From NCBI GenBank assembly GCA_903877135.1, contig CAIRCN010000027.1, positions 1 through 45,985 of the forward strand: a stretch of DNA of 45,985 nt. The letters are read 5' to 3'. Origin of the DNA: an uncultured Opitutia bacterium. GTDB taxonomy: Bacteria > Verrucomicrobiota > Verrucomicrobiia > Opitutales > Opitutaceae. The position numbers were made by a program, and so were the translations under genes. Numbering within the stretch: position 1 is the stretch's first letter; each line of letters starts with the position of its first letter. Below the pieces are notes generated by a model that made no database searches, was not told the DNA's origin, and worked only from the letters and a program-made list of their open reading frames with translations. Below, one piece after another: positions 1 through 45,985 of the stretch.

Positions 1-2315
1 CCCTCCTGACCGCGACTGTAAGTCAACAGCTGTTTGATGATATTGGCACCCCGCAGGGCGCTGGTATGCGCCATCGCCAGTATTTCCAAATCATCTCTAT
101 CCGTCAGCTTGTCTTTCAGCAGTCCGGTCAACATGGTGATCGGCGAGAGGATATTGTTCAGATCGTGGGCAATGCCGCCCGCCAAGGCACCGATGGCCTC
201 CATGCGTTGACCCTGCAGGAATTGGGTTTCCATTATCTTCTGTTCGGTGATGTCCTGCTTGATAGCGATGAAGTGCGAAATCTCCCCTTTCGCATCGCAC
301 AACGGTGTAATGGTCATGTCCTCGGTGCGCAGTGTGCCATCCTTGCGGCGGTTGATGATCTCGCCCTGCCAGACCTTCCCCGCGAGGATCGTCTTCCGCA
401 TCTGCTGGTAAAATGCGGCGTCGTGCTTGTCCGATTTCACTAATTCGCGGGGATTCTTGCCCAGCGCTTCAGTGAGTTCCCAGCCGCTGAGCTTGGTGAA
501 TGCGGGATTAGCCCACTCGATGATGCCCTGGCGGTCTGTGATGACAATGGCATTGGCCGCCGCCTCGAGGGCGGCGCCATGCAGGCGCAGGGCCTTTTCG
601 GCTTGCTTGCGCTCGGTGATGTCGCGGCAAATGGACTGGATGTAGTATTTCCCGTTGAACAAGACGCGCCGGCCGGAAATCTCGAGGGGGAAGACATGGC
701 CGTCCTTGTGGTAATGCTGCACTTCAAAGGTCTGTGTTTCCCCGGTGGTGAACCGGAGCAGCCGGTCGGCCAACTGGCGGTTGGTCTCAGGTGTATTCAA
801 ATCCTTCACCTGCATCCGCATCATTTCCGCCTTCGTGTAACCGTGCATCCGCGCAAACGCCTCGTTCATCACGGGCAGTTCGCCCTCGCCGGACATCAGC
901 ACAATGCCGTCGCTCGCCTGGTCATAAATGGTCCGGTAACGCCCCTCGCTCTCCCGCAGGGCCTCCTCTGCCTGCTTGCGCTCAGTAATGTCCTCGACCG
1001 AGCCCTCATAGTAGAGCACTTGACCGCCGCCATCCTTCACGACCTTGCAGTTCTCGTTTACGAACAAGACCGATCCGTCGTGCCGTTTCCACGCCGCCTC
1101 CAAACCAGTGATCTGGCCTTCCTGTTCCAAGCGCTTCTTGAAAGCGTCGCGCGAATAATCTGGCTCGAATCCCTCTCGCTCCAAGTTTCGCTGGTTAAGC
1201 TCATCCAACGAGGCATATCCGAGCATCCTTAACAAGGAGAGATTGGCCATTAGGATTCGGCCTTCCGGTGAGGTGCGGTAAAAACCTAGAACCGCGTTTT
1301 CATAAAGACTGCGAAACCTCTCCTCGCTCTCGCGCAGCGCTTCCTCTGTCTTCTTGCGCTCGGAGATGTCTGTGTGGGTGCCGACAAATAGCACGGGTTT
1401 GCCGGCGGAATCGTATTCAGCGACTCGGCCGACCGAGTAAATCCACAACCAACCGCCGGCGGCGGTTCGGCGACGGTATTCGGCCGAGAGGGTCTGGCCG
1501 CTCGCAAGGCTGCGGTTGAACAATTCTTGGACGGCTGGTCGGTCCTCCGTGTGGATGTTTTCCACCCAAACCGCCCTTGTAGACGAGAAGGTCGCCGGAT
1601 CAAATCCCAGCATGCGCGCGTATTCCTCGCTCGTCACGACCGTACCGGTGCGAAGATCGAGTTCAAACCAACTTTGGCGCGCCGCCGCCATGGCCAAATG
1701 GAACCGGGTCTCGTGTCGTTTGCGCTCGACGACCTCCTGCTCCGCACGCTGGAGGGCTGAGCGGATGGCCTTGAGAACCGCGAAAATCCAAAATCCGACG
1801 CAGCCGAAAAGCGCGGTGGTGGCGATCCATTGGGTGATCGTCACCGCGTAATCCGGCCGAGGCAGCAGTCCGGCATTTTCTGCGTGAATCAAGCCGGCGA
1901 CCGAGAGCGAACTTAGCACGATCATGAAGAGCATGCCGCGAAAATTGAAGAAGAGTGCTGCCGAAATGACCAAGGCCATGTAGAAGCCCGTGGCTGGGGT
2001 CCGAATCGTGCCCAGCCTCGCAATCACCACGGTAATTACGATGAAACCAGCGGCCAAGAACACGCCGCTCGCCAACCTGATTCGACCCTGAAACAACCAG
2101 CGCCCTAAGAAAACGGACGCGGCAGCAAACCCAATTTCCAACTCGATCACCAAGGTCGGTAGGTGGCTTCCCATTAGACCGGCAACTGCACAAAGCGCCA
2201 TAAAGGGCACGCTGCACAGCAGGGCGTAATAAAGCAGTTTAGCGCGCAGTGTTGTTGCATCGTCGCCGGGAAAAACTGGCGGGGCCAATAGGGTGCGCAG
2301 CGACCGGCGTTTCAT
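1..2315 (-). CDS. Membrane multi-PAS sensor histidine kinase, 3' end cut by the window edge
   Basis: The frame is open from the ATG at 2315 to the window edge (771 codons visible). Residues about 22-185 contain six hydrophobic segments, so the N-terminus is a membrane module. Four PAS domains follow at roughly 206-325, 335-455, 458-575 and 578-700, most ending in the DI(T/S)ER-type linker seen after PAS/PAC domains. A HisKA dimerisation domain starts near 705, with the phospho-acceptor His717 in the motif AGGIAHDLNN. The catalytic ATPase, and any receiver domain, lie beyond position 1. Known family role: autophosphorylation in response to PAS or membrane input and transfer to a response regulator. 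The ligand cannot be told from sequence. The start codon overlaps the stop of a receiver stub (2312-2413), so translation is probably coupled. It is divergent from the kinase at 2962. Confidence 0.9.
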   Translation of the reverse strand, partial: MKRRSLRTLLAPPVFPGDDATTLRAKLLYYALLCSVPFMALCAVAGLMGSHLPTLVIELEIGFAAASVFLGRWLFQGRIRLASGVFLAAGFIVITVVIARLGTIRTPATGFYMALVISAALFFNFRGMLFMIVLSSLSVAGLIHAENAGLLPRPDYAVTITQWIATTALFGCVGFWIFAVLKAIRSALQRAEQEVVERKRHETRFHLAMAAARQSWFELDLRTGTVVTSEEYARMLGFDPATFSSTRAVWVENIHTEDRPAVQELFNRSLASGQTLSAEYRRRTAAGGWLWIYSVGRVAEYDSAGKPVLFVGTHTDISERKKTEEALRESEERFRSLYENAVLGFYRTSPEGRILMANLSLLRMLGYASLDELNQRNLEREGFEPDYSRDAFKKRLEQEGQITGLEAAWKRHDGSVLFVNENCKVVKDGGGQVLYYEGSVEDITERKQAEEALRESEGRYRTIYDQASDGIVLMSGEGELPVMNEAFARMHGYTKAEMMRMQVKDLNTPETNRQLADRLLRFTTGETQTFEVQHYHKDGHVFPLEISGRRVLFNGKYYIQSICRDITERKQAEKALRLHGAALEAAANAIVITDRQGIIEWANPAFTKLSGWELTEALGKNPRELVKSDKHDAAFYQQMRKTILAGKVWQGEIINRRKDGTLRTEDMTITPLCDAKGEISHFIAIKQDITEQKIMETQFLQGQRMEAIGALAGGIAHDLNNILSPITMLTGLLKDKLTDRDDLEILAMAHTSALRGANIIKQLLTYSRGQE

Positions 2316-2413
2316 AGCGCGGCGGCGATAACTTCGCGATAGGCATCGCCGTCTTCGATGAGGAGGATGGTGGGCATCACAAGTTCAGGGCTTATTGGCT
2401 GGCTGTCAGACAT
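2312..2413 (-). pseudogene. 33-residue receiver-domain stub coupled to the kinase
   Basis: This short ORF starts at the ATG at 2413 and ends in a TGA that overlaps the kinase ATG in an ATGA arrangement. Residues 13-33 read like the first beta strand and helix of a response-regulator receiver (MPTILLIEDGDAYREVIAAA). The acidic pair is E-D, but the ORF stops before the phospho-acceptor aspartate, so it cannot be a working receiver. It may be the remnant of a full regulator that lost its 3' part when the kinase became adjacent, or a leader ORF kept for translational coupling. The start is inferred; no strong ribosome binding site is visible. Confidence 0.5.
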
Positions 2414-2961
2414 TGGTCAGCGTGGCGAAAACACGTGCCGTGCCAACCACGGGCTGACGAGTCAAAAGCGGAAGGACCCTAGATCACCACAGTCATAGTC
2501 GAGAGCAAATCTGCTGTCCCACAAGGTAACCAAATCTGAAACGGCAGCGTCAGCGAAAACCTCCATCCATGAGTAGTGTGAACGGAGAGTTGCGTAAGAC
2601 GTTGAACACGGAATCGCGCCACAATGGTGCCTTTCCGCACACCAATGGGTCAGACGTGGAAGTGCTGCCCCACGGGTTGGATTACCAGGCACGCGTTGTC
2701 GGCTGTTATACTGAGAATCAATCCTCCGATTATCTGATCCGAGCTTCATTTTGGCATGTCAGGCTATCTTTTGTTGGGTTATCTTGACCGATCTTCAAAA
2801 TCCCCCTTGGCCGTCAATGGCCCGAGGTTCTCCCTACTTATGACCACTCCAAATGCGATAGCTCCTCGACGGCAGGTGGCGTGCTTGTGGTTTAAGATAT
2901 CCACGACCCCGGGGCCGCTTCACACCGCGCCGGGGACAGCGCTACAGACTCCCAACGGTCG
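2414..2961. other. Intergenic region between divergent kinase genes
   Basis: About 550 bases separate the two divergent signalling transcription units. No gene is recognised. The short ORFs in all frames have unusual composition and no domain signature. The region should carry both promoters, but none is convincing by eye. Bases 2596-2627 match 43258-43289 at 26 of 32 positions (see findings). Composition is less GC-rich than in the flanking genes. Confidence 0.5.
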
Positions 2962-5900
2962 ATGAAATTGACCCTGCCGAGAGGTGTTCCGTTCTGGAAA
3001 AGTCTGGGCGCCCTGCCCGTGGCTGGCGGCTTCGTCCTGACGGTGTGGTTTGCTGTGCATAATTCGAGCGTCGCCTACGAGCGGCCGGATCTGCTCGCTG
3101 GGCTGAATACCGTCTTTCTGGGCGGCGTTCCGACGATCGTGGCGTTGCTGGCGGCGGTCAGCTATCGCACGACCGGATCACGCGCTTTCTTGATGATGGG
3201 ATGCGGTCTATTTTCCCTGGCGATCAGCAGCGTGCTGGCGGGATGGGCGATGCCAATCTCTGGCGGCCCCAATGCCACCGTCACTCTGCATAATCTCGGT
3301 GTATTGTTGGCCGGGGTATTCCATGTCGCCAGCGCCCATTTTCTGCTCTCTGAATTATCCCAGAAGTCTCGGCCAAGCCGCAGCACACCCAGCGCCGTTG
3401 GCCCTTACATCGGAATCGCAGTGCTTTTCTCAATCTTGGCTCTGCTCGTGCTCTCCAACAAACTGCCGGTCTTTTTTGACCCGCAAACTGGGCCAAGCCC
3501 TCTGCGCCAATGTGTCTTGGTCGGTGCCGTATGCCTGTTTACCGTCTCCGGGTTCGTTTTCCTCCAAGTCCGTCGCACGCTCCAAACAAAGTTCGCTTAT
3601 TGGTATGGCTTGGCGCTGTTGCTCATCACCGTTGGCCTAGGGGCGGTGCTTCTGCAAAGGACCGTAGGCGGCGGGCTGAGTTGGACGGGGCGGAGTGCCC
3701 AATATCTGGGCAGTGTCTATTTCGTCATCGCGGTCATGCGGGCGCGCCGGGAGATAACCGAGGCCGCAACTGAACTCTCCCCGACGATGCTCTGGCCTTA
3801 TCTGGAGCAAAGAATCAAGGCTGAGACCAGCCAGCTCGAACAGGCCAACGCGAGCCTGCGCCACGAAATCACGGAACGCCAGCGCCTCGAGACCGCACTT
3901 CGGGAGAGCGAAGAAAAATACCGGCTCCTGGTTGAGAACCAAAGCGATCTGGTCATCCAATTTGATTCGGCAAACCGCATTCGGTTCGCGAGCCCCACTT
4001 ATTGTGCGATGTTTGGGAAGAGCGAGGCCGAGCTTCTGGGCAGCACTTTCATGCCACTGGTGCATGAAGAGGATCGAGCCAGGGTGCAGGAATCTCTGCA
4101 AAAGGTGCTGGTGCCGCCGCATGAGACTCAGCATGAGGAAAGGGCCATGACCATCGCCGGTTGGCGCTGTTTCGCTTGGTCGGCAAAAGCAGTGCTTTCC
4201 GCAGATGGGCAAATTGCCTCGATCATCGGAGTGGGGAGGGATATCACCGAGCGCAAGCAGGCGGAGGTGCGGCTGCGGGCCCGTGAGGAATCATTCCGCA
4301 ATCAGTTCGCCAATAACGCGGCGGTGATGCTGCTGATCGATCCCTCAAACGGTGCCATCATTGATGCCAACGCAGCGGCAGTGGGTTTCTACGGTTATCC
4401 TCGAGAGCAATTGCTCAGTATGAGGATCACCGAGATCAACACGTTCCCAGCGGCAGAAGTTCGGGGGGCCATCGCGTCCATCCGGCAGAATCAAGGGGCT
4501 CGTTTCGAGTTCCAGCATCGGCTGGCGGACGGCTCAGCGCGGACGGTGGAAGTGTCGTCGAGCCCGATTCAAACGGGCGAACGCCTGATGCTCCACTCCA
4601 TCATCTTTGACATCACGGAGCGCAAGCAGGCTGAGGCGGCGGCGGCCAAGGCCAGGGAGCACTATCAATATCTGGTTGAGACCGCCAGTGACGGCATCTA
4701 CATCCTCGATGTGGAGGGCAATCTAGTGGAGGCGAGCCCCTCATTCTACCGCATGATGGGTTATACGCCAGACGAGAAGCCACGCCTGCATGTGGCGGAC
4801 TGGGCCATGCAATGGTCGGCCGCAGAACTGAAGGTGCGCATCACCAACCTGCTCCGGCAATCCGGGATTTTTGAGACCCGCCACCGGCGCCGGGACGGAC
4901 AGATAATCGAGGTAGAAATCAACGCACGCGGCATAGAAATTGGCGGGCGGTTGCACTTATACGCGTCATCCCGCGATATTACCCAGCGCAAGCAGGCGGA
5001 GGCTGCCTTGCTGGCCAGCGAAGCGAGATTGAAGGCTATTCTGGAAAATTCGCGCGATGCCATTGGCGTTCACCTCGAGGGCACTTGGGTGCTGTGCAAC
5101 CCGGCGGCCTTGCGGTTGTTTGGACTTACCGCGGCGAGCGACTTGCTGGGCACTGCGATTCTCAATGTCATCGCTCCCGGGGAACGGGAGCGCATCCGCA
5201 ATTTTGTGCGCAGCCGAACGGAGGAGGCAGCTGCGCCGTCGGCCTACGTCACTCGGGGTCTGCGGGCCGACGGGACAGAATTCGACATGGAAGTGGCGTT
5301 GTCAAAATTCCCGCTTGAGGGCAAAATACACGTCTTCGTCATTCTGCGCGACATCACCGAGCGCTTGCGCACGGAAGAGAAAGTGCGGCAGCTGGCCCGC
5401 GAGCAGCAGATCATCCTCGAGAATGCCAATATCGGCATATCGCTCATCCGGGACAGAAAGCAGGTATGGATAAATGACAAGACAGTAGAAATGTTCCGGT
5501 ATCCCAGAGAGGAATTGGAGGGTCACACCACCCGGAAACTCTATCCTTCGCAGGAAGCCTATGATCAACTGAGCCGGGAAGCTTACCCCGCACTGGCCAA
5601 GGGCTCGGGCTATGAAACAGTCCAAAGGCTGGTGCGTGGTGATGGAGTTTTGATCTGGGTCCGATATATCGGGAAGACCATTGACCCAGCCGATATGTCC
5701 AAGGGCGTGCTTTGGCTGCTCGAAGACATCACCGAGAGAAAACTGCAGGAGGAAGAGTCGAAAGAGAATCACCGGCGTCTCACGCTGGCCTTGGATCAGG
5801 CTCATCTCGCCTATTGGGAAATGGACGCGGCGACCTCCACGTTCGCCTTTAACGACCGGTTCTATGCGCTCTACGGCACGACGGCGGAACGTGAGGGCGG

Positions 5901-7614
5901 CTACCGGATGAAGGCGGAGGTTTACGCCCGGGAGTTTATGTCGGCGGATGTGCAGCACGTCTTTCCGGATGACATTGCCAAGCTGATGTCAGGTGAGATT
6001 GCCGAATTGCAGCAGGAACATCACATCCGCCGGCGCGACGGCGAACTACGCGACATCGTCGTGCGCATCACCGTCGTTCGCGACGCCGATGGGAAAGTGG
6101 TGGGCACACGCGGCTCCATTCAGGACATCACCGAGACCAAACGGACGGCAGAGCGCCTCCGGGAATATGAGCAACGTTTCCGTGTTTTCTTCGAGGATTC
6201 CCCTGACGCATATCTCATCATGGAGATCCATGACCACGGGAGGATCAGCGCCTGCAATGTGACCGCCGCAGCCATGCTGAGAGGGACCAAGGCCCAGATC
6301 ATCGGCAAGACACCCGATGAAATCTCGCCCCAGTATCAACCGAACGGCGAGTTGTCCTCAGAGGCTGTCGCTGATCGCGTCAGATACTCAATCGCCCATG
6401 GAAAACACAATTTTGAATGGATGCACCGGCGCATGGATGGGGAGGATTTCTGGGCCCATGTGACAGATTCGGTCATTACCATCGAAGGCAGGCAGGTCCT
6501 GCTGGTCGCGTGGCGCGACGTCACCGAGACCAAACGGGCGGCAGAGGCGCTACGCCAGAGCACTGAATGGTTCCGCACCGTGGTTTCATCGATGGCGGAG
6601 GGCATCGTGTTGCAGTTGACCGACGCCACCATCATCGACTGCAATGCGCAGGCGGAGAAGATCCTGAGCCTCACACGGGACCAGATTCTGGGACGAACTT
6701 CCTTGGACCCAAGGTGGAATGCGGTGAAAGAGGACCTCAGCCCCTTCCCCGGGGAGGAACATCCTGCGGTGGTGAGCCTGCGCACGGGGCAATCCTGCTC
6801 CAATGTCGTGATGGGGCTCAACCTCCCCGATGGCTCGTTTCGATGGATCAATATCAATGCGGAACCCATCATCCGGCCCGAAGATGACAAGGCGCGAGCC
6901 GTCGTCTGCTCGTTTTCCGACATCACCGAGAGAATTAAGCAGCAGGAGAAGCTTAAGGAATTGTTCGAGCTAACCACGCAGGACGCCCGCACGAAGAGCG
7001 AACTCTTGCGCGAGGTAAACCACCGGGTGACGAACAACCTGACCTCGGTGCTCGGCCTGATGGTATACGAAAAGAACGGTTTATCAGGGGAAGCCCGCGC
7101 GCGGATCGAGCCAACACTGGATCGGCTCCAGCAGCGCATCCGGGGCCTGCTCACCGTGCATCGCATGCTCTCTCTGTCCACCTGGGCGCCGGTAAATGTG
7201 ACGCAACTGGCCGGGGAGATTATTCGCGCGGCGCTGAACGCGGCGCCGTGGCGCAATCAGGCGGTGGTCGATATCGAGCCCAGCGCCCTGCGCGTGTCAC
7301 CGCGGCAGGCCAACGGTGTGGCCCTGATCTTCAACGAACTCGCCACGAACACCGTGAAATACGCCCATCTGGTTTCGCGCCCGGTCAGAATCCGGGTCGA
7401 GTTGGTGGCGGCGCAGGGGTTCGTCACGATCTGCTACCGGGACAACGGCCCCGGCTTTCCGCCCGACGTGTTGGAAAATAGACGTTCCAATATCGGCCTG
7501 AAACTGATCCGGGACATGGTCGCCACCACCTTGGCCGGCACACTCGAACTGGAGAACGACGACGGCGCGAAAACCACGATCCGCCTGCAGCCGGAAAAGG
7601 AAACCCGGACCTAG
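2962..7614 (+). CDS. Eight-PAS membrane histidine kinase, HisKA_2 type
   Basis: A 1550-residue protein. Residues about 12-260 hold seven or eight hydrophobic segments (membrane input module), then a short coiled stretch. Eight PAS domains lie at roughly 314-430, 436-552, 563-676, 686-798, 816-925, 933-1058, 1066-1188 and 1198-1322. Most are separated by DITER(K)- or DITET-type linkers. The kinase core is of the HisKA_2 class: His1354 in EVNHRVTNNL, then an N box near 1457 (NELATNT), a G box near 1494 (DNGPGFP) and a second glycine motif near 1510. This class usually phosphorylates a separate response regulator. The gene 21 bases downstream is such a regulator, so the two form a likely cognate pair. 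The ATG at 2962 begins just before the first membrane segment; its ribosome binding site is weak. Adjacent PAS repeats may reflect internal duplication. Ligands are unknown. Confidence 0.93.
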   Translation: MKLTLPRGVPFWKSLGALPVAGGFVLTVWFAVHNSSVAYERPDLLAGLNTVFLGGVPTIVALLAAVSYRTTGSRAFLMMGCGLFSLAISSVLAGWAMPISGGPNATVTLHNLGVLLAGVFHVASAHFLLSELSQKSRPSRSTPSAVGPYIGIAVLFSILALLVLSNKLPVFFDPQTGPSPLRQCVLVGAVCLFTVSGFVFLQVRRTLQTKFAYWYGLALLLITVGLGAVLLQRTVGGGLSWTGRSAQYLGSVYFVIAVMRARREITEAATELSPTMLWPYLEQRIKAETSQLEQANASLRHEITERQRLETALRESEEKYRLLVENQSDLVIQFDSANRIRFASPTYCAMFGKSEAELLGSTFMPLVHEEDRARVQESLQKVLVPPHETQHEERAMTIAGWRCFAWSAKAVLSADGQIASIIGVGRDITERKQAEVRLRAREESFRNQFANNAAVMLLIDPSNGAIIDANAAAVGFYGYPREQLLSMRITEINTFPAAEVRGAIASIRQNQGARFEFQHRLADGSARTVEVSSSPIQTGERLMLHSIIFDITERKQAEAAAAKAREHYQYLVETASDGIYILDVEGNLVEASPSFYRMMGYTPDEKPRLHVADWAMQWSAAELKVRITNLLRQSGIFETRHRRRDGQIIEVEINARGIEIGGRLHLYASSRDITQRKQAEAALLASEARLKAILENSRDAIGVHLEGTWVLCNPAALRLFGLTAASDLLGTAILNVIAPGERERIRNFVRSRTEEAAAPSAYVTRGLRADGTEFDMEVALSKFPLEGKIHVFVILRDITERLRTEEKVRQLAREQQIILENANIGISLIRDRKQVWINDKTVEMFRYPREELEGHTTRKLYPSQEAYDQLSREAYPALAKGSGYETVQRLVRGDGVLIWVRYIGKTIDPADMSKGVLWLLEDITERKLQEEESKENHRRLTLALDQAHLAYWEMDAATSTFAFNDRFYALYGTTAEREGGYRMKAEVYAREFMSADVQHVFPDDIAKLMSGEIAELQQEHHIRRRDGELRDIVVRITVVRDADGKVVGTRGSIQDITETKRTAERLREYEQRFRVFFEDSPDAYLIMEIHDHGRISACNVTAAAMLRGTKAQIIGKTPDEISPQYQPNGELSSEAVADRVRYSIAHGKHNFEWMHRRMDGEDFWAHVTDSVITIEGRQVLLVAWRDVTETKRAAEALRQSTEWFRTVVSSMAEGIVLQLTDATIIDCNAQAEKILSLTRDQILGRTSLDPRWNAVKEDLSPFPGEEHPAVVSLRTGQSCSNVVMGLNLPDGSFRWININAEPIIRPEDDKARAVVCSFSDITERIKQQEKLKELFELTTQDARTKSELLREVNHRVTNNLTSVLGLMVYEKNGLSGEARARIEPTLDRLQQRIRGLLTVHRMLSLSTWAPVNVTQLAGEIIRAALNAAPWRNQAVVDIEPSALRVSPRQANGVALIFNELATNTVKYAHLVSRPVRIRVELVAAQGFVTICYRDNGPGFPPDVLENRRSNIGLKLIRDMVATTLAGTLELENDDGAKTTIRLQPEKETRT

Positions 7615-7635
7615 GGCCGGCCAGAATCACCATTT

Positions 7636-8256
7636 ATGTCCACCTACCCAACCGACAGCAAAATCCGGGTGTTGATTGCCGAAGACGAGGCCTTGGTCGC
7701 GGTCCTGACTCAAGCCGAGCTGCAGTCCCTCGGCTACTCGGTGATAGGAACAGCGCCTGATGGGCGAAAAGTCGTGGATATGGTATTGGAACTGAAGCCC
7801 ACGGTCGTCGTCATGGATATAGAGATGCCGCTCGTCGATGGTATCACGGCCGCCGCGGCAATTCAGGAGATTAGCCCGACCCCGGTGGTGATCCTGACGG
7901 CGCATCCCGACACGGCCAACGTGCTCAAGGCGACGGCGGCAGGCGTGGGGGCGTTCGTCGTCAAGCCACCGCTAGCGGCCGAATTGGAACGGGCGATCAC
8001 CATCGCCATCGCCCGCCACGCCGATCTGACGGCACTGCGCCAGAAGCACCGTGAACTTGAACAGACGCTCGCCGAGGTGAAGACGCTGAAAGGGTTTCTG
8101 CCCATTTGTGCCGGCTGCAAAAAAATCCGGGACGACAAGGATTACTGGAATGAGGTGGAAGTTTATATCATGGAGCATACCGCCGCCAAGTTCACGCACG
8201 GCATGTGTCCTGAGTGCGTGGAGAAGTATTTCCCGGGGTATAGCACCCCAGCGTGA
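7636..8256 (+). CDS. Response regulator: receiver plus C-terminal four-cysteine tail
   Basis: A 206-residue protein. The receiver spans about 10-127, with the acidic pocket E16-D17, phospho-acceptor Asp61, Thr88 and Lys110 all present. A helical linker (128-150) leads to a short tail containing CxxC at 158-161 (ICAGCKKIR) and CxxC at 191-194 (CPEC). This tail recurs in response regulators and kinases as a GFLPICxxCKKIRDD...W..-type motif. The four cysteines suggest metal binding, but its function is not established. No DNA-binding or enzymatic output domain is present, so output is probably through protein contacts. It follows the HisKA_2 kinase by 21 bases, apparently in the same transcript. 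The ATG is the first in frame. Confident as a receiver protein; the output is unknown. Confidence 0.92.
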   Translation: MSTYPTDSKIRVLIAEDEALVAVLTQAELQSLGYSVIGTAPDGRKVVDMVLELKPTVVVMDIEMPLVDGITAAAAIQEISPTPVVILTAHPDTANVLKATAAGVGAFVVKPPLAAELERAITIAIARHADLTALRQKHRELEQTLAEVKTLKGFLPICAGCKKIRDDKDYWNEVEVYIMEHTAAKFTHGMCPECVEKYFPGYSTPA

Positions 8257-8690
8257 GGCTGTTTGGGTTTCACTGAAGGCTCTGCCCAGATGCAGCGGCC
8301 CAGGGGCAATTTCCGCCGTCTCAGATACGAACGTCAGAGAAACAGCCTCCCGGCTGAAGCCAGAATTTGCGGTCCACCGAGCGTGACTTTCTCCGAAAAT
8401 CGCCGCCGGCCCACTGACGGTGGCTATTGGAACAGGAATCCGCGGGCGGCTCGCTCGGACATGGGTCTGCCTTGGCGACTGCCAGTTTCCCCATGTCGCG
8501 AAAGTTGTTTCGCCATCACCAACCATGCTTAATAGCTCGTGCCCCGGCGTTGGCGCGACTGCGACGCGCTTATCTTAAGCCTACTGTCGTCGCGCCGACA
8601 CACTACCCATTCCCAGAGGGATCCACTGTTGGGCTGAGCGCTAGTCACGGAACCTGAAACAATTAAAGTTTCACGACGCAGGGCCGATGT
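8257..8690. other. Intergenic region without recognised gene
   Basis: About 430 bases between the response regulator and the CZB protein. Short ORFs in several frames have no recognisable domain. A 10-base inverted repeat (gaggctgttt near 8252 and its complement near 8340) has a loop of about 80 bases, too long for a typical terminator. No promoter is called. Confidence 0.4.
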
Positions 8691-8699
8691 TTGAAGCTC

Positions 8700-9098
8700 A
8701 TGACACTTGTGAGGGAAATTACCGAAGCGATCAAAGCGCATGGCGAGTGGAAGCTGCGCCTGCGCAGCGCCATCGTCACGGGCAAATCGGATTTTCCGGT
8801 CTCGTTGGCGTGCCAGGACAATCGCTGCGCCCTTGGCCGCTGGCTGCTCTCGCAGAATGCATCGACCAAAGCCTCCACTCGCTGGAAGTGCGTGCGCACT
8901 GCCCATGCCGACTTTCACAAGGAAGCGGGCCGAATTCTAGAAATGGCCCTGGAGGGCAAACAGGACGAGGCAAGCGCCGCGCTGCTCTACCCATCGAAGT
9001 ATACCGGGCTTTCCACCCAGCTGACTATGGAATTAACGATGTGGAAAAGGGATCAAGTTCAGGATTATCCCACGTCGAGACTGGTAGTCAGTGCCTGA
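8700..9098 (+). CDS. Stand-alone CZB (chemoreceptor zinc-binding) domain protein
   Basis: A small cytoplasmic protein (132 residues from the ATG at 8700; an in-frame TTG at 8691 would add three). It shows the CZB pattern: His14 in AHGEWK, Cys43 in DNRCALGRWL, and two histidines (His69, His73) in AHADFHK. In known CZB domains three His and one Cys bind zinc and respond to oxidants such as hypochlorite, or to zinc itself. CZB domains are usually at the C-terminus of chemoreceptors or diguanylate cyclases, while here the domain is the whole protein. It lies near two PAS kinases, so it could be a diffusible partner of these sensors, but no direct link is visible. Function is inferred from the domain only. 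Confidence 0.8.
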   Translation: MTLVREITEAIKAHGEWKLRLRSAIVTGKSDFPVSLACQDNRCALGRWLLSQNASTKASTRWKCVRTAHADFHKEAGRILEMALEGKQDEASAALLYPSKYTGLSTQLTMELTMWKRDQVQDYPTSRLVVSA

Positions 9099-9259
9099 CA
9101 CTCTGGGAGCGCAGGCGTCCCGTATGCCGTCGCCTACGGATTACCGGCGTGAGCGATTATCAACCGTTTCCTTAGGAAAAGGGTCCCGTCGCAGAAGTCG
9201 CTTTGAGTTAGTTGGAGTCATGCCTTGCCGCCCGCCGGCAACTTCGGCTTAACGCGTTC

Positions 9260-10471
9260 ATGCACTCAGTCCGTCGTTTGCGTCACATCGCAGTGTTCAC
9301 CGGCTTGGGAGCCGCTGCCCTCCTGCCCGTCGCCGGATGCACGTCAGCCTCTACTGCACCGCACGCGGACCAGTCGCTCGCGGCCGACCCGGCGCAAAAA
9401 GCCGCCGAGATCGCACGCCTCGATCCCGCGATGGCGGCAAACAAGGCCGTTGCAGACAACCTTGCGTGGCACGACGTCACAACTTGGGGCGTCGAGGGCC
9501 GCGAGTGGACCGGCTTGGAGCGCCTGCGCTGGTTCGACCGGCTGCCCGCCGTCGCCGAAAAAACCGTGAGCAAATCAGTCTGGGAACTCAGCCGCCACAG
9601 CGCTGGCATGATGGTCCGCTTCAAAACCGACGCCACGGCGATTCACGTTCACTACAAGCTGTTGAAGGATCGGCTGGCCATGGCGCACATGCCGGCGAGT
9701 GGCGTCAGTGGCGTTGACCTCTACGCGCGCGATGCCTCAGGCCGGTGGCGCTGGGTGGCGGTGTGTCTGCCCGAGGTCCAGGAAGTGCGCGCCGAGCTTA
9801 TCAAGGGTCTCGCGCCCGGGCTGCGCGAATATGCCGCCTATCTCCCTCTCTACAACGGTGTCGACTCGCTCGAGATCGGCGTGCCCCCAGGCGCAAAGTT
9901 CGAGGGTCTCGCCCCGCGCGCCAAACCCATTGTCTTCTACGGCACGTCCATCACCCATGGTGCGTGCGCCTCCCGGCCCGGCATGGTTCACACCGCGATT
10001 CTTGGCCGACGTTTCGATCAACCTGTCGTCAACTTGGGCTTCTCCGGTAACGGCCGCATGGACTCTGCTGTCGGCGACCTGCTCACACAGATTGACGCTG
10101 TCGCCTACGTCATCGACTGCCTGCCCAATATGTCGCCCGCGACCGTCACCGAGAAATGCATCCCGTTCGTAAAGCAAATCCGGGCCGCAAAGCCCGACAC
10201 GCCCATCATCCTCGTCGAGGACCGGCGCTTTACCAACGACTGGATCACGCCAGCCAAAGCGCAATTTCACGACGAGAATCACGCGGCCCTCCGCGCCGCC
10301 TTTGCGACTCTTCAGGGCGAAGGGCTGAAGAATCTGCACTACATCCCGGGCGATCACCTCTATGGCGACGACACTGAAGGATCCACCGACGGCTCGCATG
10401 CCAGCGACCTCGGCTTTATGCGCCAGGCAGACTTGATGGAACCGATTTTGCGCACCGCGCTCGCTAAGTAA
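9260..10471 (+). CDS. SGNH/GDSL-type hydrolase lipoprotein
   Basis: A 403-residue exported protein. The N-terminus has basic residues, a hydrophobic core and a lipobox ending in VAGC near residue 23, so it is probably lipid-anchored. An in-frame TTG 48 bases upstream would put a long tail before the signal, so the ATG at 9260 is preferred. A beta-rich N-terminal domain contains a GVDLY motif (GxDLY-type). The SGNH domain starts near 223, with Ser230 in GTSITHG, a glycine/asparagine block (GFSGNGRMD), and D377-G-S-H380 as the catalytic Asp/His pair. Family members deacetylate or de-esterify carbohydrates; the substrate here is not known. mtnA starts 22 bases downstream on the same strand, so the two may be cotranscribed, though their roles look unrelated. 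Confidence 0.88.
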
Positions 10472-10493
10472 AATCTCCCACTCCCATGCGCTC

Positions 10494-11594
10494 ATGAAAG
10501 TCGCCGGCTATCCCACTCGCACCATTTGGCCCTCAGTCGACGGAGACGCAGTTGAGATCATCGACCAGACGCGGCTGCCGCACGCGTTTGCCACCGTGCG
10601 GCTCGCCACGCTCAACGACGCGGCGCATGCAATTCGGGCGATGCTCGTTCGCGGTGCGCCGCTCATCGGCGCCACCGCGGCGTGGGGCTTGTGGCTCGCG
10701 CTCCGGTCCGACCCTTCCGACTCCGCATTCAATCACGCGCGCGCCACGCTCCTCGCCACGCGCCCCACGGCGGTGAATCTCCGCTGGGCGCTTGACCGAG
10801 TGCGGGCACAGGTTGTGCGGCAACCGCTGGCAGAGCGCGGCGCGGCGGCTCGTCGGCTCGCAATCGAAATCTGCGACGAAGACGTGGCGCTCAATCGCGG
10901 CATCGGTGCGGCAGGACTGCCACTCATCGGGGCCATCGCCGCGCACAAACCGCCGGGCGAGCGCGTCAACCTCCTCACGCATTGCAACGCCGGCTGGCTC
11001 GCCACTGTTGACGTCGGCACGGCGACCGCGCCGATTTACGCCGCCCACGATGCGGGCCTTCCGGTTCACGTGTGGGTTGACGAGACACGCCCGCGCAACC
11101 AAGGCGCGAGCCTCACCGCGTGGGAGCTGCTCAACCACGGCGTGCCGCACACCGTCATCGTCGACAATGCCGGCGGGCACCTGATGCAGTGCGGCCAGGT
11201 TGACCTCGTCATCGTCGGCACCGACCGCACCACCGCCACGGGCGACGTCTGCAACAAGATCGGCACCTACCTGAAAGCGCTTGCCGCGCACGACAACGGT
11301 GTGCCGTTCTATGTCGCCGCGCCCTCGCCAAGCATCGATTGGACGCTCCGCGACGGTCTGCGCGAAATTCCCATCGAGGAGCGCGCCGCCCGCGAAGTCA
11401 CCCACCTCACCGGCCGGCTGCCTGACGGCTCGGTCACCACCGTTGCCGTCACACCCGAGGGTTCTGCGGCCGCCAACCCCGCGTTCGATATCACCCCCGC
11501 CCGACTGGTGACAGGCCTCATCACCGAGCGCGGGGTCTGCCCGGCCACGTCATCTGGCCTGCGGTCCCTTTTCCCGGACCGCGCCGGTTTATGA
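10494..11594 (+). CDS. mtnA: S-methyl-5-thioribose-1-phosphate isomerase
   Basis: A 366-residue enzyme of the methionine salvage pathway that converts methylthioribose-1-phosphate to methylthioribulose-1-phosphate. It belongs to the eIF2B-alpha-like fold. Visible signatures are an N-terminal [13 protein letters not shown] block, the catalytic cysteine (Cys164 in THCNAGWLA), and the catalytic aspartate (Asp244 in [11 protein letters not shown]) followed by VCNKIGTY. Length is typical. The ATG at 10494 gives the expected MtnA N-terminus. No other methionine-salvage gene is in the window, so the pathway is scattered or partial here. A hairpin-rich segment and a strong terminator follow the stop codon. 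Confidence 0.95.
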
Positions 11595-11639
11595 CAAATT
11601 TTAGGAAAATAGTGCTGGACTGGCGCGTGTCATATGCCA

Positions 11640-11810
11640 CTGTCCGCCTCGCATCAGGAACGAGCTGGCCCTCAAAAGCCGGCTCCGCCAACCGGGCCGG
11701 GAGCGGCCACGGTGGATCGGGGACGGCCCCGGATGTGCGCCACCCGCAAGGGGGGCGAACCAAGAACGCTCCCGAAGACGAGACCGACCTGATGCCCAGG
11801 TCGGTTTTTT
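11640..11810 (+). ncRNA. Candidate structured RNA ending in an intrinsic terminator
   Basis: The segment after mtnA contains four consecutive hairpins by eye. They are an 8-bp stem at 11662-11669/11678-11685 with one U-G pair; a CGGGG/CCCCG stem at 11718-11722/11727-11731; a stem at about 11738-11757 closed by a GCAA tetraloop; and a terminator at 11783-11810. No credible ORF covers it. This could be an independent small RNA, a long 3' UTR of mtnA or a leader for the small genes downstream. It does not match tmRNA, 6S, RNase P or any riboswitch class that I can recall. The 5' end is a guess. Confidence 0.35.
11783..11810 (+). terminator. Rho-independent terminator
   Basis: An 8-bp perfect stem (accgacct / aggtcggt) with a 7-base loop is followed by a run of five further T residues. 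The orientation ends transcription of mtnA and/or the candidate RNA upstream. The small ORF at 11860 starts just after it. Confidence 0.85.
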
Positions 11811-11859
11811 GTTTTCAACCCTGATGCGCGATAACTCCAACCACGAACTATCACGCATC

Positions 11860-12114
11860 ATGTCCAACCTAACCAAACTCCCCGGAATCCGCGTCGACGC
11901 GGCCAACCCCAACCACCACCTGTGGGACAACCACGGCACGTGGTTCCTCCACTACACGGTGCACCCGACCTCGTTCACCAAGGAGCGCATCCGCCGCTCG
12001 CTTGGGACCAAAGACGTGCGGGTGGCCCGCGAACGGCGCGACACCTTCTTCGCCCACCTCGCTTCCGAGGCTGCCAAGCCCGCGCTGGCGCCAGGCAAGC
12101 AAGCCGCGGCGTGA
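11860..12114 (+). CDS. Small protein resembling the N-terminal arm domain of tyrosine integrases
   Basis: An 84-residue basic protein from the ATG at 11860. An ATG at 11824 and a TTG at 11809 are also in frame, but the TTG lies inside the terminator. The motifs LTKLPGIRV, GTWFLHYTVHP and RIRRSLGTKDVRVARERRD resemble the arm-type DNA-binding segment at the start of phage-type integrases (a W-x-x-H/R-Y strand followed by RRSLGTxD). There is no catalytic domain. It could be a DNA-binding accessory protein or the remnant of an integrase. Its stop overlaps the GTG start of the next ORF. The family call is from motif impression only. Confidence 0.5.
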   Translation: MSNLTKLPGIRVDAANPNHHLWDNHGTWFLHYTVHPTSFTKERIRRSLGTKDVRVARERRDTFFAHLASEAAKPALAPGKQAAA

Positions 12115-12368
12115 GCACCGCCGTCAGCATCATCCGCTTCGGCCGCGCCGAGGCGGGACACGACGAGTCGCCCGGCGCCGAAGTCGTCAGCCAGGTCTTT
12201 CTCCAAGGCCTGGCGGCGGCGAACGGTCGGATCGTGCGTCAGGCCGGCGAGTGGACCTACCTGCTCGCCGACGGCACGTCCAGCGGCCTGGCGAGCTCCG
12301 TTTCGCGAACTGACCTTGAGCAGAAGATCATCGCCTTCCACTTCGACCCGCAGGGAACGCTCACCTGA
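12111..12368 (+). CDS. Small hypothetical protein, coupled to the upstream ORF
   Basis: An 85-residue protein starting at a GTG that overlaps the upstream stop (GTGA), indicating translational coupling. It has no signal peptide, membrane segment or known motif. The C-terminal half (LADGTSSGLASSVSRTDLEQKIIAFHFDP) looks like a compact alpha/beta fold. Codon use fits the neighbourhood, and convergent transcription with the large LysM gene leaves 17 bases between stops. An alternative in-frame ATG at 11922 would overlap the previous gene almost fully and is unlikely. Function is unknown. Confidence 0.5.
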   Translation: MSTAVSIIRFGRAEAGHDESPGAEVVSQVFLQGLAAANGRIVRQAGEWTYLLADGTSSGLASSVSRTDLEQKIIAFHFDPQGTLT

Positions 12369-12385
12369 CGCCCGCCGGGGCCGGC

Positions 12386-15300
12386 TTACGGTATCTTCAA
12401 CCGCTGACCGGGGCGGAGTGCGTTTTCGCCTTTGAGGAGATCGCGATTCGCGTCGTAGATGTCCTGCCAGCGGTTCGCCGTGCCGTAGTAGCGCACACTG
12501 ATCCGCGAGAGCGAATCGCCCTCCTGCACGACATGGAACCGCTGCTCGGCCGGCGCAGCCGCCGTGTTGTCGGAAGCACCGCTCGGGCGAACCGAATTCA
12601 GCGCGCCCGCTGAGGGCGGCAGGCTGCCGTTGATGATGCGGGCGGCGGACGCGATTTGGTCGAGCGTGTTTTGCGCCTGTCGCAGCCGGGCGCTGATTGC
12701 GGCATTTTCCTGCTGAAGCTGGGTGACGCGCGTCGTCCGGTCGCGGTCAAGTGCCTGCACGGTCTCGTTGAGCCGCGAGTTCTCGGTGCGCAGGCCGCCA
12801 ATGTCGCGCTGCGCCGTGGTGAGTTGCGCCGAGACGGAGTCGAGACTGGCCGCACGCTGGTCAGCCTGCGCCAGCCGCGTGTTTTCGGTCCGGAGCGCGG
12901 CCAATTGCGCATTCACCCCGTCCAGATCCTTCTGCAACGCGGACTTCTCCCCCGCCAGTTTTTCATTCGCACTGCCCAGCTCCGTGATGCTACCGCCCCG
13001 CTGCTCGGCGGCCTTTTCGGCGACGGCCAATTTCTGCTTCAACTCGCCGAGTTCCTTCTGCTGCGCGGCTGAATCGGTGCTGAGCTGGGCCAGCCGGCCG
13101 TTGTCCTCCCGCAGCGACGCCACTTGGGCGGACAGATCCTTCAGTTGGGCCTGCAGCTTATCGTTCACTGCCGTCAGCTCGTTTACGCTGGTAGCGCTCT
13201 GCTCGGCCACCCGGTCGGTGGCCGTGAGCCGCGACTTCAAATTGGCGGCATCGTCGCGCGCCTTTTCGGTGATTTGCCGCGCCTGCGCGAGCTGGGCCTG
13301 CAACTCGGTTTTTTCGTTGGTGAGCTTCTCGTTCACCCCCGTCAGCTCGGCGACGGTGGCGTTGTGCTGCTCCACCGCCTTGTCGGACTCGGCCAGCCGG
13401 GCCTGCAACGCCGTCAGGTCGCCATGGGCCTTGTCGGCGTCGGTTTGGGCGTTCTGGGCGAGCGTGCGCGCCGCCTCCCCCGCCTGCTTGAGCTGCGCCA
13501 TGCGCCGCTCCGCCTCGGAGAGCTTGTTGAACATGTCGTCCACCTGCGCGCGAAGGTTGTCGCGTTCCAGCGCCCACGCCGCCGGGGCGGCGGCGGATTT
13601 CTTCGCGTCAACGGCGACCTGCTCGGCCGTCAGTTTCTCTTTGGCCAACCGTTCGTTTTCCCCGGTGAGACGCTGCTGGGCCGCCAGCAATTTCTCGTTG
13701 TCGGAGGAGAGCGCTTGAATTTTCCCCGAGAGCTGATCCATCGCGGACTTGACCGAGGAGTCGTCGGAATTTTTCGCCTCGAGCAGCGCCCGGTTCGCAT
13801 CCGCCAGCGCGTGGCTGCTTACCTTGGTCCGTTCGAGCTGGGCGGCCAGCGCGGTAATTTCGCGGGCCGAACTCGCGCGGTCATCCTCGATTTGTCCCTC
13901 GAGCCGGCGCACCTGGTCGCGCAGAGTCTGCATCTCAAGGCTCAATGCGGCGGACTCCGGTGCCGCTTTGGCGGCAGCTGCCTGGGCGGCCAGCGCGGCG
14001 GCGGTGCCCTGCTTGGCCACCTCGAGGTCCTTCTGCAGGTCGTCGTTCTTTGCCGTGAGGTCGGTGATCTTCTTGCCGGCGTTGTCGAGCTGGGCGTTGA
14101 GCTTGGCGAGCGTTTCGCGGTCCCCGCCCTGCGCCTTTTGCGCAGTGGCGAGTTCGGCCTTGAGTTGATCGAGCTGGACCCCCAATCCACCGCCCGCCTG
14201 CACCTGCGCTGTCAACTCGGCGTTCGCTTTCCCGAGTTTCTCCTCCGTGGCTTTCGCCTCGGCCTGCTGGCGTTGGAGATCCTGTGCGCTGTCGTCGCGC
14301 TGCTTCGTCAAGGTCGAGACCTGCTCGTTCAACTTGCTGCGGTCGTCCGCGAGCTGGCGGTTGACCTGCTCCAATTGCGCGTGGGCCGTCTTCAGCGCGC
14401 CAAGTTCAGCGGTGGCGGCTTCCAGCGCGCGCTGAACCAAAGTTTCACCGGAAGTGCGGCTGGCCTTGGATTCTTCGAGCCGGGTGTTCGCGTCGGCCAG
14501 TTGCGTGCGCAATCCGGCCAACTCGCGGTCGGCTGCAGCGCGGGCACTGGCCAAGTCGGCGGTCAGCTTCTCGGCGCGGGCAGAAAGCTCCTCGTTCTTT
14601 ACCGCGAGCAAACGGCCGGACTCGGTCGCGGTTTCGGCCTCTTGCCGGGCCTTCGCCGCCTCAGCGCGCGCGACCTGCACATCAGCCGTCTGCGTGCTAT
14701 TCCGTCGGGCTTTGTCCAATGCCGAGGTGAGCTCGGAAATTTTCGCCGCGCTTTGCTCGGTGGTGCCGCGCATCTCTGTCAACTGCGCGGTCAGCCGCTG
14801 GTTTTGCTCGGCAGTTTTCGTCGCACGAGCGTCAGCGTCGGTCGCGGCGGTCTCGGCCGCCAACAACTCCCGGCCTAAAGTATGAATCTGCGCGGTCGCA
14901 GCCGCGTTAGTCGAGCTCGTCTGCCGCGCCGTAGTCAACTCTGTCGTCAGCTTGGCCATCTGGTCCGTGAGCTCCTGATTGGTCTTGGCGAGCGCAGCGA
15001 GCTGCGTTCTGGCCTCGGTCAACTGCGCGCCAAGTTTCGCGTCCGCCGCGGGACTGACCGCCGACGCCGATTTCCGGGCCTCATCAAGCTGCGCCTGAAA
15101 CCGGCTGGACTGAACTTTCAGCTCGGCCTTGGCACTTTCGAGCTGACTGCGCAATTCCTCCGCCTCGCGAAGCGACGTCACCAGCGAACTGCGTGCCTCG
15201 GCGAGGCCGTTGCGCAACTGGGAGAATTCGCCACCTGTTTTTGCTTCGGACGTCGAAACATCGGCCAGCCGCTTTTCCAGCGTCGCCTTTTCAGCAGCCA

Positions 15301-17239
15301 GTGTGTTCCGCGCTTTCGCGGCTTCCTCAAGCTGGGCTTGCACGCGGTGCAGTTCCTCCAAGCTGGTGCCGCCGCCCTGCTTCAGGCGGGCGTTTTCCTC
15401 TTGGGCCGCCGATAGGGCGCGCGTGCCGTCGGCTACCTGCTGACGCAACTTGTCCAGTTCGTCGGATTTCGCCGGTGCCGCCACCGCCGCGGTGAGCCGG
15501 CTGTTATCCTGCGCAAGTTTCGCGTTGGCTTCGCGCAAATCCTGAACTTCCCGCGTGAGGCTGGAAACTTCAGTGGAATAGCCATCGGCCGTGTTCGGCT
15601 TGTAAGCGCCACCCTGCTCCAATTTTCGCTGCGCATCCCGTAACTGGCGGTATAGCGAGCTGAGTTCGGCCGTCGAGTGTTTAACCTCCTCGTTGAGGCG
15701 CTTGTTGTCGCCTAGCAGGCTGCGGATACGCGCACTGTCCGGCTCGCCCTCTTTGACGGTCAGGTCGGCCGCCGCAAGCTTGGCCTTCTCGGCCGAAATC
15801 TGGGCAACCGTCTCGCGGGTCTGCTTCAACTGGGCGATGAGTTCGCCGTTGTCGCGGCGTAAATCCTTGTTTTCGGTGCGCAGCGCCTCCAGATCGGCCG
15901 GGCTGACCGCAGGAGCCTTGGGCTGGATATTGTCCACCGCCAATGTTTCCGCCGCATCGCGCGCCGTCTTCAAGTCGGCTTGCAAGGCGGAAATCTGCCG
16001 GGCGGCTTCCTGCTGCTGCGTCTTGATCGCGGCGTTTTCCTGGGCCAGTTTTTCAGCCTGCGCCCGGACCTCGGCCGCCGCTTGCTCCGCGGCCCCAGCC
16101 TGGGCAACGCGTTGCACGAGCGCGGTCTTGTCTTTGGCAAGATTTCGGGACGTCTCGGCGAGCCGGGCATTTTCGCCGCGAATTTTTTCGAGTTCGCTCT
16201 GCACAACCTTGAGGCGAGCTGCCAACGCGGCGCTATCGTCGGCCACGGGTGCGGCGAGGGGAGCGGAACCCTGAGCCGGCGCGGCTGGTACGGTCGCGGT
16301 GGCTTGGGCCGCCGGGCTGGCCGCCGCGTTCTTGCCCGCAATCTCGCCCCGCAGCGCAGCAAGTTTTTCGTTGGCCGCAGCGAGCTGTCCGGCCGAAAGT
16401 TTGGGGGCGAGCAGATCGCGGCCGACCGGTCTCGCTCCGTTGTCTGCGGCGAGGGAAAGCCAGGCGTAAGCCTCCACCGGATCGGGCGTCAATCCGCCGC
16501 GGCCCTCCGCCAGCATGATGCCATAGTTGTTCTGCGCAGGCGCGAAACCTTGCAGCGCCGCGGCATGATAGAGTTCGGCGGCTTTCTTCTGGTCGGGGGC
16601 AGAGCCGCGGCCGTCCTCGAGCATGAGCGCCAGATTGTAGCGTGCGCGGACAAAGCCGAAATTCGCGGCCTGCAAATACCACTTCTGCGCCTGCGCCTCG
16701 TCCTTGCCCACCCCGCGGCCAAGCTCATAGCCCAGACCAAGGTTGTATTGCGCCTCCACCACGCCGCGCTCGGCCGCCTGTCGGAACCATAGCGCGGCCT
16801 CGAAATAGTCCCGCCCGACGCCGATGCCATTGGCATACATGTTGCCGACGTTGAACTGTGCCGGGGCAAAGCCCTGTTCCGCCGCCTTCAGGTAAAACTT
16901 AAACGCCGTCCCGAGGTCCGCCGGTATGCCCCGCCCGAGTTCCACCATCATGCCAAGATTGAACTGCGCGGGGGCATGGCCGCGCGCCGCCGCTTGGGTG
17001 AAGTAGCGGATCGCCTGCGCGTAATCCTGCGGCACGCCCTGCCCGCTCGCATAGATGTTCCCGAGGGCATTCAACGCATCGGCGTCGCCCGATTCCGCCC
17101 GGCTCCGTAACTCCGTCAGATTGATCTCGGCATGTGCCGACGGCGCGACCGGACCGAGGCTGAGCAGGGCGGCCACCAGCAAAGACCTCTGTCTCGCAGA
17201 GAGAAAAAAATGTGACAAGGGAGCAGCGGGACTACGCAC
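12386..17239 (-). CDS. Giant exported Sel1-repeat / coiled-coil / LysM protein
   Basis: A 1617-residue protein. A signal peptide ends near residue 37 (SAHA). Six Sel1-like repeats of about 36 residues lie at roughly 50-270 (pattern A-Q-x-N-L-G...G-x-G...A-x-x-W-x-x-x-A-A). They are followed by a low-complexity Ala/Pro linker. Residues about 335-1515 form a very long Gln/Glu/Lys/Ala-rich heptad-like coiled coil. A LysM domain closes the protein at about 1567-1617 (VQEGDSLSRISVRYYG...LRPGQRLKIP), a peptidoglycan-binding module. The arrangement suggests a periplasmic rod: Sel1 repeats for protein contacts, the coil as spacer and LysM for wall attachment. This is inference. It lies 50 bases after the YfhO-like gene and probably shares its transcript. 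The repetitive coding sequence gives long spurious ORFs on the plus strand. Confidence 0.9.
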   Translation of the reverse strand: MRSPAAPLSHFFLSARQRSLLVAALLSLGPVAPSAHAEINLTELRSRAESGDADALNALGNIYASGQGVPQDYAQAIRYFTQAAARGHAPAQFNLGMMVELGRGIPADLGTAFKFYLKAAEQGFAPAQFNVGNMYANGIGVGRDYFEAALWFRQAAERGVVEAQYNLGLGYELGRGVGKDEAQAQKWYLQAANFGFVRARYNLALMLEDGRGSAPDQKKAAELYHAAALQGFAPAQNNYGIMLAEGRGGLTPDPVEAYAWLSLAADNGARPVGRDLLAPKLSAGQLAAANEKLAALRGEIAGKNAAASPAAQATATVPAAPAQGSAPLAAPVADDSAALAARLKVVQSELEKIRGENARLAETSRNLAKDKTALVQRVAQAGAAEQAAAEVRAQAEKLAQENAAIKTQQQEAARQISALQADLKTARDAAETLAVDNIQPKAPAVSPADLEALRTENKDLRRDNGELIAQLKQTRETVAQISAEKAKLAAADLTVKEGEPDSARIRSLLGDNKRLNEEVKHSTAELSSLYRQLRDAQRKLEQGGAYKPNTADGYSTEVSSLTREVQDLREANAKLAQDNSRLTAAVAAPAKSDELDKLRQQVADGTRALSAAQEENARLKQGGGTSLEELHRVQAQLEEAAKARNTLAAEKATLEKRLADVSTSEAKTGGEFSQLRNGLAEARSSLVTSLREAEELRSQLESAKAELKVQSSRFQAQLDEARKSASAVSPAADAKLGAQLTEARTQLAALAKTNQELTDQMAKLTTELTTARQTSSTNAAATAQIHTLGRELLAAETAATDADARATKTAEQNQRLTAQLTEMRGTTEQSAAKISELTSALDKARRNSTQTADVQVARAEAAKARQEAETATESGRLLAVKNEELSARAEKLTADLASARAAADRELAGLRTQLADANTRLEESKASRTSGETLVQRALEAATAELGALKTAHAQLEQVNRQLADDRSKLNEQVSTLTKQRDDSAQDLQRQQAEAKATEEKLGKANAELTAQVQAGGGLGVQLDQLKAELATAQKAQGGDRETLAKLNAQLDNAGKKITDLTAKNDDLQKDLEVAKQGTAAALAAQAAAAKAAPESAALSLEMQTLRDQVRRLEGQIEDDRASSAREITALAAQLERTKVSSHALADANRALLEAKNSDDSSVKSAMDQLSGKIQALSSDNEKLLAAQQRLTGENERLAKEKLTAEQVAVDAKKSAAAPAAWALERDNLRAQVDDMFNKLSEAERRMAQLKQAGEAARTLAQNAQTDADKAHGDLTALQARLAESDKAVEQHNATVAELTGVNEKLTNEKTELQAQLAQARQITEKARDDAANLKSRLTATDRVAEQSATSVNELTAVNDKLQAQLKDLSAQVASLREDNGRLAQLSTDSAAQQKELGELKQKLAVAEKAAEQRGGSITELGSANEKLAGEKSALQKDLDGVNAQLAALRTENTRLAQADQRAASLDSVSAQLTTAQRDIGGLRTENSRLNETVQALDRDRTTRVTQLQQENAAISARLRQAQNTLDQIASAARIINGSLPPSAGALNSVRPSGASDNTAAAPAEQRFHVVQEGDSLSRISVRYYGTANRWQDIYDANRDLLKGENALRPGQRLKIP

Positions 17240-17289
17240 GGCTGTTGTTTAAGGAGAAAACGCTGCAGGGAAGCAAGGCAGCGTCTTAC

Positions 17290-19299
17290 TCATGGCGGCA
17301 GAATCTTTGTTGCGCGGACCCGATGCAACATCGCCAACAGCCCGATTGCCGCCACCAAGGTAATCGCAGCCCCCCACCATACGCTGCGCGGGAAAAACTC
17401 AAACCGCACCCTGCGTGACCCCGCCTGCACCGCCACGGCGCGCATCCAGCCGTTGGCCGGCCTAGTGTCGATCCAAGTATCTTCGACCCGGGCGCGCCAG
17501 CCCGGATACCACGGCTCCCCCAGCACCAGCCACCCCGCGTCCGGAGACTGCCACTGCACCTCAACAGAGGTTGCGCTGTAAACCGTGACCAGCAGTGCAT
17601 GCGACTCGCGCACCCACGGCGACACGGCCGGTGCCTCTCCTTCAAGGAAAACCACCCCGCCGGGCGACGCCCACCAGTGCTCGGCCGCCTCCTTTGCATT
17701 CGGCACAAATTCAGCCGCCGAAACCGCGGTCGCCAGTGGACCGGCTGCGGGCTCGAAGAAGAAGACTCTGCGCGGCCCATCCCAGCCGAACTGCACGCCC
17801 CACCGCCGCAGTGCTTCGCGCGGTTGCAACGCCAGCTCGGCTGTGAGCGCCGGATTGTCCGTGCGCGGTGGCACACCGGCGAGCTCATGACTCGCGTCCC
17901 AGACGCGAGCGAGCCCCGGGTTGGCGAAGGCATTCAGGTTGGTGAAACCGTGGAGCACACCCGCGTTCGAGCGCACGGCGTCACGGGCCAGCGCCACGCG
18001 CAGGGGCGCTGGGCCGGCGCTCCCGGAGAGTTGCGCCGCGCGCGCCGCTATCTCGGTTTCCACCGCCGGTGGCACCGCCGCCGCGTAGTGCGCCGACTGA
18101 CGGTCGACCGCCCACAGCAAACTTCCGATTTGCAGCATGCCCATGCCCCACGCTACGCGCAGCGCGCCCGGCGATCCTCGCCGCTGCCAAGCGAGGATCG
18201 AAACCAGCACCAGCGACCAGCCCACCGCGATCGCATAGCGCGCGGGCAGACGTAGCGCACCCATCCCTGGCACCCACGACCCGAGCCAGCCGGTCAAGCC
18301 CAGCGGCGCCAACGCTAGCGCGAGCCCGCACAAGGCCGTCACCGCAAACGCCCGCGCCTCGCGATCGCGCCACACAAACACGATCGCCACCAGCCCCAGC
18401 GGCGCGAGCACGCCCGCATACAGATTCATCTCCCAGTAAAATTTGAGCGCATCCGTCGACGGCACGAGAAGCGACATCAGGTTGCGCACCGGGAGCGAGC
18501 CCCACGCGACAAACTCCGGGTTTAGGCGTGGCCGGTTGCCTTGCTGCAACAGTTCGAAAAACGGCACCAACTGCACTGCCGCTAGCGCCAGCCCGATCGC
18601 CCCGCCAGCCGCCACGGCCAGCGCGCCGCGCCACAGGGCGCGCCACGGCTGGCCCGCCGCCCACGCGGCCAACCACGCCGCTACCACCCAGCCCATCGCC
18701 CAAAAAAACGGCGGGCTCCCCGCCAGCGCGATACCCGCGGTCGCCACCGCCAGTGCACTTGTCGCCGGCCACGCCGGCGCGCGCCAGGCCCGCCACGCCA
18801 GCGCCCACCAGAGCGGCAGATACGACAGCGTGCAAAACACCTGGATCTGTCCAGCTTGGAGTCGCCCGCTCAACGCCGCACTCAGCGCAAACGAGGCTCC
18901 CGCGAGCAGCGAGGCGCGCCCGCCCAACGCCAGCTCCCGCCCCAGCACACACGCCCCCGCCAAGATCAGCGCCACATGCAGTGCGACGCTTATCGGCAGC
19001 GCCCATACCGCGGGCAGCAGGAAGACGAGATTGGGCGGATAGAGCGTGGCCGTTTCGATGTCGGCGAGAAACGGACGCCCCAGCGCCACATACGGATTCC
19101 ATAGCGGCAGCTGACCGGACAGCAGCGCCGCACGATAGTGGTACTTGTGAAACGCGATCAACTCCAGCCAGTCGAAACCGGCAAACGGTGTGCCCGCCCG
19201 GGAAAAAATCCACGCTGTGATCGCCACCGCAATCGCCCCGATCCACAGCGCGCGGTGGGCGCCCGGGCGGAGCGTGCCTTGGTGGTGCCCGGCGTTCAT
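17290..19299 (-). CDS. YfhO-like polytopic membrane protein
   Basis: A 669-residue protein with about ten to twelve hydrophobic segments in the first 420 residues, then a soluble C-terminal part and a final hydrophobic segment near 645. Early motifs (FDWLE near residue 40, then LPLWNPYVALGRPFLAD) and the C-terminal GWLVLGEPWYPGWRA and NGWMRAVAV...RRVRFEF blocks are typical of the YfhO family. Some members of that family act with polyprenyl-phosphate glycosyltransferases to glycosylate envelope polymers such as teichoic acids. The substrate here is unknown. The ATG at 19299 is preferred over the TTG at 19314 because an AGGCGAG ribosome binding site precedes it. It starts 7 bases after the stop of the upstream ATP-grasp-like gene, so the pair is probably coupled. 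Confidence 0.85.
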   Translation of the reverse strand: MNAGHHQGTLRPGAHRALWIGAIAVAITAWIFSRAGTPFAGFDWLELIAFHKYHYRAALLSGQLPLWNPYVALGRPFLADIETATLYPPNLVFLLPAVWALPISVALHVALILAGACVLGRELALGGRASLLAGASFALSAALSGRLQAGQIQVFCTLSYLPLWWALAWRAWRAPAWPATSALAVATAGIALAGSPPFFWAMGWVVAAWLAAWAAGQPWRALWRGALAVAAGGAIGLALAAVQLVPFFELLQQGNRPRLNPEFVAWGSLPVRNLMSLLVPSTDALKFYWEMNLYAGVLAPLGLVAIVFVWRDREARAFAVTALCGLALALAPLGLTGWLGSWVPGMGALRLPARYAIAVGWSLVLVSILAWQRRGSPGALRVAWGMGMLQIGSLLWAVDRQSAHYAAAVPPAVETEIAARAAQLSGSAGPAPLRVALARDAVRSNAGVLHGFTNLNAFANPGLARVWDASHELAGVPPRTDNPALTAELALQPREALRRWGVQFGWDGPRRVFFFEPAAGPLATAVSAAEFVPNAKEAAEHWWASPGGVVFLEGEAPAVSPWVRESHALLVTVYSATSVEVQWQSPDAGWLVLGEPWYPGWRARVEDTWIDTRPANGWMRAVAVQAGSRRVRFEFFPRSVWWGAAITLVAAIGLLAMLHRVRATKILPP

Positions 19300-19306
19300 G
19301 TCTCGC

Positions 19307-20719
19307 CTAGTCAACCGGTGTCACGCGGCACGGCAGCAGCGCGGCGTCCTCCATGCCGTGAATGATTTTTTTATCGGGCGGGCAAAAAGTCGCCAGTGCG
19401 CCCGACAGCTTGGCCTGGCCGTTGGCGACGAAATAGTAGGGGCACAGCCGCAGCCGGCCATCGGCCTCGTGCGCCGCGTGGGGTGCCGTGCGGCTGTAAA
19501 CCCGGTGCCGAATCCGGCGCGGCTTCCGGTAGGCCTGCAACACATGCAGGTTTGTCGGCGCCAGCGCCACGGCGCGCTCGACGCCCTCCTGCCATTCTTC
19601 GCGCGAGCAATCGCTGCCCAGCACCACGCTGCGCGCGCCCCACGCCGTCTCGTGGTAGCCGCTGATCTTGATGATGAGGTCGCGCTCCTTCTGCGAGGCG
19701 CCGGCGAGTTCGCGCCAGTCGTTGAGCGAACGCCCGCCGATGCGCGGACCGTCGAGCACCGCTCCGGGCGGCAGTGGCGCCGGGTCGATGACCCATGACG
19801 GCGGAATCAGCGACCGCAGGAGTTTCCACGCTCCACCAGACAGCGCCTCCGCCCAAAAGTCCTGCAGCAGATGATGGTGAAACAGCGCCAGGGAAATTTT
19901 CTCCTCCTGAAACGTCCGCATCGGCGGTGCAATTGCCACCTCGCCTGCCGCCCAAGACTCGAAAATGAACTTCGCCGTGCGGATGTTCGTCAGGTCGAAC
20001 AGCTCGAAGAACCGGTAGAGCACGTCGATCTTCTCCGGGTTGCCCTCGGCATCAAAACAGAGCGAGGAGCCGAGCGGAAAAATGTCCTCCGGCCGCAGGC
20101 AGAACACGCGTTTGCCCAGCAACTGGAGCTGATGCGCGAGCCACTGCATCTCCGGGCGGTAAGTCGCCGCCTCGTCGCTGACCACGAGCGCGATAAGCGG
20201 ATTGGCCTGCGCCGGGCGCAGCGCGGCCAGCGGTGCGTGGAAATTCCAGATCATCGCGTCGTCGCCGCCCAACACCCCGGCGCGGCCCGCGCCGGAATAC
20301 ATCCGGTTGAGAAACGCCGTCAGCCCGATGCCGCCGGGCACCGAGTCGAGCTCCGTCAGCGCGAACCCTTCGTCAGTGAGCAACAGGTCGGGCCGCAGCA
20401 CGGTGGGAAACGCCCCGCGGTTCTTCGGGTCGCGCGCATGGGCGACCAACGCGGGCGGTTTGCCGCGGTCGAGGTAATCGGCGACCCACGGAGCCAGCAG
20501 CGACTTGTTGCGCAGCAGATTTTTTCCCACCGCCGAGCGCAGATAAAGCGTCTCAAGCGCCTGGTGAAACTCCAGGCACGCCGCCCCGATCGCCTCCAGT
20601 TCCGCCACCTGGGCCGGCGTCAGCGGCCACGCCTGGGGCGAGAGCTGCCACGACTTGTCCTCGAAGAGCGGCTGCGCCGCGAGGGTCGAGCGGATGTGTT
20701 CGTAGGACAGGTCGGGCAT
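19307..20719 (-). CDS. Circularly permuted ATP-grasp-like protein, function unknown
   Basis: A 470-residue soluble protein. The order of motifs resembles circularly permuted ATP-grasp enzymes. RPDLLLTDEGFALTELDSVPGG in the first third parallels their R-x-D...E-x-N-x-x-P strand. A segment with VLYRFFELFD parallels the VDVVYRR block. A conserved-looking Lys/Ile stretch (DLIIKISGYHETAWGARSV) and a C-terminal LSGALATFC lie where nucleotide and substrate would bind. These enzymes form amide or peptide-type bonds using ATP. The substrate is unknown and the family call is by motif order, not by search. It heads the minus-strand cluster with the YfhO-like and LysM genes, which hints at an envelope role. 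Confidence 0.6.
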   Translation of the reverse strand: MPDLSYEHIRSTLAAQPLFEDKSWQLSPQAWPLTPAQVAELEAIGAACLEFHQALETLYLRSAVGKNLLRNKSLLAPWVADYLDRGKPPALVAHARDPKNRGAFPTVLRPDLLLTDEGFALTELDSVPGGIGLTAFLNRMYSGAGRAGVLGGDDAMIWNFHAPLAALRPAQANPLIALVVSDEAATYRPEMQWLAHQLQLLGKRVFCLRPEDIFPLGSSLCFDAEGNPEKIDVLYRFFELFDLTNIRTAKFIFESWAAGEVAIAPPMRTFQEEKISLALFHHHLLQDFWAEALSGGAWKLLRSLIPPSWVIDPAPLPPGAVLDGPRIGGRSLNDWRELAGASQKERDLIIKISGYHETAWGARSVVLGSDCSREEWQEGVERAVALAPTNLHVLQAYRKPRRIRHRVYSRTAPHAAHEADGRLRLCPYYFVANGQAKLSGALATFCPPDKKIIHGMEDAALLPCRVTPVD

Positions 20720-20721
20720 GG

Positions 20722-20826
20722 TGACGGAAGACGGAGGAAAGAAGACAGAGGACTGAGGACAGAAGTCAAAGCCCCGGCGTGTTAATTTTTCGTCCTCTGT
20801 CCTCAGTTCTCCGTCTTCCGTCCTCG
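20722..20826. repeat. Long imperfect inverted repeat between prfB and the ATP-grasp-like gene
   Basis: The left arm (20722-20765) contains gacggaagacggag and two copies of a gacagagga-type unit. The right arm (20790-20826) is its near-complement, with tcctctgtcctcag and ctccgtcttccgtc. The intervening loop is about 25 bases. Transcripts from prfB would form a long hairpin here. It is AG/CT-simple in composition and could be a REP-like element or an attenuating hairpin. There is no T run for intrinsic termination on the minus strand. Confidence 0.7.
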
Positions 20827-20828
20827 GC

Positions 20829-21972
20829 CTACTCTTCCATCTGAATTTCCTTGTTGCGATGCCGCGGGCAGCCCGCGCGGAGCCAGGCGTTCACGAAACG
20901 GTCAAGGTCGCCGTCGAGCACGCCCTGCGTGTCGCTCGTGCTGAGGCCGGTGCGCAGGTCCTTCACCATCTGGTAGGGCTGCAGCACGTAACTGCGGATC
21001 TGGCTCCCCCACCCGATCTCGCCCTTCTCGCCATAAAACTTGTCCATCTCGGCGCGCTGCTCGTCCTGCTTCTTTTCATAAAGGCGCGCCTTGAGCACGT
21101 TGAGCGCCGCGGCGCGGTTCTTGATCTGAGAGCGCTCGTTTTGGCAGACGACCACGATGCCCGAGGGGATGTGCGTTAGCCGCACCGCCGAGTCGGTCGT
21201 GTTGACGCCCTGCCCGCCCTTGCCGGAGGAGCGGTATACATCCGTGCGCACCTCGTCCTCAGGGATGTTAATCTCGATCTCCTCGGTGATCTCCGCGACG
21301 ACGTCCACGGCGCAAAACGACGTGTGCCGGCGCTTGTTTGAGTCGAACGGGCTGATGCGCACGAGCCGGTGGACGCCGCGCTCGGCCTTGGCGTAGCCGT
21401 AGGCATTCTCGCCCCGGATGAGGATGGTGGCCTTGCTGATGCCGGCCGTGTCGCCGGCCTGCACGTCCATGAGCTCGACCCCGAAGCCACGCCGCTCGGC
21501 CCAGCGGTTATACATGCGAAACATCATGTCCGCCCAGTCGTTGGCCTCCGTGCCACCAGCGCCGGATTGGATGGAAAAGATGGCGTTGTTCCGGTCGAAC
21601 TGCCCCGTGAGGAACGAGGCGATCTCCAACTGGTCCAGCTCGGGCACCATCGCTCCGACCTGGCCGTCAAGCTCCTTCGCGTAGGTTTCGCGCTCCGCGC
21701 CTTCCGCCGCCTCGACGAGCTCGGTCATCACCGCAACATCGTCGACCTTCTTCTGGAAAGCGACGACGGGCAGGACGGACTTTTTCAGAACGTTGAGTTT
21801 GGCAATGTGCTTCTGGGCTCGTTCGGTGTTGTCCCAGAAAGTTGGCGAACCCATCTCGGCCTCGAGGGCCTCGATCTCGCGCAGTTTTTGATCGACGTCA
21901 AAGAAACCTCCACAGGTGTCCGGCGCGCTTGGTGATGTTCTCGATATGGTTGAAAGTCTCGGGTGCGATCAT
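20829..21972 (-). CDS. prfB: Peptide chain release factor 2, made by programmed +1 frameshift
   Basis: RF2 releases peptides at UGA and UAA. The zero frame starts at the ATG at 21972 and runs 24 codons (MIAPETF...LWRFL) to an in-frame TGA at 21898-21900. Reading continues after skipping the T at 21900, giving D-V-D-Q-K and then the long frame to 20829, 380 residues in all. The class signatures are present: the RF2 recognition loop SPF (ISPFDSNKR), and GGQ in [10 protein letters not shown] for peptide hydrolysis. The frameshift lets RF2 regulate its own synthesis: low RF2 slows UGA reading and favours the shift. Length is slightly above the 365 residues of E. coli RF2. An ATG at 21854 alone would lack the N-terminal helix. 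Confidence 0.96.
21897..21911 (-). promoter_or_regulatory. prfB programmed +1 frameshift signal
   Basis: On the minus strand the order is GGAGG (21907-21911), three T residues, then CTT TGA C. This is the same layout as the E. coli prfB site: an internal Shine-Dalgarno-like sequence three bases before the CUU codon, an in-frame UGA, and C as the following base. It recodes codon 25. Confidence 0.95.
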
Positions 21973-22082
21973 GGTGAAGGGTCTATGGCCGCAAAGGGAA
22001 GCGGCCACCGCAAGGGCAAAAGCAACCCGCCGTTGCAGGCTCCGACCCGCTGGCGCGGCACGCTGGCCCCGTTCGTGCTTCC

Positions 22083-22116
22083 AGAAAAGAGGCGCCACCC
22101 GTTCGAGTGACGCCTT
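22083..22116 (-). terminator. Probable terminator of glnA
   Basis: On the minus strand aggcgtcac pairs with gtggcgcct (8 of 9 bp) around an 8-base loop. It is followed by CTTTTCT. It sits 26 bases after the glnA stop codon. Confidence 0.65.
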
Positions 22117-22141
22117 TGTCTATGCAAGTCTTTTCCCGAAC

Positions 22142-23173
22142 TCAGGTTGTCGGCACGGTCTGGATCGTCTTGAGGATGCGGCCGGCAACCAAGTAGGGAT
22201 CGGCGGCGGAATTCGGACGACGATCCTCAAGGTAACCCTTGTAGCCGTTGTTGATGAAGCTGTGCGGGACGCGCACCGAGGCGCCGCGGTCCGCAATGCC
22301 GTAGCTGAACTTGTCGATCGACTGCGTCTCGTGCAGGCCCGTGAGACGAAGGTGGTTCTCCGGCCCGTAAACGGCGATGTGCTCGTCCATGTGCTTGTTG
22401 AAAGCGGTCATGAGTTTCTCGAAGTAGGCCTTGCCGCCGACTTCGCGCATGTGCTTCGTCGAGAAGTTGGAGTGCATGCCGGAACCGTTCCAGTCGAGCG
22501 GGGCGTTGAAGGGCCCGAGGATGGGTTTGCAGCGCCACTCGATGTCGATGCCGTAGCCTTCACACAGGCGCGCCATAATGTAGCGGGCAACCCACATCTG
22601 GTCGGCGGCGTTCTTCGAGCCCTTGCCGAAAATCTGAAATTCCCACTGACCCTTCGCAACCTCGGCGTTGATGCCCTCGAGGTTGATGCCGGCCTCGAGG
22701 CAGATGTCGATGTGCTTCTCGACGATCTCCCGGGCGACCGCGCCGACATTCTTATAGCCCACGCCAGTGTAATACGGACCCTGCGGTGCGGGAAAACCGC
22801 CCGCGGGAAAACCGAGGGGCGCGCCATCCTTGTAGAAAAAATATTCCTGTTCGAAGCCGAACCAAGTGTCCGGATCGTCCGGGATGGTGGCACGGGAGTT
22901 GGTCGGGTGCGCCTGACCGGTGTGTAGATAGGTTTCGCACATCACGAGCGCGCCGTCCTTGCGCGTGCAGTCGGGGAAAACCGCGACGGGCTTCAGCACC
23001 ACGTCGGAGCTCTTGCCTTCGGCCTGCTGAGTCGAACTGCCGTCGAACCCCCACACAGGCAGCTCGGCGAGTGTCGGGAAGGAGGCGAAGTCCTTGATTT
23101 GAGTTTTGCTACGCAAGCTGGCGAGCGGCGTGTAGCCATCGAGCCAGATGTATTCCAGTTTGTATTTGGCCAT
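22142..23173 (-). CDS. glnA: Glutamine synthetase, type II (eukaryote-like)
   Basis: A 343-residue enzyme making glutamine from glutamate, ammonia and ATP. It has the short length and motifs of GSII rather than the 450-residue GSI. These include the beta-grasp N-terminus with WGFDGSSTQQAEG and SDVVLKP, the metal/glutamate motif GFEQEYFF, the ADQMWVARY segment, the NGSGMHSNFSTK ATP/Glu loop, and the C-terminal DRGASVRVP and LEDRRPNSAADPY blocks. GSI adenylylation signatures are absent, as expected for GSII, so control is probably transcriptional or post-transcriptional. The leader carries two mutually exclusive hairpins (23213-23249). GSII occurs in some bacteria including Rhizobium, Streptomyces and several Verrucomicrobiota. 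The symbol glnII would also be suitable. The ATG at 23173 fits the family N-terminus, though no clear ribosome binding site precedes it. Confidence 0.95.
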   Translation of the reverse strand: MAKYKLEYIWLDGYTPLASLRSKTQIKDFASFPTLAELPVWGFDGSSTQQAEGKSSDVVLKPVAVFPDCTRKDGALVMCETYLHTGQAHPTNSRATIPDDPDTWFGFEQEYFFYKDGAPLGFPAGGFPAPQGPYYTGVGYKNVGAVAREIVEKHIDICLEAGINLEGINAEVAKGQWEFQIFGKGSKNAADQMWVARYIMARLCEGYGIDIEWRCKPILGPFNAPLDWNGSGMHSNFSTKHMREVGGKAYFEKLMTAFNKHMDEHIAVYGPENHLRLTGLHETQSIDKFSYGIADRGASVRVPHSFINNGYKGYLEDRRPNSAADPYLVAGRILKTIQTVPTT

Positions 23174-23212
23174 AGATAGGTGGGTTGGAGACAGGGGAGT
23201 TGTGAGACGGCC

Positions 23213-23249
23213 TTGCCAAGATCGTCAAGGTCAGGAAAGACCTTGGCAA
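23213..23249 (-). promoter_or_regulatory. Alternative hairpins in the glnA 5' leader
   Basis: Forty bases before the glnA ATG, two stems share the same bases. One is CAAGGTC/GACCTTG (23226-23232 with 23239-23245, 6-base loop). The other is TTGCCAAG/CTTGGCAA (23213-23220 with 23242-23249). They cannot both form fully, which is the layout of a switchable leader. There is no evidence of a ligand, and it could also be an operator palindrome. Confidence 0.4.
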
Positions 23250-23416
23250 CGATAGCGAAGCGCCCACGGACAACTTAGCACCTTACATGCCAGAGTCACC
23301 GCAAGTCTGGTTTGGCGGACATATATTTCGGCGATAGTAGCCCCGAAACCCGATTCGCCGACCGAAAGGTGACGCTTGCCACAGCCGAAACCGCGGAAAT
23401 TGTCTGCTAAACCGCC

Positions 23417-23833
23417 ATGCACGAAATGAAAGACACCGCCCGCGCCCTCGTGCGCATCGGCTACGATGGACGTGTGCACAAAACGTTCCGCGGCCATATG
23501 GCGAAGGAGCGCTTTGAGCACGAAGTTCGGATGCTGCGCCACTTGGAAGAGCACGGCTGCCCCTTCGTCCCCCGGCTGCTCGAAGTTGACCCAGAACACC
23601 TTAAAATCATCACCACCCATTGTGGCGGACGGGTCGATCAGCTTAACGCCGAGCGTCAAAAAGAGCTTTTTGCCGAACTTGAACAATTTGGCGTGCGCCA
23701 CGAGGACCGCGAGTTGCGCAACATCACCTACCGAGTGTCGGACGGCCGCTTTTGCATCATCGACTTCGAGTTCGCGACGCTCCTGGACGGCGGCAACAAC
23801 GCGGTCTCCCTGAAACCCTCCCTCGACCAATGA
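23417..23833 (+). CDS. Miniature protein-kinase-like protein
   Basis: A 138-residue protein that appears to be a stripped-down kinase fold. The N-lobe has a beta hairpin with Lys22 (DGRVHKTF) and a helix with Glu36 (RFEHEVRML), matching the ATP-binding Lys-Glu pair. The C-lobe has a catalytic-loop-like H95-E-D97-x-x-x-x-N102 and a metal motif D116-F-E118 (IIDFEFA), then ends within about 20 residues. Normal Ser/Thr kinases are about 250-300 residues, so the substrate-binding helices are missing. Bud32/RIO-like and aminoglycoside-kinase-like folds are the closest types I can think of. Its stop overlaps the ATG of a PP2C phosphatase (ATGA), so the two are translationally coupled and may act on the same target. 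The activity is inferred, not shown. An ATG at 23426 is an alternative start. Confidence 0.7.
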   Translation: MHEMKDTARALVRIGYDGRVHKTFRGHMAKERFEHEVRMLRHLEEHGCPFVPRLLEVDPEHLKIITTHCGGRVDQLNAERQKELFAELEQFGVRHEDRELRNITYRVSDGRFCIIDFEFATLLDGGNNAVSLKPSLDQ

Positions 23834-24714
23834 GCGCACCGGAACTTCCTCCCGCCTCGGTGCCCCCCGCGGCCGACACCGCCCTCGCCGCCTCTGCCCT
23901 GCACTGGTCGGGCCTCACACACGTCGGCCGTTTCCGGCCCAACAACGAGGACGCCTTCCTCGCGCTCAATTTCGACGGCCACGAGGTGCGCTACCTCGGC
24001 AAAACCGGCCAGGCCTCGCTCGCCGGCGCCGATTTTGTTTTCGCCGTAAGCGATGGCATGGGCGGCGCCAAATCTGGGGAATTCGCCAGCCGCATCACCA
24101 TCGATCGCATTACCCGGCTGTTGCCGCGCGGATTCCGGCTCTCAGCGGCCGGGCTCGAGAGCGGCTTTCAGGATATTCTTTCCGAGCTGTTTTCCGCCAT
24201 TCATGCCGACCTGCTCAAACTCGGTTTCTCCTACGAGGAATGCGCCGGCATGGGCTGCACGCTCAGTCTCGCCTGGTTCACACCCGAGTGGATGTATTTC
24301 GGCCACATCGGCGACAGCCGGATCTACTATCTGCCGCACGAGGGCGGCATGACCCAGCTCTCGCATGACCACAGCCACGTCGGCCGGCTGCGCCGCAAAG
24401 GTGAAATCAACGAACGCGAAGCCCGCAACCACCCCCGCCGCAATGCTCTCTCGCAGGCCCTCGGCGCCGGCAATCAGTTCATTGAACCCCACATCGGCGC
24501 TGTCGGCCACCGGCCTGGCGACCGTTTTCTCATCTGCTCCGACGGCCTCGTTGATGGCCTCTGGGACCGCCAGCTCGACGAACTCACCCGCGCCCCGGCC
24601 CCTGCGGGAGGACCGTCCGTCGCACAGCGGCTCGTCGATGAAGCCGTCGCGGCCTCCGGCCGCGACAACACCACCGCCGTGGTCATCGAGGTGGCAGCTC
24701 CGCCGGGAACATGA
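23830..24714 (+). CDS. PP2C-type Ser/Thr protein phosphatase
   Basis: A 294-residue PPM/PP2C phosphatase that removes phosphate from Ser/Thr using two metal ions. All core motifs are present: GRFRPNNEDAFL with the first metal-binding Asp, VSDGMGGAKSGEFAS, GCTLSLAWF and HIGDSRIYYL, the LSHDHSHVG and ALSQALGAG segments, ICSDGLVDGLWD with the second metal Asp, and GRDNTTAVVIEV at the end. There is no membrane or sensor domain. The ATG at 23830 overlaps the kinase-like ORF stop and is preferred over an upstream in-frame ATG at 23752, which lies within the kinase gene. Its own stop overlaps the ATG of the next gene, making a three-gene coupled operon. Confidence 0.94.
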   Translation: MSAPELPPASVPPAADTALAASALHWSGLTHVGRFRPNNEDAFLALNFDGHEVRYLGKTGQASLAGADFVFAVSDGMGGAKSGEFASRITIDRITRLLPRGFRLSAAGLESGFQDILSELFSAIHADLLKLGFSYEECAGMGCTLSLAWFTPEWMYFGHIGDSRIYYLPHEGGMTQLSHDHSHVGRLRRKGEINEREARNHPRRNALSQALGAGNQFIEPHIGAVGHRPGDRFLICSDGLVDGLWDRQLDELTRAPAPAGGPSVAQRLVDEAVAASGRDNTTAVVIEVAAPPGT

Positions 24715-25070
24715 CGGCGCTCTTCGTTTACGGCACGCTCAAGCATGCCGGCCAAAATCACCGCCACCTCGCCGGGCAGCATTTCCTCGGTGCGGCGCGC
24801 ACCGCTCCCGGGTTCTGCCTCTACGCACTGGACGGCTATCCCGGCATGGTGCGACAACCGGGTGACCCCGACGGCGTCCTCGGCGAAGTCTGGTCGGTCA
24901 ACGCCGCTTGCCTCGCGCAACTGGACCAACTTGAAGGTTTGAGCGAAGGCCTCTATCGCCGCGAACCCGTGCCGCTGCTGCCGCCCTTCACGTCGCAACG
25001 CGTGGAAACCTACCTCTACGACCGCAGCACCGAAGGCCGACTTCGGCTCGGCGCCGAGTGGCGCGGGTGA
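24711..25070 (+). CDS. Gamma-glutamylcyclotransferase-like (AIG2 family) protein
   Basis: A 119-residue protein with the family signature FVYGTLKHAGQNH at the start and a mid-protein GEVWSV...LDQLEG.....YRREPV pattern. This matches the GGCT/AIG2 fold, whose members cyclise gamma-glutamyl amines or amino acids to release 5-oxoproline. The putative catalytic acid would be a Glu in the LEGLSEGLYRR loop. The ATG overlaps the PP2C stop (ATGA), so it is the third gene of the kinase/phosphatase operon. The substrate is unknown; many bacterial members are uncharacterised. It converges on dnaX with only 10 bases between the frames. Confidence 0.85.
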   Translation: MTALFVYGTLKHAGQNHRHLAGQHFLGAARTAPGFCLYALDGYPGMVRQPGDPDGVLGEVWSVNAACLAQLDQLEGLSEGLYRREPVPLLPPFTSQRVETYLYDRSTEGRLRLGAEWRG

Positions 25071-25080
25071 GCCGGCCGGT

Positions 25081-25451
25081 TCATTCCTTCAGCGCCTGCT
25101 TCGGCACCCGGCGCACGGTCACGAATTTCGCCCGAAACAGCTCGGAGAGCAGTTCGCGGGTCTCGGGCGTCAAGCGCTGCACCAGGTCGTCCAGCGCGGG
25201 CAACGGCACCTCTTTCTCCTCTTCCTGCTCGGCAACCGCCGGAGCCTCCACGACCGGCGCCCCCAGTTCGGGCGGGCCGCCCAGCCCGGCCAGAAACACC
25301 GTTTCGGCCGCCTCGTCGGGCCAGACATTTGCCCCGTTCTCCATGACCACTTCGGCCTCCTTCGCCGGAATGCCCGGTCTCTCGACTCTTGGCTCTCGCC
25401 CCTCGACCTGAAGTGAGGCACTCAGCCGCGCTTCCAGCCGCTCAATCAGTC
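25081..25451 (-). CDS. dnaX: dnaX -1-frame extension (tau-like C-terminus)
   Basis: From the A run at 25453-25462 the -1 frame continues without stop to 25081, about 121 codons. The encoded tail has a linker rich in Glu, Pro and Ala, then an ordered end ([19 protein letters not shown]...VPKQALKE). The frame has no credible start of its own. Joined by -1 slippage at A AAA AAG (25452-25458), it would give a protein of about 503 residues resembling tau. Alternatives are transcriptional slippage adding one A, or a sequencing or assembly error in the homopolymer that split a single gene. Confidence 0.75.
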
Positions 25452-26594
25452 CTTTTTTTTTTCGCCGTCGGCCGCGGCCGGAGCCTCGTCGGCGAGCGCG
25501 GCGAGTTCCTTGATCAGGCTGTCGATCGCCCGCGCACGGCTGGCATCGACGGCCTTCAGCAGCGTCACCTCGAAATTGATCTTCTCGGCGAGGCCCAGCT
25601 TCACCGCGCCCTCGCCTTCGCGCAGCCCGTCGAGCAGCCGCGTGAGCTGCTCGGTCGTCATCGGCTCGCCCAGTGCGGCGCTGCGGCCGCCCTGCGCGAT
25701 GGCGTCGAGCAACACCGTGCGCACCTGCGCCTGAAGGTCGGACAGCAGGCGGACGAGGTCGCGCCCATTGGAGTCGCAATCGTCGACGATCGCAACGATC
25801 CTCCGATCGTCGCCCGCAGCGAGCGCCGCCGCCAGCTCGGCGATTTTCTCGGCCGAGACCAGCCCATAGACGTCGAGCACGTCGGGCTCGGTGATTTCGC
25901 CGCCACAAAACGAGATCATCTGATCGAGCACCGACTGTGCGTCGCGCATGCCGCCGTCGGCCATGCGGGCGATGCTGGCGAGTGCGGCAGGGGTGATTTT
26001 GATTTTCTCGGAGTCGGCGATCTTCTGCAGCCGCTCCACGATCAGCTCGGGCGGAATCGGCTTCAGGTCGAAGCGCTGGCAGCGCGAGATGATCGTCGGC
26101 AGCACCTTTTGCGGATCGGTGGTGGCGAAGACAAATTTTACGTGTGACGGCGGCTCCTCAAGCGTCTTGAGCAGCGCGTTGAACGCCGCCGCCGAAAGCA
26201 TGTGCACCTCGTCGATGATGTAGATTTTGAACTTACCCTGCGCCGGCGCGTATTGCACGGTGTCGCGCAGGTCGCGCACCTGGTCCACACCGTTATTCGA
26301 GGCGCCGTCAATTTCGATTACGTCGAGGTGCGATCCGTTGGCGATGGCTAGGCAGGCGGGATCATTGACATCGAAGTCCGCCTTCGGACCACCGGTGCAG
26401 TTGAGCGCCTTGGCGAAGATGCGCGCCGTCGAGGTCTTGCCCGTGCCGCGCGGTCCCACAAAGAGATAGGCGTGGGCGATCCGGCCGCGGCTGATGGCGT
26501 TGCGCAGCGTCCGCACGACATGGTCCTGACCGACGACGTCGTCAAACGTCTGTGGCCGCCACTTGCGCGCGATGACTTGGTAGGTGCCCGACAC
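25446..26594 (-). CDS. dnaX: DNA polymerase III gamma/tau subunit, zero-frame (short) product
   Basis: Clamp-loader ATPase of 382 residues. Walker A is [10 protein letters not shown] near residue 47. DEVHM is the Walker B, and [18 protein letters not shown] carries the SRC arginine finger. The zinc module is altered: at the positions of the four E. coli cysteines (64, 73, 76, 79) it has Cys, Asp, Asp, Cys. The frame ends right after an A10 run: GAA AAA AAA AAG GAC TGA. The -1 frame is open for about 120 more codons (25081-25451). The short product covers domains I-III, equal to gamma. The GTG at 26594 is chosen because it precedes the family start ([14 protein letters not shown]). The next candidate start upstream lies inside the SRP RNA. 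The gene follows the SRP RNA gene, a common order in bacteria. Confidence 0.93.
25452..25462 (-). promoter_or_regulatory. dnaX slippery site (A10-G)
   Basis: Ten A residues followed by GG on the minus strand. In the zero frame the heptamer A AAA AAG, identical to the E. coli dnaX slippery sequence, is followed one codon later by TGA. An A10 run can also promote transcriptional slippage, as known for Thermus dnaX. Confidence 0.75.
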
Positions 26595-26647
26595 TGGGGC
26601 TAGACCAAATCCAAACCCAGCAAGCGCAAATCCAAAATAAAAAATAA

Positions 26648-26747
26648 GTGGCCAGGCACTCCACGGCACTGGGAGAACGTCGTTGCCGTTGCTACCTTCC
26701 GGTCCTGGCGGAGTTCACGCGCCTGCCCATGCATGGCACCTGGCCGA
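26648..26747 (-). ncRNA. ffs: Signal recognition particle RNA, small bacterial type (4.5S)
   Basis: On the minus strand the conserved apical domain reads GTGAACTCCGCCAGGACCGG followed by AAGGTAGCAACGGCAA, containing the GGAA-type tetraloop and the asymmetric Ffh-binding bulge. The 5' end GGCCAGGTGC (26745-26736) pairs with the 3' end GTGCCTGGCC (26659-26650), closing the rod. A TTATTTTTTATTTT stretch follows and can end transcription. It lies directly upstream of dnaX, about 54 bases from its start, an arrangement also found in Bacillus. Length about 100 nt. Exact ends are estimates. Confidence 0.93.
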
Positions 26748-26804
26748 GGCGGACCATGCGCGGTCGCGACCGGCGCGCAACTCCAAATTCCAGTTTCCGG
26801 TCGC

Positions 26805-27233
26805 TCAATTCCGCGGCAGTCCCGGGGGCCGGGCCCCGCCGTGCATCTCGCCACGTTCGCGCTCGATCCGCTCGCGTAGTTTGCTTCGCAGCTCCTCCAG
26901 CTTGATCCGCTGCTCCGGCGTGAGGAGCACATCGATTTCCGCGTGCATACGTTCCATGGCGTGACTGACGCCGGCAAAATGATCCCGCCGCAGTTTTTGC
27001 ACCTCTGCCTGGGTGCGCTGCACGATCGGGCGGATCTTCTCTTTCTGTTCGGGCGTCAGGCTCAGCTTCTCGTCGAGGCGGTGGATCACCTGCGGCCAAA
27101 ATGCCTGCGCGACTGGGGGTTTGCCGCCCGGCCGGTAAAATTTCTCCACGCGCCGCGCCACCAACCCGCCGCAGATTCCGCCCGCAAGGAATACACCGGC
27201 GAACGCAAGAATGACTTTCCAGGATTTTGCCAT
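26805..27233 (-). CDS. Spy/CpxP-like (LTxxQ) periplasmic protein with membrane anchor
   Basis: A 142-residue protein with an N-terminal membrane anchor (about 7-26) and a helical periplasmic part. It has two LTPEQ motifs (near 58 and 103), the mark of the Spy/CpxP/CnrX-like family. Such proteins act as periplasmic chaperones or metal sensors. The helix between them has several His and Met residues (HFAGVSHAMERMH) that could bind metal. It is the last gene of a minus-strand operon with an ECF sigma factor and a small membrane protein, similar in logic to cnrYXH-type metal-response systems. The role in sensing is inferred from context. The ATG at 27233 is 8 bases after the previous stop. Confidence 0.8.
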   Translation of the reverse strand: MAKSWKVILAFAGVFLAGGICGGLVARRVEKFYRPGGKPPVAQAFWPQVIHRLDEKLSLTPEQKEKIRPIVQRTQAEVQKLRRDHFAGVSHAMERMHAEIDVLLTPEQRIKLEELRSKLRERIERERGEMHGGARPPGLPRN

Positions 27234-27241
27234 GGCCGGGC

Positions 27242-27544
27242 TCAGGAAGCGAGATCGAGGATCGCCGTCACCGCACTTTCGTCGGTCGGGAGTTCGTCAT
27301 CGGCAGTGTTGGCGGCAAAGACCGAATAGTCGGCGGCCACGCTGACCAAGGCCAGCAGGCCGGCCACGCCGAGCGCACGCCACGAGAATCGCTCAAAGAG
27401 CGAGGCAAACGGCGGCTCCGCCGTCATGGCGAGCGCCGCGACGCGCGTGGCAAACCCTAGCGGCGCCGTAACGTCACGCCCGTCGGCGGGAACGCGGCAG
27501 GCGGCAGCGGCGAGACGCGGCCAGACTTGGTTGTGCGATTTCAT
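27242..27544 (-). CDS. Small single-pass membrane protein, possible anti-sigma factor
   Basis: A 100-residue protein. Residues 1-53 are polar to neutral, residues 57-77 form one membrane segment (LGVAGLLALVSVAADYSVFAA), and a short acidic tail follows. The start codon overlaps the stop of the ECF sigma gene (ATGA), so synthesis is coupled. Size, topology and position fit a minimal anti-sigma factor with a cytoplasmic N-terminus, although no zinc-binding anti-sigma signature (HxxxCxxC) is present. It could instead be an unrelated small protein. Confidence in the coding call is higher than in the role. Confidence 0.7.
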   Translation of the reverse strand: MKSHNQVWPRLAAAACRVPADGRDVTAPLGFATRVAALAMTAEPPFASLFERFSWRALGVAGLLALVSVAADYSVFAANTADDELPTDESAVTAILDLAS

Positions 27545-28131
27545 GCGTTTTCTTTTCGTTCTAGTTCCTTGAACAATTTCTGTAACTTCCGCCTGGCGCG
27601 AAATGCACGCACTTTCACGAGCGACTGGTTCCAGCCGGTCAGCGCGCTGATTTCGGCAATGGTCTTCTGCTCGAGATCGAGCAGTTGGATGACAAGCCGG
27701 TCGTCCGCCTTGAGCTGGCCGAGCAGTTTGTGCACCAGTTCGCTGGCTGCGAGGGCGTCATCGGGCGCGGTGTCATTCGCATCGGTGATCACCGCATCGA
27801 GCAGATCGGCTTCGTTTTCCGACAGGTCCGCCCAGCGAAATTCAGGCCTGCGTTGCTGGGCGCGGAGGTGGTCGATGCAGGTCGTCACTGCGATCCGCGA
27901 AACCCAGTGGGATAACGGCACGTTGCCCTGATACTGTGCGAGTCGCGAAAACATTTTCAGAAAGATTTCCTGGGCCAGGTCTTCCTCGGCCTCACGTCGC
28001 GGCAGCCGCGCCCGCACAATGCGGATGACCAGTGGATAAAGGTGCTCCACGAGCTCCCGTGCGGCGGCTTGATCGCGGCGGCGCACGCGGTCAAGACAGT
28101 CGGCCAAGTCGAGCGGCTCGTCATCGGGCAT
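27541..28131 (-). CDS. ECF-type RNA polymerase sigma factor
   Basis: A 196-residue protein with sigma region 2 at about 25-90 (EEDLAQEIFLKMFSRL, then LSHWVSRIAVTTCIDHLR for -10 recognition and melting). Region 4 lies at about 135-185 (LLDLEQKTIAEISALTGWNQSLVKVRAFRARRKL, a helix-turn-helix for the -35 element). Region 3 and the long N-terminus of housekeeping factors are absent, as expected for the ECF class. It is the first gene of the operon with a small membrane protein and a Spy-like protein. The ATG at 28131 is the first in frame and fits. The inducing signal is not visible, but an envelope or metal stress is the likely class given the partner genes. Confidence 0.93.
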   Translation of the reverse strand: MPDDEPLDLADCLDRVRRRDQAAARELVEHLYPLVIRIVRARLPRREAEEDLAQEIFLKMFSRLAQYQGNVPLSHWVSRIAVTTCIDHLRAQQRRPEFRWADLSENEADLLDAVITDANDTAPDDALAASELVHKLLGQLKADDRLVIQLLDLEQKTIAEISALTGWNQSLVKVRAFRARRKLQKLFKELERKENA

Positions 28132-28439
28132 AGGGAGATGGAGGCAAGATTACCCACAACACGCAAGACGCCCGCCACGCAGCCGGGTTACAATCCGGAA
28201 AATTGCCGCCCACGGCGCTTTCTGACCCGCCGCCCCTTGACTTCCCGCCGCGTGCGCCGATAACAGCGATAGTCAACTGATGCACCTCACCATACAGGCC
28301 CTGCTTCGACTTACGTCCGCGCACGATCTCTGATTCGCCGCCTAGCGGCTGGTCGTGCGTCCCGCCTGTGTTTGTCCGCCGTTCCACGCGGCTTGTGCTC
28401 CCTGCCCTCTCGATTTACAGCTTTCAGTCCTTTTGCACC
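28132..28439 (+). promoter_or_regulatory. Divergent intergenic region with a possible Leu-rich leader peptide for leuA
   Basis: About 300 bases separate the sigma operon and leuA and must contain both promoters. At 28280-28333 (plus strand) there is a 17-codon ORF, MHLTIQALLRLTSAHDL, with five Leu codons of three kinds. A 5-bp hairpin (gccgc-cta-gcggc) follows at about 28337. This resembles a leader peptide for attenuation, but no U-rich terminator follows, so the case is weak. No ribosome binding site is obvious. Confidence 0.35.
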
Positions 28440-30107
28440 ATGCAACCTGCTCCTGTCACCAAATACCGCTCATTTCCTCCTGTAGCCCTGCCCAACCGGC
28501 AGTGGCCTAACCGCACGCTGACCCACGCCCCGATCTGGTGCAGCGTCGACCTTCGAGACGGCAATCAGGCTCTCGCGCAGCCCATGAGCGTCGAGGAGAA
28601 ACTCGAATACTTCGACCTCCTCGTGAAGATCGGGTTTAAGGAAGTCGAGGTCGGCTTCCCCTCCGCATCCCAGATCGAGTTCGATTTCTGCCGGCGCCTG
28701 ATCGAGGAAAACCGCATCCCTGCGGACGTTTCCATCCAACTCCTCTGCCAGTGCCGCGAAGATCTCATCACGCGCTCCCTCGAGGCCGTGCAGGGCGCGA
28801 AGAACGTCATCTTTCACCTCTACAACTCCACCTCGCCCGCCCAGCGCCGCCACGTTTTCAACGCCACGCAGGCCGACATCGTGCGCATCGCCACCCACGC
28901 CGTCGGCTTCCTGAAGGCGAAGATACAGCCGCTCGTCGCCGCCGGCACCCGCCTCCGCCTCGAGTATTCCCCTGAAAGCTTCACCAGCACCGAACTCGAG
29001 TTCGCCCTCGAAATTTGCGAGGCCGTGACCGACGTCTGGCAGCCCACCGCCGCCGACAAGATCATCCTCAACCTCCCCGCCACCGTCGAATACGCCACGC
29101 CCAACATCCACGCCGACCAGATCGAGTGGATGTGCACGCACCTCACCCGCCGCGACCGCACCCTCGTCTCTCTGCACACTCATAACGACCGCGGCACCGG
29201 CGTCGCCGCCACCGAACTCGCCCTCCTCGCAGGCGCCGACCGCGTCGAGGGCACCCTCTTCGGCAACGGCGAGCGCACCGGCAACCTCGACATCGTCGTC
29301 GTCGCCCTGAACCTCTACACTCACGGCATCCACCCCGGCCTCGATTTCTCCAACATCAACGAAATCCGCGAGGTTTATGAACGCTGCACCCGCCTCGACG
29401 TGCCGCCCCGCCAGCCCTACGCCGGCGAGCTCGTCTTCACCGCCTTCAGCGGCTCGCACCAAGACGCCATCAAGAAATCCTGGGCCGTCCAAAAACCCGA
29501 CGCGCCGTGGGACGTCATCTACATCCCAATCGACCCCGCCGACCTTGGCCGCAGCTACAAGGCCATCATCCGCATCAACAGCCAGTCCGGCAAAGGCGGC
29601 GTCGCCTACGTGCTCGAACACGAGTTCGGCTACATGCTGCCTAAACTCATGCACCGCGAGATCGGCAAGATCGTCAACGACCTCGCCGACGCCACCGGCC
29701 GCGAGCTCACCCCGGCCGAGATTCATGAGGCGTTTCAACGCGAATATCTCGCCCGCACCGCGCCGCTGGTTCTCGAACACTTCAAGACCACCGAACGCGA
29801 CAGCGCCGTGAAATGCGAGGCGTGCCTCGCCGTTGACGGCCTCCCGCACAAGCTCACCGCCGAGGGCAACGGCCCGATCGACGCCTTCGTCCGTGCGCTC
29901 GCCACTGCCGCGCTGCCGAAGTTCGAGGTGCTCTCCTACGCCGAGCACTCCCTCGGCAAGGGCGCCGAGGCCCGCGCCGTCAGCTACATCCAGATCAAGA
30001 CCGAGCGCGGCCACACGCTCTTCGGCGCCGGCATCGACACCAACATCGAGCTCGCCTCGATCAAGGCCATCGTCAGCGCCCTCAACCGCGCGCTGGCCCG
30101 GAAATAG
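28440..30107 (+). CDS. leuA: 2-isopropylmalate synthase (LeuA2 type)
   Basis: First committed enzyme of leucine synthesis, condensing acetyl-CoA with 2-ketoisovalerate; 555 residues from the ATG at 28440. It has the DRE-TIM catalytic motif in a DLRDGNQAL form near residue 41, the GFKEVEVGFPSAS strand, and the metal-binding HTHNDRG motif with GADRVEGTLFGNGERTGN. A C-terminal LeuA-dimer domain for leucine feedback is present (KCEACLAVDGLPHKLTAEGNGPIDAFV). Length and sequence style match the longer LeuA2 subfamily (about 550 residues). The upstream in-frame start at 28368 would add 24 residues with no homology style and is rejected. No other leu gene is adjacent. Confidence 0.95.
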   Translation: MQPAPVTKYRSFPPVALPNRQWPNRTLTHAPIWCSVDLRDGNQALAQPMSVEEKLEYFDLLVKIGFKEVEVGFPSASQIEFDFCRRLIEENRIPADVSIQLLCQCREDLITRSLEAVQGAKNVIFHLYNSTSPAQRRHVFNATQADIVRIATHAVGFLKAKIQPLVAAGTRLRLEYSPESFTSTELEFALEICEAVTDVWQPTAADKIILNLPATVEYATPNIHADQIEWMCTHLTRRDRTLVSLHTHNDRGTGVAATELALLAGADRVEGTLFGNGERTGNLDIVVVALNLYTHGIHPGLDFSNINEIREVYERCTRLDVPPRQPYAGELVFTAFSGSHQDAIKKSWAVQKPDAPWDVIYIPIDPADLGRSYKAIIRINSQSGKGGVAYVLEHEFGYMLPKLMHREIGKIVNDLADATGRELTPAEIHEAFQREYLARTAPLVLEHFKTTERDSAVKCEACLAVDGLPHKLTAEGNGPIDAFVRALATAALPKFEVLSYAEHSLGKGAEARAVSYIQIKTERGHTLFGAGIDTNIELASIKAIVSALNRALARK

Positions 30108-30191
30108 CCCCGTCCGATTTCGGCGCAGAGGAAGAAGGCCAGCCGCGTTCCTCCGCTTGCCCCCGGCCTGCCGTTGTGTTCGGCTCGGAGC

Positions 30192-31250
30192 ATGAACCGG
30201 CTTCTCTCCCTGCGGCTGTTTCTAGCGTTTACGGCGGGCGGCTTGCCTTTCTCCCTCCCTGCCGCCAACGCATCAGCCACCGCTGCTGGTGCCGCGCGCA
30301 CCGCTTTTCTCAAGATCATCGATCGTCCGCGTGTCCCGCTGGCACCCGAACTTCAGCTCGCGGTCGAGCGGGACAGTCTGGTTCAACTCGCCTTCAGCTA
30401 CGCCGCCGAGGCCGGTCAACGCGTGCCCGGTCTCCTCGTCAAACCCGCCGGCTACTCTCGCGTCCGCCGGCCGGTCGTCATATCGCTCCACGGCACCGGC
30501 GGCGACAAAGAGAGCCAACTCAAGTTGCTCAACCAGTTCGCCGCGCTTGGCTTTGTCGCCGTCGCCATCGATGGCCGCTACCACGGCGCCCGTAGCCGTT
30601 CCCGCAAGGAAACCACCGACTACACCGACGCCATCCATCGCGCCTACCGTTCCGGCGTTGAGCACCCGCTTTTCTACGACACCGTCTGGGATGTTGCACG
30701 GCTTATCGACTGGCTCGTGACGCGAGACGACGCCGACCCAACCCGCATCGGCCTTATCGGCTTTTCGAAAGGCGGCATCGAAACCTGGCTCACGGCCGCC
30801 GCCGATTCGCGCATCGCCGCCGCTGTCTCATGCCTTGGCGTGCAGAGCTTTCGCTGGGCGCTAGAGCACAACGCGTGGCAGCCCCGAATCGGCACCATTC
30901 AGACCGCGTTCACTGCTGCCGCACACGACGCTGGCATCGCGAAACCGACCACGAAGTTCGCGCGGCAGTTTTTCGACCGTGTCGCGCCGGGCATCGCCGG
31001 GCCGTTCGACGCCCCCGCCATGCTCCCGCTCATCGCTCCCCGCCCGCTGCTCGTCATCAATGGCGATTCGGACGCACTGACTCCGCTCCCGGGCGTCGAA
31101 GCCAGCGCCGCCACCGCGCGCGCCGCCTACATCACCGCCGGCTCCTGCGAGAAATTCTTTCTCATCATTCAGCCCAAAACCGGCCACAAGGTCAGCTCCA
31201 ACTCCCTCCAAGCCGCCCGCGACTGGCTCGTGCTGTGGCTCCGCCCTTGA
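30192..31250 (+). CDS. Exported alpha/beta hydrolase (dienelactone hydrolase / acetyl-xylan esterase-like)
   Basis: A 352-residue protein with a signal peptide (about 1-27, cleavage near ANASA). The alpha/beta hydrolase motifs are the oxyanion-hole strand VISLHGTGGDKESQ, the nucleophile Ser195 in IGFSKGG, an acid in LLVINGDSDALTP, and a late His in PKTGHKVS. The RVPGLLVKPAGY segment before the oxyanion loop is typical of peptidase-S9-like and acetyl-xylan-esterase-like hydrolases. The substrate is unknown; an ester of a plant polysaccharide is a plausible guess for this lineage. The ATG at 30192 is chosen over the TTG at 30174 because it opens the signal peptide. It sits between leuA and rlmN on the same strand. 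Confidence 0.85.
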   Translation: MNRLLSLRLFLAFTAGGLPFSLPAANASATAAGAARTAFLKIIDRPRVPLAPELQLAVERDSLVQLAFSYAAEAGQRVPGLLVKPAGYSRVRRPVVISLHGTGGDKESQLKLLNQFAALGFVAVAIDGRYHGARSRSRKETTDYTDAIHRAYRSGVEHPLFYDTVWDVARLIDWLVTRDDADPTRIGLIGFSKGGIETWLTAAADSRIAAAVSCLGVQSFRWALEHNAWQPRIGTIQTAFTAAAHDAGIAKPTTKFARQFFDRVAPGIAGPFDAPAMLPLIAPRPLLVINGDSDALTPLPGVEASAATARAAYITAGSCEKFFLIIQPKTGHKVSSNSLQAARDWLVLWLRP

Positions 31251-31294
31251 AGCCCCGCTTGCGCCTACCCGACCGGATCGTAAGGTCCGCCCGC

Positions 31295-32416
31295 ATGAAG
31301 TTCACGCCCGCCCAGCCGCCGCTCACCGGCGAAACACTCAACTCGCTCGCCGCGCGCCTGCATGAGCTTAGCGAGCCGGCGTTCCGTGCGAAACAAATCC
31401 TCGACTGGCTCTATAAAAAACGCGTCCGCTCATGGGACGAGATGACCAACCTCTCGAAACCCCTTCGCGCCTGGCTCGCCGACACGTTCGAACTCATGCC
31501 CGCGTCGCTCGTGCTTAACAAGCAGTCCGACGACGTGACCGACAAACTGCTCCTCGAACTCGGCGACCATTCCCTCATCGAAACTGTCATCATCCGTGCC
31601 CCGCAGGAGGGCGTCGGCATCGAGCACTCGCGCAAAACCATCTGCATCTCCACGCAGGTCGGGTGCGCGATGGGCTGCGTCTTCTGCGCCAGCGGTCTCG
31701 CCGGCCTCAAGCGCGACCTCACCGCCGGCGAGATCGTCGCCCAGATCCTTCACGTCTGTTACCGCGAGGACGCCCGCACGCCCCGGGCCCACATGGAGCT
31801 GGCCTCCTTCGACAACCTCGTCGTCATGGGTATGGGCGAGCCCCTCGCCAACTACGACAACCTCCTCCGCGCTCTCACCATCCTCAACGCCGGCTGGGGC
31901 CTCGGCTTTGGCGCGCGCCGCATCACCATCTCCACGAGCGGTCTCGTCCCGCAAATTCTCCAGCTCGCCGCCGAGCCGCTCGGCTTCCGCCTCGCCCTCT
32001 CGCTCCACGGCGCGACCGACGAGGTGCGCGAGCAGATCATGCCGGTCAACAAGGCCTACCCGCTGGCCAAACTCCTTCCCGCCGTCCGCGCGTTTTCCGA
32101 AAAACACGGCCGCATGATCACGCTCGAGTTTATCCTCATTGAGGACGTGAACGACTCCCTCATCCAGGCGCAGAAACTCCGCGACATCGCCCGCGATCTC
32201 CACGCCCACGTGAACCTCATCCCCTACAACACCGTCGACGGGCTCCCGTGGAAGCGCCCCTCGCTCACGCGCCAGGAACGCTTCGCCGACATCCTGCGCG
32301 ACGCCCGCATCTCCGTCACGCTCCGCCGCGAAAAGGGCCACGACATCGCCGCCGCCTGCGGCCAGCTCCGCCTCAAGACCGAGAAGGACCGCGAACTCGC
32401 CGCCGTGTCGGCATAG
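31295..32416 (+). CDS. rlmN: Dual-specificity 23S rRNA/tRNA adenine-C2 methyltransferase
   Basis: A radical-SAM enzyme of 373 residues that methylates A2503 in 23S rRNA and A37 in some tRNAs. The 4Fe-4S cluster motif is C124-x3-C128-x2-C131 (CAMGCVFC). The substrate motifs GMGEPLANYDN and ISTSGLVPQI and the C-terminal RREKGHDIAAACGQLR, with the second catalytic cysteine, are present. An N-terminal accessory helical domain (AARLHELSEPAFRAKQILDWLY) matches RlmN. The ATG at 31295 gives the expected length. The much longer frame from 30830 overlaps the hydrolase gene and is rejected. Confidence 0.96.
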   Translation: MKFTPAQPPLTGETLNSLAARLHELSEPAFRAKQILDWLYKKRVRSWDEMTNLSKPLRAWLADTFELMPASLVLNKQSDDVTDKLLLELGDHSLIETVIIRAPQEGVGIEHSRKTICISTQVGCAMGCVFCASGLAGLKRDLTAGEIVAQILHVCYREDARTPRAHMELASFDNLVVMGMGEPLANYDNLLRALTILNAGWGLGFGARRITISTSGLVPQILQLAAEPLGFRLALSLHGATDEVREQIMPVNKAYPLAKLLPAVRAFSEKHGRMITLEFILIEDVNDSLIQAQKLRDIARDLHAHVNLIPYNTVDGLPWKRPSLTRQERFADILRDARISVTLRREKGHDIAAACGQLRLKTEKDRELAAVSA

Positions 32417-32452
32417 CGGCAAATTGCGCGGGTTAGCTGTGCCCCAGCCGGT

Positions 32453-34252
32453 TCATCGGCCGTTCAACTGTCGGAGGAGCCGGTCAAACTCCTGGTCCAG
32501 TTGACGGCCCGGCTCGACCTTGAGCGTGCGGCGGGCCCGCTCCACGGCCCGGATCGATTCCACTCGCTGATCGAGCCGCAGCAGATGCTCGGCAAACACG
32601 ACCACGATCTGGTCGAAAAATCCGATGCCGGCGCCCCGCCCAAGTGTGTCGACGAGAGAGTTGTAGTTCCTGATCTGCACGGGCAGCTGCTGGGTCGATA
32701 TACTGCGCACCAGATTGATTCTCGCCTGCTCCAAACTCAGATCGCTGCGCTCGCCGCGGTTCTTGCGCGCGATGCGGCCCTCCTCCATGTCCGCTGCGCT
32801 CGTCTCGCCGCGGGCGCGCAAGCTTGCGGCGAGGCGGTTGGCGTAGACCGCCTCGAGTGACGGATAACGTTGGAACGCCTGCGCCGCCTCGCGCAGCGTG
32901 CCTTCGCGCTGTTTGGTGTTGCGCCCGAGCGAAGCCTCGGCGGCCAGCAGGGTTTCCCACGCCGCCTGGTTCCGCCGTTCGTAGCCAAGCGCCTTGCGGG
33001 CGACCCGCTCCGCGACGGCGAACTCGCCGTGCCGCAAATAGTCGGTGGCAAAGTCGGCGTGCGTCCGCGAGAGGCCATAGGTGGGCAGGCGGCGGAATCC
33101 CTCGGTAAGAAACTGAAGTTCGTGATCGGAAATACGTACCCACGTCTGTGGGTCGCGGGCATAGCCGGTGACGAAGCGCTGCTCGGCGTAGCGCCCCGCA
33201 TCGAGCACCCATTTCCGGTCGCCATCGAGAAAGCCAAACCACGCGTGCCGTCCGTCCTTGCCGACGCCAGTGAAAAGCAGCGTGGGCACGCCGCGCGCCT
33301 TGCCCACCTCGCTGGCAAAATAGGCCTGGTCGACGCAGATGCCGCCGGCCCCGAGGATGGCGGGGAGCGTGTAGGCGCCCCCATTCCAAACGCCCACGTT
33401 GTTGAGCATGCGATCCGGCCGGTAACGGATCATCGTGTAGGCACGGGCGAGGAGATTGAGCGGATAGTTCGCCACAACCTGCGACCACTCGAGTTCGTCG
33501 AGTGGTGCGGCGGCATCGACCACGAACTTGAGCTCGTCGGCCGGCAGGCGGTTGAGCCGGTGGTAGGTGTGGCCGAGTTGATCCTGTTTCACCCACCAAT
33601 CGAACGCCTTGGCGGGCGCTGGCCAGCGGCGCGGCAGGGCACGCGCTTCCACCTGCCAGTGCGGCCAGTCGGGCGGCGGAGGCGTGTCGTAAACGACGGC
33701 GAGTGCGAGGGCCAGACTGGCATATGCTTTGAAGCGCTCCGGTGCGTGGAGAAACAGGCCGCTGAGAATGTGAAAAACTTCCGGGACGTAGTCGACCGGC
33801 TGTAGCAGCGAGAAAAATTCGGCAGAGAACGGAAAATCCCGGATCAGCCAGCCCCGGCATTCCGGGGTCAGTTGCGCTCCGAGTGGCTGGTCGCTCATCA
33901 GAAAAGACCGCCGCATGTTGCCGTGGGCCACCTGGGAATTTTCGACCTCCCGAATCCAGCGCGGGATGTAATCCTTCTCGCTCTCGCCGAACAGCGCGGA
34001 CCAGCGACTGAGGTTGAGCCACGCCTCCGCCGCGGGAAGTTTGTCATGTTCGTAGGCGGCGCAGGCGGCGGCGTGAAGCGCCTGCGTTTGCGCCGTCCAG
34101 CCGACGCGATCCGCATCGGCCTCGATCCGGGTGAGCCTCGCCGGTGTCGGCGGCTGCAACGTTTCCACGGCCGGAATTTCCGTCTGCGCCACGGCACGCA
34201 AGCCAGCAAGCAGTGCAAGCGAGAGCAAAAAGAGACGGCCCGGTGCTTTCAC
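32453..34252 (-). CDS. Exported transglutaminase-like protein with helical-repeat C-terminus
   Basis: A 599-residue protein with a signal peptide (1-22, cleavage after AVA). The centre has a transglutaminase/papain-like core: Cys306 in GGICVDQAYFASEVGKARGVP, His336 in GRHAWFGF and Asp351 in KWVLDAGR, a complete Cys-His-Asp triad with typical spacing. The region from about 400 has TPR-like helix pairs. The N-terminal 250 residues are helical with no recognised domain. Exported transglutaminase-like proteins act as proteases, peptide cyclases or cross-linkers; the role here is unknown. It is convergent with rlmN and lies downstream of clpC on the same strand, but a terminator separates it from clpC. 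Confidence 0.85.
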   Translation of the reverse strand: MKAPGRLFLLSLALLAGLRAVAQTEIPAVETLQPPTPARLTRIEADADRVGWTAQTQALHAAACAAYEHDKLPAAEAWLNLSRWSALFGESEKDYIPRWIREVENSQVAHGNMRRSFLMSDQPLGAQLTPECRGWLIRDFPFSAEFFSLLQPVDYVPEVFHILSGLFLHAPERFKAYASLALALAVVYDTPPPPDWPHWQVEARALPRRWPAPAKAFDWWVKQDQLGHTYHRLNRLPADELKFVVDAAAPLDELEWSQVVANYPLNLLARAYTMIRYRPDRMLNNVGVWNGGAYTLPAILGAGGICVDQAYFASEVGKARGVPTLLFTGVGKDGRHAWFGFLDGDRKWVLDAGRYAEQRFVTGYARDPQTWVRISDHELQFLTEGFRRLPTYGLSRTHADFATDYLRHGEFAVAERVARKALGYERRNQAAWETLLAAEASLGRNTKQREGTLREAAQAFQRYPSLEAVYANRLAASLRARGETSAADMEEGRIARKNRGERSDLSLEQARINLVRSISTQQLPVQIRNYNSLVDTLGRGAGIGFFDQIVVVFAEHLLRLDQRVESIRAVERARRTLKVEPGRQLDQEFDRLLRQLNGR

Positions 34253-34330
34253 CGGGAAACTTTTGCCGATGTGATGCCGTCACCGCAACGGGCAAATGCG
34301 GTCCGCTCCGACACCGGACGGGCGAATACT

Positions 34331-34369
34331 GAAAACCCCGCTCCCGTTGGTCTCAGGGGGCGGGGTTTC
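34331..34369 (-). terminator. Terminator after clpC
   Basis: An inverted repeat (aaaccccgc / gcggggttt) with an 18-base loop that can itself extend the pairing. It is followed on the minus strand by GTTTTC. It lies 22 bases after the clpC stop, so it ends the mcsA-mcsB-clpC transcript. The stem would also function partly on the plus strand. Confidence 0.8.
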
Positions 34370-34391
34370 ATGGCGACGGTTGGTCGTCTTT

Positions 34392-36917
34392 TTAGGGCGC
34401 CACGCCGGTGTCGGCTGTAGGCGTCTTTTGTTTGAAGATCAGTTTGTCGCCGTCGCGTTCAACGATGCAGGGCTCACCGTCCTTGATGTCGCCGCGCAGG
34501 ATCGCCTCGGCCAGTGGGTCCTCAAGGTAATGCTCGACCGCCCGCCGCAGGGGCCGCGCCCCGTATTTTTCGTCGTAGCCCTTCTCGATCAGCAGCGCCT
34601 TCGACTCGGGGGTGAACTCGAGCGAAATCTTGCGGTCAGCGATGCGTTTGGCAAAACCCTGCGTCTCGAGCTCGACGATCTTGATCAGGTCGTTGCGGTC
34701 CAGCGGCCGGAAAAAGACGATGTCGGAGATGCGGTTGAGGAACTCGGGTTTGAAGACCCGCTTCGCCTCCTCCAGCACCTTCTCGCGCATCTTCTCCACG
34801 TCGCTGAAGCTTGACGCGGCGGCGCCGAAACCCATCGAGGTCTGGCGCTGGAGCAGTTGCGCCCCGGCGTTGCTCGTCATGATGATGATCGTGTTGCGGA
34901 AATCCACCGAGCGCCCGAGCGAATCTGTCAGCCGGCCGTCCTCGAGGATCTGGAGCAGAATCTGGATCACGTCCGGGTGCGCCTTCTCGACCTCGTCGAA
35001 GAGCACAACCGCGTAGGGGCGGCGGCGCACGGCCTCCGTGAGCTGACCACCCTCATCGTAGCCAACGTAGCCCGGAGGCGAGCCGACCAGCCGCGACACG
35101 GCGAATTTCTCCATGTATTCCGACATGTCGATCTGGATGATCGCGTCCTGGTTGCCGAACATCTGCGCGGCGAGCTGTTTCGCCAGCATGGTTTTGCCGA
35201 CGCCTGTCGGGCCGACGAACATGAACGAGCCGATGGGCCGGCGCGGATCCTTGAGGTCGGCGCGCGAGCGACGGAGCGCGCGGGCGATGGCGCTGCACGC
35301 GATCTCCTGCCCGATGACGGCCTTCTGCAGCTCCGTCTCCATCGAGAGTAATTTTTCGCTCTCCTTCTTTTCCATGCGGCTGAGCGGGATGCCGGTCCAG
35401 TCGGCGACAACCTGCATCGTGAGGTCCTCGTCGATCGTGACCCGCTTCTCCTCGCGAGCCTTCTTCCACTCCTCGGTGATCTGCTCCTGCTTGACGCGTA
35501 GCTGCTTTTCGTTGTCGCGGTGGCGCGCAGCTTCCTCGAAGTGCTGCTCGCTGATCGCCTTTTCTTTCAAGGCGCAGACCTGCTCGATCTCCTTGGCCAT
35601 GCTCTCGATGTCGGGTGGCCGGGTGAGCGCGCCGATGCGGGCCCGCGAACCGGCCTCGTCCATCACGTCGATAGCCTTGTCGGGCAGAAAACGCCCGGTG
35701 ATGTAGCGGTCGGAAAGCTTGGCCGCCGACTCGAGGGCCTTGTCGGTGAAAATGGCCTTGTGGTGATCCTCGTATTTGCTGCGGATGCCCTTGAGGATGA
35801 GAATCGTGTCGTCGACGGAGGGCGCTTCCACCTTCACCGACTGAAAGCGACGGTCGAGCGCGGAGTCCTTTTCGATATACTTACGGTATTCGTTCAGGGT
35901 CGTGGCACCAATGCACTGGAGCTCACCGCGGGAGAGGGCGGGCTTGAAGATGTTGGAAGCGTCCATCGCGCCCTCGGCCGCACCTGCGCCGACGATGGTA
36001 TGGAGCTCGTCGATGAAGAGGAGGATGTTCTTGGCGCGTTTGATCTCGTCCATCACGGCCTTGATGCGCTCCTCGAACTGGCCGCGATACTTCGTGCCCG
36101 CGACCATGAGGGCGAGGTCCAGGGTGATGACTTTCTTTTCCAGCAGGATTTCCGGCACCGCACCGCAGGCGATTTCCTGGGCGAGGCCCTCGACGATGGC
36201 CGTCTTGCCGACGCCGGCTTCGCCGATCAGCACGGGATTGTTCTTCGTGCGGCGGCAAAGTATCTGGATGACACGGCGGATTTCGTTTTTCCGACCGATG
36301 ACCGGGTCCATTTCACCCTTGCGGGCCAGTTCGGTGAGGTCGCGCCCAAACGCCTTCAGCGCGGGCGTCTTGACCTCCTTCTTGTCCTCGGTCTGGGGAG
36401 CGCCGCGCTGCGGTGCGCCCGCAGCCGCCTCGTCGCCGCTGCCAGCGGTCTGCTCGCTGCCGGTGAACTGGGGATCGAGCTCGCGGAGAATTTCGTTGCG
36501 GGTGCGCTCGATGTCGATGTCGAGCGACTTGAGCACGCGCGCCGCCACGCCCTCGCCCTCGCGCAGCAGACCAAGCAGGATATGTTCGGTGCCGACGTAG
36601 GAGTGATTGAGCGTCTTGGCTTCCTTGCCGGCGAGCGCGAGAACCTTTTTAACCCGCGGCGTGTAGGGAATGCTGCCCTGCGTCTTCGATTCCTGCCCGG
36701 TGCCCACCTGCTTCTCCACCGCGCCACGCACGGTCTCAAGGTCGAGGCCCATCTTTTGGAGCACACTGACCGCCACGCCTTGGCCGAGCTTGATCAACCC
36801 GAGCAGAATGTGCTCGGTGCCCACGTAGTTGTGGTGGAAGCGGTCCGCTTCCTTGCGGGCAAGGGCGAGCACCTGCTGGGCGCGCGGCGTGAAGTTGTTC
36901 ATGGGTTCCTGGGACAT
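34392..36917 (-). CDS. clpC: ClpC-type AAA+ unfoldase
   Basis: An 841-residue Hsp100 unfoldase that feeds ClpP. Order: two Clp-N repeats (about 5-145; [16 protein letters not shown] and the second [14 protein letters not shown]), AAA-1 (Walker A GEAGVGKT near 220), and a short ClpC-type middle coil containing a UVR-like helix ([24 protein letters not shown]). AAA-2 follows (Walker A GPTGVGKT near 565) with an NEW-type C-terminal domain ([11 protein letters not shown]). The Clp-N repeats are the ones that bind phospho-arginine in Bacillus ClpC. An ATG at codon 6 is an alternative start. It is the third gene of an operon with mcsA and mcsB (15 bases from mcsB), which supports a phospho-arginine degradation role. 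ClpP is not in the window. Confidence 0.96.
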
Positions 36918-36932
36918 AGGCGTATAAAGGGG

Positions 36933-38024
36933 TTAATTCGAACCGTCTGAGGTAAAAGTGAAGCTGGGGCGCGAAAATTCCGCAAATTCACCACGGAGGC
37001 GCCCCGCGCGGAGCAAATCCCGCTGGCCCGGCTCAAACCGGCCCTTCTGGGCATGCTGCAAATGGCCGGGTTGGGCCTCGATGAAAAGCCGGTCGATCAC
37101 CGCCCGGTTGGTTTCAGGAAAAACATGGAGGTCGACGCCGAGGCGGATCAGCGAAAGCAGATTCATCGCCTCGCCAGAACTCAGAACGTGGCTATTTTGG
37201 AGGATGCCGAAGGCCCTGCCGATCTTGTCGTAGAGCTTGCCGGCGTCGGCCTCGAGCAGCTTCTGGCGTGCGTTGAGTTCGTGCTCGATGATGGAACTGA
37301 GCACGCTGCCGAGGCGTTTGATGATCTCGTCCTCCGATTCGCCGAGCGTGGTCTGGTTGGAGATCTGAAAAATGCTGCCGCTGGCATCCGAACCCTCGCC
37401 GAAAAGACCGCGCACGACCATGCCCAGCTGGTTCACCGCGCGCACGACCTTCTCCATCTGGTTGGCAATGACGAGCGCAGGCAGGTGCATCATCGCCGAG
37501 GCGCGCATCGCTGTGCCAAGGTTCGTCGGGCAAGCGGTGAGATAGCCCAGCGTCGGCGAGTAGGCATAATCGAGGCGCTCCTCGAGGGCCGAATCCAGCT
37601 CGTTGATAGCGCTCCACGCTTTCCTCAGTTGAAAGCCGGCCCGCAGCACCTGAATCCGGAGGTGGTCCTCCTCGTTGATCATGACGGAGACGGCCTGGTC
37701 GCGGTTGATCACCACACCGGCGCCCCCTTTCGCTTCGCTGAGTTCGCGGCTAATCAGGTGGCGTTCGACGAGGATCTGCTTTTCCAGTTCGCTCAAATCG
37801 CCGATGGCCACACTGAGGCAGCGCTTCATCGGCGCGGTGGCCTCGACGGCTTGGCGGCAAGCCGAGAGAATTTCATTCCGCTGGGCAGCCTTGGCCCAGC
37901 CGGGAAATGGATTGCCGGCAAGGTTGCGCGCAAGGCGGACCCGAGTCATGAGCACGATCGCCGTCTTGCTGCTCGTGGTATCGGTCAGCTCGGAGGGGGT
38001 GTCGATCAGCGAGGTGATGGTCAT
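36933..38024 (-). CDS. mcsB: Protein-arginine kinase McsB
   Basis: A 363-residue protein of the phosphagen-kinase fold that phosphorylates arginine side chains on proteins. Catalytic signatures are visible: TRVRLARN (about 27-34), NEEDH at 117-121 with the catalytic acids, the reactive Cys165 in ACPTNLGT, and NQTTLGESEDE for nucleotide and metal. The C-terminal segment keeps the helices of the McsB regulatory domain (GEAMNLLSLIRLGVDL). In Firmicutes, McsB needs McsA for activity and marks CtsR and misfolded proteins for ClpCP. Here it sits 4 bases after mcsA and just before clpC, but no ctsR gene is present, so repression must work differently. Full length and intact active site argue for function. 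Confidence 0.95.
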   Translation of the reverse strand: MTITSLIDTPSELTDTTSSKTAIVLMTRVRLARNLAGNPFPGWAKAAQRNEILSACRQAVEATAPMKRCLSVAIGDLSELEKQILVERHLISRELSEAKGGAGVVINRDQAVSVMINEEDHLRIQVLRAGFQLRKAWSAINELDSALEERLDYAYSPTLGYLTACPTNLGTAMRASAMMHLPALVIANQMEKVVRAVNQLGMVVRGLFGEGSDASGSIFQISNQTTLGESEDEIIKRLGSVLSSIIEHELNARQKLLEADAGKLYDKIGRAFGILQNSHVLSSGEAMNLLSLIRLGVDLHVFPETNRAVIDRLFIEAQPGHLQHAQKGRFEPGQRDLLRAGRLRGEFAEFSRPSFTFTSDGSN

Positions 38025-38028
38025 GGGC

Positions 38029-38532
38029 TTAGTGCGCCGCGGCGGGACCGAAGTTTTGTTTGACTTGGCTGATTTCGTCGCGGCAACGGGCAGCGTCTTC
38101 GTAGCGCTCCGCCTTGATCGCCTCCGTGAGGTCGAGTTCCAGTTTCGCCAAGCGGTCGTGGAGGGTTTTGCGGCTGAGGGCTTTTTGCGGCACCTTGCCT
38201 GAGTGCGCGGTGCCCTTGTGCATGCTGTCGAGCATCGGCTCGATCAGGCTTTGGAAGACATCGTAGCAGGCGGGACAGCCGAAGCGGCCGTGCTTCTTGA
38301 AATCCGCCTGGGTGAAGCCGCAATGCTCACAGCGCAGGCCCGCGACCGGATCGGGATTGAGCGAGGCCTTGAGCAACAGGTCCGCCAGGGAAAATCCGCT
38401 CGGGTCGGTCACGCCCTTCGCCTGCGCGCACTCCTCGCACAGGTCCACCTTGTGCACCTTGTTGTTCACGATTTGGGTGAGGTGCACCGTGGCAGGCTTT
38501 GGGCAAAGATCACATTTGAGTGGATTGGCCAT
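38029..38532 (-). CDS. mcsA: McsA-like zinc-finger activator of the arginine kinase
   Basis: A 167-residue protein with four CxxC motifs: CDLC, CEEC, CEHC and CPAC (near 9, 33, 68 and 84), forming two zinc fingers. A C-terminal UVR helix (LAKLELDLTEAIKAERYEDAARCRDEI) follows, similar to that in UvrB/UvrC and ClpC. This is the McsA architecture; McsA activates McsB and helps load ClpC. It is the first gene of the operon (mcsA, mcsB, clpC), with 4 bases before mcsB. The ATG at 38532 is the first codon of the first zinc finger region. No CtsR box was recognised upstream. Firm call. Confidence 0.92.
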   Translation of the reverse strand: MANPLKCDLCPKPATVHLTQIVNNKVHKVDLCEECAQAKGVTDPSGFSLADLLLKASLNPDPVAGLRCEHCGFTQADFKKHGRFGCPACYDVFQSLIEPMLDSMHKGTAHSGKVPQKALSRKTLHDRLAKLELDLTEAIKAERYEDAARCRDEISQVKQNFGPAAAH

Positions 38533-38682
38533 GAAACGATAAGAATGGGTCTTGCAGCTACCATGCCACGGTTACGGTGGCTGGCAAGTGCGCGCATGCG
38601 GACGTTCGCGCTGTGCCGCTCCGGCATAGCGCGCCACCCTGCCCGCGCAGTCTTGTCTCACTCGCGCAGCGGCTCGCGGCGG

Positions 38683-39549
38683 TCAAATGCGCGTGCCCTC
38701 GACGAGCACGCGGCGCCGGAATGAGGCCAGCACCTGCTGCGTGATCGGGCCCGGCTGGCCTGTGCCGATCTCGCGACCATCCAGCTTGACCACCGGAATC
38801 ACCTCGGCGCCCGAGCCCGTGAGGAAGCACTCATCGGCGCACCACACATCGTAACGGGTCATGTCCGCCTCGCGCACCACCACGCCCAGTTCGCGACCGA
38901 TGTCGAAGATCGACGACCGCGTGATGCCCTTGAGCGCGCCCTGCGAGGCGGCCGGTGTGACGATTTCGCCCTTGTGGACGATGAAGACATTGTCGGCCGT
39001 GCACTCGGCGATGTAGCCCTGATCGTTAAGCATGATCGCCTCCAGCGCGCCAAACTGGCGGGCCTCGATCTTGCCGAGGATGTTGTTAAGGTAGTTGAGC
39101 GACTTGACGGTCGGCGGCAGCGCCGCGGGATTGATGCGGCGGGTTGGCACCGTGACGATGCTCAGGCCGTTGTCGTAATGCTCCTTCGGGTAGAGCGAAA
39201 TCTTGCTCGCGATGATGAACATCGACGGCTTAGGGCAGAGCCAGGGCGCCAGGCCCAGATCGCCAACGCCCCGGGTGACGACGAGCCGGATATAGGCATC
39301 GGTCAGGCCGTTTTGCCGGCAGGTTTCGCATGTAAGCTCCGACATTTCCTGGCGCGTGTGCGGCAGCTTGAGGAGAATAGCCTTGGCCGAGTATTCGAGC
39401 CGCTCCAAATGCTCGTCGAGACGGAAAATGTTACCGCCATAAAGGCGGATGCCCTCAAAGACTCCGTCGCCATAGAGCAGACCGTGATCGAACACGGAGA
39501 CTTTGGCTTCGCTGTCGTCGACAAATTTGCCGTCCAAGTAAATCTTCAT
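38683..39549 (-). CDS. ilvE: Branched-chain amino acid aminotransferase (class IV PLP enzyme)
   Basis: A 288-residue fold-type IV aminotransferase that exchanges amino groups between Leu/Ile/Val and 2-oxoglutarate. The early motif DHGLLYGDGVFEGIR, catalytic Lys149 in VKSLNYLNN, the PLP-phosphate strand with Glu182 (IAECTADNVF), and late GITR and CADECFLTGSGAEVIPV motifs are all typical. D-amino acid aminotransferase is an alternative in the same family, but the motif spacing fits IlvE better. The ATG at 39549 is the family start (MKIYLDGKF); the longer frame from 39594 has 15 extra residues without homology style. It is the last ordinary gene before the accessory region. Confidence 0.92.
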   Translation of the reverse strand: MKIYLDGKFVDDSEAKVSVFDHGLLYGDGVFEGIRLYGGNIFRLDEHLERLEYSAKAILLKLPHTRQEMSELTCETCRQNGLTDAYIRLVVTRGVGDLGLAPWLCPKPSMFIIASKISLYPKEHYDNGLSIVTVPTRRINPAALPPTVKSLNYLNNILGKIEARQFGALEAIMLNDQGYIAECTADNVFIVHKGEIVTPAASQGALKGITRSSIFDIGRELGVVVREADMTRYDVWCADECFLTGSGAEVIPVVKLDGREIGTGQPGPITQQVLASFRRRVLVEGTRI

Positions 39550-39644
39550 TTCGCTGGAAAATTGCGTGCTGCCGAAACCTTTGTCCAGCCCCACCCGGGA
39601 CTTTCTGCTTAGGCTGTAGTTTTTCCGGCGAAACTGTCAGGTAG

Positions 39645-39824
39645 GTCAAAAGCACCCATACGCACACCTCGTCGCCACCCCCCGCGGGCTTTACCCTGAT
39701 CGAATTGCTGACAGTGATCGCCATCATCGGCATTCTGGCCGCCATCATAGTTTTTGATAATAGCTCCTTCACGGGTTGCCCTACGGGGCTAAAACCAGAG
39801 CAAGTAATTACGTCCAACAAATAA
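39645..39824 (+). pseudogene. Type IV pilin-like / pseudopilin N-terminal fragment
   Basis: The open stretch after a TAG at 39642 encodes an unmistakable prepilin cleavage and membrane motif, PPAG followed by FTLIELLTVIAIIGILAAII. About 20 residues later it stops at 39824. No ATG or GTG begins the frame, and the body of the pilin is missing. This is a broken pseudopilin (type II secretion or type IV pilus-like), perhaps left by a rearrangement. Many verrucomicrobial genomes carry large families of such proteins. Confidence 0.75.
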
Positions 39825-40196
39825 CAGGAAAACACTCCTGCACTTGTTGGAACACTTCACCTGCAACGAAATTTTCATGTTTTCCAAGGCTGATTGACCA
39901 AAAAATCGCCAAAAGCTGAAGCAACGAAAACCGCTGAGAAGAATCCATTCCTCACGCCCTCTAAGTCCTACTAAGCAACCGTTCTATTCCGTCACGGAAG
40001 GTCCGTTAACGGGCTCGCCGATTAACTTGGTCGTGGGAGCCACTTCCCGGCACCGGTAGACTGTCGAATTTCGCTGTTTCACAATGGAGGGCCCATTTGG
40101 AAACCGGTTGTTCCGCAAACCAACGAAATCGGCACGGGCACTATACAGGGCCCGGCATAGCGGGCAAATCGCACGAAGCATTTCGGCAACGAACCT
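39825..40196. other. AT-richer intergenic stretch without recognised gene
   Basis: About 370 bases after the pseudopilin fragment, visibly richer in A and T than the flanking core genes. No ORF with a recognisable domain, no RNA gene. A short inverted repeat (ccgttaacgg, about 40008-40017) occurs here, resembling the GTTA/TAAC units found further right. Confidence 0.4.
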
Positions 40197-40817
40197 CTAT
40201 TCTGCTTCATCCTCGACTTCCGGCGGTTTGATTACCGTGAGGAGGCGCTCAAGTTCCGCCGGGGTTGGATTGCGGATGGAGAGCACAGTCAGGATGGCTT
40301 CTCCCGCGGGGAGCGAGACCTTAACGTGAGCGTTGGCTGCTAAGCCCAGCGCGGCTGTGGCCAGGGGAGAATTGTGAGGCAGGCATTCGATCCCCAATTC
40401 GAGATCACTCGCGGTCTCACCGTGCGTGGCCACGAGAAAGGTGAAACGGTATTTTCGATTCGTCGCCACATCTTGCTTTTCAATGGTCGTCACATGTCCG
40501 AGTTGAAGGGTGGCCGTCGGTTTCGTGAGCCAGGTGGCGGGATCGACCTCGATGAAGGTGTTGCGTGCGACGAAGCGGTCGAGCGCGGACATCTTCTGGT
40601 CCACGGCGCGGATCGCATCTTTGGCGGCCTTGAAACCGAAGTTCTCACGCAGATCACCTTGGCTGTGTGCCTCGACCTTGTCCTTGACCAGGCCGACGCG
40701 CTTGACCTTGAGCGCCTCGAATTCCTCAGCCAGCACACGGTTATAGCCCGAGCGCACGTAGATCGTAGTGGCTTGCGGAGCAGCGGGGCGAAAGATCCGT
40801 TTTCGTGAGATGGGCAT
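40197..40817 (-). CDS. GreA/GreB-like transcription elongation factor homolog
   Basis: A 206-residue protein from the ATG at 40817; a start at 40895 would add 26 residues. The helical hairpin region has AHSQGDLRENFGFKAAKDAIRAVDQKMSALD, close to the GreA coiled coil with its tip acidic residues (GDLSEN-AEYxAAKE in GreA). The C-terminal SPLATAALGLAANAHVKVSLPAGEAILTVLSI is like the GreA FKBP-like domain (SPxAxALxGxxxGDxVxVxxPxGE). Gre factors stimulate RNA cleavage in stalled RNA polymerase. The tip acid pair D-L-R-E-N differs from the canonical D-L-S-E-N, and it could be a paralog with another role. It lies alone on the minus strand at the start of the accessory region. Confidence 0.8.
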   Translation of the reverse strand: MPISRKRIFRPAAPQATTIYVRSGYNRVLAEEFEALKVKRVGLVKDKVEAHSQGDLRENFGFKAAKDAIRAVDQKMSALDRFVARNTFIEVDPATWLTKPTATLQLGHVTTIEKQDVATNRKYRFTFLVATHGETASDLELGIECLPHNSPLATAALGLAANAHVKVSLPAGEAILTVLSIRNPTPAELERLLTVIKPPEVEDEAE

Positions 40818-40916
40818 GCGGCGCTGAGCCAGCAAGGGATCGAAGAAAGCGAAAGGCAAGGCGACGGTGTCGGGGCGCACATTGGGACCCCTCATTGCGG
40901 TGCATGCAGGAAGAGT

Positions 40917-40944
40917 GTTTCAGACACCGAACGTTATTGGCACA
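40917..40944 (+). repeat. 28-base repeat, copy 1
   Basis: Identical at 24 of 28 positions with 43177-43204; the shared core is acgttattggcaca. The two copies are in direct orientation and bracket the DHFR-family, DUF2934 and HigBA genes. An inverted near-copy of the core (tgccaattacg, about 41019-41029) lies about 80 bases downstream, so the site is an imperfect palindrome about 100 bases long. Confidence 0.6.
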
Positions 40945-41169
40945 AGCCGACTCACGGAAAATCGGTTTAAACCCTTATGAGGGAGTGAACGTTGCCCAAC
41001 TCGTTGATCGTCGTTTTATGCCAATTACGGTCCAAAAAGAAACGCTCAAATTCTATCGTAAAATGGTGGACGGTTATTTTGGTGGAATATCCGAAACGAT
41101 AGCTTTCATCCGTTGAAGGAACAGGACCAACGCAACAACATTAACGGCATAACCATGGGGGAACTGAAA

Positions 41170-41739
41170 ATGAGAAAGATCAGGATTTTCGAACACATGT
41201 CGCTGGACGGCGTGATCGAGCACGACGGAGACTACGCGTATGGCGCATGGACGGCACCGTATCGAACCCCGGCTGGGCTCGCGCTCGTCATCGAGGCACA
41301 CGGCACGAGCTTTGATCTACTGCTTGGCCGCCGAACCTACGATCTCTGGGCCGGCTTCTGGCCAAAGGCCGGGAAGAGTCCGATGGCGGATAGTCTGAAC
41401 GCCGCCACGAAATACGTCGCGACCCACCGGCCGGACAGCCTCGGATGGGGTCCGGTCAAGGACCTAGGCGCGGACATCATCGAGGGTGTTCGCGGTATCA
41501 AGTCAAAAGACGGCCCTGACCTGATCGTCTGGGGAAGTTCGACGCTGACGTCCGTGCTGCTCGGGCAGGGACTGATCGACGAGGTGGTGCTGTTCGTCTA
41601 CCCGGTCTTGCTAGGCCGGGGCAAACGCATCTTTTCGGACAGGGTTGACGCGTGCGAACTCGCTTTCGTCAGCACGAAGGCCACGCCCACGGGCGTGCTC
41701 CTAAACACCTATCGACACGTTGGAGCGCTCCGAACCTAA
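41170..41739 (+). CDS. Dihydrofolate reductase family protein (RibD C-terminal-like)
   Basis: A 189-residue protein with the RibD_C/DHFR-family pattern: IRIFEHMSLDGVIE at the start, then LLLGRRTYDLWAGFW, KYVATHR, GPDLIVWGSSTLTSVLLGQGLIDEVVLFVYPVLLGRGKRIF and a C-terminal beta strand (TGVLLNTY). This family binds NAD(P)H, but most stand-alone members (YyaP type) are uncharacterised and are not classical DHFR. The ATG at 41170 has a GGGGGAA ribosome binding site 7 bases upstream and is preferred over the in-frame starts at 41113 and 41155. It is the first gene inside the segment bracketed by the 28-base repeats. Confidence 0.9.
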   Translation: MRKIRIFEHMSLDGVIEHDGDYAYGAWTAPYRTPAGLALVIEAHGTSFDLLLGRRTYDLWAGFWPKAGKSPMADSLNAATKYVATHRPDSLGWGPVKDLGADIIEGVRGIKSKDGPDLIVWGSSTLTSVLLGQGLIDEVVLFVYPVLLGRGKRIFSDRVDACELAFVSTKATPTGVLLNTYRHVGALRT

Positions 41740-42053
41740 TCTTTCGCCAACGCGAGCGGCTGAGCGGCCGCCCAAGTCACTTAGCGCTGCCAGGAATCGG
41801 ACTGCCCTAAATCTCGGCTCGGTGGCGGTGCCAAATTCAGTTGGAGAAGTGAATGGCTCGCAGATTTCTCAACCTTGTCGCCACCGCCGCATCCATGGCT
41901 ATTGCCGAGTCACTGTATCTTCCATTGCTCCTGACTCAATCACGTCAAACTACCTGTGCCGAAATTCAAGGGATTAGCAACGACGCCGGCTGAGATCGGT
42001 AGGCCCGTTAAGACCCCATATCGTGCGAGCGCTAACGGGTGCATGCTCCATGA
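41740..42053. other. Intergenic region with a GTTA/TAAC inverted repeat
   Basis: About 310 bases without a recognised gene. Bases 42004-42010 and 42032-42038 form a perfect 7-base inverted repeat (cccgtta / taacggg) around 21 bases. It lies shortly before the DUF2934 ORF and could be a hairpin or a boundary. The small plus-strand ORFs here have no domain signature. Confidence 0.4.
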
Positions 42054-42401
42054 ATGGACACATCACAAAAGCCCACTGCTCCAGTCGCCTCGCCCAATGC
42101 CAAGCCCAGCCAGCCCATTGCGCGCACCACGCCGCCTGTCACGGCAGCCCACCCGACGCCTTCATCAAAGCAATTCTCCGCGACCGCGCCGCAACCGTCC
42201 GAGGGCGAGATTCGCGATTACGCCAATCATCTCTATGTGCAACGCGGTTCGGTGAACGGACATGACTGCGACGACTGGCTGGAAGCCGAGGCTTGTCTCG
42301 GCGCCAATATTCCGAAGGAATCCTCGCGCACCCGGATGCACCATCACACGCAGATCACTGCTCGTGCTGCACTCCCATTGGTGAATCACGGCAGATTATA
42401 A
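42054..42401 (+). CDS. DUF2934-domain protein
   Basis: A 115-residue protein. The first 45 residues are low-complexity (Pro, Ser, Thr, Ala). Residues about 50-80 match DUF2934: EIRDYANHLYVQRGSVNGHDCDDWLEAEACL, with the invariant G-x-x-x-G-H-D-x-x-D-W-x-x-A-E pattern. The function of this domain is unknown; it is common in soil bacteria, often in several copies per genome. The ATG at 42054 is one of several possible; the ordered domain starts well inside. It has no clear partner and lies between the DHFR-like gene and HigBA. Confidence 0.8.
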   Translation: MDTSQKPTAPVASPNAKPSQPIARTTPPVTAAHPTPSSKQFSATAPQPSEGEIRDYANHLYVQRGSVNGHDCDDWLEAEACLGANIPKESSRTRMHHHTQITARAALPLVNHGRL

Positions 42402-42509
42402 CGCATTGAATTCCGAGGGGCTGCGCGAGTGAAGATATCTGCGGCGAAAGCCGCATGTTCCAAATACGAAGGTATTCGGCACATGGCCCAATTATCTGTT
42501 TAGCGAATA

Positions 42510-42528
42510 TTATCCGCTTGACGGATAA
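42510..42528 (+). promoter_or_regulatory. Probable operator/promoter of the HigBA-type pair
   Basis: A perfect 7-base inverted repeat, TTATCCG-cttga-CGGATAA, lies 23 bases before the toxin GTG, with a further half-like TTATCTG at about 42492. The spacer contains the start of TTGACG (42518-42523), a good -35 match, with TAGACT (42539-42544) as a weak -10. Binding of the antitoxin here would block the promoter, the usual autoregulation of such pairs. The RNA start would lie close to the GTG, so the transcript may be nearly leaderless. Confidence 0.6.
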
Positions 42529-42551
42529 GCGGGGCTGGTAGACTTTGCTTT

Positions 42552-42833
42552 GTGATCAAAAGCTTTGCCGATCGTGACACCGAAAAATTGTGGCTCACAG
42601 GGCGCTCTCGACGCCTGCCAGGTGACATCTGGCAGCGAGCGCTCATCAAGTTACAGCTGATCGATGCCGCAGTTGAGTTGGCTTTCCTCAAGCTGCCGCC
42701 AGGTAATCGCCTGGAGGCACTCAAGGGAGATCGGCGCGGACAACACGCGATCAGAATATACGACCAATGGCGCATCTGCTTCCTTTGGTCCGGCCCCGAC
42801 GCCGAACAAGTCGAGATTGTAGATTACCATTAA
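42552..42833 (+). CDS. higB: RelE/HigB-family toxin
   Basis: A 93-residue protein starting at GTG (42552), as the sequence MIKSFADRDTEKLWLTGRSRRLPGD fits the family N-terminus. The core LDAAVELAFLKLPPGNRLEALKGDRRGQHAIRIYDQWRICFLW...VEIVDYH is typical of HigB/GraT-like ribosome-dependent mRNA interferases, including the basic R-x-x-x-W-R-I segment and the final VDYH. The toxin precedes the antitoxin, the reverse of most toxin-antitoxin pairs but normal for hig. The upstream palindrome is a probable operator. All key family positions are present, so the toxin looks intact. Confidence 0.92.
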   Translation: MIKSFADRDTEKLWLTGRSRRLPGDIWQRALIKLQLIDAAVELAFLKLPPGNRLEALKGDRRGQHAIRIYDQWRICFLWSGPDAEQVEIVDYH

Positions 42834-42852
42834 GAACCAAGAGGCCATTCCT

Positions 42853-43152
42853 ATGAATCAGACCGCTTCACGCATCCATCCTGGCATCATCCTTCGCACC
42901 GAGTTCTTTGAGGCGATGAGCATTACCCAACTCGCAGCTTCCAAGGCCACTGGTATTCCCCAGAGTCGTTTGAGCGAAATTTTGGCGGGACGGCGGGCGA
43001 TCAGCCCAGATACCGCTGCTCGTCTCGGCCGGTATTTTCGGGTTGATCCACGCAACTGGCTGAACCTCCAAGTGGCCTTCGATCTATGGAAGCTTGAGCA
43101 GGAGTCAGGTCGACAGCTCAATCACGACGTAAAACCACTCGTCGCCGCCTGA
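42853..43152 (+). CDS. higA: HigA-family antitoxin (XRE helix-turn-helix)
   Basis: A 99-residue protein with the HigA/VapI layout: HPGIILRTEFFEAMSITQLAASKATGIPQSRLSEILAGRRAISPDTAARLGRYFRVDPRNWLNLQVAFDLW. The helix-turn-helix (about 24-48) recognises the operator and the C-terminal helix contacts the toxin. It starts 19 bases after the toxin stop. Together the pair forms an addiction module that could stabilise this accessory segment. The second 28-base repeat begins 24 bases after its stop. Confidence 0.93.
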   Translation: MNQTASRIHPGIILRTEFFEAMSITQLAASKATGIPQSRLSEILAGRRAISPDTAARLGRYFRVDPRNWLNLQVAFDLWKLEQESGRQLNHDVKPLVAA

Positions 43153-43176
43153 CGGTCTGCGACCGTCGCGGCGAAC

Positions 43177-43204
43177 GTTTCACACCCCATACGTTATTGG
43201 CACA
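43177..43204 (+). repeat. 28-base repeat, copy 2
   Basis: Direct repeat of 40917-40944 (24 of 28 identical). Nearby, the 14-mer at 43223-43236 (acgatcaacgagtt) is the exact reverse complement of 40998-41011, so the inner part of the site is inverted between the two copies. This is unusual for a simple duplication and suits a recombination or palindromic element. Confidence 0.6.
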
Positions 43205-43387
43205 CCCAATTTCGTGAAACCCACGATCAACGAGTTACGCGATTCCTCCACTTGCAGAAGTCGTTGAATTCGGAATCGGACCAAAATGGGTGGGATTAGA
43301 AACGCGACAAGACGACGCAGTCCGCTGGAGCGTCCGTGATCCCAAGTTCACGGCGGCCGTCCAACGAGAACGCGATAGGTTGCGAGA

Positions 43388-43582
43388 TCAGGCCCCAGTC
43401 AGCCGACGGTGCACGATTTCAAACAACGTCTGGTGGGTGAATGGCTTCGCCAACACGTCTAGAATCCCCAGCGCCGCCAACTCCCGGGCTTCCTCGACTT
43501 GAACCATTCCGCTCATGACGGCAATCTCAAGGGCGGGGTCGATTGCTCTGAGCGCCCGGGCTAGGGTTACGCCGCTCATCAT
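43388..43582 (-). pseudogene. C-terminal fragment of a response-regulator receiver
   Basis: A 64-residue ORF beginning MMSGVTLARALRAIDPALEIAVMSG and ending LDVLAKPFTHQTLFEIVHRRL, which is the second half of a receiver domain: the P-G-M-S-G loop after the phospho-Asp, the beta-4 Met-Ser, and the beta-5 Lys-Pro (AKPF). The first half with the phospho-acceptor is missing. It overlaps the end of the degraded ORF upstream (43579). It is a decayed remnant; whether it comes from the same ancestral gene as the N-terminal stub at 2312-2413 cannot be told. Confidence 0.75.
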
Positions 43583-44058
43583 GGTGATTCGGCAAGCGTG
43601 CGTGACGCGATGATCTGGTCGCTGAAAAAAGTTAGCTCTCGCAATGTATCGGGGCCTGTGAACTGACGCGCCGCCCAGAGAGATGGTTGTCGACGCCGGA
43701 TGTGCGCAGGGTGCCGCCGGTCCAGTCGTAGTGCCAGGCTACCTCGCGATTGGAAAGGGTGAGCCTGTGGGCCGAACCTGTTTTTGAGGTTGAAGATTTT
43801 CTTAGGGGCATGGGTTCGGTGTCTTGATAAAGCTGATCCCAAAGCGGTCAAGTTGGTCGAGCGCCGCTTCTTGCTCCTGCGCGTTCTATCGAAGCCACCT
43901 CTGGCGAACGCGGCCTCACGGCCTGATCGTTCCGGTCGCTGTCGGTCAAAATCTGCTGTCGCAAAATGGAACGACATGGGAACAGCCGCGCCGGTTTTCA
44001 GCCGTCCGACCCACTTCCCGTCAAAACTGGGCGTGGCGCTGACGGTGGCTTTATGCAT
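43583..44058 (-). pseudogene. Degraded coding region, possibly a glycosidase N-terminus
   Basis: Several short frames are open here with frame changes between them. A 59-residue ORF at 43632-43811 contains LTLSNREVAWHYDWTGGTLR, a style seen at the N-terminus of alpha-galactosidase-like glycoside hydrolases. The following segment (GPDTLRELTFFSDQIIASRTL) is in another frame, consistent with a broken gene. The longest single frame (43579-44058, 159 residues) is rich in Arg and is probably a shadow over most of its length. The family call is tentative. Confidence 0.4.
43972..44012 (+). repeat. About 40-base repeat, copy A (with 45943-45985)
   Basis: The segment starting at the ATG at 43976 (MGTAAPVFSRPTHFP...) matches 45943-45985 (MGTAAPDFSVVRP...) at most positions with a 2-base length difference. 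In the plus frame copy A encodes only 30 residues with a hydrophobic stretch (LGVALTVALCIAL) before a stop at 44068. The second copy is cut by the window edge. They may be starts of two paralogous genes, one of them truncated. Confidence 0.5.
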
Positions 44059-44122
44059 AGCACTGTGATTTCATACCGTGAATCCTGGTGACATGTCCTA
44101 GTATACCCGCATACTTCTCCCC

Positions 44123-45232
44123 GTGCGCTTTCGGGCTAGTTGCATCTCGTTGGTCTTCTCTGTCCTTCCTGTCATCATGCCTCTGGCTGGGTCTGATCGG
44201 AAGCCTGATCTGACAGCGCTCAATATGAAAGTGGTCGAGGCGCTCGCGCCGATTCGTGAGCGCGAAGGTTTACCAGCGTTAGCAGGCGCAATCGTCAAGT
44301 CAGACGGTGTGCTGGCGAGCGGTGTAGTCGGTGTGCGGAAGAGCGGTTCGAGTGTCGCTGCCACACTCCAAGACGACTGGTATCTTGGTTCCTGCACCAA
44401 AATAATGACTGCAACGTTGATTGGTCTGTTGATCGACGACGGAAAGGTGCGCTTCGAGAGCACGATTGCAGACGAGTTTCCAGACCTTGCGGCGAAGCTG
44501 CCGGAGATCGTTCGGAAAATCACCGTGGAGCAACTGCTGGCTCACCGGGCCGGGTTGCCGTGGGAAGCGGATTGGATCCCACTTTCTAGGCATGGCTCCC
44601 TGACCGATCAGCGTTTAGGTGCCGTGCTCGCGGCTGGCAGCGTTGAGTTGGTGGCACCTCCAGGGGCAAGGTTCAACTACTCGAATTGGGACTATGTGAT
44701 ATTGGGGGCAATAGCCGAACGGATCACGGGAAGACCATGGGAAGAACTTATGAGGGAGCGCGTCTTTAGTCCTTTAAAAATGGAGCACGTCGGCTTTGGC
44801 GGCACCGGGACACGTGGCCAGATCGATCAACCCTGGCCGCATGTTCGCGGGTTTCCTATGTATTCCAATGGGGCAGAAATCGACTTTCCCCCGGTGGTGG
44901 CGCCGGCTGCCACGATTCACTGTCCCATCGGGGAATGGGCAAAATTCATCGAAGATGAACTAAAAGGGTTGCGAGGCGAACCGAGCTTACTATCGGCCCA
45001 GACGTTCAAACACCTCTACGCATTGGAAGGAATCGGTAAAGTCGAGCGCGATTGGGCGGGAGGAATTGCCTACCACCATAGTGGCACAAACAATATGAAC
45101 TATGCCAATGTTTGGTTCGCGCCAACGCGAAACGTGGCATTCGTCACTTGTTCAAACGATGGCATCGCCGCTAAGGGCTGCGATGACGCTGCCAAGGCGC
45201 TAATTAGCCTCTACGAAGGCATTTCCCGTTAA
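44123..45232 (+). CDS. Beta-lactamase-family serine hydrolase (class C / PBP-like fold), exported
   Basis: A 369-residue protein with a signal peptide (about 1-23) from the GTG at 44123. The three active-site motifs are S90-x-x-K93 (GSCTK), Y186-S-N188 (FNYSNWDY) and H319-S-G (YHHSGTNNM) in place of KTG. A HSG third box is typical of the esterase/peptidase-like members of the family (DD-carboxypeptidases, EstB-like enzymes) rather than true AmpC lactamases. Antibiotic resistance should not be assumed. It stands alone, flanked by gene fragments and short repeats. Codon use is less GC-biased than that of the core genes, suggesting later arrival. Confidence 0.9.
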   Translation: MRFRASCISLVFSVLPVIMPLAGSDRKPDLTALNMKVVEALAPIREREGLPALAGAIVKSDGVLASGVVGVRKSGSSVAATLQDDWYLGSCTKIMTATLIGLLIDDGKVRFESTIADEFPDLAAKLPEIVRKITVEQLLAHRAGLPWEADWIPLSRHGSLTDQRLGAVLAAGSVELVAPPGARFNYSNWDYVILGAIAERITGRPWEELMRERVFSPLKMEHVGFGGTGTRGQIDQPWPHVRGFPMYSNGAEIDFPPVVAPAATIHCPIGEWAKFIEDELKGLRGEPSLLSAQTFKHLYALEGIGKVERDWAGGIAYHHSGTNNMNYANVWFAPTRNVAFVTCSNDGIAAKGCDDAAKALISLYEGISR

Positions 45233-45276
45233 CTTTGCGGGTTCGCCTCGACTACCTAAATCGAAGTCGTTTCGCG

Positions 45277-45290
45277 TTGTGCCATTAACG
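45277..45290 (-). repeat. Inverted near-copy of the repeat core
   Basis: On the minus strand this reads cgttaatggcacaa, one mismatch from the core of the 28-base repeat (cgttattggcacaa at 40932-40945). It lies 45 bases after the beta-lactamase-family gene and is in inverted orientation relative to the other two. It forms part of a GTTAA...TTAAC inverted repeat spanning about 45230-45290. Confidence 0.45.
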
Positions 45291-45348
45291 AACGTCAGCG
45301 GAACAGGCAGATTGCAGGGGCGACACGCTGGGCATGGACGACTCTCGG

Positions 45349-45840
45349 TTACGAGGTGCCCTTTGCCGCCTTCCGCCCGCTATACTCTTGTTCGGCAGCG
45401 AGTTTCAACCGGCACAGCGAATCAGCGGGCCCGGTCGTGAATCCACGGCCGCCAAGAAAGCGCAATAGAGTGCCGCGCCAGCCGTCTGGTAAGCCAAAAT
45501 GGCAATGATAGTTGACGCGACACCGGCCGTCCTCAAGCGGAACGCAGTTCAGCGCCTCGTGAACCGTCAGGCCAAGTGACAGCCGCACATCCATCTCCAG
45601 CTTGTAATGCGTCTCGTCGATGAGGGTGTATTCGAAGGAGCCACCAAGATGCAGCCAGCGTGGGCCCGTTTCACCGAGCATGCGCTGGCCCTTGGCCGCC
45701 GGCCCAGGTGGTTCGACGCTGGTGACGCGAAGGTCAAAGAAACTACCCCAGCCGGAGATGTTGGTGAGCAGCTTCCAAACAACGTCAACCGGCGCTTTGA
45801 CAATGGCGGTTGGACAAGCAGTGAAACTCGCGGCCGCCAT
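45349..45840 (-). CDS. SRPBCC / polyketide-cyclase-like lipid-binding fold protein
   Basis: A 163-residue protein from the ATG at 45840. A GTG at 45873 is also in frame. The N-terminus TACPTAIVKAPVDVVWKLLTNISGWGSFFDLRV is the typical START/SRPBCC opening (beta strand, A-P-x-x-V-W helix, then the W-x-x-x-x-D segment). It is followed by ERM-type strands (GGSFEYTLIDETHYKLEMDV) and a C-terminal long helix (FTTGPADSLCRLKLAAEQEY). Such folds bind hydrophobic ligands or act as cyclases or aromatases; no catalytic residue can be assigned. It is convergent with the beta-lactamase-family gene. Its upstream region contains repeat copy B. Confidence 0.82.
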   Translation of the reverse strand: MAAASFTACPTAIVKAPVDVVWKLLTNISGWGSFFDLRVTSVEPPGPAAKGQRMLGETGPRWLHLGGSFEYTLIDETHYKLEMDVRLSLGLTVHEALNCVPLEDGRCRVNYHCHFGLPDGWRGTLLRFLGGRGFTTGPADSLCRLKLAAEQEYSGRKAAKGTS

Positions 45841-45942
45841 AGGGATTCTAGAAATATGCCGGGTAGCCACCACGCTGACGAGCAGAAAGCCAATCTACCC
45901 CAGCCGGTAGACCAACGCGAAAGTGTGCGTTTCAAGATTCAA

Positions 45943-45985
45943 CGTCATGGGCACTGCGGCACCGGATTTTTCAGTCGTCCGACCC
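45943..45985 (+). repeat. About 40-base repeat, copy B, cut by window edge
   Basis: Second copy of the sequence at 43972-44012. In the plus frame it would start a protein at the ATG at 45947 (MGTAAPDFSVVRP...), but the window ends after 13 codons. The two copies bracket the beta-lactamase-family and SRPBCC genes. Confidence 0.5.

Follow-up and report, generated by a model that had tools for sequence, protein, structure and literature searches.

The dnaX gene of an uncultured Opitutia bacterium very probably makes both clamp-loader proteins by RNA polymerase slippage on a run of 10 adenines (A10). The window analyzed here is the whole 45,985-nucleotide stretch that carries this gene, and its zero frame encodes the shorter protein (gamma), with the C-terminal extension of the longer protein (tau) in the −1 frame. 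RNA polymerase would slip on the A10 run and generate transcripts with varied numbers of A's. Unslipped A10 transcripts, and those shifted into the +1 frame, would meet a stop within a few codons and yield gamma (∼382 aa); an additional A, or any other change in length equivalent to a −1 shift, would carry the reading on into the tail and yield tau (∼504 aa). The slip in transcription, the making of both proteins, and the protein ratio are what we infer from sequence comparisons. The preliminary description of this DNA had left open both Thermus-like transcriptional slippage and an Escherichia coli-like −1 ribosomal shift at A AAA AAG. We favor the former over the latter because the run is kept more strictly than the heptamer, offsets of 0, −1, and +1 all occur in the order, both non-tau frames are closed, no ribosomal stimulators were found, and the genome has two tRNA-Lys species.

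The gene is on the minus strand, and its putative GTG start at 26594 is that of the preliminary description; the frame is open up to a GTG at 26669. The zero frame (25446..26594, minus strand) specifies the 382-aa gamma form and ends GAA AAA AAA AAG GAC TGA, with the A10 run at 25453..25462 and the terminal TGA at 25446..25448. A TGA in the +1 frame follows at 25442..25444, so that transcripts shifted the other way would also end gamma sized, and the two non-tau frames are stopped 1 and 2 codons after the run. The −1 frame runs from 25452 to a stop at 25081 to 25083 (25081..25452, minus strand), a tau extension of 123 codons plus stop that, by arithmetic, would give a 504-aa product with one more A. 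Our reading agrees with the earlier one of a short gamma frame of 382 codons, a tau extension in the −1 frame at the A10 run, and an in-phase A AAA AAG at the site; its “about 121” further codons were counted from the zero-frame stop, and ours from the run.

The zero frame matched the NCBIfam gamma/tau model NF004046 (457.8 bits; cutoff, 400) and the dnaX_nterm model TIGR02397 (428.6 bits; cutoff, 250), as well as the Pfam models PF13177, PF22608, and PF12169 (AAA, lid, and domain III), all above cutoff. Domain III (PF12169) covers residues 234 to 360, and the zero frame closes soon after it. One dnaX copy was found in the genome at E values of ≤1e-60, the remaining matches being partial and 31 to 38% identical. 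A small SRP RNA gene (26647..26745, minus strand; Rfam RF00169, 64.3 bits; gathering threshold, 40) lies a short distance upstream of dnaX in the same orientation, a neighbor outside the mechanism.

The A10 in dnaX is the sole run of at least 10 A's or 10 T's in the 4,228,601-base assembly, in which ten other runs are A9 or T9. We read ten A9 runs elsewhere in the genome, with one frame summary each. Two of these (L344 and L346) lie in or near long open frames, one of them 28 codons short of where a 529-codon open frame ends and the second 2 codons past a stop that precedes a 494-codon open frame.

To place the window's gene among its relatives, we searched 120 genomes of the same family; 115 matched, 110 were fetched, and 109 loci reached the site (left out were G083, G066, and G106, with matches cut short, G081, and G102; L091 ends before the site). 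All 109 loci carry an A9 to A12 run at the same place, and, as it is also the only run of 10 or more in the assembly, the A10 at dnaX is beyond chance. In 107 of the 109 loci, an A9 or A10 run is closely followed by a zero-frame stop, with a tail in the −1 frame, the stop being no more than 16 nucleotides from the run in all 107 and at 4 nucleotides in 99. In the other two, L041 (A12) and L047 (A11), tau is in frame 0. Because the loci are related, the counts should not be taken as so many independent events.

The same survey bears on the homopolymer sequencing error raised in the preliminary description, or an error of assembly, by which the true count would be A11. Homopolymers are error prone, and the A11 and A12 of the two exceptional family loci do restore a frame-0 tau, but the split is common to the other 107 loci and to all 11 of the family's single-contig genomes, which makes a homopolymer error very unlikely indeed. 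It is also found in all four records of a second collection that bear the name Opitutaceae or Opitutae (L119 to L122; 80 to 85% identical), at least one of them probably a duplicate: L120, which has the window's sequence context after the run, is probably a repeat of family locus L089. The proposed comparison with related Opitutaceae therefore turned out in favor of a genuine zero-frame stop, the 107 relatives having no one continuous frame.

The core of the run in the 109 family loci is NNA AAA AAA AA. The codon before it varies (GAA in 85, TCA in 16, CAA in 5, GTA in 2, and TTA in 1, for Glu, Ser, Gln, Val, and Leu) and always ends in A; elsewhere in the same genes, GAA makes up 31% of Glu codons. 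The base following the run is G in 88 loci and C in 21. The heptamer A AAA AAG is in phase in 86 of the 107 family loci with a −1 tail, the window included, and the other 21 have A AAA AAC (20 loci) or an all-A heptamer (1 locus). The run is longer than the heptamer in 109 of 109 loci and is thus kept more strictly than the heptamer.

Because of its dN/dS ratios, its conserved last 40 residues, and its matches to single-frame DnaX proteins, we identify the −1 frame as the tau C terminus. The tail is under purifying selection, with dN/dS under 1 in all 14 pairs (0.10 to 0.56; dN above that of gamma, and dS above 1 in several pairs). The C-terminal motif is kept in the family, as are the last 40 residues (25084..25203, minus strand, in the window), and the linker is variable. 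A profile built from −1 tails matched the C terminus of two DnaX proteins of the order, L212 (8e-13) and L217 (3e-8), each encoded by one uninterrupted dnaX frame without an A-run of 7 or more. Among 90 single-frame DnaX proteins, five of the order matched this profile at E values of <0.01 (L212, L217, and L277 to L279) and none from outside the order fell below an E value of 0.05, so the label “tau” outside the order follows gene position. Within the family and order, 24 of 27 frame-0 loci and 13 of 15 +1 loci matched at E values of ≤1, many of them weakly. The strict tail motif LF-x-x-[KR] is present in 97 of 131 −1 tails and is scarce in frame-0 (4 of 27) and +1 (2 of 15) tails, so tail homology in these two classes is based partly on position. 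The tau tail is expected to bind the polymerase alpha subunit, as in E. coli.

These observations also speak to the reading that the long form has been lost, leaving the tail as a decaying remnant, or that the tail is made as a separate protein. The tail had no match in NCBIfam, one match in Pfam (E = 0.17, with nothing lower), and two in the PDB (E values of 0.077 and 7.4); this and the variable linker would fit a remnant, but the dN/dS ratios and the conserved C-terminal motif count against it, and we regard this reading as highly improbable. The ORF listing gives a TTG-start ORF in the −1 frame of the window's dnaX, which is listed only because that frame is, by chance, open a long way upstream. 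In L012, L015, L016, L030, and L032, the −1 frame opens only 6 to 8 codons ahead of where the zero-frame stop ends, and a separate start ahead of the tail is unlikely.

Closure of the frames around the run favors slippage. In 158 of 169 loci, stops shut both non-tau frames no more than 10 codons from the run, versus 6.8% at random positions in gamma. Among the 107 family loci, 95 have a +1 stop in 5 codons or fewer and 104 in 10 or fewer (tail control, 16% and 27%). Closure of the +1 frame is not required for a −1 ribosomal shift; it may partly follow from conserved tail residues (CTGATTGA context).

We looked for stimulators of ribosomal frameshifting and found none conserved. Shine-Dalgarno-like words before the heptamer were not enriched (19 of 109 loci versus 7 to 31 at seven control offsets), and no conserved downstream stem-loop was detected in 83 aligned family loci (z = −0.95 at 70 nucleotides and 0.32 at 45 nucleotides), a test weakened by alignment gaps, in which two control stretches inside gamma gave z values of −4.7 and −4.8. 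The mean fold z over 60 loci was −0.31, versus −0.32 and −0.22 for controls, and the window itself folded no better than its shuffles (z = −0.12). At lax thresholds, the ribosomal frameshift signal RF01090 of Rfam matched at the site with 14.7 bits (gathering threshold, 45; E = 4), which is below threshold and was taken as chance. The genome has tRNA-Lys with both CTT and TTT anticodons.

The most informative comparison was with the rest of the order. From 87 genomes, 79 matched, 6 of them of the same family, and we read the other 73 loci; 62 (L265 included) have a run of at least 9 A's, 3 have A7, and 8 have no A-run of 7 or more. Taking the tau frame as the longest frame after the run and counting the 60 loci with an A9 to A13 run and a whole tail (L265 and L248 were left out at contig ends), tau is in frame 0 in 23, in −1 in 23, and in +1 in 14. 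The loci with +1 tau after an A10 run are L205, L210, L213, L222, L233, L234, L241, L246, L252, L256, L258, L259, L263, and L264. A 100-row tree built from the first 345 gamma residues, with L248 entered as −1, gave at least 12 changes of offset, an approximate figure because the tree was quick and has long branches. Sister rows can be one A apart: L243 (A11, frame 0) and L248 (A10, frame −1; tail cut by the contig end) have nearly identical flanks, and L203 (A9, frame 0) is sister to L241 (A10, frame +1).

We consider it likely that dnaX in this order is frame agnostic: slippage would feed all three frames, the DNA frame would have drifted among 0, −1, and +1 at least ∼12 times, and the A-run would be the conserved element. 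The frame that joins the two halves of this essential replication protein would be free to drift because slippage would yield transcripts in all three frames. On the shorter times within the family, the offset does seem to matter, perhaps through the tau:gamma ratio, since its near constancy (107 of 109) indicates that it is not neutral there. The slippage site can also be lost, as L212 and L217 suggest, or it was gained around them.

The offsets weigh on the ribosomal explanation as well, in which tau would be made by −1 frameshifting at A AAA AAG, the gamma route of E. coli with the roles swapped. A +1 offset cannot be served by a −1 ribosomal slip, and the order holds 14 loci with +1 tau. 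The heptamer is in phase in the window and in most of the family, and reversed cases are treated as seemingly ribosomal in the portions of PMC5009743 drawn on here, which include one Chlorobium candidate with potential stimulators. Against this stand the 21 family loci with A AAA AAC or only A's at the site, the former being much less shifty in E. coli according to the same source, and also the run that always exceeds the heptamer, the lack of conserved stimulators, and the two tRNA-Lys species. Ribosomal frameshifting as the route to tau is accordingly improbable in our judgment. A ribosomal contribution is possible because the heptamer is in phase in 86 of the 107 loci, and a combined scheme, in which slippage would be ancestral and the heptamer would serve this family as a further route, overlaps our preferred explanation. 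It would fit an offset that is constant in the family and varied elsewhere in the order, together with a heptamer retained in most loci, but loci without the heptamer have the same arrangement, no stimulators were found, and the heptamer could persist simply because Lys is often encoded where the run ends; we hold this scheme to be unlikely. DNA-level phase variation, in which the A count would differ between cells of a population, could draw on the sister loci that are one or two A's apart. It sits badly with the constant offset in 107 family loci, and both products of the clamp loader are expected to be useful in every cell, as parts of the holoenzyme; this reading is very doubtful. Slippage by RNA polymerase is thus the explanation that we carry forward.

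The window's dnaX belongs to a known kind. In the parts of Antonov et al. (2013) consulted, dnaX genes that need recoding for tau are described from 17 genes of 12 genera, all at −1, with poly-A stretches in 12 of the 17 (nine of them A10), and transcriptional realignment is proposed for this GeneTack cluster (PMC3711429). Like these genes, the window has two ORFs, a −1 offset in the DNA, a poly-A junction, and a longer form that requires recoding. The data of that study include four Verrucomicrobia genomes, and a relative may already be among its genes. Unlike the 17 genes, all at −1, the window's order has offsets of 0, −1, and +1, and the same source takes differing direction among orthologues as a sign of transcriptional realignment. 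The +1 dnaX class is absent from the portions of the 2013 report covered here. Our literature search found no title on dnaX of this order, and three-frame drift of dnaX within one order, the +1 class included, was not found in the literature searched, the 2013 supplement on A10 genes being outside its scope.

In Thermus thermophilus, dnaX undergoes transcriptional slippage on an A9 run, and both non-tau frames are stopped close to it (PMC1088944 and PMC5009743, both as far as consulted), and the latter source relates its two tRNA-Lys species to the use of slippage and ties the shiftiness of E. coli to a sole tRNA-Lys. The window shares with Thermus a run of at least 9 A's, early closure of both non-tau frames, and two tRNA-Lys species. 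It differs in that the template frame of Thermus is that of tau and slips give gamma, whereas the template frame of the window is that of gamma. Of the 169 loci, 25 have a frame-0 tau, and in 19 of these the other two frames stop in 10 codons or fewer.

In E. coli dnaX, by the accounts consulted, the zero frame gives tau and a −1 shift gives gamma, aided by a Shine-Dalgarno sequence and a stem-loop (PMC3711429 and PMC5009743). The window has the same gene, the same heptamer in phase, and, as predicted here, two products. In contrast to E. coli, its zero frame is that of gamma, neither stimulator was found, and its tRNA-Lys is not a sole species. The reversal of the E. coli logic noted in the preliminary description is therefore real, but it is not peculiar to this genome, the type that recodes for tau having been published in 2013 (PMC3711429, in the parts consulted).

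A gene caller that keeps to the zero frame would cut tau off such genes, so the long clamp-loader protein is likely absent from the annotations of a large bacterial group. The order amounts to a natural series of one gene and one A-run in three template frames. With this series, the weight of the template frame under RNA polymerase slippage and the tau:gamma ratio that a cell needs become testable, and the order gives a clear comparative way of separating transcriptional slippage from ribosomal shifting.

Outside the order, we sampled 40 loci of the phylum, hand-picked for family diversity, of which 39 were readable to the frame end; 16 earlier phylum genomes had been chosen partly for short frames. 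Eleven of the 40 hand-picked loci have A9 or A10 at codons 379 to 428, with tau in frame 0 in 10 of them and in −1 in L330. Five loci from two further families (L284 to L287 and L291) have A10 and a long frame at −1. Runs of A9 to A10 near the gamma end, with the long frame at 0, were also found in L148, L157, L173, L140, and L179, from records titled Ignavibacteriae, Pyrinomonadaceae, Bacteroidetes, and Desulfobacteraceae; the other two frames stop within 10 codons, a Thermus-like layout in other phyla. Two loci, L302 and L306, carry two A9/A10 runs per dnaX, separated by 21 and 26 codons, and at each run stops shut the other two frames in 8 codons or fewer.
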